From Nymphaea colorata (Eukaryota; Streptophyta; Magnoliopsida; Nymphaeales; Nymphaeaceae): a DNA stretch of 64,000 bases. The position numbers and the translations under genes are program-made. Shown one piece after another: positions 1 to 64,000 of this stretch. The first letter of the stretch is position 1. Each line of letters starts with the position of its first letter. The stretch lies in NCBI RefSeq assembly GCF_008831285.2, contig NC_045149.1:4331500-4395499 (forward strand). Reading direction: 5' to 3'. A model generated the notes under the pieces. That model worked only from the letters and a program-made list of their open reading frames with translations. It searched no databases and was not told the DNA's origin.

Positions 1-960
1 CCGATTGAGGAAATTAACATTGGCACGGAAGAGAGTCTAAAGATTTTACAAATTGGAACAAGTCTCTCAGCAGAATAAAGAAAAGAGTTGATTGACTTCC
101 TCAAAAAGCATCAAGAAGCCTTTGCGTGGACTTATGAGGACATGCCAGGACTTGATACAAAATTAGTCGAGCATCGACTACCATTGAAACCAGAATGCAA
201 GCCAATCAAACAAAAGTTGAGGAAACTAGACCCTCGTCTTGAGGGGCAAGTTAAGGAAGGCCTGGAAGACCTACTAAAGGCAGGGTTCATCCGAACAATC
301 GACTATCCTGAATGGTTAGCAAACATTGTGGTAGTCCCAAAGAAAAATGGCAAAATTCGGCTCTGCATCGATTTCAGAGATTTGAATAAGGCTACACCAA
401 AGGATGACTACCCACTTCCAAACATTGACTTGTTGGTAGACAGTACCGCAGGTCACGCTATGTTCTCCTTTATGGATGGATATTCTGGTTATATCCAAAT
501 TAAGTTGGCAGCTTAAGATCAAGCCAAAACATCATTTACAACCCCATGGGGTAACTTCTGCTATACAGTAATGCCATTTGGTTTGAAGAACGTTGGGGCA
601 ACATATCAAAGGGCTATGACAGCTATTTTTCATGACCAAATGCATCAAATCATGGATGCATATGTAGATGATCTACTAATTAAGTCAAAAACAAGGGAGA
701 ATCACATCAACATTCTCTCTCAAGTTTTTGATAGACTCTTACAATACAAACTTAGATTGAATCCACAAAAATGTGTACTTGGTGTGGAATCCGGTAAGCT
801 TTTGGGATTTATGGTCAGCAAAAATGGAATCGAGATGGATCCTTCCAAAGCAAAGGCGATCATCGAAATGTCACCCCCAACAAATCTTAAGGAGCTACGC
901 AGCTTGCAAGGCAGAATTCAGTCAATCAGAAGGTTTATATCTAATCTCGCCATGAGGTGA
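1..960 (+). pseudogene. Ty3/gypsy reverse transcriptase (broken)
   Basis: Reading frame 1 encodes the RT core: a linker ending in FAWTYEDMPG, the motif LCIDFRDLNKATPKDDYPLP (about 358-420), FSFMDGYSGY, MPFGLKNVGATYQ (571-609) and the catalytic YVDDLLIKS (660-687). The product would copy element RNA into DNA inside the retrotransposon particle. Stops at 76-78 (TAA) and 514-516 (TAA, where the family has an acidic residue before DQ) split the frame. At its 3' end the frame terminates at 958-960, and the next domain continues in another frame; about a dozen residues normally joining RT to RNase H are missing. The YVDD box itself is intact. Confidence 0.88.
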
Positions 961-2060
961 AAGGAGTCAAATTTGAATGGGGGCATGAATGTCAAGCCTC
1001 ATTCAAAAAGATCAAGAAGTATCTTCTTTGCCCACCAATTTTAAAACCTCCAATTTTAGGGGAACCTCTACTCCTTTACATCACAGTTAACAATTCAGCC
1101 TGTGGTGGATTTCTGGCTCAATATGAAGAAGGATGTCGAATAGAACATGCCATTTATTACATCAGTAAGACATTTGTGCAGTATGAAAAGAACTACTCGC
1201 ACATGGAAAAAACTTGCTTAGCCTTGGTGTGGATGTGTCAAAAATTAAGGCATTATCTATTGGCTTGTGAAGTTAAAATTTTATCCAAACTTAATCCACT
1301 CAAATATATCCTCGAACAGCCATTTCTGAATGGAAGGATAGCAAAGTGGCAGGTTTTGCTGATGCAATATGATTTGGAATATGTGTCACAAAAATCAATC
1401 AAGGGGCAAGCCATTGCAGACCAATTGGCAGATTTTCCTCTATATGAAGAAATTAGAACAAATGATGATTTTCCAGATGAGCAAATCCTGACAACTGAAC
1501 CAGAGCCGATTTGGGAGATGTACTTTGATGGATCTAAGAGCACAGCTGGGGCAGGCATTGGGATACTTTTCATTACACCAGAAAGGGAAATGATTCCTTA
1601 CTCTCTCAAATTGAATTTTTCCTGCATGCATAATATGGCAGAGTACGAGGCCCTAATCAAAGGACTCAAAATGTTGCTCAAATTTAAAGTGCAGAGAGTT
1701 CGCATTTTTGGAGATTCTCTCTTAGCTGTCAGTCAGGTCAATGGAGATTGGCAAGTCAAAGATCAAAAATTGATCCCATATCAAGAGTTAGCAGCTTCCC
1801 TCTTAAGACAGTTCGAGGAATGTCAACTCTTACATGTCAAAAGAGAATTTAACCCAATAGCAGACGGTTTAGCCAGTTTAGGCTCTACCATTGCCTTCAA
1901 ACCTGGAGAATCTATCAGATCTTTTGAAGTTGGAAGACTCGAACAACCATCTTTTGTCATACCAGAACAGGTGTTGCAAGCAGAAAGTAGAGAAACACCA
2001 TGGTATCAGAACATCAAGGATTTTCTCCAAACTGGAACACTTCCACTAGAAATGTCTTGA
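957..2060 (+). pseudogene. Dual RNase H region of Tat element
   Basis: This 367-codon frame holds two RNase H domains. The first (about residues 35-160) is the ordinary RT-linked domain, with EHAIYYISKTFVQYEKNY and KGQAIADQLADFP; its first catalytic Asp appears to be Asn (TVNNSA). The second (about residues 185-320) is a complete archaeal-type RNase H with WEMYFDGSKS, MAEYEALIKGL, IFGDSLLAVSQV and IADGLASLGS, so its D-E-D-D set is present. RNase H removes the RNA strand during cDNA synthesis. The frame stops at TGA 2058-2060, and integrase then continues in the same frame, so this is a nonsense mutation, not a domain boundary. Confidence 0.85.
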
Positions 2061-3520
2061 AAAGAGCAAAGAGTTTTGAGACACATGTCTTCAAGATATT
2101 TCATTCTAGCCGACATCCTATACAGAAGAGGATTCAGCACAGAATATGCTAGATGTCTCGATGCAAATGAGGCACTAGAAGTCATTCAAGGAGCCCATGA
2201 AGGAATTTGTGGGGGACATGTAGGGTATCAGACCCTTGTCAAGCAGATAGTCAGAGCAAGGTACTATTGGCCCACAATGCAAAGAGACTGTCACCAATTT
2301 GTCAAGAAATGCATCAAATGTCAGTTGCATGCACCATCAATTCATGCTCCAGCAGCGTACCTTCATTCGGTTAGCTCACCATGGCCATTCTCCATGTGGG
2401 CCTTCGACGTAGTCGGTCCAATCAATCCACCTGCCTCAAATGGACACATGTATTTTCTTGCAGCTACAGATTACTTCACCAAATGGGTGGAAGCGATCAC
2501 TTTAAAAACAGTCGAAGGACAACACGTAGTGTCCTTCATTCACAAAAATCTTTTGTGTAGATTTGGCATCCCGCATGATATCGTTTCTGATAACGGTTGC
2601 ATGCACCATCAATTCATGCTCCAGCAGCGTACCTTCATTCGGTTAGCTCACCATGGCCATTCTCCATGTGGGCCTTCGACGTAGTCGGTCCAATCAATCC
2701 ACCTGCCTCAAATGGACACATGTATTTTCTTGCAGCTACAGATTACTTCACCAAATGGGTGGAAGCGATCACTTTAAAAACAGTCGAAGGACAACACGTA
2801 GTGTCCTTCATTCACAAAAATCTTTTGTGTAGATTTGGCATCCCGCATGATATCGTTTCTGATAACGGTACTCATTTCAAAAATGAGAAAATGCGCAATC
2901 TTTGTCACAAACACAAAATACAACATCACTTTTCTGCCCCATATTACCCTCAAGGTAATGGTCAGGCAGAAGCAACCAACAAGATTTTGATTCGTGTCTT
3001 AGAAAGGACTGTTGAAACAGGCCGAGATTGGCACGAGAAAATGCATAATGCACTTTGGGCGTATCGAACCACAATTCGGACACCCACCAATGCTACACCA
3101 GCAGAATTAGTATATGGAACGGAAATTGTCCTTCCATTACATGTCCAAAAACCAGCAATGAAATTTGCTGCTCTCATTGAACTCCCAATTAGCAAATATC
3201 AAAAAAAGAGACTTGCTCAATTAGACCTCTTAGACGAGAAAAGACTACAAGTGGCAGAGCATGCCGAAGTCTATCGTCAGAGAGTCGCCCGACATTATGC
3301 CAAATCAGTCATTGAAAGAAAATTTCAGGTAAATGATCTTGTTTTAAGATCCATAGTTCCACTCAGGAGTAGACCCAAAGGAAAATGGGCGCCGAACTGG
3401 GAAGGACCATATGTTGTCAAAGAGGTTCTACCTCACAATTCTTATCGACTGATTGATGCCGATGGGGTTGAAATCCCCGATCCAATTAATGCTTTGCATC
3501 TCAAAAAATTCTATACTTGA
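2061..3520 (+). pseudogene. Tat-lineage integrase, disrupted by a 272-bp duplication
   Basis: An N-terminal HHCC zinc finger lies at about 2195-2330 (HEGICGGHVGYQ ... CHQFVKKCIKCQ). It is followed by the DDE core (WAFDVVGPI; HDIVSDNGTHF; PQGNGQAEATNK with the catalytic Glu) and a C-terminal GPY/F-type module (WEGPYVVKEVLPHNSYRL) ending at TGA 3518-3520. Bases 2325-2596 are repeated at 2597-2868. Because 272 is not a multiple of three, the first half of the core and the downstream half are in different frames. Integrase would join the cDNA to host DNA, but this copy cannot make an intact protein. The C-terminal portion from 2597 remains a 307-codon open frame. Confidence 0.87.
2325..2868 (+). 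repeat. 2 x 272-bp direct tandem duplication in integrase
   Basis: The block starting TTGCATGCACCATC at 2325 recurs at 2597, and both copies end in GATAACGG (2589-2596 and 2861-2868). By eye the copies are identical, which suggests a recent event relative to the element's other mutations. It duplicates the end of the zinc finger and the first catalytic Asp of the DDE core, and shifts the frame by two. Confidence 0.93.
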
Positions 3521-4578
3521 ATTTGCAATTCAAAAAAAAAAATTCAAAATAGTTGTGCTTTGATAAGCACGTTTGTAACAATTTTCAAACCAACTAAGGG
3601 GCATGGTATCCCTTAGGGAAAAGTTTCAAAAATGCATCAAAATTTTCAAACTCAACCCATGTCTTGAGGACAATTGCAAGGGCATCGTCTTGAAATAGGC
3701 AAGAAATTTCACAGACATTGAGGGACTAATATATAGTAATTAATGTTGGTCCCGACAATCGGCATTTGTAAAGGTCTAGCATGAGATGCCATAAGAAAAA
3801 GTCTTGTCACCTAAAAGACCTTGGCAAGATGCTAGAAAAAGCTATCAAGCGAAATGAGTTGAGCAATGACCTCGGGGTGAGTGTAGTTGTTCCTCTGGTT
3901 CAAAGCTCAGCAGGCACGGGTGGGCATATGACCTATGCTTACGCCGTGAAGCTAAAAAGCAATCCATGAACATTTTGCTTATATTAAGTCTCCTAAAGCC
4001 TTCTGAATTCGAGCAAGTAAGCCCGAGGAGTGTTTTACATTTGGTACCCTGAGGCCAACTGGTCTAGGAGTTACCGGCCCAAAGCTTGTTACAAGGGTTC
4101 AGAAGAAAGCCCGATAGACTTGATATTACACAAAACAAACTACACAAAACCACCAAAGCGGTGGAACTCCGTAGTAGCTTTTGGGGTGGTGAGGAATTTC
4201 TCCCAAGAGTGAAGGGTGGCTCAAAAAGAAAATCAAAATTCAAAAGCAAAAGTGAGTATGTGAAAAACTAAGTAGAAGGAGAGAAAAAGCACTTGCCAAT
4301 GGTTTAGAAGGCATCGAGGGCAAATTTCTCCAAGCATCAAATGCAAAAACTTTCACAATTACAAAATTTTTCAACCAACATTAATTCCTCTACAAAGTCT
4401 CCAATGAGATGGAGAAAAATCTTCTTATTTCAGGTCTATGCCTAGCATTTCCCCTCGAGCGAGGATGGTTCAACATCATTTGAAAAATGGATTTTTCAAA
4501 CGATTTGCAAAAATTTGGTGCGTGAATCTTTGCTATTAAGCAAATTATTCAATTTGCTTAATAGCAAAGAGGGGCATC
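3521..4578 (+). other. 3' noncoding tract of the Tat element, with polypurine tract
   Basis: About 1.06 kb between the integrase stop and the LTR. No ORF of recognisable homology is present. It ends in a purine-rich stretch, AAAGAGGGGCATC (4566-4578), immediately before LTR start TGTTAACACC; this is the expected polypurine tract that primes plus-strand synthesis. A long untranslated 3' tract is usual in this lineage. Confidence 0.7.
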
Positions 4579-5985
4579 TGTTAACACCCCAAATTTTTTC
4601 GCATCAAAATTGAAGCAATGTGAAAATTTCACAAAAGAATTGTGAAAATTTGCAATTTCAAAGTCAATTTCGAATCTAAAGAATAATTAGATTCAAATCG
4701 TGAATTTAACCCGATACACGAATCCCAATGCAGGATTACGAGTCCAAATTCAATTGCAAATGTCATTTGAAATCCAAATCTAATTGCAAAATGCAAATTT
4801 TGACTTAGATCCAAGAATTAGATCTAGTTCAGTCTAAAATGCTACGTGGGACCCACGTGTGGGCCCCACCTAGCCCGTGTGGTCAAGAGCCCCCCAGGGG
4901 CCATGCCCCCTCCATGTCAAAAAAATAATAAATAAATATTTTCTCTCAAATTAATTGAAGAAAAGTCATTTTCAAGAAGAAATAAAGGAGAAACCTAGGA
5001 AAAGAGAGACATTTATGGCTCTCTCTCTTACCAGGTCCTCCTTAAAAAAAAAAATCATTTTCAAGGAAGCAATTACTAGACTGGTCAAACTCACCTAACC
5101 TACTTAATCCAAGTAGGTTTGACCCGGGTGCACTCAAATGTGGTGCCAATTCCGGCTAGGTTCGGTCACCATGGGCTCAACACAGTCAAAACGTAAGTCT
5201 GTCTCATGATCCAATTAATAGACGAAAATAGACTTTGACCGAACCAAACCCACTTTGACTAAACTCAGTCAAAGTACAATTTAGCTCAATTAAGAGCTTT
5301 CTTGACCCAAATTTATCAAATTACCTCAAATAAAGTCAAACTACTTGCAAATGAGCTTTGACTTTGGTCAATTGGTCGAAATTGATCAATTTGGACAATT
5401 TTGCCCTTCTGCGGTCAACTTAAGATTAAAAAGCCTAAAATGGTTTATGAAAGGCAAATAAACATTTGAATTTGTCAAATGCATGAATCAAATACCAAAT
5501 TTAAATTGAATTTCTCAAGTGAAAGTTTGATTCAGTTGAAATCCATTTTCAATCAAGTTTTGGACGAAAATACCCTTTTCGAACCAAATTTGATAAAATT
5601 TTTAAATTTTATTAAAATTTAAATTGAATTATCATAATTCAATGGCATTTGGAGCTTAGTAACTAGGTTTTAACCTTATAAGCTCGATTTCAAACAAAAA
5701 ATAAATAAATAGTACAAAATAAGGGCAAAACCCTGTGCAAGGGCATTTTCGTCCAAAATTTTGGTCAAAATGGTCACCTAGGTCTGAACCCATGTTGACC
5801 AAACCTAGCCCAGCCCACCTAGCTCGTGGAAATGGGCTGAGAAATGGTCAATTAGAGCCTTTAAAGTCTATTTAACTCATTTTACAAGTCCCCAAGGTCT
5901 TAAGCAAGTTCCCAAGGTGAGTTAAGAAGGTGGTTGAACCCACCTCCTCCTCTATATAAACCTCCCCTTGGCCACCAAGGGGGGG
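4579..5985 (+). mobile_element. 3' LTR (truncated) of the Tat element
   Basis: It starts TGTTAACACCCC directly after the polypurine tract. It contains degenerate AATCCAAAT-type repeats, a palindrome with a G-box (ACGTGGGACCCACGTG, 4845-4860), GT/CA-rich U3 sequence and a TATA box, TATATAAA, at 5953-5960. Right after the TATA box is a perfect inverted repeat, CCCCTTGG (5964-5971) and CCAAGGGG (5975-5982) with a 3-base loop, followed by a G-run. Beyond that the sequence reads as the antisense 3' end of the FHA ORF, so R and U5 are missing. The right boundary is approximate. Confidence 0.65.
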
Positions 5986-7269
5986 GGATGAAATTTTGGA
6001 GCATTCTTTAACCACTGCATCATTCGGAAGTATGTGCTCAAGGGGGTAGGGCTCAAAAGGCTCCTCCTCCTTTCCTATTGGAGACGCTAGAGCTTGACAG
6101 ATTAAAAACTCATCTTTATCTGGGATTGATGCTGGCTGAATACTGGTTTCCAACTTTTCCACTTCGGATGGGGATATTGTACTTTGTGGTAATACCGGTT
6201 GTGTTATGTTAGATGAGTATCCTTTGCCCGTGTCAGAATCTCGGTGTTCCTGATCAATCTCCATCATAATTTTTTGTGTGGTCCATGTATTTGTTGATCT
6301 GGTTGGCTCATCTAAAGGAAGTATCCCTTTATCATTGTCACCCCTTCTCATATTCTTTGTCTCGCTTTTGGCCTTTGGTAGGGATATTAGTACTAGACCA
6401 TCAGTCCCTTTTTCAGGTTGCTTTTGAAGTACGTCCTCATTACAATTTTCAAACTTGGAATAAACTGCTGGTTCTCGATTTTTACTTTCTGAATTTGGTT
6501 CTACCATTCTTAAAGACTGTGTGGTTTCTCCTTCCATGCAAGCCGTGTCATTTTGGTGGGGCTTAGTTTGAATTGGTGGTTTGGATGCATATAGCTGCCT
6601 ATACGCCCTTGTATTGCCTGTTCTTCTCGGTGAAGGAGCGGTGTTGGTCTTTAGCTGAGCATTGCCCTTCACTTTCTTGACAGAAGTTAATGTTCGAGGA
6701 ATCCTTAGTAGCCCTTTCCCATTGGTTGCCGCACGTGGAGTGCCAAAAGTGACGTTCCTTTCATTACACGATTGAGATTCCTCATCATTGGAAAATTCCG
6801 CATTGTTCTCGTTATCGGACCTTGATGATGTTTCATTGTCACTTCCACTACTTGCCTCACCCAAATTCTTTTCCTGCTTTGGGGCGTATTGGGAGGATTT
6901 TATTTCCAACACTAAACACGTTTTCATGTTTCCCACATATATAGTTTCTCCTGGAGAGATTGTCTTTCTTTGATATGGTCTAACCTTGGTTCCTACCGCA
7001 ATGAGTCTACCCATTCGTGTATCATTGGTGACCCAAGTCGTACGGGTATCCTTATTCACGACCAACATAAAATGGTATTCTTCGACACTCGGGTGTTGCA
7101 TAACCAAATCACAGTAGGGTGAGCTACCACCTTTGATGTAAATTTGTCTTTGCCCTTGGTTCCTCTCCCCTCGAACTAACCAAATTCTCCCTTTACACTT
7201 TCCATTCTCATAGGTGCTTAGAAACATGTCCATCTTGGATCCTTCCAGACGGGCACCTATATCCATCAT
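5872..7269 (-). CDS. FHA-domain-like protein, single long ORF of uncertain origin
   Basis: A 465-codon ORF beginning ATG ATG (7264-7269). Residues about 28-123 look like a forkhead-associated domain: IYIKGGSSPYCDLVMQHPS (residues 43-61), then EEYH, WVTNDTRMG, GTKVRP and SPGETIYVG. FHA domains bind phosphothreonine peptides; here the usual Arg of the GR motif is Gly and the Ser-Arg before the His is Glu-Glu, so classical phosphopeptide binding may be lost. Residues 130-440 are low-complexity, rich in Ser, Asn, Thr and Lys, with no recognised domain. The last 35-40 codons are antisense to LTR sequence, so the natural C-terminus has been replaced. A possible splice acceptor (TTTGGTAG) lies just upstream of the ATG. 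It may be a truncated host gene of the PS1-like FHA group, or a gene captured by a retroelement. Confidence 0.5.
   Translation of the reverse strand: MMDIGARLEGSKMDMFLSTYENGKCKGRIWLVRGERNQGQRQIYIKGGSSPYCDLVMQHPSVEEYHFMLVVNKDTRTTWVTNDTRMGRLIAVGTKVRPYQRKTISPGETIYVGNMKTCLVLEIKSSQYAPKQEKNLGEASSGSDNETSSRSDNENNAEFSNDEESQSCNERNVTFGTPRAATNGKGLLRIPRTLTSVKKVKGNAQLKTNTAPSPRRTGNTRAYRQLYASKPPIQTKPHQNDTACMEGETTQSLRMVEPNSESKNREPAVYSKFENCNEDVLQKQPEKGTDGLVLISLPKAKSETKNMRRGDNDKGILPLDEPTRSTNTWTTQKIMMEIDQEHRDSDTGKGYSSNITQPVLPQSTISPSEVEKLETSIQPASIPDKDEFLICQALASPIGKEEEPFEPYPLEHILPNDAVVKECSKISSPPLGGQGEVYIEEEVGSTTFLTHLGNLLKTLGTCKMS
5953..5960 (+). promoter_or_regulatory. LTR TATA box
   Basis: TATATAAA in a CT-rich context near the end of the retained U3 sequence. 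Transcription would start about 30 bases downstream, at the point where the LTR is cut off. Confidence 0.5.
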
Positions 7270-10200
7270 TTACTCCTACCAAACAAACTATGAAAGCAAC
7301 TCCTACTTCTGAAGCAAACCTACTCAAAATCTGTTCTACTGCTGAAGCCAACTAAAAGACTAGAAAATCAGCAAACTAGAATGCCAAAGTGTTGTGGTCT
7401 CTGAACTGGTCGCAGGAATTTTTCAGAAAACTAGTTCTGCTTGCAAATTCGATAACTCTCTAACTAGATCTCCAAAAATCTTGAAATTTGGTGGTAAAAT
7501 ACTAGACTCAATAGGGAATCCAACGCCCAATTTCAGCTCCTAACTCTACTCCAGTGCTGCACTTGTTTTTCTGAAAGTCACGTTTGGATGGGTGCGGTTC
7601 AGTCGCTGCCTGTTGTAATTTGCGCAGGAAACTCTCCAGCGATAGGGGTCCACTCAAAGAATCATAACTTTTGATCCGTAACTCTAAAAATTCTGAAATT
7701 TGAACTGGAGATTCTCAACACACGGGCGCTTCTAACGAGCCTATGTTCAACCTCTTCTGACAACTGAGCTGAGAGCGCCGGTCGCTGAAATTCGATGAAG
7801 GTTCTGTTTTCACAGAATCTGTAGTCTGCGGGATGAACATGTAAAATTTTCACTTTTGTAGACTCAAATGAACTCCGCTTCGCGCCAAAATTGGACAGAG
7901 TGTGTCCTGGATGATTATGAATACGTTGGTGCAGGGTCCGCTCTCAAATCACTAGGAAATCAACAGATTCGACTGTTTAGATCAGGTAGGACTGTGATCG
8001 CACTCAGTAAACAGCACTGCCTTGAGCCAAATGCAATTCTGCCAAAAGCTCTCAGGGCTCTATGTGCTAGCTCCGTGGCACCAAATAAGCTACTAATCTG
8101 CTACACTAAACACTAAACTGCCACTCTTAAAATTAATACTAATTCAAAAACTGCTGAAAACTGAAATCCAACTATCTACTAGCTCAAAACCGAAAACAAG
8201 AAATCCAATTCTGTCCACTTCTAGGAATCCGAAATCTGTCACACACTTGAATAAAAAAACCCAAGTCTAAACTGTTCAGCAATTTGCTCCTTGTTGATGT
8301 CGAGACTGTGAACTCCTCCAAGATTGTACGAAATTGGTAGGGTCTTGCCCGTGGCCGACCAAAGTCCCAAGCCGACGGTCGTGCCTACCCCCAAGATCAC
8401 CTTGGAGCAACCTATGACTAAACCTAAAACAAACTAAGTACAAGGACACTACCCAGTCGGACAGGAACCCCGACTTAAATCCCAATAGGTATAGATGTAC
8501 AAGTGAGGTTAACCCAATCTCAAAGCCAATCCTACTACAAGAAACTAAGAGATGTGAGGCTTGTACAATGCGGAAGCGATACAATGATTAAAACTCTCAC
8601 AACTCACTCAAGCAAACCATCAAACCAAACCTAATCGAGCAAACTACACCCACCCGTAGGAGGCTAAGTTGCCACGAGGTCGTGTCTTTGGCTTGGAGCC
8701 TCTGAGGTACCTAATTGCGCAACAGGGCCAAAGGCCGGGCTAAAAACAAATAACCAAAGCAAAACAACCTCCCACGTAGCTATAGAGGGTTCAGAGAAGT
8801 TACCAGCCAAGTCTAGCTTGGCTAAGCGGCAAGATCAACCACGAGGTGATAACCGTTCCTTGGGTATTGCAGCAACCAGGGAGGTGAAGTCCCGGTCCAA
8901 AAGGCTGCTATAGATGACTCGGTCCATAGTTGCAAAGGCCTGAACTCTGGTGTAGACAGCAGGCAGCAACAAGGCAGGCAAGCTGGACTCCGACCGCAGG
9001 CAAGGACTGGCTACAGATTGCTGGCAGGCACCGGTAGAGGCAGACGAGGCGGCCCTCCTGGCCGCTGTTGAAGGCGAAGGCTCGGCCCTCTTGGCCGAGC
9101 ACGAAAGGAAGCTGGACGACGGGCACGGCCCGCCTGGCCACGCGCTGGACTGATGAAGTGCACAAGGCCAGCAGCAATGAGGTGGGCTGCTGGCTGGGAT
9201 CCACCGGCCACGAGAGAACCAAGGCTATGATAGTGTTCACGGGCTGCCTTGGGGGCTAAGGCTGTGGCCGCCTATGTGGTGGATCAAGGTGGGCTCGGGC
9301 AATCTAAGCTAGGCTCGGGCTAGGTGGGTCAACTATTGACTAAGCTTGAATTGGGCTGAGGATTGGACAGGAGGTAGGTTAGGTGAGCTAGGTTCAAGGG
9401 TCCAAGTCTAGGTTCAAACAAATGTGGGCTCGAGGGTCAAAAGTCAACTCCTAAAATCTAAGAAGGGTAGGTCTAGGGCTAAAACACGAAGTGGAAATGG
9501 AAATGGGCTAAGACTAAGTCACCAAATGTTAGTGGCGGCTGGCTAGAGACGAGTAAGGCAAAGGTTGGCGAGAAATGTGGGAGAATGACGGCTGGACTAG
9601 GCTAGCTAAAACGTAGGTTTAGGTGTTAGGAGTGTAGAGGCTATCTTCCACGATTTTTGGAAGAGAGGCTAAGATTAAGGCCAACAAATGAGGATCGGCT
9701 AGGGCATTGGCGACACCTAAGGGCTTGGAACAGGATATGGGTGTGAACGAGCAAGGGACTAGGACAAATGACGAGGCTTGGGGTTCTAGATCCTAAAATG
9801 AAGGCTACTACCTAAGAACTTGGGATTGAATACCAAAAAGATCTCCCAAAAGGTGGATCGATCCCACCAAATGTGAAGCACTTCCTAAGATCTTGGAAGC
9901 AAGGGGCGAGCTCAATCAAGGATATCTCTGAAGCTCCCGATCTTCGCCACATGGCTAAGATGAAGGGTTGAGGTGGCGAAAGGCCCAAATGAGAAAATTC
10001 ACTTACCTCGAAAGTAGGACTGACCAAATGATCCCAAATGCTCGGCGGTGAGGTGTACGCGTCTAAGAGATCCTTCTGATTGCCACACGATTTCCCAATT
10101 GTGCCTATATCAAATGTGGCTGATCCTTTGCACGATTGTAGGAGATTTGATCCTCTGGCCGGAGCACCCAAATGTTGGCCGGAAAAGAGCAGCAGCCGCC

Positions 10201-11560
10201 GGAATTTCACTTTTGCAGCGAGCCTAAAACTACTCCGTTTCAAGCCCAATTTGCACCGAACTTGGCTGAATTCTTTCTTTCACTTGGGCGATTTTTCTTC
10301 AATCGATTTTCTTACTTTTCCACGCCCAATTTAAAGTCTTCTGATCACTTTTCTTTCACTGACAACCTGCTGGATTGACAGGTCTATCTCGAGAGCTAGA
10401 CCTTGGATTTTGAAGGGTTCAGCCTGTCGAAATTTCTTCGAACTTGAAGGGAAGATCAAGAACTCCTCCGCGGTTCTCTTGTGACGCATAAAAAGCGATT
10501 TAAGCCAAGTTTCACCGTGGAATTACGGTCCTTTCTCTAGGGGATGTCGCCTTCTACTAAGAACTGAGATCGATGCTACAAGTCTCTCGTCGCCAAGATG
10601 ACCGTAGCCTTCCCAATGGCGGTCTGGCCCCTAACCTTCATTGTGGATGACGGAGGTTGCACCGTGGCACGCCTAGAGTTGAAGTGGGGAAAAACGTGGG
10701 CAATGAGACTCATCACGCCGGAGCACTTGGAGACCTTCTAGCCATCGAACCTTGGGCGAGTGGATGAGAAGAGAAAAAGAGATTAAGGGAAAGAGAAGAA
10801 GAAGCCCTCGGGGTTGGGGAAGCTTGGCTGGAATCGGCAATGGCTGCCGGTTTCACCCAAATGTGGAGACGAGGAAGACAACAGGCGCCGTGGGGAAGAA
10901 GGAGCACAAGGGAGAGAGAGATCCAGAGGAGAGAGAGAGGAACTTGACAAATGAATTCCAAAATTCTTGATTGCATGCCAAATCAAATGTCTACAAAGAA
11001 TATATAGTCTGAACTAAGAAAAACGGATCTAACACTTGATCCAGATTAAAACTTGAATCCAAAAGCATAAGCAAAAGACACCAAGCAAAACCAAAGCAAA
11101 TGTGCGAAATATCCAAACCGAGACCTATTGTCTCATTCCTAAACCAGGTCCTCCTCTAGCCCGCACGTGCTTGGGCTTCAATTCAGATTTGGATTCGCCT
11201 AGGCTCGCCCTGAGCTGACCCTAAGTGACTGGGTTTTAGCCACGACCTGGGCTGGACTTGACCTGGACCGGACTAGACCCACCTCCTTGGTCTTCAAGAG
11301 CCTCGCTTAGAGTCGTTGCACTTCCTCCCGCTCCGCCCTCTGCTCCAACTCCAAGGTTAACTGTGACTTACATTTGGTCTGACCTTGTTGATCTACACCA
11401 CCCTCTCCTCCCTCTTGACCCTAGTTCGGGTCAACTTCACTTTGCTCGGACTTGACTGACTGTTGGGCGGGCTGGCCCCGCCCTCTATGGCTGCTCCCGG
11501 TCTCATCCCCAGCCATTCTCGGCGCGGTCCTAGGCTGGACTGTTGGTCCAAGAGCAGCAG
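7270..11560. other. TE-like or leader sequence of unknown type
   Basis: About 4.3 kb with no convincing protein. On the minus strand 10700-11010 resembles a promoter and leader: TATATATT (10999-11006), then a CT-rich tract and short ORFs, all pointing toward the FHA ORF. 9240-9480 is rich in GGGCTCGGGC/TAGGT patterns. 9810-10380 has an open but unrecognised minus frame (9812-10249). The moderate GC content and lack of domains suit the long untranslated part of a large LTR element oriented like the FHA ORF, but no LTR ends or primer-binding site could be fixed. Confidence 0.35.
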
Positions 11561-11589
11561 TGTAAGTTTTCTTTTTTCGTCCTCAGCAT

Positions 11590-11890
11590 GCTAACCTATA
11601 ATTGGGATGTTGAATAAGTTCACTTGATGAACATGACTCAAACTTAACTCATTTATAAAATGAGCTCAACAACATAAATGAGTTTTCCTTGAGTTAAGTT
11701 GGCTCGACTCGGTTAAACTCGAGAAAGAAAATATATAAAATATGTCTCATAAAGTTATGAGAAAAAAGGAGGTTTCTCAAATCTTCGCTAATCTTTGGCT
11801 CGAACTTAAACGAGCCAAACTGAGCTGAGTTAGAGTTTCTTTCAAGACGCTCGAGCCAAGTTTGGCTAGTGAACATCCCTCCGTATAATT
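11590..11890. repeat. GAGCTC/CTCGAG-rich interspersed repeat
   Basis: Contains many variants of GAGTTAAGTTGGCTCGACTC and ACGAGCCAAACTGAGCTGAG, a common type of plant nonautonomous repeat. A related stretch occurs at 24230-24360. Ends were not determined. Confidence 0.4.
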
Positions 11891-11899
11891 CATGGTTGC

Positions 11900-13951
11900 T
11901 CCTCTTCATTTAACTCTTTACCACTCAAAGTTGTGACGTTCCTCCGGCAAAACTTTACTTGCGGCCAAGAAGAAAGCAGAAGCAGAAGGGGCAGGAAAAG
12001 TCACAAAAGGGAGCTTCTTTAACCCGTTTGTATTGTTGGCTCCCTTCCTCCCCAATAGAAATGCAGAAAGTACCCAAACGTGCATTGCCGATGAACGACA
12101 ACGGGGATTATGGCAATGGCATTATTCTTTCATCTTTTGCTTTTAATACCAGCCTAGTACGATGCCCCTTCTTCATCGAACAACAAAACAGAATACGTTA
12201 GAGAGATAAGTCAATTTTTAAAGAAGCCAGACTTCACAATTTCAAGAACTAAAATTTCGTGCGTATTTTTTCGAGACTAATTTTTTATTTTAGAACTGGA
12301 ACTTCTGGGCAAGCTGAGTGAAACTCCCCTATTGAAGATGAGGATACTAAATCTGATTCTCAGTTTCAGGTCAGAGTCCCTTGTATCCTTGCATGAACGT
12401 ACAGTTACAAATTAATTGTCTCCAACCATTTCTTTGTTGGTTTCTCTCTTGTGGAGCCACACTGACTCCCTCCGCACCTCATCAGATCCAAGTTAATCAG
12501 ATATATTGTTTGATGTTTGAATCGGGCTGTACGTCATGGACTCATGGGCAAACGGGCAGGTCATCCCACAATGATCGATCTATTAATCGATGGTTCAAAT
12601 TTATATTATCATTGTGGCTCACTAACAAGTGTGTCGGTCGACACCGAAATAGGTTATTTATATTAATTATTTATTTTCTAAATCACTAATATTTCCATTT
12701 ATTTTTAGAATTTATAAAAGTGAAGAATAAGGTGACAAGGTCAGTACATCTCTCTCCCAAAAAATGCAGAAAAAAACAATTCAAATATAGCCTAGAAGCT
12801 ATAGACCATTATGACTTATCAATGTTGCAAGAATAGAGTAAATGGATTTAATTAGTTATTTCCCTAACTAATCCACAAATTGTTTCATAAAATGATCATT
12901 GAATTCACTAGTAAGCTTTAGTTGGCTCATTGCCAAAATAATTCTCAATCTGTTAACTGTCTCACTATTTATTAAAATATATGTTCAAATGATCAAATTT
13001 GATCATCAATAGGATCACTACATTTGGATTCTTCAAAAATGTCACATCTTCACACTTAATCAATCACTTCTATAAAACATGATAGACCCCTTTTAGATAT
13101 TTGGATACCCTATACATATGTAATTTAAAGACATATTATTCAATTTCTTGATCCGGATTTTGACATGTATTACATATCACCAAAAAACATAATATGATGG
13201 ATCTAGTTAGTGTTGATCTCATTATATTCAAGAGTGTTATCTTAGACCTTATGAGAAGATAGTGAATCAAGTTCATTCTCAAATAAGACATTGCTTAGTA
13301 TCATGGCAGTATAATTGAGCCACAAGTAAACAAATTGAAATATTATACCACATGTTTTAACAACCATATATGAATCCAAATAACAAATCAATTCTTAGGT
13401 CAAGGGCAAGGGAATTTTTTTTTCTCACCTTTGACATGATGTTATCCAGTAACTATTGAGTGTCAGAGCTCTCCAAATAAAACATTTTTACTAATATGGA
13501 TTTTAGTTCAAGAGTGTTATGTAAAAAAAAATCATTCTCACAAAAAAAAAAGAGCAAATAAAGCCTTATTCAATAGCTCTCTAGAATGATTTGGATCTAG
13601 AAAGACAACAAATGACAAAAAACAAACATGATAACATATGTTGGAACCAACATAAATAGGATATGAATTTTTAACTAATATCCAAACGAATTCATATCTG
13701 AATATGTCATTGTTATCGCTCCCAATTTTTCAACCAATATTGTTCATATATGATAAACAAATTTTATCATTTCTCTCCATCGTTTTCTCTCTTCATTCTT
13801 TCCACCTTTCTCCTCTTTCTATGCTAGGTTTCCATTTTCTTTGGGTTGCTATGGTCATTCTGGATGGATGCCGGATGGAATAGTGCACACACTCTCTCTC
13901 ATCGGGCATGAAATGGACAATTGCCCCCTCTGGTTAGGCGAAAGAGGTGTG
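11900..13951. other. AT-rich intergenic DNA
   Basis: No coding domain, RNA gene or clear repeat is visible. 13900-13951 (GCGAAAGAGGTG) is purine-rich just before the LTR-like sequence that starts at 13952, and may be the polypurine tract of a degraded element. Confidence 0.4.
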
Positions 13952-15417
13952 TGTTATCACCCCAAATTTTTCAAAAAGGACCATTATTTTATTATTTGGA
14001 TTAAATTTTAAACCCAAAACAAATTTGTGATTATTCGATCCAAAATAAATTTCTAAACCATTGTCCAAACTGAAACACAAAATTCAAATTCAAAACCCAA
14101 CCTTAGATGTGAGATTTAAATCCAAAATCCAATTATCAAATCCGAATTAGATCCAAAATCCAAGTTTAGATTCAAATCAGGAATTCCAAAGCTCTTCCTT
14201 CTTGAATTCAAATCTTGAATTCGAATTTTGAATTTTGGCACCACAACTCTTCCCTCTTGAATTCAAATCTTGAATTCGAATTTTGAATTTTGGCTCCAAA
14301 ATCTCTACAAATACCCCCACAATCCTCCCTCTTGAACATGGGCTAACCCTTGGGGATTTCTAATGCTTTTTCACTTGAAGAATTGCTTCTCTTTCCATTT
14401 TTCTCTTCTTTTCTTCTTCTTCTCCAACCTTGGGAGCAAGCATCTTCAAGTTCAAATTCCTCAAGAGAGCACAAGAAGACCTCTTAGAAGGATATTTTCA
14501 TCATCTTGGAGCTTCATCCGATGAGACTTTAAGATCATTCAAAATGAATGGCTCATTTCTAAATCATTTATATTCGAGGTATGTAATCTTCCTCTTATTT
14601 TCATCTATTTTCATTTTTTCTTGCTACCTTTTTCATGGCCGTGCAAGAAAGCTCTAAATATTCCTATCCGAAATCAGGAGCTACTCTTGAGTGTACCGGG
14701 AGTATGAACAAGGCAAACTAAATTTCATTTCTTCATTTATCTCCAAAAATATGGTCATTATATTGTCTTGCACATCATATATGCTTGAGATGATGTTCAT
14801 GCATGATGTTCTAATTTTTTCTTAATTAATGAGCAAATGCATAGTAAAAATGAGTGCTTGGGTTGGGGATTTCATCATTCTTGACAGAGGAAAGCCATTC
14901 ATGAATATGTACATGTTAATATGCATCATTATGTCATTATCACGTTTCGTTTCTTTCTTAATCACCTCATTAGGGACCCCAATGAGTGTTTTCCTACGTT
15001 GCTCTCCATTCCACTTATTTTTTTCCATACCCAATGGTAGGAGAAATCAATTTTCTTGTAATAGTTGTGGTTTTCATTCACACACAAAAATATTTAGAAT
15101 CATATTTTCCAAAAGATTTTCAAAACCAAATACCCTCTCTAATGTAGCCATGGAGACTTAGCTTGAACTCTCCTACATCAAACTTGAAGTCGGTTGTTTT
15201 AAGTCATTTATTCATTTCTAACCTCATGAAGACATGTATGTATATACATGTTATATACATATATGTGCACATGAAGATTCATTCATCTGTCTCTCTATGT
15301 TTCCACATTTTATTTTACAAATTTTCATATACATATGAATGCATATATAAATGTGTTCTATTTTCTCTCTCCAAAACCTTTTGTTTATTTCTTCAAAATA
15401 AATGTCTTTTCCTACAA

Positions 15418-15468
<51 letters not shown>

Positions 15469-16420
15469 TTCTTTTTTTCTTTTCCTTTCTATTTAAGTTA
15501 AGAATTCATTTTCAAGAGCTTATACAAATATGTATACATACATATGGAGAATATATATCTCCTCCTATTTCAAAATCTTCCATCAAGTGATCTTTGAAGT
15601 CTCTTTCTCTCGCTCTCTTTCTTTTTTTAAAAATATTGCATTTCTTCCATTCTTTTAAAACATTTTCTCATGGTCTTTTGTTTACTGACTTCATCAAGAC
15701 CAAAACTCAAGTAATGACCTAATATTGGAATCATGTTTGAGGGTCTACAACCCCAATCCATTTTCAAAAACTTTTCCTTCTTATATATGATAGTTATCAA
15801 AACAAAAATCTTAGATGTATATTGTGGTATGAATGTTTTTATATGAATGTTATGGTAGGAATGAATGATTTTCCTTTTCAATCATGTAGGATCAATGCAT
15901 TCATGCATTCACACTCACTTGATATCACTTATGATCACAAGTACATCTTCAAAAGAATTTAAGTAAGATGAGATGGAGCTCTAACTAGGTAGTAACTGAA
16001 TTAGAGTAAAATCTTAATCCTACTTAAAGTCTTAAGAGAACACTAAAATGATTTCCAAATGATTTCCCAAGCTTTTCAAATGATATTTACAAAGATTTTT
16101 CAATTCTAGTTTTCTCTAAAATATTTCGCATTCTCAAGTAATGCTTTAAGAACCTTTTCACAAGTTTGAAACATCAAATTTTCAATATTCTTCTACACTG
16201 CATATAGAAATATTTTCCAGCCAAAATGAAATGCATCAATAATAAACATAGTCATTGGATTGATTATCTCCGGTAAAGGAGCCGGGAATGGTCGATCCTC
16301 GTACCGACGGACGAGTCCCATTCTTTCTCACTTTCAAAACAAAACTCATTTTTTTGGAGCACTCCAAAACCAAAAATCCATAAATTTTGGGGATGAGAAC
16401 AGTGTGGCACGCCCATTATT
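13952..16420 (+). mobile_element. LTR copy related to the Tat LTR, with leader
   Basis: Starts TGTTATCACCCCAAATTTTT, nearly the same as the LTR start at 4579, and continues with AATCCAAAT/GAATTC-type repeats. TACAAATACCCCC (14308-14320) sits in TATA-like position. The stretch at 16260-16420 (from GATTATCTCCGG to the GGGGATGAG region) resembles 52265-52420 near the far end of another LTR-like block. No coding region is attached. A solo LTR or LTR plus leader is likely; the right boundary is approximate. Confidence 0.5.
15424..15468. repeat. (AT)n microsatellite
   Basis: About 22 perfect AT dinucleotides. The ORFs that cross it (Tyr-Ile repeats) are artefacts. Confidence 0.97.
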
Positions 16421-16929
16421 TGGCAAAATGCATTAGAAAAACGTAATATTGACAGCTATGCTAGGAGTCGGTGATATGGTGTGCCATCTTTGTTTGATCA
16501 GCTGGTTGACAAAGATTTGGTATCTTGTTTGTTTTGCTTACCGGGCCGGCCTGATACAACCAATCATCATGTTTTCACATTTTTTTAAATTTAATTGTGA
16601 GCTTAGGAATTTCCGGTGTTGAATTGACCAAAACCTTATTGGAATTAAAGCCACCGTACAGGACACAAAATTCAGCTCTTGAAACATAATTAAGTACCAT
16701 AGTTTCGTATTGATAGTCTGCATAAAAACATGAGTTTTGGGTGATCCTCATTTTGTATACCTTAGTAGCATCGATTTACATGTTAAAAACCATGGATTTA
16801 AGGTAGGATGGATGGAGGTGATCAAATCTTAAAGCCATGGATATGAGATCAAGATGGATCTCAAACAAACACAACCTTCATATATTTTATACATTTAAAA
16901 ACTAAAAAGGCAAGGAAGAGGTAACCCAC

Positions 16930-17641
16930 CCTGACTGGAACGAGAAGGAGATGGAGAAACTACAAGAGGCTGAACTGTAGGAGGAGATATGGGGATGGAC
17001 GAGGGGGAATAGAATCGATAATTCTTGAAGTCGAGGAAGAAGCTAGGTGCGATAACTCACCCTCCTCTCTTCCCCTTCACATGTTTTCTTCAACATAGGT
17101 GATCAATTTGCTCAAGCAACTATAGTAATTCTCCATAGACAGGTCCCTTGTGCACTACATCATCGCGTATGTCTTAAAAAAAATCAGTGTACATGATCTC
17201 ACCGACGGCAAACAAACGCTTGGAATTGATTGTCGTGGCTGCATCAAAGAGGTTGTTCATGAGATGTCCCCATTGCTTGCTGTAAAGAGCAACATCCGAA
17301 GCGTTGTTCATGTTATACAATGCCATGAAGCCACTATTCACGGTTCTATAGAAATTCACATCAGAGTAGAGGATGAGGCATTTGTGGAGCCATTGGGTTG
17401 CCGATTTGCCACCAAGGCACACTTTGAAAACTTCGGAGAAGCCATGGCCATTGCATTTGGCGCAGAGTTCTGCCAACCTCTTGTCGTAGTAGAGGGTGAG
17501 GCCGTAGACTTGGTTGGGGCTGTTGCCGTTGGTGCTTATGTAGAAGCCATCTTTGGACGTGGGCTTGGACGGAAGGGAGAGCAATAGAGTTTCCAAGTAG
17601 AGTTCATAGATGATGTTGGAAGTGTTGTTCGAGGAGACGTT
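16930..17641 (-). pseudogene. Cysteine-rich receptor-like kinase (CRK), DUF26 ectodomain
   Basis: Continues the signal-peptide exon at 22195-22290 after the copia insertion. The minus strand encodes a Gnk2/DUF26 domain: SNVSSNNTSNIIYELYLETL, then GFYISTNGNSPNQVYGL, LAELCAKC, WLHKCLILYSD, NFYRTVNSG, NNASD and FAVGEIMYTDFF. A run of eight T's (plus 17176-17183) then shifts the frame, and a TAG follows (plus 17155-17157). The next frame resumes with a second DUF26 (CTRDLSMENYYSCLSKL) and a Pro/Ser-rich juxtamembrane tail, QPLVVSPSPSRSSQ, ending at a splice donor (GTGGGT, 16924-16929). The CX8CX2C motif has lost one Cys in each domain (to Tyr). DUF26 proteins are secreted or receptor ectodomains in plant immunity and stress signalling. 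No transmembrane or kinase exons are present downstream. Confidence 0.85.
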
Positions 17642-17646
17642 GGAGC
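17642..17646. repeat. Target-site duplication GGAGC (left)
   Basis: Directly left of the 5' LTR. The same five bases follow the 3' LTR at 22195-22199. Five bp is the usual size for copia integrase. Confidence 0.9.
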
Positions 17647-18050
17647 TGATAAGAGTAAATCAGCAGGAGATGTTAAAGATAAGAACGTCTCAGCAAGACG
17701 TGATTTTAGGAACGAGATTGCTGGAGACATTAAAGATGGTGATAGGAAAGATAAGAATGTTCTGAAAATTAAGGAAATTGCTGGAGACGTTAAGGATAGG
17801 GATATTAAAAAGAAGAACATTTCAGTAAGATGAGATTTTAGGAATGTGCTGGAAATTAAGAAAATCATTAAAGATGCTGATAACGCAAAAATTATTGAAA
17901 TCACTTAAAGAGAGATACGATAGTTTTTCCTTCATCCATTCCACAAATCGTGGATCTTATAAATATTTTCTGCAAATGTACTTGTAACAATTCATTGTAA
18001 AACTCAAGGGAGAAAATTAAACATTCTCCTTCATCTATCAATTTTTGTCA
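17647..18050 (+). mobile_element. 5' LTR of the copia element in CRK
   Basis: 404 bp, TGATAAGAG...TTTTTGTCA. Contains a TATA-like TATAAATA at 17958-17965, which would drive element RNA rightward, against CRK transcription. The LTR is rich in GGAGACGTTAAAGATAAGAA-type internal repeats. Confidence 0.9.
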
Positions 18051-18062
18051 TGGTATCAAAGC
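18051..18062 (+). promoter_or_regulatory. Primer-binding site
   Basis: TGGTATCAAAGC abuts the LTR end. It differs by one base from the initiator-Met tRNA complement TGGTATCAGAGC. Confidence 0.85.
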
Positions 18063-18073
18063 ACTACGATTCT

Positions 18074-19385
18074 ATGGCCTCACAAAGCTCGTAGACTGCC
18101 TCAATCAAATACTCATATCCTTTCAACCTAAACATTGCCAATTTCGTTTCCATCAAATTGACCCAGTCTAATTTTCTCTTATGGCAGACGTAGGTGCTAG
18201 GACTAATCGAAAGTAAGGATATGTCAAGTTTGTCAATGGAGAAACTCCCATGCCTGATAGATATCTGCCTAGCAATAGTCATAATGGAGGAAATATTACT
18301 ACAGCTGAACAAGCTTTGAATCCAGACTTCAATTCCTAGCAAAGATCAGATCGGTTGCTGTGTTGATGGATTACTGGAATCCTATCAGAATAAATATTGG
18401 GGCTAGTAGTCGGCCTGAAAACCTCCAAACAGGTATGGGATACTTTAATCGAAGATTTGCTTATGATTCACAGGAGCAAGAAATGTTCTTTATGCAAAGA
18501 CTTCAGATGAATCGGAAAGACAATTTAAGTATTGCTGAATACACCAAAAATTTCAAAATTATATGTGACGAACTTGCTGTCATTAGAAAACCAGTTTCAG
18601 GTCAATCTAAAGTGTTTTGGTTATTGACTGGTCTTGGACCAGAATACGAGTCTTCTAGAACGACTTATAAGCATCCTCCAACTCCACCATACTTGGAAGT
18701 CATTGCCTTGCTTGAAAGTCATGAGACGGTAAGTAATATGTATCGAGATATTTCAGGCACTCAGGTGGCTTTTATGAATCAACGTGTACAAAATCCAAGG
18801 TATATGGGACACAAAAATCAGACGTTCAATTCTAAGGGACAAGAGATTTGCCAAGCCAGCCAAGGTACCCCATTTAACAGCGACAAAAGAGAAAATCATA
18901 ATCAGTCTGATGCCTCCCAAAATGGAGTCGTGTGCCAAATTTGCAACAAAAAAAACCATTCTGCACTTAATTGCTGGCATCACTTTAATCAAACATTCCA
19001 GCCCAAACAAGTTCCTCAGGAACTAGCTGCAATAAAGATTGCAAATGGTCAGGATCAACAGTGGTTCTTGGATACTGGCACATCTGCCCAAATCACATCA
19101 GACGTAGGTAATCTTAATGTCTCAACTAAATATTATGGATTGGAAAAGATAATGGTAGGCAATGGTCAGAAACTTGACATCATGCATGTGGGAAATGCTA
19201 TTGTTAACGATGGACAAAATTTCATTCTTCTCAAGAATGTTTTGGTGGTTCTAGAAATTAAAAAGAATTTAATTTCAATCAGCCAACTAACAGCAGACAT
19301 ACCACATATTTTTGAATTCTCTGTTAATGGTTTTCTTGAAAGGACAAGGGGAATCGGCAGATTGTGGCATCCGAAAGAGACATGA
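18074..19385 (+). pseudogene. copia gag and protease
   Basis: The gag starts at ATG 18074 (MASQSS), but a stop at 18092 and frame changes break the first 280 bases. From 18360 a 341-codon frame holds the UBN2-type gag, a CCHC zinc knuckle (CQICNKKNHSALNC, about 18939-18980) and a retropepsin motif (WFLDTGTSAQIT, about 19063-19098) with the catalytic DTG intact. Gag forms the particle and protease would process the polyprotein. The frame ends at 19383-19385, within the linker before integrase. Confidence 0.85.
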
Positions 19386-20870
19386 TGAACTTTACATGCT
19401 GGAAAATGCAAGAGCAGCATCAAAAATTCAAGGAGATCACAAGGTCTTTTTCTGAGTCAGATTTTGTGGAGCAAATAAGGAAGTGTGGCATCATCATCTT
19501 GGTCACATCAACCAGCAGGTAGTAGAGTTTTTGGTCAATAAAAAGCCCATTAGAGTTCTTGGCCCATCTCGTAGCAGAATTTTATGTTCCAGTTGTCAAT
19601 TAGCTAAGTCATATCATCTTCCATATCTTTCTATTGAAGAACATTGTGATGAATTCCTTGGTTGTATGCACTGTAATCTTTGGGACCTTTCCCGATTATC
19701 AGATCTCAACAATATAAGTATTATGCCATTTTTGTTGATGAATCCACCCGTTTCATTTGATTTTATCCAATGCGCTTCAAGTAAGAATTTTGTGAGATTT
19801 TTAAAATTTTTCACAAGTTTGTAGAAAATCAATTTGGGAAAAGAATCAAAATTTTTCAAACCGATGAAGGTAGTGAATTTAATAGTAACATTCTTGCTTC
19901 ATATTTGCAAGAATATGGTATCCAACACTTAAAAGCATGTCCTAAAACTCCTCCTCAGAATGGAATGGTCGAATGCAGACATCGAACTATAGTTGAACTC
20001 GGACTTGCTATGATGTTTCACGCCAGTTTGCCAATGAAATTTTGGGTTGAAGCATTCTCTACAGTTGTGTGGTTAATCAATCGACTGCCCGCACCTACTC
20101 TTAAAATGAAAAGTCCATTTCAGCTTGTATTCACAAAGGATCCAGATTATGGTTGCATGAGAGTCTTTGGAAGCCGTTGTTTTCCCTATCTTCGAGATTA
20201 TGCCAAGAACAAGTTGAAGCCTAAATCTTTACCCTATGTTTTTATAGGGTATAACTCAACACATAATGGATATAAATGTTTATACCCACCAACGAGTCAG
20301 ATTTTTATATCCATAATTGTTGTTTCTGATGAAAATATATTTCCTTTCCAACAACCTAGGAATTTATTTACAACAATATCTCATTCTCAAGAAGGCGTCA
20401 CCTACAAGGAGTGGCTTGATGACAACCAGTCAGTTAAGGAAGTTTCTAAGTCTGGCCTTATCAATGAACTTGAAAATGGATCCATTAGAACTCGTTGTCA
20501 CAACGACAACCATGAATCGTCTTTAAGTAGCAATCTCCCATTTGCTATGGGCGCTAACACTTCTCATGTTACAGATGCTAGTGATTCTCAAGAGGTCATC
20601 GAGCCATCTCTCATAGATTTCATGCCTCATTCTCAATCTGATCCGCAGTTACCGACTCCTATCAATTCACTTTCCATGATCACAAAGGCAAAAGATGGCA
20701 TAGTCAAACCAAATCCAAAGTACTTTCTTGCTCTTTCAGTTCCTTTGGAGCCTAAAATAGTCAAAGAAGCATTCAAACATCCAGGATGGGTAAAACCCAT
20801 GGACGAAGAAATAGAAGCATTGAATTTGTGCAAAACATGGACTCTAATACCTGAACTGCAGATATGAATG
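19386..20870 (+). pseudogene. copia integrase, frameshifted
   Basis: The GAG-pre-integrase zinc finger (WHHHLGHINQQ ... CSSCQLAKSYHLP) is at 19483-19620. The first part of the core, about 19660-19880, is scrambled by frameshifts. From 19905 a 320-codon frame holds the end of the core (TPPQNGMVECRHRTIVELG) and the conserved C-terminal block with FGSRCFPYLRDYAKNKLKPK and FIGYNSTHNGYKCLYPP. It then enters the start of RT (HPGWVKPMDEEIEALNLCKT). No intact integrase can be made. Confidence 0.85.
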
Positions 20871-21712
20871 TCATCTCCAGAAAATGGGTTTTCAAGGACT
20901 CTTTCTCAATCAAAAGAGATATGCATACAGTCTCTTAGAACATGCTGACATCTAACAGCTTGTAAACCAGTTGTAACTCCTCTGGTTCAGAATTTTTGGC
21001 CACCTCTTGAAGATCCACCATTTACTAATCCTACACTCCATTGTAGCTTGGTAGGTGGGCTTCAATATCTCACGTTTACATGTCCTGACATCACATACAG
21101 TGTGAACTACGTCAGCCAATATATGCAGTAGCCTACTCAAAGTCAGTTCATGCTTGTTAAAAGAATATTTCGATATATTCATGGGACCATAGAACTCGGT
21201 TGTCTACTTTCACCTCAGTCAGTTTTTCGATTCCATGCTTACTCTAATTCAGATTGGTCTGGGTGTCAAGAGACACGATGATCAACAACTTGTTTTTGCA
21301 CATTCATTGGCACAAATGCTATTTCCTGGACAACTAAAAAACAACCAACGGTAGCTTGATCCACAACTGAAGCAGAATATAGATGGATGGCCTCTGCAAC
21401 AGTTGAGTTAACATGGCTTTCCTTCATACTCAAAGATATCGGCATCCATATAACGGATCCCCCGCAGCTATACTGTGACAATATGTCTGCCTTACAAGTT
21501 AGTATTAAATCAGTGTTTCACTCAAGAATGAAACATGTTGCCTCGATTATCATTTCTTACGAGAGAAGGTGGCGTTGGGGAACTTATTTACTCAATATGT
21601 TCCTTCCTTTCAGCAGGTTGCCAATATTTTTACAAAGCCTTATCTAGATCTGCCACCAAAAATCTCCGACGCAAACTGGGTGTCGTTCACCCACCACCCA
21701 GTTTGAGGGGGC
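20871..21712 (+). pseudogene. copia RT/RNase H remnant lacking the RT core
   Basis: The RT start (RKWVFKDSFSIKRD, about 20880-20920) is followed within about 40 bases by a segment normally beyond the catalytic YVDD region (ACKPVVTPLVQNF, from 20953). The whole catalytic RT core is missing. The downstream part, GGLQYLTFTCPDITYSVNYV, SDWSGC, TTEAEYRWMAS and LYCDNMSAL, is the copia RNase H region with several stops. The element must have depended on enzymes supplied by relatives if the deletion preceded insertion. Confidence 0.85.
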
Positions 21713-21713
21713 A

Positions 21714-22194
21714 TGATAAGAGTAAATCAGCAGGAGCTGTAAAATCAGCAGGAGACGTTAAAGATAAGAACGTCTCAGCAATCACGTTCCTTGATAAAAG
21801 TAAATCAGCTGGAGACGTTAAAGATAAGAACGTCTCAGCAAGACATGATTTTAGGAACGAGATTGCTGGTGACGTTAAAGATGGTGATAGCAAAGATAAG
21901 AACATGCTGGAAATTAAAGAAATTGCTGGTGATGTTAAGGATGGTGGTATTAAAAAGAAGAACGTTTTAGCAAGACGAGATTTTAAGAATGTGCTGGAAA
22001 TTAAGAAAATCATTGAAGATGTTGATAACGCTGAAATTATTGAAATCACTTATAGAGAGATACGGCAGTTTTTCCTTCATCCATTCCACAAGTCATGGAT
22101 CTTGTAAATATTTCTGTATATATACTTGTAACAACTCATTGTAAAACTCAAGTGAGAAAATTAAACATTCTCCTTCAGCTCTCAATTTTTATAA
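21714..22194 (+). mobile_element. 3' LTR of the copia element in CRK
   Basis: 481 bp against 404 bp in the 5' LTR. The extra 77 bp come from tandem duplication of the AGTAAATCAGC/GGAGACGTTAAAGATAAG module near the LTR start. The terminal bases are ATAA instead of GTCA. Confidence 0.88.
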
Positions 22195-22199
22195 GGAGC
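22195..22199. repeat. Target-site duplication GGAGC (right)
   Basis: Pairs with 17642-17646. It corresponds to the Cys-Ser codons at the end of the CRK signal-peptide exon. Confidence 0.9.
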
Positions 22200-22290
22200 A
22201 CCCAAGATTGAGATCATTAGCAATACTGTCAGCAATAATTAAAGCTCTGAGGAAGAAGAGAAGGAATATTTTGGGTTCCCATCTCATCAT
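22195..22290 (-). pseudogene. CRK signal-peptide exon part, separated by copia insertion
   Basis: ATG ATG AGA TGG at 22290 opens a 32-codon frame that begins MMRWEPKIFLLFFLRALIIA, a typical secretory signal peptide, and ends LNLGCS at the target-site duplication. Removing the copia element and one copy of GGAGC joins this frame directly and in phase to the DUF26 domain at 17641. It is therefore the true start of the CRK-like gene, now 4.5 kb away from the rest. Confidence 0.85.
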
Positions 22291-22483
22291 TTAGAAAAAT
22301 TATGAGAGACATATAAGTGGTGCAACTAATTGAGGCGAAGCTTGTCATATACGCCATCAATGCACACAAAAATTTCATGCACATCAGCTATCAGCCATGT
22401 GTCATGAAAAGATGACTAGGAGGCTGAGTCGATGCAAGACTGGTTTGATGGCGAATCGGCAGTGGACTCGATAGACAGTAAAA

Positions 22484-22696
22484 TCCATGGATCTGAGATC
22501 ACCCCGGATCTCAAACAAACACAACCTTCATATATTTTGTACATTTAAGAAATAAAAAGGCAAGGAAGAGGTACCCACTTTGACTGGAATGAGAAGGAGA
22601 TGGAGAAACTACAGGAGGCTGAGATGCAGTTGGAGATGTGTGGATGGGCGAGGGAGAATATAAAGATAATTCTCGAAGCCGAGGAAGTAGCTAGTC
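22484..22696 (-). pseudogene. Second CRK remnant: end of exon 1 and start of intron 1
   Basis: Closely matches 16835-17045: the same Pro/Ser-rich juxtamembrane tail (QPPVVSPSPSHSSQ), the same donor GTGGGT (22573-22578), and the same intron start with AACCTTCATATATTTT. The rest of this paralogue is absent. It lies about 200 bp upstream of the signal peptide of the other copy, in the same orientation, as expected for tandemly arrayed CRK genes after deletion or unequal crossing-over. Confidence 0.8.
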
Positions 22697-22699
22697 ACA

Positions 22700-25130
22700 T
22701 TTTTAGGAAATAGGTTCGTCAGGCCTTGGAGTATTGGTGCTTGACAACCTTAGCAAGAGAAAAACTTTGAAAACATAGTTCTCTTGATAAATCTTCACAA
22801 TTTTCTAGAGACCATGAGCATTTGAAATTTTTTAAAAAGTACATATAAGCAGTAATAAGTAATAACTACTAGAAGAAAGGAAATCTTTCGTTTTGGTCTT
22901 GGTAGTTCAAAGCTACAAGAATTTATTCTAGCGATGTATGCGTAAATATGCATGCATAATGCTGAAATCAGGCCTTGTTTGGATAAAATCTCTGAATTTT
23001 TGGGTTTGATAAAAAATTTTCCCACATGTTCACATATATATATGAGTTCAAAACTACAGGATTGCCCAGTGGTGTCTAAAATCTAAAAAAGCTTGAAAAT
23101 TTTATAGTCCTACCAACTATTGATCAAAAAATCATGAAAATTTGAGAAAAAGAATCGTTCAAAAGTTCTAAATTTCTAAGTTCCTAAATATTTGAAACAT
23201 GGCATAATACTTTTGAATGAAGATTTTAGTTAAAAAGTATGATTAAATTGTAAAAGGAATTGTAAATCCAAAATATCTGTAATTTTTGCGCAAATGTTAA
23301 CAAAATTCAGTAGTTATCAAAATTTTCAACAATCTAGTGAAAACTTTAAGAAGAGCATATAACAAATTATAAAAAATATTAGGAATATTTTGCAAATGTT
23401 TGGTGAAAGAAGAAAAGAGCATGATCGTGTGTCTTTCAAAAACCTCAAAATTTAAGGTTATCCAAAAACAGAAAATAATTCTTAAAAATTTTGACAAAAG
23501 TTTCTAAAAGTTTAAGTTAGATAAAACTTTTTCTCACAAGTTTACAATTATATATAAGTTTAGAACTTCGCGAATGCTCATGAGTGTCAAAGGTTCAAAA
23601 AAACCTCAAAAAGTTCAAAAAGATCCAAATTTTTTTTGTTCGAAACTAATGAAAATTTAAGGAAAATAATAATAACAGAGAAAAAGAAATTCTAACAATT
23701 TGTGACATTTTACATTACTTTGGCCTTTCGGGTGAAAACATTAAGAAGAGTAAAAAATTAAGAAGATATTGCAAATATTTGGCAAAAGAAAAAGGTGAAT
23801 GAAATGTGTCTAAAAGCTTCATTAGTATTCATTAGTATCAAACATTTAAAAGATCTAAAAAAAGTTTGAAATGTTTCACGCTCTTCATTCAAGAATGATG
23901 AAAATCATTTCCTTAGTTAACTCACGGTGAATTAAAGGATAAATTGTCACTTCAAATGTTGGACTAGTTCATTGTTGGCTTTTCTGGCAAGGGAGCACCA
24001 AGCCGAGCGCCTGAAGGGTTATGTTTTATTCATTTTGTTTTATCTTTGAAATGCAATTCATAAATCAAGCTCATAAGAATTGAGCTTTTGCTAGTAGACT
24101 TTTTGTGACTTGTTGTTGTTGTTTTTCTGTTAAATCAAATGGTTGTTACTTTTGACTGTGTTGCAACAAAAAAAATTTGGACACAGTTATTGCTAAACAA
24201 GTTAACGTCTATACGAGTTAAATGAGTTAAACAAGTTGAGTTCGAGCTCGAGGTTGCTATATGGAGCTTGACTCGAGTTCAAACCGAGCTCAAGATCAAG
24301 CTTTTTGAGCTGAGTTGAGCTCAAGCTGGTGAAGCTCGGGCTCGACTCAGCTTGTGTGCAGCCCTACCTCTAAATATCTACTACAATCATGGGTGAAGCT
24401 GCATTCATGTGGTGCCCGTAATTTTATCAAAAGAGAATTTGAATAAGATTGCAAAAAAAAAGAAAAATTATTTTCTCTGAATTTTGTCAACTTAAGATTT
24501 TTCTTTAGTTAAACCACCACTATTGCGTTTGTGTAAGTTTTGAGCTGTGGACACTTATTTGCTTTGAAGCCTAATTCTATAGTTTAACTTTTTCATTGTT
24601 GATCAGGGATGCAATCAGCTCCAATATGACCCATGATATTGAAGTAGCAGCTAGTTCTGCTAGTAATGAGATTACTTAAGAAGCTGAGAGCCTTGTCCAA
24701 CATGTAAACAGTGAGTGTTTATGTTCTGCAGTTCTTAGGCTTGCATAAAAATTAATGTTATTATGAACATGTATATCTGAGCAATGAGCGTGCCTATCGG
24801 GTGATCATATTATATGAAATATTGTAACGGTAATGTGGATTTCCTTATTTTTCTTCTACATTCGTGTAGAAGTTGCTGGTAGTATTGTACACAAGTCATT
24901 AGAGCTTTTGTTTGTCATATGCAGTCATGTAACTTTTTTTCTTTTTCTATCTATGAAACAATTCTTTCAATGTATACATTTCATAAAGATTAATACATTC
25001 TTATTGGTATAATTGTCATATTTATTAATTTTTTCACATGGGAAATAATAGCACGTGGACTAACTACAGTTATATTTGCTTCTTTAGCAACAGAAATTCT
25101 AGAAAAGAGAATATCAGCGCTCCAGCAACA
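22700..25130. repeat. AT-rich intergenic DNA with degenerate tandem repeats
   Basis: 23010-23830 holds at least two diverged copies of a module containing CAAGTTTACAATTATATATA-like and TGCAAATGTTTGGTGAAAG-like phrases (for example 23016 with 23530, and 23390 with 23767), so the spacing is irregular. 24230-24360 is a GAGCTCAAGCTCG-type repeat like 11590-11890. No gene is visible. Confidence 0.45.
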
Positions 25131-25138
25131 TGTAAAAC

Positions 25139-25286
25139 CAGGTGGCGGAGCCACATATTGGCTCCTGTAGGCAGTTGCCGACACCAGCCCTAAATGTTGT
25201 TTTGTTTTTGTATAGGTAACTTCAAATATTTGTTTATTTGTATATACTAGTGCACCTTAAGAAATGAAAACTCAGCTCCGCCGCTG
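25139..25286. mobile_element. hAT-type MITE with 8-bp TSD
   Basis: 148 bp. The left end CAGGTGGCGGAGC and right end GCTCCGCCGCTG are inverted repeats. The 8-bp direct repeat TGTAAAAC flanks it exactly at 25131-25138 and 25287-25294. Eight-bp duplications and CAGG/GGCGGAGC termini fit nonautonomous hAT elements. There is no coding capacity. Confidence 0.85.
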
Positions 25287-25294
25287 TGTAAAAC

Positions 25295-27515
25295 CCTTCA
25301 TGGACGATATAATGAAGCATCGGCGACTCAATTTCTGACTTGATGCTGGCAAGCAAACTATTGCTGTAGTTATAACACTGACACAACGTTGAGGTTAGTG
25401 AAGCTAACATTGATGATCCAGCAGCTGAATACGATGACGAATGAACAATTTCTGGTGTTATGTATCCTCAGTAACATTTATTGACGATATACTTGAAAGT
25501 CGCCATAGCCAATCATTGCTGACAATGGATAGACTGTCAGTAACCATAGTGGATCTATTACAATGCAAAACGTGACTATTTGCAAAACCCTTCTGTAACG
25601 CATGCATCAGCGGTAGAACTCTAATGCTTTGTTACCATCAGTAAAATCATTATGGCCAGTAGAAAGCCATTTAAATCTAAAAGAAATTGTTGCATTTGTA
25701 TTTTGTTTATTTAATTGGCATTACACTAATCTAGCATTTAGGATAAATTTAAGTTTCCACTTGTTTCTCATTTTGATTCTGACATAATTGCTTTAGATTT
25801 TCATCAAACATTTATACATTTTAGGATAAAAGTCCAAGTCAAACTAGGAAAGTATATGCAAAGCTATCCAAATCCCCACTTTTGGGCATCAACTTCCTCA
25901 TTTGGTGACATTTTAATAAATATTTTTCATTGAATTTAGATTATTATGCATGCAAGTCAATTTATCATGCATTATCATATCCAATTAGGTCTAGATAATG
26001 CATTTCTGGGCCGCTCTAGGTGAGAGCAGACCATCTTTTTCCTCTCTCTCTTATCTTTTTTCTTTCTCTTCTTGTCCCCCTTTTTTTTCTCATTCATCTT
26101 CCATGTGGAAAAATCCTATGGTCCCTTACATAAGTTTTAGGTTTTGCATTAGTTAGGATTGTATCTTAATTATTTTCATTTCATCTCTATATTAGTGGTT
26201 TCATTTTAGAGAGTCGTTAGTTAATGTTTCCGGTTCGTTAGTGTCATTACTTCATCTTAGTTAGCCAATCAACTTAATATGTCTATTATTGTGTCCTAAA
26301 ACATGTTTGACCCTCTATCACACGGGTAAAAAGGTACCCATGTCGACGTGGGTATGGGTACAGACATGGGCCATGCCTGTATCCGTTTTGGTGATTGAGA
26401 TGATTTTTTGGGTGAAGACAAATCAGGTGTTTGGATGGAGATGCTGTCAGATCCATTTACAAATTGCTGCATCATTTAGGTAACCTGCAATGGTATTGTT
26501 CTCAGAGGGGTGAAGCGTTGTTACACAAGATAGAAATGGATGTTTTGTTTGATGTTTACTGCTGTATATGAAAGAGTATCTTACGGTGCTTTACTGCTGT
26601 GTCTTTTTTTGATTTGTTTTCCTCTTGGGTGCTTTGATTTATGTGGTTCTATTACAGCTAACTGATCGGATTTGTATTGGATATATTCTTAACTATATCT
26701 GCTTTTTCAGATATTCACATATTCGAATACGAATAAAGAAAAGTCATATCCAACTCTGAATCTGAAATCTACAATCCAAGTCCAATTTTTATATTTATAT
26801 CTGAACCCGAATCCGAATTTTGAACTGGATTTTGTCAATTTTCATCATTAGATATAGCATATTTGTCTAGAAATAAATATGTTTTCAATCTGTATCTGTA
26901 TCCGATCGGATATTTATGTATATCAGAACCTGAATCCGAATCCGATTGGATGTCATTTCTTAAAGTTGAATCTATCTGATTTCTTAATCGGATATTAAAT
27001 TTTTTCCTATATCTAATTTTTTTTGAAACGGTTGGGTTGGATATCCGATTCTTTCACCAGGCTTGTAACTTAACAACTCCGTGTTGGAAGTTGGTGTTGC
27101 TCGAGAACGATGTATTTTACTCTTTCTGTCTCTGTCTCTGTCTCCGTCTCTCTTTTTTCTGTTTCATTGTTGAGAAAAAAACAAAAACCTTGACGTCATA
27201 CTAGCAGGCGGGCAAAGAAGCGAAGAAGGAGAAGAGCATGATATGGGATTTGTGGATTAATGCTTTTAAGCTAATTTTTGTTTTCTCTTGGATATATCTT
27301 CATTTGTTGGGCTGATACAAGCGGCCACTTTTTTTTCCCGTAAGGACAGCCATTATGACTAAATTTATGCTTGAAGAATAACCGAGAAGATTATCTAAGA
27401 TTTAAAAGAATTGAATTTGGAAATAGTTTGAATGAAAAAAGCATTTTAGAAAATTAATGGGGTGGGCACTTATCACTAAAGCATGACTTTTCATTAAAGT
27501 ACCAGACCTTATTTT

Positions 27516-27573
<58 letters not shown>

Positions 27574-28245
27574 TCTACACATTTTAACAGCATGACTAAC
27601 AAGTGATCTGTTTCTCTTTTTATTGATTCCTAACAGTTCATTCAAAGAGGAAGGAAGCAAAATTTATTTGCTTGGATTAATGTACCTGGCATTTTTCCTC
27701 CTTACGAACCTTGTTTTTCTCTCATTCTCTCCCTTATTTTTCTTTTGTCTTTTATTCTTCTTTCTATTTTTTACAATTATACTTTCTACCAAAAAATTGC
27801 TAGGTTTTAAACAAGGAAGGATATGAAAAAGCAATCACAAAATTCGGACTGGTTTCACTTATTTTCTGATCTATATGCGTGCATGCGTGTGTGTGTGTTA
27901 GCACCAATTAATTACATTTTTGCACAATGTAAATATTTCATTTTTTACTGGGCAAGTCAAACGAAACTTGAGAGCCTTTATGAACAAAACATTGGATCCT
28001 CCTATCCACTAATTACTCATGCGTCCAAAAGATTAAAATATTGAGTTGATGTTAAAATTTCAAACACACACACACCGTCGATCTAATATTTCACTATGTT
28101 ATTATGAGAATCTAGGGTTATGCGTGTCTTAATATTTTATTCGTCGGCCAAGTTAAAGGGATCTGTACAAGTTAGTTGTACATTGGCTGGCTTTCCTCGA
28201 GTAAATAAAACCATAGATTCTCTGAACGAGATATTGAAATAGTGA
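25295..28245. other. Intergenic DNA with a GAATCCGAAT-rich repeat
   Basis: 26700-27060 is built of TATCCGAATC/GAATCCGATTGG-like phrases typical of plant nonautonomous repeats; the element may begin near 26300 (TACCCATGTCGACGTGGGTA). 27521-27571 is a (TA)n microsatellite. No gene or RNA was recognised. Confidence 0.4.
27521..27571. repeat. (TA)n microsatellite
   Basis: About 25 perfect TA units. Confidence 0.97.
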
Positions 28246-28247
28246 GA

Positions 28248-28248
<1 letters not shown>

Positions 28249-28333
<85 letters not shown>
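28249..28333. repeat. (TA)n(GA)n compound microsatellite
   Basis: About 30 TA units followed by about 11 GA units. Confidence 0.97.
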
Positions 28334-29164
28334 TGAATAAAATCACTCCCATAGTGACACTAGAATTTCAAGTCCTTTCTCTGTTGATGTTATAGGTGAG
28401 AGAGTGGGAGGAAAAGGGAGGTGAAAATGAGGCTGGTTGAACTTATTCCCAAAGTGTATATTATGCCTTGGTTAATGTATCAGCCCAAACATGTTTAGCC
28501 TTCTTTTTCAATTTATAGTCCATTTGTAAGTTAGTTGAGTGATTTTAATGAGATGGGGCAGTCAAGTACTTTGGACGCTTTCTTGCCTAGATGCCTACAA
28601 CGTACAAATTTAATACATGGACGGTGGCCTATTAGCTGCACCCTATCGTGGTAGCGAGAGTCTCTAGGTGATGGCCCGTTACCAGTTCCGATGACATGGA
28701 TGCCAATTTTTGCGCAAACGGTCTTCGGGGAAGGAGGGCAAGACAAGTTTTAACCCAGTTCACGACCAGCGACGACGGTCCTTCCAGCTGCGCCAGTATA
28801 CCAAAAAGCTGGGCGATATTTCCAGCATGTTAGGGCCATCTTAGGCCCGCTTTGTTATAGTGTTCCTGTCCCTTGGATAAGAAAGTATAGGAATGAAACG
28901 GGCCCAAATTTGTTGAGGAATTGGCAGCGAAGATCGAAAAGCAGATCAAGCAGTAAAACAGATAGTACATTCGTGGGGGTGTCTATTTGGGGAGAGACAT
29001 CTTAATAAGAAAACTTAGCACGAAGGGAAGGTCTCTTGGAGATTGTCCACTTTGGTGCTCCTCTTCCTTCTTCCTCTTCTTCGTCCATGGTACGGTGATT
29101 CGGTTAACACGAGCTTCACGGCTTGATCCTTTCTTAAACGATGGCACCATGTAAGCCTCCTGCA

Positions 29165-29282
29165 CGAGTAAATTAATTCACAAAGAAATCATGAATCATG
29201 GAATCTCCTGTTTTCCCTTTCATCGAGTAAATTAATTCACAAAGAAATCATGAATCATGGAATCTCCTGTTTTCCCTTTCAT
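29165..29282. repeat. Perfect 2 x 59-bp tandem repeat
   Basis: The copies at 29165-29223 and 29224-29282, each starting CGAGTAAATTAATTCAC, are identical. They duplicate the 3' end of the GPAT intron. Confidence 0.95.
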
Positions 29283-29425
29283 CTTGGTTCTTTTATTTGG
29301 TGCTTGTGCTGCCTTTCGGAATCATAAGGAAAGTTCGCCAGTTAGATGGTCTTCGAGACATTTTCGACAAGTAAGGTTCGAGTTGATGGTCACCTCAATT
29401 AAGTATAAATAAAGTAAACTTTCTT

Positions 29426-29820
29426 TAGGGTGTGTTTGATGAGGCAAAAGTTATAGGATTGTAGAATTAAAATTTTCATTTTTTATTAAATGAGAATTGT
29501 GTTACCAAACCAATAATTTTGATTCTAGAATTGTCAGCTTATTATTCAATCAAAATTCTGAAATTATGTTTTTACCTAAGAGAATTAATTATGATTTTAG
29601 AGTTTTGGAATTTTTCGTCTCTCTTTTTGAAATATGACGACTTTAATTCATCAGAATTTTAATTCCTATTTTATCAAACATGTTATTTTCAATTTTGGAA
29701 TCAAAATTTCAAACTATCGAACACAAACAAAACTACTAATACTAGTTTGAAGCAGAATTTTGTTTTTACAATTTTAATTCTAAAATCAAAATTGAAAGCC
29801 GTCAAATGCCCCTTTGATTA
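29426..29820. mobile_element. Candidate MITE in the GPAT intron
   Basis: AT-rich block bounded by imperfect inverted ends (AGGGTGTGTTTGATG and the reverse complement of CGTCAAATGCCCC). It resembles plant GGGTGTGTTTGG-type MITEs. No clean target duplication was found. Confidence 0.4.
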
Positions 29821-30260
29821 CAAACGATTTTTACATCATTTTTTGTGACCATTCATTATTTTTTGCCATTTTTTATTTTATACGAACAGGACAGCTGATA
29901 GACGCTTACAATTTATAAACACCAGGAAAATATTAAATAACCAGTTGCCCGGCAGAGTTCACTAAGTTGAACATGGCATACCTGGATCTGTCCCCTTGCT
30001 AAGACCTAAAGTTGTGGTCATTTCAGATCGTCGGTGTGGGGATTAATTTGTTACAGAAAAGGCAGGCTTTTCTGCAGCTTGTGTAGAAAACCAGAAAGCC
30101 GTACTATGAAATGAAAGGTCGAATAATAAAATTGTAACATTTTTTGCGGCGATCGATAAATTATGAAATGACAAGCGTACCCTGCAAACTCATACCGGCT
30201 ACCACACAAAAAAAAGAAAAAAAGGGGGAAGTGGAGGAAGGAGAGCAGGAAGATGCTGAC

Positions 30261-30884
30261 CTTACAGAGGGCCATGAAATCATGATCGGAGGTCCGATCC
30301 CCCAATCCAACATCCGGCGGATCCTTCTCGAACTCCCGGAGCACCGCCTGCCGCTTCAACTTGCCGACGAGGACTCCGTCGCCGGTGAGGAACCCCGTCA
30401 ACCTGCCCGCCCGCCCGACCTCGAGCTCTGTGCCTAGCACAGCGTGCGCGCCCAGGCAGTCTATCGCGAAGGGCTCCACCATGATCCGGGGGTTGGCCGT
30501 GACCACGACCCGCCTCTCCGAGCACGAGTCGAAGAGCTCCCACGCGTCCGACCGAACGTTCGCGGCGTAGAGCTCCGGCAGGATTGAGGCCGAGGCGGCG
30601 GTGACGTCGCCGAGGTGAAGGCCGGAAACGGAGACGAAGATGAGGAGGCGGATGGCGGCGGATTCGGAGACGAGCTTGTAGAGGGCGAAGATGAGCGGCG
30701 CGCAGAGGACGAGGAGGAGGGAGCGGAGGATGCCGCCGGCGGTATAGGAGAGCAGAAGAAAGTAGGGGAACGAAGAAGAGGACGCGAGAAGGGTACCGTC
30801 GAGATCGGCCGCGACAGTAGCCAAGGGACCGTGGCGCTGCGTGAATTCGGCAATCGGGGGGAACTTCCGGCCGTCGGACCCCAT
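30261..30884 (-). CDS. Exon 1 of the truncated GPAT gene
   Basis: This exon is uninterrupted and phase 0 at its 3' end, and it shows no visible decay, unlike the rest of the locus. The start ATG at 30882-30884 (MGSDGRKFPP) is chosen because the HAD motif falls at the family's usual distance from the N-terminus. A TTTAAAT box lies about 65 bp upstream on the minus strand (plus 30947-30953). Confidence 0.75.
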
Positions 30885-33800
30885 GGTCGTGGCTCTTGGG
30901 ACTTCGACAGGCAGTGAAGTGGGGAGGCTCGGAAATGGAACGCCATTTAAACCTCATTTGTTCCGAAGACGCCCTCGCCTTTTCTCATTATTTCACCAAC
31001 CTCGGGTTCGGCATCCGGATCTGGTGCATGAGCCTACTGGTGCTTCGATCGTATGATAACCAGGGTTCCCTAAGCTTTGGTGACTCTTTTGGGTCAACTC
31101 ATAAACTCAAGACATTGTCTTAAGCAGATGTTCGACATAGTTTAATTTGTTGGATGTATATTCTGAGTCGGTGAGTTTGAGACTGCATATTGAATTGAGA
31201 AGCAAACCTCATTGCACTTCAATTGATTCTAGACCCATTAAAAAAATGCCCCAGATCTAAACCTAGTCAATTAAAGCTGATTGGTGCTCAAGATCAACTG
31301 TTTGAATTGTTTCGCATTGTAGATTCTTGCAACACTAAGGTGGAGAAGACTCAAGGTGAAATTTATCTTGACTGTGGCAATGGTTGCATTCTACTTACCT
31401 GCATGCCCAGTGGGCAGACCAAGAAATTGATTACACTACGGTGGAATAAAAGAAAGCTACATCTATCAAATTAGAGACAATAGAATTATTATATCAATTA
31501 TATAAGTTTTAGGTCTGGAATTAATAAAAATGTGTTTATGTAAAATGGATGTATAGATTTCGTGAATATCATTGGTAGAGATCAAATTTTAGTTTATATA
31601 TGTGTGTAAGCAAAATTATGATTTTTCTCTACGGGTTTCGATGGATCAAACGTACAATTAGATTTGTCAAATTTGAGAGCCAAACGCATCCTTCTTGTGG
31701 ATTCTATCTCGAAAAGTGGAGCCAGTAGAAGTCTTCTTATCAAAACCAAATTTCTCTTCTAAAAGTTTTCAACAAAATCCAACCTGCACTCGGTTAACAC
31801 GTCTCCGAAACAATATTAGATATTAATACAACCTTATGTCCTTGTCATGAGCGTTTTCTCTCCCAAAGTTTTTTTCCTTTCTTAGAAGATTCTCCCAAAG
31901 TGTATGCCTCTCCTTGGAAAAGAAAGCATCTGACCCTTTCTTAGACCCAAAAGCAGAATGTTTTGTGGGATGCACGCTGTGGTCAATTCTTCCATAGCTT
32001 CTAATAGTCATGATAAATATGTAACATATGCCCGTGTGGAGAGAAAGGTATGATGCCTAACAAGTGGGGATGTCAGCTCATTTTGCTAAACAACATGGTA
32101 TATGTCTGGTTAATTTACTGATTGGCCGATTTAGGTGCAGTTGTGCATCCAAGTCGTCCACATCCAATGTGAGATTAACCCCACAAAAATCCAAATCTGG
32201 ATATATGCAAATCTCAGATCTTAGCTGGCCACACGGATCAGCCACAACTAAATCAGAACCAAGTCTACATCCTTAAGGTGTATGTGGTTCCTGTGTCGGC
32301 CTGGTAATTTATTTATAACATCATTGTATATATATAATCATAATTATTAATCATATTTATATATTATATCATATTTTTATGTTATATTATATTATATTGG
32401 TAGATATATTTTTTATTATAAGCAAACCAGGCTGGGCCGGGTTGTCCCGATACCCAGCCTACAATGGGGGTCACATTTGAAGCACGCAGAACGGGCATAT
32501 ATAGATTTTGCGACAAAAGGATACAGTAAAAGTTCCATGTAAAGTGTATAATTCAAGAGATTCGTGCATTGAAAGAAATATACTGATAAACAATTGAAGC
32601 TCCGAAAAGATTCCCATTAAGCAGGGATGTTTGATAGGTACAATTTGTACCCAAGATCTGATTTAAGAAGATTGTCAAATAACAAGTGAATATATATAAA
32701 AAGTAATTATATATTAAAAAGTTAACGTTTCACTGAAAGAGGAATTACATTTACAGCATCCCAGGGAAAAAATGGAGCTTCCCAGATAGTCTGCGAAAAT
32801 ACATCTTGTGAGAGAGATGTTGATCTGTTTTTTGCCTTAACGTTTTGAAAAGAATTGTTCAATGTGGTCCAAGCAAGACCTATCCTATGCCAACATCAGT
32901 GTATAACTTTGTCGATGTTTTCAGAAATATACAGTGAGTTGTAACTAATGAACCAGCCTAGTAATTAATGTGTTAATCAAGGAAGCGTTGCCCAAGGCGT
33001 CCAGAATCCCCCCTTTTCCATTGCATCCAGGGCGGAGCAAAAGGGGGGTTTTTTTTTTAATTTATATTTAAATGTTAGAAAATTGTACTTGTTTTATATA
33101 AAAATTTTGAAAACATATATTTCAGCCTCTATCAAAATTTAAAAACTTTAATTTACCCTCTCATCAAAATTTAGAAACTTTAATTCGACCCCCTTCTCTG
33201 ATTGATGATCCGATTTTCTATGGTGAATAATGCATGATATTTTTGATATATACGGTTGTAGACTGGCCGAATCCTTATTTGGGCCTCTTGTCACTTTTTG
33301 CTTTACGAAAGCGATATTTTTGACACGATCTCCGATTAGCTATCCCAGATTCAAGCCGTTCACCTCCACACCCGTTGCATCAACTGCTTATATAAGCTAC
33401 AAACTATTTAGAAAAAGAAAAATGCTTGATCACCGATGTGGTTAGTGTTTCTGAACGGAATTCAAACGGCAAAAGGAATTAACCAATGCCAGATTGGGAT
33501 CATTCATGAATTGGATCAAATTAAAATTTTAGTTTCTAAAATAAAAATCGAAGTACAAACAAAAAGAAAGGAAAAATCTCAAAACTAAAAAATCAACAGG
33601 ATATTTCATGTCACCAGCCGTTTACCTCTGCCGAGACTAGGGCCTGATCCAAAAATTTTTCCTAAGGGGAGCTAAATTAAAGTTTTTAAATTTTGACAAG
33701 TGCCGAATTATCATTTTTCAAATTTTTTATGTAGGACAAATAAAATTTTCTAAAATTTACGTGCAAATTAAAAAAAAAAAATTGAGGTGGGTCCAAAGCC

Positions 33801-34213
33801 TCTGCCGGCTCCACTTACTTGCCTTTGCCCCTGGCCGACTAGAACATAGCCTACTTCAATTCCAACATTCGGTGGATTTAAGCCGATTTTGGGGACAGTG
33901 CATTGAAGTTGAGCCTATTATTTTTAAGAATTGAAGGATTTTTCCTTTTCAAGGTGGACGGACTTTACAATATTATTTATTTTAGACATATGCTTCAAAC
34001 CAACGTAAACCATGGGAGGGTGTTCCTTGAGATTTTCTCCAAGTCGATACACGATATGCACATGACATAGACAATTAACATCATCTTCTTCTTGTTTCCA
34101 TCAACTAATCTGCACCTAAGAAAGCTTTTATGGCTATTTAAAGAATTCAACAACTCTCCGTTGCAGATTTCCGTCTCACACAAGAAGCAAGACAAAAAAT
34201 TAGTTGAGCGGCA

Positions 34214-34215
<2 letters not shown>
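30885..34215. other. Intergenic DNA upstream of the GPAT locus, with MITE-like repeats
   Basis: Includes the presumed GPAT promoter (30885-31100). 32290-32480 has GTCGGCCTGG and CCAGGCTGGGCCGGG ends around an AT core. 33030-33190 and 33630-33840 carry GGGCGGAGC / GCCGGCTCC-type ends and poly(A/T)-rich cores of the hAT-like MITE kind. No additional gene was recognised. Confidence 0.45.
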
Positions 34216-34216
<1 letters not shown>

Positions 34217-34308
<92 letters not shown>

Positions 34309-34331
34309 CTCTCTCTCTCACTCTCTCGTTT
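34217..34331. repeat. (CT)n microsatellite
   Basis: Long CT tract with occasional TTTCT interruptions. ORFs across it on both strands are artefacts. Confidence 0.97.
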
Positions 34332-34794
34332 GGCATGATCCAGTAGGTGTAAGCATACGGTTCATAAATTGCTCGAGGAAGATGGTTGATATGGTCAAGG
34401 TTTGATGCTTGGAGAATGTGCAGTGTCATTGAAGCGTCCGTCCAAAGTCTTCTACATATTCGCCCGCTCTAATGAAGCCCTCTCGCTGTCGATTAATTGA
34501 ATCATGGATCTGATCTAACTAATATTATGCTTGTACTTCGGAAAATGTAAGATTGACCTCGTTAAAGGCAGAGCTGCTGAAAGTTTTTATCATTTGGAAC
34601 AAGTTGCATGCTTTCACTTTAAGAGTGAAGACGATATTTGTTAGTCAATGTTCAAATAAAAATTGTTTGTGTATCCAAGGTCCGTAGCTAACGGGTGGTC
34701 ACGAAAGTTTCAAGCAGTTGCCGGTTTATTACTATAGGTTTAAAGATGGAAGTTTTCACGCCTGCGTGTCCTCACAATTGGGGTGGTTTTTTTT

Positions 34795-35730
34795 TCAAAA
34801 TAATTTTTTTCTGTTTGGGTTGTTTTTAGTGGGGCTAAAAAGTCTATAGTGGATTATGTGGTAGTTTTCTTCTTCTTTTTTCAAAATGTTAAAATATATA
34901 TTTAGCATACTAAAAAGTATGTGAAAAGAAAAAGTTAGTTTTTGCCCATTCTGCTGCTTATTTTCATTTCTTTTGTCCCAAAGAACTTTTAGTTTGGTAC
35001 AGTATGATGCAATGGACATAGTATCTTGCTGTAGGTGGCATATGGCACTTTCGATTTGATAAATCTGGGAAGCAAGACTGTGTGAAGTGTTCTTCCAAAT
35101 CTTGCCCAACTTCTCTAGCATTAATTGAGTATATGATGAATGCTAAAATATCCTTAGTGACTAAATTCAAGATCCAAGACAGCACAAGATTGTTGAATCT
35201 AACCCACATACAGTGGTGTTAAGGTCACCCTTGTTTGGTTCTATAACTGAACCATCTATAAAACATATCTCATTTTTTGCCGAGAGAGCCATCACCATGG
35301 CTCTACTCCACATCCCATAATTTTCTCCATTAAAATTTTGAGACACCAAAGCATTTCCAGGATTATCAGAGTGATTAATATAAAAAAGGTAAGACAATAC
35401 TTTGGATGTATCGGCACCATTGATGTTGAGATCAACATCATCACCAGACTAACATCCATTGTTGATCTCCTTAGGTCAACATTCTGCCATTGAACTCATA
35501 GCTCTGATGCCATGTGAAATTTCTTCTTCATGGAAAATGCATAAAAGCAAAGAGAGACTAACCAGAAATGGCGAGTAAAACGTACTTCTTTCATTATGCA
35601 CTATGATATATATATAAAGAGGCACCACATTGTTTTACAACATTTATTTACAATGGACAAGAAAAAATTCCTTTCAGAAGAGAACACTTAACTAGGAAGG
35701 GGAAGTATCGCTGGAATTTGAATGTTGCAA
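34795..35730 (-). mobile_element. Ty1/copia 5' fragment: LTR and gag
   Basis: On the minus strand, an LTR of about 217 bp (about 35513-35729, with TTTATATATA as TATA box) is followed by the primer-binding site TGGCATCAGAGC (plus 35501-35512). A gag in several frames comes next: HSDNPGNALVSQNFNGENYG, WSRAMVMALSAKNE, LSWILNLVTKDI and YCTKLKVLWD. Frameshifts split the gag at least twice. Protease and pol are absent; the sequence ends near 34795 in unrelated DNA. Confidence 0.75.
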
Positions 35731-35929
35731 GAATTAGTCATTTGAAGTATATGCAACCTCTGGTACAATGTCAAGTATGGCAACTAATTTTAACAAAGGT
35801 TGCAAGTCTCTTTCTCTGTGGCAAATCCAAACTGAGGTATGTAAATGGAAAAGTTCAAGCACCTCCGAAAGAAGATCCTGCAAATGAAGAGTGAGAAGCC
35901 AATGATCGCCTGGTGATGGCATGACTTTT

Positions 35930-38900
35930 GAACTCTATGGAACCAACCATTGCATAAGGTTTTCTATTCATGGATTTTGCTCAAGAAATTTGGGATTCTC
36001 TACAAGACATCTATGATGAGACCCACAACTTAGTGAGAGTGTATCAAGTGCAGCAAGAGACTGCCCACTGTACAAAAGGTACTCGCCCCTGTCATCTTTA
36101 CTATGGAACTTTAAAGGGGATGTGGGATGAACTATCCCAACATTAACCTCTTATTACTACAGATATAGTTGTTCTATGCCAGAGAGCTAAAGAAAACAAA
36201 GTCTTGAAGGTCCTAGCAGCACTTAGTCAGGAGTTTGATACCATATGAAATCAAGTATTGATGTCCTATCCTCTCCCTTCCCTTAGTATGGTGCCTTCCA
36301 TGATTAAAATGGAGGAAACTAGACATAAGGTCATGGTGGATGCATCTAAGTGGTTTGTTGATCAAGAAAGCAACCAAGATAACATTGCGTTTAAAGTTTC
36401 TGAATCTTATCACAATCTATCTAAAACTATGATAAGAATAAGGGAACAAACATGAAAAAGAATCCTACCGCATCTGGTAGTCATCTAGATGCACATACTA
36501 CAAAAAACTGAGGCACATTAAAGATAACTGTTGGAATCTCCATGGCGAGATAGAAAGGAATTCAAGCTTGACAAAGCTACCCAAAGATGCAAAATAGCAT
36601 TTCAGAACTCGCCAAGCTCCTCCATCAAGTGACTCAGCAAACAAACCTAATGCTATTTGATGAACCTAAAACTGATGGAAAGGAGATTCAAGGTAAGAGC
36701 ACACTTGCTCGCACCACTTCATGTCATACTAACAGTTGGGTGCTCAATAGAGGAGCTACCCATCACATGACAGGCAATGCCCACCTTCTGAGCGAATTGC
36801 AATCTTGCATTTCCCCACCTGTCCAAGTGGCCGATGGCACCAAGACCTTAGTAACAGTTGTTGGTAAAACTAATTTAATGGATAAAGATCATATGAGCGA
36901 AGCATTACTTGTTCCAAAACTTGCTGCTAACCTACATTCAGTGAACAAGCTGACTAAGGAACTTAACTGCAAATGTCTAGTTTTCTAAAAATAAGGTGAC
37001 AGTTTAGGATCTCTGCTTTGAGGAAGATTGGTCAAGGAGAGCTACACAGAGGGCAGTATGCTATCAACATGAAACCACGACAAGCTTTCTCAAAAACAAT
37101 AATAAGGAAGAGGCATTCCTCTGGCATTGCTGCATGGGTCATCCCTTAAGCCGACCTCTCAAAGTGTGTTTCCAGATTTGCAGATGGAATCTATAGAATG
37201 TGAAGCATGCGAGTTAGCTAAGATGGCACAGTTACCATTTACAGAATCTAAAATAAGCAGTAAATGTTGCTTTGAACTGGTTCACTCAGACATGTGGGAC
37301 CAGCCCCCAAAACCTCACACCTTAGATATAGATACTTTGTTTTGTTCATAGATGACAAGTCACAGATGTCATGGCTATATTTTTACAAAGAAAAGTGAAG
37401 TTACTAGTTTCTTCAAATGATTCCATAAACTAATCCTCATTCAATTCAGTGTCCCTGTAAAATTTTAAGATTAGACAATGGTGGAGAATACCTTGATTCA
37501 AAACTTCAATAATACTTAGCTGAACATGTTATATTGCATCAAACTACATGCACTACAATGCCACAACAAAATGGCACGTGTGAGTGGAAGAAAAGGCATC
37601 TACTTAAAAATGCCAAAGATCTCATGTTTCATATGAAAGCTCCCCCTCAATTCTAGCAAGAAATTGTGTCAAACACTTGTCACTTGATAAGTTGAACACC
37701 AAGTAAAAAACTTTACAATCAAGCTCCCTTTGAAATAGTCTATAACAGGAAACCTTCATTAAATCATCTACGGATGTTCGGTTGTACAAGTTATGTTCTA
37801 CTTGAATATAAACGTAGTAAGTTGGGAAAGTGAGTCATCAAGTATGTGTTCCTAGGATATTCCCCAACTAGAAAAGGATATAAGTGCTTCGATGTAGACA
37901 ATAAAAAAATTTATTTCTCTCGAGATGTAAAATTTATTAAAAATAGACCACTGCTAACACTGAGCATAAATGCTGCCTCTATCTATCATTCAAATCACAC
38001 TGAATTTAACTCAAATCCACCTGAAATCTCTCAGCCAACTCAACTTGATCTTGATGGAGAAAACAACATACCATAACCTCTTGTGCGTAGATCGTCTAGA
38101 ACAGTCAGACTATTGACAAGACTTAGTGACTCCTACACTAATGCTATCCATCCAATTAATGACAAAGAATCCAACATATCTCCCAAGTATGCATCATAAC
38201 TTGCTCAAGTTTATTCCAACACAGAGCCTTGAAGTTTTGATTAATCCATTTTCAAACCTAAATGGAGGAAGACGATAGTTGATGAGTTAAAGGCATTGAA
38301 CAAAATTAGAACATATTGTTTCCTTATCAAATTGAAGGAGAAGCATTAGATGTTGATGGATATTCAAAAATAAATATAACAATGGTGCAGAAATCCAATG
38401 CCACAGGGAAAGACTTGACAATTCGACTTCTTCTAGCTGTAGTTGCTATCAAAAATTGAAAATTGCATCAACTAGATATCAAGAATGTGTTTCTTCATGG
38501 TGACCTGAATAAGAAATTTACATGGATATACTCCAGGGTTGCAATTCAAGGTTGTTCATAATGTCGTTTGTAAGTTAAAGAAATCACTATGTGGACTGAA
38601 ACAATCCCTGAGAGCTTGGTTGGAAAAGTTGAGTGGAAAATTGATTGAGATGGGTTTTAAGTGAAGTAGTTCAGATCACTCATTGTTCATTCATATGAAA
38701 GATAAGAAAATGACTGTTGTGGAACTGTATGTAGACAACATAGTGATCACCAATGATGTGCAGTTCATCAATAAAACAAAAGAAAAATTAGGCAGATCCT
38801 ATGAGATTAAAGACCTTGCAGCTTTGTGGTACTTCCTTGGTTCAGAAGTAGCTCATTCACTCAAAGGACTCTTCATCCGTCAAAGGAAATACTTGTCGGA

Positions 38901-39625
38901 CCTACTGCATGAAACTGACATGATGAATGCAAAAGAAGTGTCCACACCTATGGAATCTAATGTGAAACTTACAAAAGAGGATGGTGATCTTGTTGAGAAT
39001 GTCAGTAGTTATTAAAGATTAATCAATAGAGTAATCTACCTCACCATCACAAGGCCTAACATACAATAACCAGTGAGTCAACTTAGCCAATATATGCATG
39101 AGCCTAACATACAATAACCAGTGAGTCAACTTAGACAATCTAACTGATGCATAATAGAGTGCTCATATATTTAAGGGGGTTAGTGAACAAAGGACTGTTT
39201 ATGAGGAGAGATCAAAAATCAGGAATAATTGGGTATGCTGACTCAAACTGGGCATGAGATCCTTTAGATCGTAGGTCAGTCACATGCTACTGTTGTTTTG
39301 TGGGAAACAACTTGGTTTCTTAAAAAAGTAAGAAGCAGTATGTAGTGGCTCGCTCAAGCATAGAAGCCGAGTACCATGCGATAGCATTGGCAGCATCTAA
39401 ACTAACATGAATAAAATACATCTTGAATGATCTAAAAATCAAGCACAGTGATGCCATGGTACTTCGGTGTGTCAATAAAGCAACGATGTACATAAGCACT
39501 AATCTAGTTTTTCATGAATGTACAAAGCATATAGAATTGGATTGCCACTTCATTAGAGAGAAAGTTCAAGAAGGAAAAATTCGAACAATGCATGCAAAGA
39601 GTAGCGTATGCTGCACATCATCCAC
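35930..39625 (+). mobile_element. Degenerate Ty1/copia element without LTRs
   Basis: A decayed polyprotein in the expected order. Gag (EIWDSLQDIYDETHNLVRVY; LYYGTLKGMWDEL) 35960-36240. Protease WVLNRGATHHMT near 36737, with catalytic Asp changed to Asn. Integrase pieces (CCMGHPLS; CEACELAKMAQLPF; FLGYSPTRKGYKCFD) 37110-37900. RT 38260-39020, with YVDN (38728-38739) instead of YVDD. RNase H (RSSIEAEYHAIALAASKL; HIELDCHFIREKVQ) to about 39600. Stops and frameshifts are frequent. Neither LTR was found. This is an old copy. Confidence 0.82.
39054..39149. repeat. 48-bp tandem duplication in copia pol
   Basis: GCCTAACATACAATAACCAG at 39054 recurs at 39102. The duplicated copies differ by one base over the first 33. 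Confidence 0.85.
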
Positions 39626-41628
39626 ATATGCCACACTTCTCATCATGGGCATATCATGTGCTAGAGTCTATGTGGGGACATGCGGACCCACAAAGGCATG
39701 GTACCCCTTCATCTCACTTTCATGATGATTATATGTATGAAGACGGATGTTTTTGATCATGACATGCCCGATCCCTATGAGCCAACCCTATCACCCTAGT
39801 GGCTGCCATAGGAGAGACCCCCACCTTTATCACTTGTCAAGATAGAGTTCTAAATTTGATGGTGTTCCAAACGTGGATCTTTAAAGCTGAGCTGTTCCTA
39901 CCTTGCACTTTGAGGAAAGATCACGAGATGGTAGCAATTGTGGTAGCAATTGTACTATAGCAGCATTCCACATTGTGACACGGATGATCTGGTATGGGAG
40001 ATGATAGACTAATTAAGAGAACCTTATTACAATTGTTGGTGAGATCCCACCCTAGATCCTTGATGACTCCAGGAAGACATTCATATTGAAGTCTTGGCTG
40101 CACAACCAATCACCATTAAAGAGTGTTTCATGCTGGTCAGGCTTGCCAACAAAAAGACCCATAAGTTGTTATCATTCAAGTGAAATGTATGTGAAGACTC
40201 ATTCGAACAAGGCCAATTCATCCAAACCATTCCATAAGCCCGATTCCAAACCTGAAAACAAGCAAGTATATGAACCATCCAGCTCTTCCCGCGCTGGCTA
40301 GACTATATCTCTAGGCAACAAAAGGAAGAACAACAGGAAAAAGGCCTTTGATATAATTGTAACGAGAAGTGGTTCCAAGGACACAAATGTAAAAACTATG
40401 TGGGTCTACATCATCAGAGAGGGCGACTCTAAGTGAGATGAGTCTAGTGAAGAAGAGTCCTTTGATGAGGAAATAGAGGACATAACACAAGGAGAAGGTA
40501 ACAAGTTGGTTGTGACGTACCATACTTTAGCAGTAACAAACACACCCAACTCCATGAGGGTAAGAGGAAAAATAGCTCTCAAAAAGTAGATGTCCTGATA
40601 GACACCAGCTTCAGTCACATTTTCATACATGTCAATATGATGAAGGAGATCGACCAGCCCACTCATGGCCATCCTCAGTTTGATATGGTTGTTGAAGATT
40701 GCAACTCCAAAAGGCCAACTTCAAGGTGAATCTCTCATTTTGCTGATAAAAGAAGTTGATGCCATGTTAAGTATGGATCAACATAGGACCTTCGGCAAGC
40801 TAAACTAGGATTTTTCGAAAATATCCATGACCTACCCCTACAAAGGAATCATGACAGGCCTAAAATCCCATGTTTTAAACTCTCATATAGAGCCTAATAA
40901 GGCTATGAAACTGTTGCAGGCTAAAGGAGAGGGTTGCATAATTATAGAGGATTCCAATGAAAGAATAGAAAAAACCAGTCCCTTAGGATTTGCAAATCAT
41001 TCTGACCAGTTTGAGGCTGTTTTATCTAAGCCCAAGAGTCTTCCTCCCCAACGTATCCAGATCACAACATTATCCTCTAAGAGGGAACCAAGCAAAGTTA
41101 CCTATGTCCTTACTACTATGTCCATATAAAAAAAAAAATAAAATTAAGCATCTAGTATAGAGATGCTAAAAAATGGAATCATTCGTACCTCTTGGAGTCC
41201 ATTTTCATTCATGATCCTTCTAATCAAGAAAAAGGGCCACTCTTGGAAGCTTTGTGTTGACTATTGTACTCTCAATGACATAACCATTAAAGATAAACAT
41301 TTTAGTTTTGTCATTAAAGAGCTTCTTGACAAGTTGTTGGAGCTAGTTTGTTCACAAAGTTTGACCTTTATTTAAGATACCACCAGATTAGGATGGCCAG
41401 ACAAGACATTGAGAATACAACCTTTAGGAGCCATGACAATCACTATGAGTTCCTTGTCATGCCCTTTTGTCCAACCAATGCTTCTACCACCTTCTAGCGT
41501 ATTATGTTTGATGCCTTCCAACCCCACCTACATCAGTCTGTCCTTGTCTTCTTTGATGACATCCGAATCTGTTCCAAGATGCGGAATGTTCATCTATACC
41601 ATGTTTAGGTCGTGTTGTCAACCCAAGT
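39626..41628 (+). pseudogene. Ty3/gypsy gag-protease-RT fragment
   Basis: A different lineage from the Tat element at the left end. A zinc knuckle, YNCNEKWFQGHKCK (about 40355-40396), is preceded by TGA where the first Cys would be. A retropepsin remnant, VDVLIDTSFSHIFI, lies at 40586-40627 (DTGA changed to DTSF). The RT has EMLKNGIIRTSWSPFSF, WKLCVDYCTLND (41245-41280) and FFDDIRICSK (about 41551-41580). The RT stops about 15 residues after FDD, where LTR-like sequence begins at 41629. No RNase H or integrase follows. The upstream 39626-40080 has no clear domain. Confidence 0.75.
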
Positions 41629-43397
41629 GTTAACACTCTAAATTTTTCCATTTGGTCGCTGAAGGCAATTCCAAAACATATACGAGGGATTTCATACAAA
41701 TGATTGTGAAAATATTTAATTTCAAGCTGAATTTTAAAACTCAATTTAGGTTTGAATAATGAATTTAACTCGTAACACAAATCCCAATGTAAGATTATGA
41801 ACCCAAATCTCATTCCAATGTATAATAATACTAGATCCAAGTTAGGGTTTGCAACCCAAATCCATTTGCAATTGTCATTTAGAATCCAAATCCGGATTAC
41901 AAATCCAAAACTGAAATCTGGATTACGAATCCAAAGCTAGATCCAACTATAAATCCAAAATGTCATGTGGGACCCACATCTGGGCCTCACATGGCTTAGT
42001 GGCCGAGAATCACCAAAAGGTGGCACCAAACCTAATAGGCTCAGTCAAACTTGAACCAAATGAGACCAATGAGGACAGGTCAAACCTATCAATCAATCTG
42101 GTCAGGGCCAAAATAGTCCTCAACTAAATCCTAATTAGCTTTGCCTAAGCTTAGACTAATCACAATTCAAATTGAACTTAGCAAAAACATAATTCAATGT
42201 TGTCTAAATGTCAAAATCATCAAAATTTGTCGAATTCAGTCGAAGAGAGAGCATGAATTGGACGTTGACCATGGTAAAACTATCCAGTCAATTCAATTTC
42301 TGGACAAGATTTTTAGGACAAAATTGTCATTCTCAAACAAGTACAATAGATAAAACCATGATTCTGGATAACATTCTTTTCAGGAATATTCATCTTCATT
42401 GTCTTATGGTTCATTTTGTATGGTGAATGCATGCAAAGTTGGTTATGTTCATATTGTATATTATGCACAAGCTACTTATTTTCTTCTAATAAAGTTTGGT
42501 GAGCATGCATGCTCGAACCGACATTTTGTTCTTGTACTTTTTCTTTTTATATTGCCTTTTGTTTCTTAAAACCATTTTTTTACAACAGATCTGCTTCAAA
42601 TGTAGAACACATATTCTTTTTTTAGAATCTTGTATATTTGAATCAAGACCACCTAGCCTTGCATACATATTTCAAAAATCATATGCATTCATGTCACTCT
42701 CGAACTATATTCATATCTTACATATTCAAGCCACATTTGGCACTAACTCTTATTTTACGTTTGTCCCCACAACACAAATATCTTATTGTCAGCATCTTGC
42801 TTCATTTCCCTTACATGTTAATTCATCAACAATGTTCAGAGTTCCATCATCTCATTTGCCTTAACATTAGCATATGTTACCTCATTTCTATCATCTATTA
42901 ATTCACTATCTATATTCACACTCACCATCATTTTATTTTCCTTAACCTTCACGTCTGTTGTACTTGAACTTGCACTTGCCAACATACTTAACTTTCCTTG
43001 CCACATTTGAACTTATAGAGCTGAAACTTGGATCCGTAATTTGAATACCTGCACAACATAGAATTGATGAATTTTATAGCTCATGTACACAAGAGCAGCA
43101 AATATTCTACAAAGTCTACCAAATGTGACACAATTATGAGATTAAATGCAACATGGAATCTCCATATTAGCTCACCTTAGATCACAAGCAATCTAGCATC
43201 AATTAAAAGTGTTCCCATGTATGAACAATGTGCAGAAGCCAAATATCCTATAGTATCAAGCAAAACACAGATTAATTATCACAAGGACCTTGTACACAAG
43301 GATTTGCCTATGTAAGATAAACTCAATTGTACTAATTATGTATGATCTTCTACCTAAGTACATATAAATGGTCATGGCCAAGATAACTTTTGTTCCT
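41629..43397 (+). mobile_element. LTR-like copy of the TGTTAACAC family
   Basis: Starts TGTTAACACTCTAAATTTTT. It shares with the LTR at 4579 the sequence around GAATTTAACTCGTAACACAAATCCCAATG and the palindromic GTGGGACCCAC block (41965-41985). No attached coding sequence follows. It is probably a solo or fragmentary LTR; the end is set by the next LTR-like start. Confidence 0.6.
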
Positions 43398-46090
43398 CCG
43401 TAATCACCCCAATTTTTTCAAAAATCTATATTCAACAATTTTTTTCACATTTCATCACGAATTTACAACAAATTCCAATAATTTTTTGCCCTCAAACAGT
43501 TAAATTTCTCCTTATTCTCATCAATTTCTTCTTTGATTTGTCTCTCAACTCTATCGAGATTCATTTTGATCTAATTTTGGACTTGGACCTAAGGTCAGCC
43601 ACAATTTACACTTATTTCATAATTTAGATCCAAATTCAGATCTAGTCCTAAGACTTATATAAAAACCAATTCCAAGCTTTAGATTTAAAACTGAGCCCTC
43701 AATTCAAATTTGGATCCAAATCTAAAATCTAGATTCAAATAGATCCATAAGTGTAGACCCATATCCAAGTTTCAGCTCTAGATTGATGGAGACTAATCCT
43801 AATCCAGATCCAAATCCCATCTCCATATCGAAATTAGATCTCTAAATCCAAATCCAAATAAAGAACCTAGTTTTAAATCCAAAGCATATTCCTAGAACCA
43901 AATATTGATCCAAATACCAGCTCTAGATCTAAAACGTATCCCTAAATATAGTTCCAGATCCAGATTCCTACTTAAAGTCCAAAATTTAGAGTTATACAAA
44001 ACTAGATTCAAAACAAGCTTTCACATCTAAAACTAGATCCAAACCTAATTTCATATTTGTACATAGATCCAAATCCCAATTTTGGAAATCCAACTTTGAG
44101 CCCTGTGTCCATTTCCATATCCAAATCCATATTCGAGATCCAAATTTATTGTTTGTACCCATTTCCGACATCAAAATTATAAATTTGACCTTCTCCAGTA
44201 TTTGGATTTGGCTTCAAATCCAAATCCAAGTCCATGATCTAGACCCTTCACATACCCAAGGATCGAGGCATCATGGTTATTTTCTAAAATACCCTTGATT
44301 TCTTATTGAAAATTCTCAAAATACCCTTAAGATTTTGAAGAATCCTTGAATTTCTCAAAATGCCCTTGACTTTCTCGAAATATCTTTAATTTTTCAAAAA
44401 CATTTTTTGTAAATGTTCCCAAAATGCCTCTTTTAACTTAATGTTGGGCCCATAGCCAACTTGGCATGCTGACTTGGCCGTCAGACCGTACCGGCCTAGT
44501 CAGGCCATACCTAGCATGGCCATGACTAACTAGGTCGTGTGCTGGCCAGCCAGGTCCTACAACGTCTGGCCAGACGATGTGCTGGCCTCATTGGTGGGGC
44601 CAGCGCTGACCGTGCATAATGTTTTAGTTATGCCACTCGACCAAGCGAGGCACTATCAAACCCTCAGTCAACCCGATTTTAAATAGATTTGACTTTATTA
44701 GTGTTATTAAGTTTAATTATGACTAGATAATAGATAATTACACTTAAAAAAGATGATATTGCCCTTAAGCCTCCTTCATCTATAAATACTCATAATTTGC
44801 CTCCCCTAACACATTGACAACCTCATGGAGCCTTCCCTCTCCTCTTCTAGTTTTCCTCTTCTCTTCAACTTTTATTTTTCTCTTCCACTTTCTTAGCTTA
44901 GTTATCTTCATTTTTAAGTTCGAGCCTTCATCTCTAGCAAGAGAAGAGCACGTGGAGGCCTGAATGCATCCCTTGTCCATTGGATCTGCTATTAATGATC
45001 CCTCTTTGCTTGGAAGAACCTTGTCTCTTTTTGAACTTTTCTCTTCAAGGTATGTAGATCCTATCTTTTTTTAGATTTTTCTTTTCTTTGTTTCTATGGT
45101 AAGCCGATAAAGATCTTAAAGTATCTTTGAAGCTAATAATACTCCTTGGAGCTCTAGGAGCATAGCTAAAGTAAGCACTCCCCTCATTTTTATTGTTGAC
45201 AAGATCTTTCTCCCACTCTTTTTAACCCATCTCTCTATTCTTAGTTTGATGCTTCTCATCTTTTAACTCATTTATCTCTTTTTATATCGTTTTTTCTCTC
45301 AAGTTTTTAACTTATCTTTGTTTCTCTCACTTTTAACTTTTCTCTCTCCCATCTGAACTTCTCTCTCGCTCATTTTTCGTCTCTCATTTTGCTTCTCTCC
45401 CTTTTCGTCTCTTTTTTAACCTTTTTTTTCTCTTTTTAACATATTTTCTCCCTCCTCTAAAAACCCTCTCTCTCTCTCTCTCTCTCTCTTTTTAAATACC
45501 TCTTCTCATATCTCTTCATTTCATTTTTTATCTTCTTACTTCATACCTCTTTTCTCCTTTTTGTATCTATCTCTCTTCAATTTTTCTTTCTTTTTAATCT
45601 TTTTTATTAATCTCTCCATTTCATTTCACTCACTTTTTCATCTCCCTTTCTCTTTTATTAAACTCTCTCTTTTAACTCTCTCACACTCTCTTTTTATTCA
45701 TCTTTTTCTCTCTTGCTTTTATTAATTTCTCTTTTAACTCTCTCCCTCTCCCTCTCTTTTATTTGTTTCATTCTCTCTTTCTTTTATTAGTCTCTCTTTG
45801 TCAGTCTCTCTATCTTCCCTTCACTTCTTTCTATCTCTCATACTGTCTATTTATTTCTCTCTATCTTGATGGCTTGATGGCTTGTGGATGTGTATTACGA
45901 TGGTGAAGACTTGAGTGTTGGATTTTCTTTCTTATTTTAATTGTTTTGGAGGTTGGGACATATCCAACCCAAGATACACTAAATACACTTGATGTACATG
46001 TTTATTTTTATGAACATATCATTTTCAATTGTTCAAATTGCAAATCCATCATCAACCCTTTTGCAATCATTCATTTCTTTCTATCCTCTT
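43398..46090 (+). mobile_element. LTR-like sequence, left part (split by copia)
   Basis: Starts GTAATCACCCCAATTTTTTC, close to the starts at 4579, 13952 and 41629. It is followed by about 800 bp of AATCCAAAT-type repeats and a TATA-like CTATAAATACTC (44780-44791). 45200-45870 is a 650-bp pyrimidine-rich (CTTTTTCTCTC) tract. The sequence is cut by a copia element at 46091 and appears to resume at 51335. Confidence 0.5.
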
Positions 46091-46288
46091 AGTTGCAGCC
46101 GCCAGACTTAGAGAGAGAACCGTTAATTCATTTACTAACCCTAATCTCCATAATAAAGAGATTAAGCCTGAGGTAGAGACTTACAAATTACATCAACAAA
46201 AAATAGATGAATGTTTAAAGAGAACTCCTAGCTATTAAATATTGTAAAGAACCACCAAGAAACTTAAAGTATTCTAATTCAACCCCCC

Positions 46289-47254
46289 TCAAGTTGGAGC
46301 ATACATATTAATCATGCTCAGCTTGTCACAACATCTAAAGAAATCATCAATAGGAAGAGCTTTGGTAAAGACATTTGCAGCTTGATCTTCTGATGGTACA
46401 TGAATAGTGGTTATGGTTCCTCCTTGAACAAGATTCCAAATGAAATGGTAGTCCAGTCCAATATGTTTAGTTCTCTCATGCAAAACTGGATTGTTTGCAA
46501 TTGTAGCTGCTCGATTGTTACAATACATCTTCATGGGAAGAGAAATCAATACACTTAGGCTAAATAGCATGGATTTAACCCAAGTCATTTCAGTGGCAGT
46601 TTGAGCCATAACCCTGTATTCAGGTTCCACACTAGATCTTGACACCACAACTTGCTTTTTGCTTTTCCAAGATATAAGGTTGGCTCCCACAAATACACAG
46701 AATCCTGTGGTAGGTTTCCTGTCTTTGAATGAGCAAGCATAATCAGCATCACTATAGGCTTCTACTTCCAAGGTCTTTTTTGTGAATAAAAGTCCTTTGC
46801 CTAGAGACGATGGCAAATATTTAACAACCATTAAAGTTGCATCCCAATAAACTTTCCTGTGTTTTTTCATACATTGGCTTAGTTTTTCCACTTCAAAGCT
46901 AATCTCTGATATGGTCACAATAACATAGAGGAGCTTCAAAATAAGAGATCTGTATGATCGAGAATCCATTAATTCTGATCGGTCATCATGAAGATGTATG
47001 CATGGATTCATAGGTAGATTGGCTGGTTCAGCTCCTAGCATCCTGGTGTCTTGCAATGAATCAAGAACATACTTTTGTTGAGATAGAACTACACCTTTCC
47101 TGTTGCGATCAACCTCTATTCCCAAGAAATGTCGTATTTGACCAAGATCTTTTGTCACAAAGTGTTTTTGAAGAAACAATTTTGGATCAAAAATTTCTTG
47201 ATCTGAGTCACCTATCATGATAATATCATCAACATAAACTACTAGAATGGTCAT
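46289..47254 (-). pseudogene. copia RT C-terminal part and RNase H
   Basis: A 321-codon open frame: VVYVDDIIMIGD (catalytic YVDD intact), LGQIRHFLGIEVDRN, VLSQQKYVLDSL, then RNase H with AYSDADYACSFKDRKPTTGF, SSVEPEYRVMAQTATEM and HIGLDYHFIWNLVQGGTI. The upstream RT half (47255-47900) is scrambled by stops and frame changes. The frame ends at the polypurine tract. Confidence 0.85.
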
Positions 47255-48037
47255 ACCCCTGAAATTCTTCTTTACAGAGAATGATCAAGAGGGGATCTCA
47301 TAAAGCCAGACTTTAAGACTACCTTTGAGAACTTATGAAACTACGCACGAGGACTCTGCTTGAGTCCATAAATTGCCTTCTTCAGTTTTCACACTTTTCC
47401 ACACTCCCTCTCTCGTAATCCTGGTGGTTGTTGCATGTAGACAGTCTTATCGAGATCACCATAAAAAAAGACATTTTTGACATCAAGTTGATAAATATGT
47501 TAGTCATAGTGTACAACCATAGAGATGATAAGACGAATGGTTCTCAACCAGCCAAGAGGAAAAAAGGTCTCAAAGAAATCAACAAAGTAAGTTTACATGT
47601 ATCCCTTGGCAACTAACCGAACTTTGTATCTTTCCAATGAACCATCATAATTGTACTGTGAATACCAACTTAAAGCCAACAATGTCACAATCAGGAGGAA
47701 CGAGATATCAAGTGTCTCGCTGAATTAATGCATCCATCTCATCTTGTATAGCTTGTCTCCACTGGGTATCTAATAAAGCATGTTGGTGACAAGTAGGAAC
47801 TGCATGGATAGTCAGAGCTTGAATAAACTATTGTATACTTTTACCAACACCGTTAGTAGAAACAGAATGAGATATAAGATGAAGAGTAAATTGTCGCTTG
47901 CCTTTACTCACCTCATATGTACTTACCTCCTGAGAAGAGTTTGGGGAAGGATCATGAGAAAGGTCTTGTCAACGTGTGTAGACTAGTGGGGATCACGAAG
48001 CTTGGAAACCACAGAAGGAGAATTACTAGAAGGAGCC

Positions 48038-48660
48038 TCACATGGGAATGACTCCAATGGGATGAATAGGTAGTGGGTCAAATGATTGTGGCATATCAGT
48101 AGAAGTAGGAGTGAGACTATAATAAGGCTGAAACTCAAAGAATGTGACATCCGCAGTAATATACTCCTTTTGACTCAATGAGTCAAAGCATTTGTAACCT
48201 TTATGATTTCTGGAGTAGCCAATAAAGATACGTTTAATTGTTTGAGTAGCCAATTTATCACATGTGGGTCCAAGGACGTGAACAAAGCATGTGCAACCAA
48301 ATACTTTGGGAGCCATTGGAAACAAAGGTCGTTGTGGGTGCACAAGTTTAGTGGGAACATGGTTGTCAATGGAAGATGAGGGTAAACGGTTGGTCAAGTA
48401 ACAGACAGTGAGGATAGCATCTCCCAAAAAATAAGTAGGTAAATGAGTACGAAGCATTAGGAAACGCACCACATTTAAAAGTTGGCTATGTTTTTGCTCA
48501 CCTACTCTATTTTGTTGGGAGGTATGGGGACAAGTAAATTGAGGGGAAATGTCATTATTATAGTCAAATTTCATTAAGGTAGATGCCTTGAACTCAAGAG
48601 CGTTATCAGTGTGAATGTTTTTAGCAAAAATACCAGACTGAACTGGGTCTTTATTTCAAC
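48038..48660 (-). pseudogene. copia integrase fragment
   Basis: Encodes the second half of the core and the C-terminal block: CPHTSQQNRVGEQKHSQLLN, FLGDAILTVCYLTNRLPSS, FGCTCFVHVLGPTCDKL and FIGYSRNHKGYKCFD. At 48658 it joins directly to gag/leader repeat sequence, so protease, the zinc finger and the first catalytic Asp region have been deleted. Confidence 0.82.
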
Positions 48661-48662
48661 TT

Positions 48663-50620
48663 TATAAGAGAATAGATTTCTTCCAATTTTAAACTCATGG
48701 AAGAATCAAATTTGAGATTTTCAACCATTGTAAATATGTCCACACGAGTTCAACCCAATAACAGAGAGGAACATATAGAGTAGAATGAGGCTTATTAGAA
48801 ATACACAGTCATCCAACACCACACAACAAGAGTAAACACTATCATGTAGATGTGCAGCACTTCTTCCAAACAATATTATAAATAACCAGACAGTAGTGGT
48901 AAACGATATTGTTTGGATGAAGCAACACTTATACTAAACAAGTATAAATACATCCTCAGCAGATTACTATCCACCTGCTAACAGAATGTGCAGCACTCCA
49001 CAGTAGATTGTTGTCTAGCTGTAGAAACTTTGTAACCATGGACTGTTCACCAAGAATCTTGTGGCATGTTGTACATGGAGGATGTAAGGCTTTAAGTCTT
49101 TCATAGATTGACTTGAGGGAATTGAAGTACTGAGCAAGACTTTGGTCGTCCTATTGCAAATTAAGTAATTCCTCCTCCACCTGTAAGATCTTGTTAACAT
49201 TCTTGTTATTAGAGTACGTTTGTTTCAAAAAATCCCAAATTTGTTTGGCAGAAGTTTAGCATGCAATAATAAAGGTAATATGTGGTTCCACACTGTTCAT
49301 GATCCATGTCATGACAATATTATTATCTTCCTTCCATGAAATATATTTTCCACTCTTCTTCACAAGCTCATTTTCTTCTATAACATGCTCATTCCGATGT
49401 CCAGTCACAGACATCATAAACACATGAGACCAAATATCATAGTTAGATCCATCTAACTTCATAAGAGAATGGATTTGTCCAATTTTAAACTCATGGGAGG
49501 AATCAAATTTGAGATTTTCAACCATTGTAAATCTGTCCACAAGAGTTCAACCCAAAAACAGAGAGAAACATATAGAGTAGAATGAGGCTGATTATGAATA
49601 CACAGTCATCCAACACCACACAGCAGGAGTAAACACTATCATGTAGATGCGCAACACTTCTTCCAAACCAAATTATAAATAACCAGATAATAGTGGTAAA
49701 CGATATTGTGTGGATGAAGCAGCACTTCTTCTAAACAAATATAAATACTTCCACAGCAGATTACTATCCACATGCTAACAAAATGTGCAGCACTCCACAG
49801 TAGATTGTTGTCCACCTGTAGAAACTTTGCAACCATGGACTGTTCACCCAGAATCTTGTGGCATGTTGTACATGGGGGATGTAAGGCTTTAAGTCTTTCG
49901 TAGATTGACTTGAGGGAAGCGAAGTACTGAGCAAGACTTTGGTCGCCCTATTGCAAATTAAGTAATTCATCCTCCACCTGCAAGATCTTGCTAACATTCT
50001 TGTTATTAAAGTATGTTTGTTTCAGAAATTCCCACATTTGTTTGGCAGATGTATAGTATGGAATAATAAAGGTAATCTGTGGTTGCACACTATTCATGAT
50101 CTATGTCATGACAATATTGTTATCTTCCTTTCATGAAATATATTTTCCACTCTTCTTCACAGGCTCATTTTCTTCTATAACATGCTCCTTCCAATGTCGA
50201 GTCACAGACATCATAAACACATGAGACCAAATATCATAGTTAGATCCATCTAACTTCATGAGAGAATGGATTTGTCCAATTTTAAACTCATGGGAGGAAT
50301 CAAATTTGAGATTTTCAGCCATTGTAAATCTATCCACAAGAGTTCAACCCAAAAACAGAGAGAAACATATAGAGTAGAATGAGGCTGATTATGAATACGC
50401 AGTCGTCACCACACAGGAGGAGTATACACTATCATGTAGATGTGTAGCACTTCTTCCAAACAAAATTATAAATAATCTGACAGTAGTGGTAGACGATATC
50501 GTGTGGATGAAGGAGCACTTCTTCTAAACAAGTATAAATACCTCCACAGCATATTATTGTCCACCTGCTAACAGAATGCGCAGCACTCCACAGTAGATTG
50601 TTGTCCACCTGCTAACAGCC
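48663..50620 (-). repeat. 2.4 tandem copies of a ~796-bp leader-gag unit
   Basis: The phrase CCAATTTTAAACTCATGG occurs at 48683, 49479 and 50276 (spacing 796 and 797). Each unit contains the end of the element leader and the start of gag: MAENLKFDSSHEFKIGQIHS, then KLDGSNYDIWSHVFMMSVT, and the first ~150 gag residues, ending EQSMVAKFLQ, where it jumps back to leader sequence (VDNNLLWSAAH). The copies differ by scattered substitutions, so the duplication is not recent. Confidence 0.9.
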
Positions 50621-51334
50621 ATAGCATGAATAACAAAGACTAATCCACAACCACTTGTGTTGTCTCCTCCAACAACGACTTGCTTTTTAATTCATCTGAA
50701 GTTGTTGTATCGGCAGATTATCGTTGCCTATCGTCCACAAATCATCAGCAACAACAAAAAATGTCTGCAAGATTGACTGTCGCAGCATTCATAGAGAATA
50801 GTCCTCCACTTGGATGCTTTGATCATAGAACAACGTCAGCCCATAAGACGTTAACCAACACAAACTCCCACACAGCTATGCCAATGTATATTTCTGTTGT
50901 TATCCATGGCTGGAGTCATTCACGCATATTTTAGAGCGTGAACGGACTCCTTCACACAGTTTCCTTGCTAATGGTCGTCGACCAGAACAGACGAAAGAGG
51001 AGAGGGAGAGAAAGAAGAGGAGAAGAAGGAGAAGAAGAGGAAGAAAGATTGCCTGCGAAGAGAAGGATGGTCGCCGGCAGCCTGAGTCACGTCACTAGTT
51101 TCACATCGCCGGCAACCTGATTCATGTCGTCTGCTCTGATACCATGTCGCAGCTGGCAGACTTAGAGAGAGAATCGTTAGTTCATTTACTAATTGTAATC
51201 TCCATAATAAAGAGATTAGGGCAAATGTAGAGACTTACAAATTACATCAACTAAAAATAGAGGAATGTTTAAAGAGAACTCCTAACTATTAAATATTGCA
51301 AAGAACCACCTAGAAACTTAAAGTCTTCTCAACA

Positions 51335-52450
51335 CTCCCCATGGCCTACCTATGCTTTCAATATATCATTGAGTGATTCAATAAATAAGATTTTTAACCC
51401 CCGAGATAAATCAAGATCAAATTTGTTATTATTCATATGATTGTTTTTATTTCAAATATGTTCTATTAGTTTCATAGAGACATGTATGAGCATGCATATG
51501 TACACACCCAAACATTATAAATATGAATGTGATTGGATACACTTTTCGTCGAATCCTAAAGAAGGTAAGAGTAAACTCGATCTATGTAGTAATCAAAATA
51601 TTGTCAAGTTTTAACCCTTCCTTAGAATTCAAAGGAAACCCTTCCTAAAATCATGATATATTCCCCTTCTTTCAAAACTTTGATTAGAAAATCAAAGTTC
51701 ATTCAAACCTTTGCAATATTGCAAAGCCACTCACTTTATTATCTTACGATGACTACGAACTATGTCATCATCTCACTAATTTAAGATTTTATTTTCTAAA
51801 ACAAAGCTTGAAAAACTTGCTTTTATAAATCATAACAAGTTGAAGTTATGTTTAACAAATCAAATAATCTACAAATATGTTATTCAATCATATTTTCTCA
51901 AATAAACTGAAGAGTTTGATTTTCAAAATTAGCTTCAAGCATAAATTATCTTTTATGTTTAAGTTCTAATGAGAACACTTGAAGAGCTCAAATGACTTTA
52001 AAAGTATCTTTCTTTGAATAATATATTTTCTACTAAACTATTTGACATTTTTTCATTTTAAGCTCACATTTCTAAAATCACTATCATTCAAGGTTCATTA
52101 AATACCACTAAGACCATAGTGCTATCCTGAGGACACTATATTTTAAACCAAACCCCATTTAGACTCTTTTAATCTTTCGGAAATTTTGCTTAATCTAAGT
52201 ATACATCCATATATGACTTAGGATAACACTAAAGATGTTGGACTGTGCCAACTAAAGAGGCTAGTTCTTGATATGGTTACCTCCAATAAAAGCACTGGAA
52301 ATTGATGGGCCTCAAACCAATAAACGACTCTCTTTCTCTCTCTTTTCAAAAGAAAAACTCATTTTTTTAAAGCACTCAAAGAACTAAAATCAATTTTAGA
52401 GTGCAAACATCATCCCCATGGTACATGTATATGGAGAATTACAATTTGCA
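51335..52450 (+). mobile_element. LTR-like sequence, right part
   Basis: AT-rich continuation after the copia insertion. 52265-52420 resembles 16260-16420 at the end of the LTR-like block at 13952 (GACTCTCTTTC... CTCATTTTTTTAAAGCACTC). No coding domain. Confidence 0.45.
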
Positions 52451-53270
52451 TAATTTCACTCTATGCACTATAATAAATACTAATAGTTGCTATGGTTCAA
52501 AATCTGCAGATACTGCAATCTAGGGATGACTACCTTCCTTGACTCATTCACAAAAGTTAAAATAAATAAATTTATGCACCCTTCAAAATGTTTTTACTTC
52601 ATGTGATGTTGGCTTCGATAATAGATTTTATAAGTTAGCTTATCTTCTCTTTCATTTTTGACCAAGGACTCCAAGAATAATCTAAAACTAGGCAAGATGG
52701 TTATGTATTAGGGCCCTGAATATGTTTGAGTGAATGTAGCAAAGATACCCCTCGAAAGAATACCCTCCCCTAAGGTTGGGCACCGGGCCGGGCCACCGAC
52801 AGGTACCCGGTACTCGGCCCAACTTGGGCCCGGGCCCGGGAAAAAAAGCCACTAGGCTGGCCCCGATAATAATTTTTAATATATATTTTGTTATTTATAT
52901 ATATATATAATATTTTATTATAATTTTTAATATTTTATATTAAAATATATATTTTATAATTTAATTGGGCCGAGCTCGGACCTGAGTTTCGGGTGTCGGA
53001 CCAGGCCCGGGCCTGGTTTTTGAGTGTGGGACCGGGCCAGCCTGATCACAAGGCCAAAATGGGAAAAAGAAAAACCAATTTCCCATTTTGCCCATAAAGA
53101 TGGCGAAGGGTGCTCGGTGTGTTCAACTTCAAACGTATGCTACAGACTGTAAGGCATGGTGGGTTTTAAGCCACGTGTGTGTTCGGACCCTCACATGACA
53201 ATCATGACATTGTGTGGGAGGTGTTTCGGCTTTTTAAAAGAAATACTCTTCATTTTTTCCCTCAATGGTG
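52450..53270. other. Intergenic DNA with a GGCCCGGG-rich MITE-like repeat
   Basis: 52780-53050 has GGGCACCGGGCCGGGCC and GGGCCCGGGCCCGGG at the left, an AT core, and GGCCCGGGCCTGG at the right. This is a common plant interspersed repeat with inverted GC-rich ends; 32290-32480 is similar. No gene is present. Confidence 0.5.
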
Positions 53271-53489
53271 TAAAAGGAAAATAGCGATGGCAGAGATAAT
53301 TTATCCTTTTTTTGCTTGCCTTATTGCAATGTGCTCAGGTGTCTCTTATACAACAATTTGTTAAAGGAAAATAACCAATTTTGCACTATCAACACTTCAC
53401 GCTTGGTGGTCCTAGAAACTGATCGGCTTCACACGATCAACACTTCATGCTTGGTGGTTCTAAAAACGTCTATGTTAATATCTCCCTTC

Positions 53490-54840
53490 AAACTGGACAG
53501 GTGTTGTGGTCCAGGCCAAGTTTGTTTCTCAAATAAAGGAACTGTGCTCTTCTCAATGGCTTTGTGAATATATCAGCGATTTGATCTGTTGAAGGAATAT
53601 ATCTAGTTTCAAGGAGCTTGACAGCCACTGTTCCTCAAGCATAATGATAGTCCAATTCAATATGTTTGGACTGACTATGTTGCACCAGATTGATGTTCAT
53701 GTATAAGGCCGATAGATTATCGCAAAACAAAATAGGTGTTTTGGGTATACTAACTCTAATATCTCTCAGAATAGAATATATCTGATCCAAATCATTTCAG
53801 CTACTACAGCAGCTAGCGCACGGTACTCTGCCTCTAAACTTGATCGTGCTATGGTGGGCTGCTTTTTAGTAGACCAAGAGATGCAATTAGGCCCAAGGTA
53901 TATGCTATAACCTGTTGTTGAATGCCGAGTGATTGGGCAGCCTGCCCAATCAGCCACCGAGTACCCCTGCAAAAGCATAGACTTTGTAGGTTTTATTCTT
54001 AAACCATAATTGGTAGTGGCCTTTACATACCTGAGGATTTTCTTGACTAGCTAGAAGTGAAATTGCGACAGTGACTGCATATATTGAAACACAAAATTCG
54101 CGCTATAAACCAAATCTGGACATGTGAATATTAAGTATTGTAAGCTACCAACCAAGCTCCTGAAAAGGGTAGCATCCTGAAAATTTGATGTGAACTGATT
54201 ACAATAGGGAGATTCTCCCATCGGAGTGTTGCTAGGCTTGCAATCTAGCATGTTAGCTCATTGGAGAATCTCCTTGGCATGTCTTGTCTGGTTTAGAAAT
54301 ATGCCTATTTCATTTTGTTGTACCTGTATAATAATGGATGCTTCCTAAATCTTTCATAGCAAAAGTGTGGCTGATATCTGAAATGAATTCCTTTAATGTG
54401 TTAGGTCTGTGACCAGTTATGAGTATGTCATCGACATATAGGCGTATCCATATAACTCCATGATCTCCTTTGCATATGAACAAAGAGGAATCTGTTGGAC
54501 TACAAAAGAATCTATAGCTTAATATGAAATCACTGAATTTATTAAACCACATCCTGGCATATTGACGCAGTCCATATATGGCCTTGTTTAACTTACAGAC
54601 ATGATTGGGCTTGTATGGATCCTTGAATCCTGGTGGTTGATGCATATACACAGGTCCTTCCAACTCGCCATGAAGGAATGCACTTTTTATATCAATTTGA
54701 TGTATCATCCATCCTCTAGAGAGAGCAACAATGAAGATACTTCTGATTGTTGTAGGTTTAATAACTGGCAAATAAGTCTCCACAAAATGTATACCTGGAA
54801 GTTGGTTGTATTCCTTAGCCATGACTCTTGCTTTCAATCG
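53490..54840 (-). pseudogene. copia RT and RNase H
   Basis: RT frame 54310-54837: MKARVMAKEYNQLPGIHFVE, IDIKSAFLHGELEGPVYMHQ, KLNKAIYGLRQYARMWFNKF and the catalytic LYVDDILITG are intact. 54051-54251 continues (SPYCNQFTSNFQDATLFRSL; VGSLQYLIFTCPDL). 53766-53978 has the RNase H motif SSLEAEYRALAAVVAEM. Stops and frame changes separate the three blocks. Confidence 0.85.
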
Positions 54841-55337
54841 CTATAAGCTTCCATCTGCTTTTATTTTGCTTTTAATCACCCATTTGCAGCCATTAATATG
54901 CATAGATTGTTCTTTGGGAACCAAATCCCATGTTCTTGTTTGTTTGAAAGCATCTATTTCCTCCTTCATTGCAGCTGTCCAACTTGCATCTGAAGATTTC
55001 TTTAATAGAGCTTGGTTCCTTAGGCAATTTCTTGCAAGTGAGCGAATAACGAGGGTTCAGTTTCACTATTCCATGTATTGAACAAGTTATCATTTGCCTT
55101 ACAGGAAGAGGTGTTGAAGCTGCCTCTGTTTGGTCAGTTCCAAGTTGTTCATTGGACGATGTAATAATCTCCTTGACGTCACCATGCTCTTCTCTCTGTT
55201 CACCGTTGTCCGTGTTGCCATCTTGTTAATAAGTGGGTTGCTGATTATCATAAGCTTGACTCACTTCCATGATTCCATGCATTTTTGTGAGATCACTTGT
55301 TGTTCTATCATGGCTGACATTTTGTTTTTGCTCTCCA

Positions 55338-55652
55338 TTAAGTGGCTTTTATTTGCCTCTTCATCAGCAGGAAACATGCTTCATATTCAACTTGAGAGAT
55401 TTGAGTTATTGCATCATCTATATTTTTAAATAGAAATTTATTCTCATCAAAAATGCAGTGCCTATATATACGCTCTGTTTTAACATGTAAGCACCTATAA
55501 CCCTTATGCATTGCACTATAGCCCAAGAAAATGGAGGGCAATGATCTTGGATTAAGTTTATGCTTGACATAATCTCTTAGGTATGGAAAGCATAAACATC
55601 CAAAAGTTCTCATATAACTGTAGTCAGACTTAGTTCTAAATAAATTTTCATA
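55338..55652 (-). pseudogene. copia integrase, C-terminal part
   Basis: MRTFGCLCFPYLRDYVKHKL and IFLGYSAMHKGYRCLHVKT, the conserved block after the catalytic core. It continues in frame from the part at 56763-57273 once the inserted element and one target repeat are disregarded. Confidence 0.85.
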
Positions 55653-55685
55653 TGGAGAGGCTATGTCACCAAGGTGCGGGGAGAG

Positions 55686-55686
<1 letters not shown>

Positions 55687-55750
<64 letters not shown>
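55687..55750. repeat. (ATT)n microsatellite
   Basis: About 21 ATT units just inside the left end of the TIR element. Confidence 0.97.
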
Positions 55751-56270
55751 TTATAAACAATAAAAAAATTGAAAACTTATAGAAAATATTTATGACAAAA
55801 ATATAAAAATACAACATTCTTATAAAATTTAAATTCAATTTAACTTCAAGTACCACCATTGGAAACTTGACCCCTCAGTTAACCTGATTTTACTATTTGG
55901 TTCTCAAATCTGATTTAAGAACAAGTGATCTGATTTAACAACAAGTTGAGTATCTAGTTAGTCCGAACCATTAAAATTAGTATTCGACACGATACAGTGG
56001 TAACAGCATGCAACCTGTTTTACTGGAAGACAGACCAATTAATGGACTTGTCCTTAAGAAATTCAATTACATTACGACAATTAGGTGGTTTTCTGAACAG
56101 CAATGTCATTTTTTTTACTATATATAACAAAGTAACAATAAGTTTGTTGATAAATATTTTAACCTAAAATGCTAATTTACTAGAAACTGAAAGATGTGTG
56201 GAAATAATTTACATAAAACAATGATGCCAAGAAATGAAAACGAAAACAAAAGAGGGCCCAACGAAAATAC

Positions 56271-56600
56271 CTGAAAGATTGGTTCGGCTGACCCATTGTC
56301 TTCCGGTTCGCAAGATCGCAAGTAAAAGGAAAGGGGAAAGCAGAGTTTGCCTCTCTTGCGCTCAGGGGTTTTGAGTTCCTTCACAATCTCAACATTGCTC
56401 ACCAGGCAGGCAGAGTTTTCAGGGAGAATGTGCTGGCTGAAATCGAAAGACACCGTCAATCCTCAATGCAGGCCAAATCCACCGCTCAATCCTCGCCGGA
56501 CCGGAGTTCTTTGATCGCCGGTCACCGGACGCAGCAGAGAGAGAGAGAAAGAGAGAGAGAGAGCAGCGTAGCAGCGAAAAGAAAACAGGAAGCGGCAGCT
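56271..56600 (-). pseudogene. Captured first-exon-like fragment inside the TIR element
   Basis: On the minus strand a CT-rich leader (56537-56565) is followed by ATG at 56457-56459. A 63-codon frame beginning MTVSFDFSQHILPENSACL, with later KTPERKRGKLCF, ends at a good splice donor (CAG/GTATTTTC at 56270). An alternative donor, GTGAGC, is at 56397-56402. The composition and leader-exon-intron arrangement look like the 5' end of a host gene. The protein was not recognised. Confidence 0.45.
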
Positions 56601-56762
56601 GCCGCTGGTGAAAGGGAGGATCGCAGGAGAGATAGTGAGGGAAAATACCCGACTCATGTTGGGTGCGAATCAAGGTCGCACCCGCGTCCGCATCCGGACC
56701 CGCATCGCGTCGACACGGGTGCAACTTCATTTTAGACGTACCGTGGTATCATAGTGGAGAGG

Positions 56763-57350
56763 TCATATTCAGCCCAGGTGAAGGAACTCTATTATGAACC
56801 CAAACTGCAGTATTGAATGCCTCAACCCAAAATCAGCGAGGCAAACGAGCATGAAACATCATAGCTAACCCAAGTTCTGTAACAACCCTGTGTTTTCTCT
56901 ATGCCTGTCCATTTTGTTGTGGCATGTATGAACAGGACATCATGTGTTGAATTTCATTTTCTTGAAAAATTGTCTTCATCCTGAAAGTATCAAATTCTGT
57001 TCCACCATATGAGTGAAACGTTTTGATCATTTTATTAAACTGATCCTTTACATACATAATGAACCTTTCAAAACAGTGCACAAATTCTAATTTCTCTTTT
57101 AAAGGGAAAAGCCAACTGAATTTGGTTGAGCCATCTACAAATACTGCATAATACCTCATGCCTTGAACTAAATTAACTGGCGACGGACCCCACAAATTAC
57201 AATGTAATATATCAAAAGGTTGTGATTCCCTATTATCAACAAAGAAGAAAGGTAGATGAGAAGATTTTGCCATAGCACAACCAGCACATATATTTCTTTC
57301 TGTAATATTTGAGCTACAAATCTGATTTTGTCTATTTAAGAACTTTAATA
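56763..57350 (-). pseudogene. copia integrase, zinc finger and core
   Basis: Minus-strand frame with MAKSSHLPFFF, the core start FDILHCNLWGPSPVNL, RYYAVFVDGSTKFSWLFPLK and SYMPQQNGQA. The reading frame has a stop after NGQA. It ends at the TGGAGAGG target repeat of the nested element. Confidence 0.82.
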
Positions 57351-57659
57351 CTCAATTAACATGAGCTAATCTTCTCTGTCATATTTCTAGACTAGCCACC
57401 TTTTGATGATTGGAGAAGCATGCCTCCTCTGTTTCTGCTGCAAAAACATAAAAATCACCCTGCCGTTAGCCTTCAACAATCACTCACCCTGATTCCCTGT
57501 TCTTGATTTGGAAGCGATCATGTGCAAAACAAAAATCGACTGGTAAATCCTTTGTCAACTAGCTTACTGAAATCAAATTCCTCTTAATTTTAGGAACAAC
57601 TAACACATTTCTCAACTATAGTTCATCATTCTTTTGAACTAATTTTAGCACTGCCAACA

Positions 57660-58849
57660 TGAGCGATCTTAAGAGCATTTCCATTACCAACAATTACTCT
57701 ATCTTTTCCTTTGTATTTAGATAGGTTGTCAAGCATGCCTATGTTTGAGGTAACGTGCGATGTCACTCCAGAGTCAGGAAACCAAGCCTAATCTTGGTTG
57801 TCAACCATAGTTACTGCTGGCAATGCCTCAGTAGCATCTTCTGCCTTGTAGGCATAGTTAAACCTGAACCAACATCTAAGTGCAGAGTGATTCGGTTTAG
57901 AACAAATCTGACAAGTAATACCTTTTTCCCTGTTTGTTGTAGCTTTGTCTTTGTTGTTCGATGATTTTTGTTGTGCACCCATTTGGTTCGATGATGCCTG
58001 GTTTAGGTTTCCTAGTTTCTCTTGTTGTCCTCGGTTGTATGGGTAGAACCCCCTTCCATGAGAAGAGAATGTTGGTTTTCCTCTTCCTCTACGATTGCTA
58101 TTGAATCCAAATCTTTGTGTAGAAAACAGATTGGTGTTGAATGTCTTCTTCATGTCCATTGAGCAGCTTCATTGTTTCATGACTTTGGACTAGCGGGACA
58201 ACCTCCTTATAAGATGGAATTAGGGGCTTCAACATAGATGTGATGAAATATTCATATTCTGGTCTCAATCCATTCAAAGGAAGGAAAACCTTGGTGTGAT
58301 CATTCACTGGTTCTCCAATCACCTAAAGTTCATCACATGTACTTTATGTAATCTGCCATATTCATGTTTTTCTTCTTATGCGTCTACAACTTTTGCGGCA
58401 AGCAACACTCCCTTTCTTGGGAATCTAGTGTGTAAGCTTCTTCATGTGTTTTTCCACACTTGTTGTGCTGTTTCCAATCCAACAACCAACCCTAGAACAT
58501 CCTCTGAGAGTGTACCTGTGATCCATCCACGTAGGAGTCGATCTGACTTCTTCCATTGCAGGTAGTCTGGATTGATTTCTTGCTTGCTACCATTGATGAT
58601 AAATTGATCTGGTGCAGCGACTTCTCTGTTGATGAACCCCTGCAAGCCTTGACTCTCAATAAGGCAAAGTATTTGTGTTTTCCATAGGAAGAAGTTTGTT
58701 TGAGAAAGCTTTATGGAAATGAAATTGGCCACATTCAATGTCGATGGGTAAGGAAACTTCTGGTTTGATGGGATGTGAGCAATGGGAGAAGCCATGGGTG
58801 AGACCTTTACGCTGGCTCTGATACCATAAAAGGAAAATAGTGATGGCAT
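57660..58849 (-). pseudogene. copia gag and protease
   Basis: Gag begins MASPIAHIPSNQKFPYPSTL just after the primer-binding site, with NFFLWKTQILCLIESQGLQG, LRGWITGTLSEDVLGLVVGL and a zinc knuckle, CQICSKPNHSALRC (about 57873-57914). The protease motif WFPDSGVTSHVT lies near 57730-57770, behind an in-frame TAG. Gag is split by frame changes near 58160 and 58440. Confidence 0.85.
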
Positions 58850-59068
58850 AGATAATCTCTTTTTTTTTTTTTTCCTTATTGCAATGTGCTCAAGTGTCTC
58901 CTATACACCGAGCAGGGGAATACACGTGTAAGAGGTTTACAACAAATATTTGCTGTTACATGATATTCTGCACGATCAGCACCTCACGCTTGGTGGTTCT
59001 AGAAACTGATCAGCTTCACACGATCAGCACTTGACGCTTGGTGGTTCTAGAAACGTCTATGTTAATAC

Positions 59069-60377
59069 CGGGTTCTTCCCCTTACCATAGCGGGGCATTT
59101 GGGGCCTCAAACATAAAACCTGTTCACGATAAAACGCACAACTACGTGTAGTGCATTGTGCAAAATGAAGCCACGTTAAATTGCCACTGCATTAGGGCGA
59201 AGATGCTACGAAACCTATGAAATGGAAAATCTTGAGGAAAAAGCAAGAAAACGAAGGAAGACTTTCCGAGGAAGAAATTTCTCGATCATCACAAGAGTTA
59301 AAACCGTAGTTGCGACTAAGAAAAGGATACACGAAACAGGTGAAGCACAAGAGAATATTCAAATTAATAAATGTTTGGACGATTGTTGAGCTGTCAAAAT
59401 TGATGAGATTCGAGGGAAGAAATGATGCCAAGTGGAAAGCAAATCAAAGGCTTCGAAAGCGAATTTTAGGAAAGAGAGGCAGGTTTGCCGCTATGTACTT
59501 TTCAAATTGTATAGAGACCTTCAAAAACATGCCTAAAGAATTACCGGTAGTAAAAAAATATTAATTAATTTAAAAAATGCATCTAACTAATAGGCAGTAT
59601 AAAAAAACAGACGTTTTCCTTGACGAATAAAGAAGAACCATCAGATTATTATTTTTTAGCAAAAATAACAATTGTTAATGTCGCATAAAATGTTCATTTC
59701 ACCTCTTAAAATTTACATAAAAATTTCCTAACTTTGATAATTCAATGGGGGGTCTTCGTTGAATTTTAGCATTATCAAAAAAAGAAAGCATTTGCAAGAA
59801 AATAATTTATTTGGAAATTACTTTTACTTATGTATTGGGTATAGTTAAAGATGTGCAGTGATCAAATTAAATTTGTCTTTATTGATGGTATCTTGTTACT
59901 TTTGTCACACTAACCCCAGCTTAACCAACTTTGCCCTTTTCAAAAATACAAATAGCTTAGTTTGAATTTTGTTCTAAACTAGAAAAAAGAAAACCTATAA
60001 TGCTAAGACAGATTTCCGCTGGGATCAATACCATTCTGCATGTCGCTCCGTCATACAACTTACATTTGCTTAATCCTGGTCTTCAACATAGGCCTCATAA
60101 ACCATGACATACTGGAAGAATCCGGATTTAGAATATCAAGCATTTTTTTGTTTCTTAAAATACTTTAAAATGTTTATTAATTATTTTTAATCAATAATAA
60201 ATAATTTGATATAGGCCCACGTATCTTGGTCAACGACCCTATGGGCTGCAGGACCCATACAATATGAAAAACCGCTGGTGATCCAAAGGGACATAATGTG
60301 TTGCTGGTTAGACTGCCATATCATGAGGAAGAAGCATTGTCAATTTAATTCCTCGTGGTGCTGTGATCATGTGTCAG
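59069..60377. other. Intergenic DNA, nothing recognised
   Basis: AT-rich. A plus-strand ORF at 59310-59564 encodes a short basic peptide with no recognisable domain and is probably not a gene. Confidence 0.5.
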
Positions 60378-61040
60378 ATGGGGTGTAAGTGTGTTGGCCA
60401 AGATGAAGGCACAAAGATTCAATTCTCCGGTCATAATCCTCTGAATTACTGTTCAGGGTATTTTTTTTATTTGCATATTGGTACCACTTAAAATTTTAAA
60501 ATTTTATTTTCCCTGAACAACAACAAGTGGAGAGTAAAACAAACAACATATTGCACATATTTAGATTGTTTTTTGGGCGTCGCAGGAGGACTCTGGCTAT
60601 ATGGGGTGTAAGTGTGTTTGCCAAGATGAAGGTACATGGATTCATTTCTATGGATGATGGGTCGTAATCATTTGAGTTGGGTATTTTTTATTTGCATATT
60701 GGTGCCACTTAAAGTTTTAAAATTTTATTTTCCCTTCGCAGTGGAGAGTAAAACAAACAACATATTGCATATATTTAAATTGTTTTTTGGGCAACCCATG
60801 AGGACTCTGGCTATATATGGGGTGTAAGCGTGTTTGCCAAGATGACATGGATTCATTTATCTGGATGATGGGTCCTCTGAGTTATACAGTTCAGGGTATT
60901 TTTTTTATTTGCATATTGGTGCCACTTAAAATTTTAAAATTTTTATTTCCCCTTAACAACAAATGGCGAGTAAAACAAACAACATATTGCATATACTTAA
61001 TTTTTTTTTTTTTTGGGCAACCCAGGAGGACTCTGGCTAT
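60378..61040. repeat. Three tandem copies of a ~220-bp repeat
   Basis: Units start ATGGGGTGTAAG at 60378, 60601 and 60817, giving lengths of 223, 216 and 224 bp. Each contains TTGCATATTGGTGCCACTTA, AAACAAACAACATATTGCA and GGACTCTGGCTATAT. The array lies about 350 bp beyond the aquaporin stop codon, possibly within or just past its 3' UTR. Confidence 0.93.
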
Positions 61041-61387
61041 ATGCTGCTCCACTGATCCTCATGATATGAAAAATTTCATCCATGGGCTTGATCACCTCGT
61101 TGGCCAAGGGACCTTTCAGGCTTTCAGCTGGCTTGGGTCCTTCCATAACACACCGAAATGGTTCGATACAGCAAAAGTACAATAGAAAAAAATAAATGAG
61201 CACACACTAACAGTATCTCTCTGATATGTATCTCTCTGATATGAATACACACACATGAGGAAACACACACACGTACACTCACACCCCAGGAAACCGAAAA
61301 AAGAAAGGACCATCAATGGTGGTGATGATCATCATCGTCGGTAGGTTGGTGGGGATGAAATCATTAATGAAAATCATTCATTTCTAC
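61041..61387 (-). other. Downstream / 3' UTR region of the aquaporin gene
   Basis: Sequence after the PIP stop codon (minus strand). Contains CACACACA-type tracts and a short TATCTCTCTGA duplication near 61215-61240. No further coding sequence. Confidence 0.5.
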
Positions 61388-62042
61388 CTAAGGCCTACTG
61401 GCTTTGAATGGGATTGCTCTAATGATCATCTGGTGGTACACCGCGGCAAGGGCAGCTCCGACGAAGGGTCCCACCCAGAAGATCCACTGGCAGAAAAAAA
61501 GGAAAAAAGTAAATTAGAGCAGACAAGATATTCCAGCACTTAGAAATTTAGAAATATGAGATCCCAGAAAAAATCACCATCTTCATAAAGGAGGACTTCT
61601 CTTTTCCAGCAGAATATAAATTATGAATCAACATGCGATGGTCCTTCATCCCCTTACATGGGCTTGTGTAGACCAGCCGAATGTTTGTGTAGACCGGATG
61701 GCAGATAATTTATATGGCACAGGCAGAAGTTGCATGTGCATCTATCTCTCTCTATCTATCTAGCTGCAAAGAAAGTGAAACCTTTTTTTCTACTCTCATC
61801 ATCGCTACACAGGCACCCCATTTAGCTTCCTCTCTTTTTCAGCAGATTATGAATTATGAATGAACATGCCATGGTCATTCATCCCCTATGCATGGGAGCT
61901 GATGATGATTATCATCATCATCATCCTAACATTTGCTGTAGAAATTTGGCCAGCCGAATATTTGTATAGTCCAGATGCCAGATAAATTATATATGGCACT
62001 GGCAGAAGTTGCATGTGCATCAAAAAAAAAAAAAAAAATGTT

Positions 62043-62085
<43 letters not shown>

Positions 62086-64000
62086 ATATATATATATATA
62101 GATATATATATATATAGTTTCACTTTGATGTCATCCTTATCAATTGTCCCTTCTAAAAGCTACTGAGAGAGGTACAACGGTTGCTTGCTGTAGACAGCTT
62201 GGCTGCGAAGAAAGTGAAACCTTTTTTTTCTCGTCCTTCCATTGCTTTGCAGAAAGCTACATGCCTTCTCGTCATCGCTACACAGGTACCCCATTTAGCT
62301 TCTTCTCTTTTTCAGCAGAATATCACGGATCCAAAGAAGATGTCTTCATGATTTCAAACAGCACTGGAGAATTTTTTAGAGCGAAAAAAAACCATTGCCG
62401 GTTGAAACGATGCATGGTGTTTTTATTTTTTACGACAGATAACTTTCAAATTCCTGCTTAATTGGTCGAAAAAAAAAAGAGAGAAAAAAGAGTTTCAGGA
62501 GAGAAGAAATGATTAGTATAGTATTAATTAAACTCCTATTTGAACTACAAAAAAGGGACTGTCGACATTTCAGAAAGTTAGTTCTCAAAGGTAGTAGTAA
62601 AAGAAATGACTTACATGGTCATGCCAAGCGTGCTCGCTGTTATAGATGATGGCGGCTCCAAGGCTTCTAGCGGGGTTAATGCCAGTTCCAGTGATGGGGA
62701 TGGTAGCAAGATGAACAAGGAAGACTGCAAACCCAATAGGCAGGGGAGCCAGAATCTGTAAAATCAAAAATGAAAAAACAATAGCTTATCATAACTCAGC
62801 CAACAGATCACAGAGGTCTATCAATAACTGTTTCAGGCAAAAGTGGCAGCACTAAGCAGTGTGAGTACGTTTTAGTAGAGTTGAATTCTAGAAGGCTACA
62901 TCTGATAAATCCCCCACGAAATGCACCTGAACCTCTTTGTCTTCATCTAAACTGTCTTGCAATTTCATGTAATTGTCTATAAATATCTGATCACTGATGT
63001 GTGAGGAAATACAGTGACATAAAGCTTCAATGAATAAAGCAAAAAAGGGAAGGAGAATAGGAACCACAGAGTTTCACAGTCTGGTTGGGCCCAGTAAAGT
63101 TTTTCTTGCAAGTAAAGCATTAAAGCCGAAAAGTTTAGGGAGCACCCAGTTTTACCTCCTTAGTTGGAACACGAACAAAATTACATTTGGTTAAATTTGA
63201 AGATTTGATTTGATAAAAATCTTCCCTAGTAGTCCTAATGCCACAGCTGTGCGAGCGACTTTATGACACCTAAAAATCTGTGTTCCAGGAACACAAGAAT
63301 TCTTACTGAGTATTTTACATTTACCATTTCGAACAAAGTCATGTAGATTAGAGGGCTAAATAAAAAATTTTCGACAGTTAAGCATGCTTTTATTCTTTCA
63401 GTAAAAGTTATTAGGTGGTTTTTGTGGATTATTCCCAATCAAATACGGTTTTCCAACCAAAGAACACGATGGATGGCCTAATTCAGTGAAACAAAATCTA
63501 ACCCCGCTGAGATCCCAGACACGAGTTTTACTTAAAATTAAAATCAAAGCAGTGGAGTCAAAGAAAAGTAAAATGCACTTCTCAGTCCAGATAAAAAAGG
63601 TCAAAGAAACAGAAATTTTCCAGATGTAACAGAAGCTTTTGGAGAAATTTCTCCTCTATTCTAAAATGCTAAGAATGAAGCTAGGCTAGAAGAATTGCGT
63701 GAAAGTGGAAAAAGGCAGGAAGAAATAAAACAATGAAATAAAGTAGACACAAAAATAAAGAAATCACTAGATAAAATTGAATGGGCAGGGTTTTCTGTCT
63801 CTCATAAGTAAACTTGAACAAGATATTTGGTTCTCTGTGGATTCTTAAGTCTTAACTGCTATCACATCTCTGGTTTCTGTATTATCTCAGATGTATGACC
63901 CATGATTTATATGTCCATGTAGGTGACATTAACACCCTTCATGGGGATCACGTGAACATCCATACCCACTCAAAAATAGAAACTATGGAATTTTTGGAAA
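61388..64000 (-). CDS. PIP1-type plasma-membrane aquaporin, last two exons
   Basis: Exon 3 (62615-62755) is exactly 141 bp, as in plant PIP genes. It encodes [20 protein letters not shown], then [14 protein letters not shown] with the second NPA motif and selectivity-filter Arg. Acceptor TACAG and donor GTAAGT are canonical. Exon 4 (61388-61486, 33 codons including the stop) encodes [20 protein letters not shown] and the PIP1-type end [11 protein letters not shown]. The protein is a tetrameric six-helix water (and small solute) channel; these exons supply loop E, TM5-TM6 and the short C-terminus. The PIP2-type phosphorylated tail is absent. Exons 1 and 2 with the start, first NPA motif and N-terminus are not in 62756-64000 and must lie beyond the window. 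No defects are visible. Confidence 0.92.
61487..62614 (-). other. PIP intron 3 with internal duplication and microsatellites
   Basis: 1,128 bp. A block bounded by TCTCTTTTTCAGCAGA recurs: 61596-61840, and a longer copy 61841-62312, sharing ATTATGAATGAACATGC, GGCAGAAGTTGCATGTGCAT, GCGAAGAAAGTGAAACC and CATCGCTACACAGG. The second copy is enlarged by a poly(A) tract, (CT)n and (TA)n at 62022-62116. Confidence 0.8.
62756..64000 (-). other. PIP intron 2 (partial)
   Basis: At least 1.24 kb without coding similarity. The intron's donor and the upstream exons are off the right edge. Confidence 0.65.

Follow-up and report, generated by a model that had tools for sequence, protein, structure and literature searches.

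A Nonautonomous hAT Element of Nymphaea colorata with a Putatively Captured 5' End of a Kinase Gene

A nonautonomous hAT element of 1,094 bp (55661-56754), flanked on both sides by an exact 8-bp target-site duplication (TSD) and carrying what appears to be a captured, Pack-type piece of a host kinase gene, was found inside a copia retrotransposon in a 64,000-nt stretch of Nymphaea colorata DNA (C12:4331500-4395499, hereafter the window). With high probability it is a Pack-hAT element of the following history: the kinase piece was copied in an ancestor and spread, one copy landed in the old copia, and later captures followed in two descendants. The genome searches covered 407.8 Mb in 783 contigs.

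Insertion Site, Element Ends and hAT Relatives

The features on which the reading is built, at their positions in the window, are these:

55338-55652, minus strand: host copia, SH3-like side of the insertion site (ORF 55338-55688 extends 28 bp into the element)
55653-55660, no strand: target-site duplication TGGAGAGG, left copy (exact 8-bp repeat scan)
55661-55678, plus strand: left terminal inverted repeat CTATGTCACCAAGGTGCG (family motif)
55689-55754, no strand: (TTA)22 microsatellite, where sister copies have a GC-rich left subterminal region
55728-55937, no strand: left arm, common at least in part to related copies (copy comparison)
55938-56089, no strand: stretch present in the window copy and L088, absent from L089-type copies (copy comparison)
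56090-56492, plus strand: putative captured host segment, i.e., upstream/5' region and first 22 codons of a protein kinase gene on C1 (346/403 identical)
56428-56514, plus strand: remnant ORF MCWLKSKDTVNPQCRPNPPLNPRRTGVL, closed by a stop, in which the parent's start (MCRPKSKDAVNPRWRPNPSLNPR) runs into element sequence (ORF reading)
56493-56658, no strand: GA/CT-rich stretch with no match to the C1 parent (alignment)
56659-56754, minus strand: right arm, ending in the right terminal inverted repeat at 56737-56754 (copy comparison)
56755-56762, no strand: target-site duplication TGGAGAGG, right copy (exact 8-bp repeat scan)
56763-57351, minus strand: host copia, integrase core side of the insertion site (ORF 56899-57351)

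The insertion of an inverted-repeat transposon into a copia integrase, with an exact 8-bp duplication, had been claimed by a sequence-only reading of this DNA and was recovered here: scanning for exact 8-bp repeats 100-4000 bp apart with inverted ends (two-letter 8-mers excluded), the TGGAGAGG pair was the sole match in the window. The imperfect 18-bp inverted ends described in that reading agree at 14 of 18 bases, in keeping with the short terminal inverted repeats of the hAT superfamily. An altered scan (first 5 bp identical, at least 14/18 in agreement) gave one match in the window vs. two across 100 dinucleotide shuffles, and a consensus scan admitting up to three mismatches retrieved from the window just the two ends of the element (0.13 matches expected).

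In the flanks, the integrase core PF00665 is recognised at E 1e-3, short of its cut-off, and a retroviral SH3-like domain at 3e-21. When about 300 bp of flank per side were joined through one copy of the TSD, a single copia integrase frame ran across the site, and the frame is thus restored on removal of the element, as had been proposed. Two other stops occur in the approximately 200 codons of the joined frame, thus indicating that the host copia was either dead before the insertion or has decayed since; with a decayed host, the single insertion is by itself of little consequence. The interior is unrelated to copia, again as the earlier reader had maintained, since it recurs elsewhere between the element's own ends.

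Other features of the window were recorded alongside the insertion. In the integrase part of a gypsy-like element, a 274-bp sequence is repeated head to tail with 100% identity (2324-2869), explicable by a duplication of very recent date or by an error in the assembly. A fragment matching Stress-antifung (DUF26; 17174-17659, minus strand, 2e-11) is located between two repeats (region 16831-22694). The partners of these repeats are found on the far side of a copia (18309-20867), giving the order a-b ... b'-a' with the orientation unchanged, an arrangement not explained by simple LTRs. An ORF on the minus strand (30051-30953) matches a RAM2-like glycerol-3-phosphate acyltransferase domain (PF23270, 2e-57) and is probably a host gene exon.

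Genome-wide, the end motif CWATGTCACCNNGGTGCG gave 1,025 matches at no more than one mismatch (512 forward and 513 reverse) vs. three (2 + 1) for the reversed control motif. Taken in pairs, these matches would amount to roughly 500 same-ended elements. The motif was also present in 79 stretches of viral contigs, and a search of published texts for the terminal strings of the element returned nothing relevant among the matches listed. Among 32 loci scanned, 19 showed an end pair with a duplication of at most two mismatches and the other 13 (including L095) showed none. Four same-ended elements measure 4.4-4.6 kb; the 8-bp TSD is perfect in two of them (L110 and L114) and has a single mismatch in the other two (L111 and L113). 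A Pfam scan of eight frame pieces from these elements identified hAT transposase pieces in three of the four, i.e., Dimer_Tnp_hAT (PF05699) in L113 (3.6e-14) and L111 (2e-9), and DUF659 in L113 (7.2e-17) and L114 (5.4e-29); the other four pieces scanned (two from L110, one from L111 and one from L113) had no Pfam match.

The last 96 bp of the window element are 81-84% identical to all four larger elements, and its bases 13-189 (55673-55849) are 67% identical to the left arm of the 4.4-kb L110. Since three of the four larger same-ended elements hold hAT transposase pieces and these elements align with the arms of the window element, the latter is placed in the hAT superfamily, which is also what the 8-bp duplication had suggested to the earlier reader. 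No transposase was found in the two frames of the window element that were scanned, one having no Pfam match and the other only a sub-threshold match to K_channel_TID (E 0.14). The transposase frames of the larger elements are broken by stops or shifts, and there is thus no working transposase partner among the frames found. An additional same-ended element, L117 (C2:9042599-9043560, 962 bp), has at least 89 match rows in the genome, many of them long, from the 40 of 795 candidates that were scored, and it probably represents a large ordinary nonautonomous hAT subfamily with a separate interior.

The termini of the window element, CTATG...CATAG, depart from the short consensus at the ends of hAT elements (CAGGG / YARNG type). 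This is a weak argument against membership, and it could be read in favour of a Mutator-like (Pack-MULE) element, or one of another superfamily, which happens to have 8-bp duplications; Pack elements are indeed best known from MULEs. Mutator-like and Pack-MULE elements, however, have a TSD of about 9 bp, and in 17 units the 8-bp duplications matched at 6-8 of 8 positions and the 9-bp ones at 1-5 of 9, with lengths of 6, 7, 10 and 11 bp not matching at the chosen boundaries either, a length comparison that is not an independent test because those boundaries came from 8-bp duplication scans. Moreover, the eight pieces scanned from the same-ended 4.4-4.6-kb elements gave hAT dimerisation and DUF659 domains or nothing, and an origin outside the hAT superfamily is thus extremely improbable.

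The Kinase-Derived Segment and Its Source

A genome search with the interior of the element (56110-56600) yielded 28 match rows (25 of 25 candidates scored). Sixteen of them were pieces of 31-55 bp in the GA-rich part, and the 12 long ones (at least 105 bp) comprised 11 located in units with the family ends and one outside any element, on C1, the kind of parent locus that the earlier note had proposed to look for. There, C1:22243544-22243941, at the start of the kinase locus (C1:22243544-22245127), matches window 56090-56492 at 86%, and the plus strand holds an intact ORF of 416 codons, counted from its first ATG, with PK_Tyr_Ser-Thr (1.5e-21) and Pkinase (2e-21) domains. We take the kinase clade of this gene to be LYK-related. 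About 15 kb from it on C1 there is a LysM-type receptor kinase, recognised by the LysM domains of the L121 ORF; the domain matches of the C1 parent itself include no LysM domain. The next relative of the C1 kinase in the genome is a paralogue on C4 whose start shows the same pattern, MCR..KD..P, and the kinase start thus belongs to the gene family.

This agreement with a host gene is what suggests that the element carries a captured gene piece, and it bears out the Pack-type capture claimed before. The earlier note had itself remarked that an interior shared by all copies and matched by no host gene would be ordinary element sequence. Indeed, the 11 close copies share the kinase-derived interior at least in part, but a host gene does match it, and the same-ended members L103, L105, L110, L111, L113, L114 and L117 have no match in the captured segment, so that this objection falls.

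Homology alone gives no direction, and with 11 copies in elements vs. one in a gene the transfer might be thought to have run the other way, the segment being ordinary hAT sequence and a hAT insertion having supplied the C1 kinase with its start codon and the region upstream of it. A loose end-like match does occur in each of the wider stretches of 10 kb and 9 kb on either side of the C1 gene (L108 and L109), but the 6.5 kb around the C1 match (L095) are free of the end motif at up to six mismatches. In addition, the matched segment includes 22 codons, with a start motif common to the C4 paralogue, and whole-element blastn against ten same-ended or family loci retrieved nothing within element positions 430-832 at E 1e-3. 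Finally, pieces of two further genes are present in two of the other copies, which points to acquisition as a habit of the element. A donation from element to gene is thus very unlikely, and capture from the kinase gene is the direction adopted here.

In the window copy the captured frame runs on the plus strand from the ATG at 56428 for 28 codons and then stops. The sequence-only reading had placed the fragment on the minus strand instead, as the promoter, CT-rich leader, 63-codon first exon and splice donor of a different host gene. The minus strand does contain a CT-rich run and a donor-like CAG/GTATTTTC site, up to which one frame stays open for 64 codons, but this frame has no ATG and no Pfam or PDB match. 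From the minus-strand ATG at 56657, 64 codons are read and a stop is reached before the donor-like site, at variance with the ATG, 63 codons and donor described earlier. The sole ATG open across that site (56296) lies 26 bases upstream of it, i.e., eight codons and two bases. Nor does the CT-rich leader hold as part of a captured gene, since 56493-56658 is outside the part common to the host locus; and that locus is a kinase on the opposite strand, read on the plus strand as an uninterrupted ORF from its start. Hardly any credence can thus be given to a minus-strand first exon, and the plus-strand kinase segment is retained. As for the GA/CT-rich stretch itself, it has matches in L115 (56591-56641, 88% over 51 bp), L112 (56591-56626, 83% over 36 bp) and L116 (56493-56582, 70% over 97 columns).

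Copies, Order of Events and Later Captures

The kinase piece is present, at least in part, in 11 element copies at nine independent sites, with exact 8-bp TSDs at seven of them (window, L089/L090, L091, L092, L093, L094 and L097) and imperfect ones at L096 (7/8) and L088 (6/8). Having its own exact TSD at so many of the independent sites, the element has been mobilised together with its cargo. L089 and L090 were counted as one site, being identical elements with identical flanks (590 bp to the left and 1,522 bp to the right up to the first difference); they are the same insertion at two places on C5 about 320 kb apart, i.e., a segmental duplication. In L093 (2681-4414) two capture-element units lie in tandem, the second without a left end, and the 8-mer CTTTGAAC stands before and between the units, with a one-mismatch copy after them.

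Measured over the captured segment, K2P distances to the parent are 0.144-0.185 for eight copies; from the window copy to the other seven they are 0.089-0.135. These ranges omit L096 and L097, whose later inserts spoil the alignment, and L090, which duplicates L089. In a midpoint-rooted tree of the eight copies and the parent, all the copies grouped together. The window copy was placed next to L088 (93/89), the six L089-type copies formed one group (99/98), and two of the six inner branches were starred. Both the distances and the grouping would fit one capture followed by spread. The copies do not form one simple family, since their right ends differ between subgroups: the right arm of the L089 group is 67-73% identical to that of the window copy. 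As the L089-type copies lack 55938-56089 in addition to having a different right arm, the ends of the element seem to have been exchanged too. No uncaptured ancestor was found among the loci examined, and the ancestral left junction of the capture is thus unreadable.

Two of the copies hold additional gene pieces. In L096, 419 bp match C3:28260620-28261042 (376/440 columns), the upstream part and first ~40 codons of a dynamin gene (PF00350, 1.7e-21), and this insert apparently sits inside the kinase-derived piece. In L097, 558 bp match C10:24649335-24649876 (510/562), corresponding to upstream sequence and ~58 codons of a region that in the parent resembles a first exon with a CAG/GT end and that has no Pfam match. 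Both copies retain the kinase start MCRPKSKDAVNPR. At both junctions of L097 five-base overlaps can be read (AACCC and GGTTT), to which no chance level is attached, and the junctions of L096 contain 17 and ~100 bases of untraced filler. The captures in L096 and L097 thus look like template switching during gap repair, a mechanism that we infer from the junctions of one copy.

The sequence of events would accordingly begin with an ancestor of the element that took up, between its two ends, a copy of about 400 bp of the host kinase gene, comprising 22 codons and the DNA preceding the start codon. This probably happened by template switching while a break within the element, or one that it had left behind, was being repaired. 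The chimeric element would then have been mobilised, presumably by transposases of its 4.4-kb relatives, to what are now nine independent sites, and one insertion would have hit the integrase region of the old copia. Later, in two descendants, the interior would have been partly replaced by 5' parts of other genes, probably through the same kind of event, and in the window copy the captured frame would now be a 28-codon dead end.

The three traced captures (kinase, dynamin and the C10 gene) all begin upstream of the inferred start codon, end within the first 22 to ~58 codons, and lie in the same orientation within the element. Three out of three is suggestive of a preference for 5' ends in one orientation; it is a small number, and L096 and L097 entered the sample through the shared kinase piece, the copies having been sampled on grounds other than 5' bias. 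For Pack-MULEs, a capture process that favours open 5' regions has been proposed. That this hAT lineage serially collects host gene 5' ends through such a bias, and may in this way spread promoters and start codons, is a possibility we put forward tentatively and regard as rather doubtful. If the 5' bias holds, the lineage would offer a testable case of transposons spreading promoters.

Possible Function and Comparison with Known Systems

A further proposal is that the copies act as mobile promoters, the captured upstream region driving neighbouring genes or short chimeric proteins and being kept for that purpose. In support, the start of the frame, with its ATG and eight or more codons, has hardly changed in the 11 copies, the chimeric ORFs reach 71 codons, and identity to the parent in eight comparable copies is 88-92% over the 22 codons vs. 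82-86% in the region upstream. Six flanking ORFs were hand-picked at five copies: one is a copia reverse transcriptase, and the other five, which flank four of the copies, have matches in gene families, namely pectinesterase (twice), RPE65-like, RING and AAA. Against it, the ORFs in the captured frame are of uneven length in the 11 copies (12-71 codons), the window copy sits in a decayed copia, and the 65 bp concerned are too short for a selection test. Retention for a promoter or coding function is thus unlikely.

hAT elements with captured gene pieces have already been described, and the repeated capture of 5' ends in one lineage is the notable part of the present case. Its order of events can be followed because the parent gene, the multiplied copies, the transposase-bearing relatives and the later captures all lie in one genome.

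Pack-hAT elements are described in maize and rice (PMC8903248) and share with the window element the hAT ends, the 8-bp TSD and a host gene fragment. In the passages of that study bearing on them, they come from other plants and other hAT families, found by their Ac and Bg termini, whereas the element reported here ends in CTATGTCACC..GGTGCG and a single captured piece has been multiplied in one lineage. Gene fragments are also carried by the maize Ds2 and Ds-l4 elements, for which capture is tentatively ascribed to break repair (PMC3260210). These are likewise hAT elements, Ds-l4 being about 1 kb long, with filler DNA sometimes traced to genes. The same source calls capture rare in hAT and lists, in the part cited, two Ds2 and nine Ds-l4 elements; here, by comparison, one captured piece occurs in 11 copies, with further captures in two of them. 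The Hatvine-6 elements of grapevine are hAT elements with shared ends and variable regions matching genic and non-genic host sequence (PMC2528002). They are said in that account to share transposase coding sequence, whereas the window element has no transposase match in the two frames scanned.

The nearest in anatomy, among the systems compared, is Pack-hAT-N8_XT of the western clawed frog, in which a 291-bp piece of a 5'UTR was captured by a hAT element now present on three chromosomes with distinct TSDs (PMC8277862). The animal survey in which it appears counts few multiplied captures and, in its discussion of Pack elements, considers template switching during gap repair (PMC8277862). As described there, the frog element holds material of one captured gene, whereas in the Nymphaea lineage the piece reaches into codons and was followed by two later captures from other genes.
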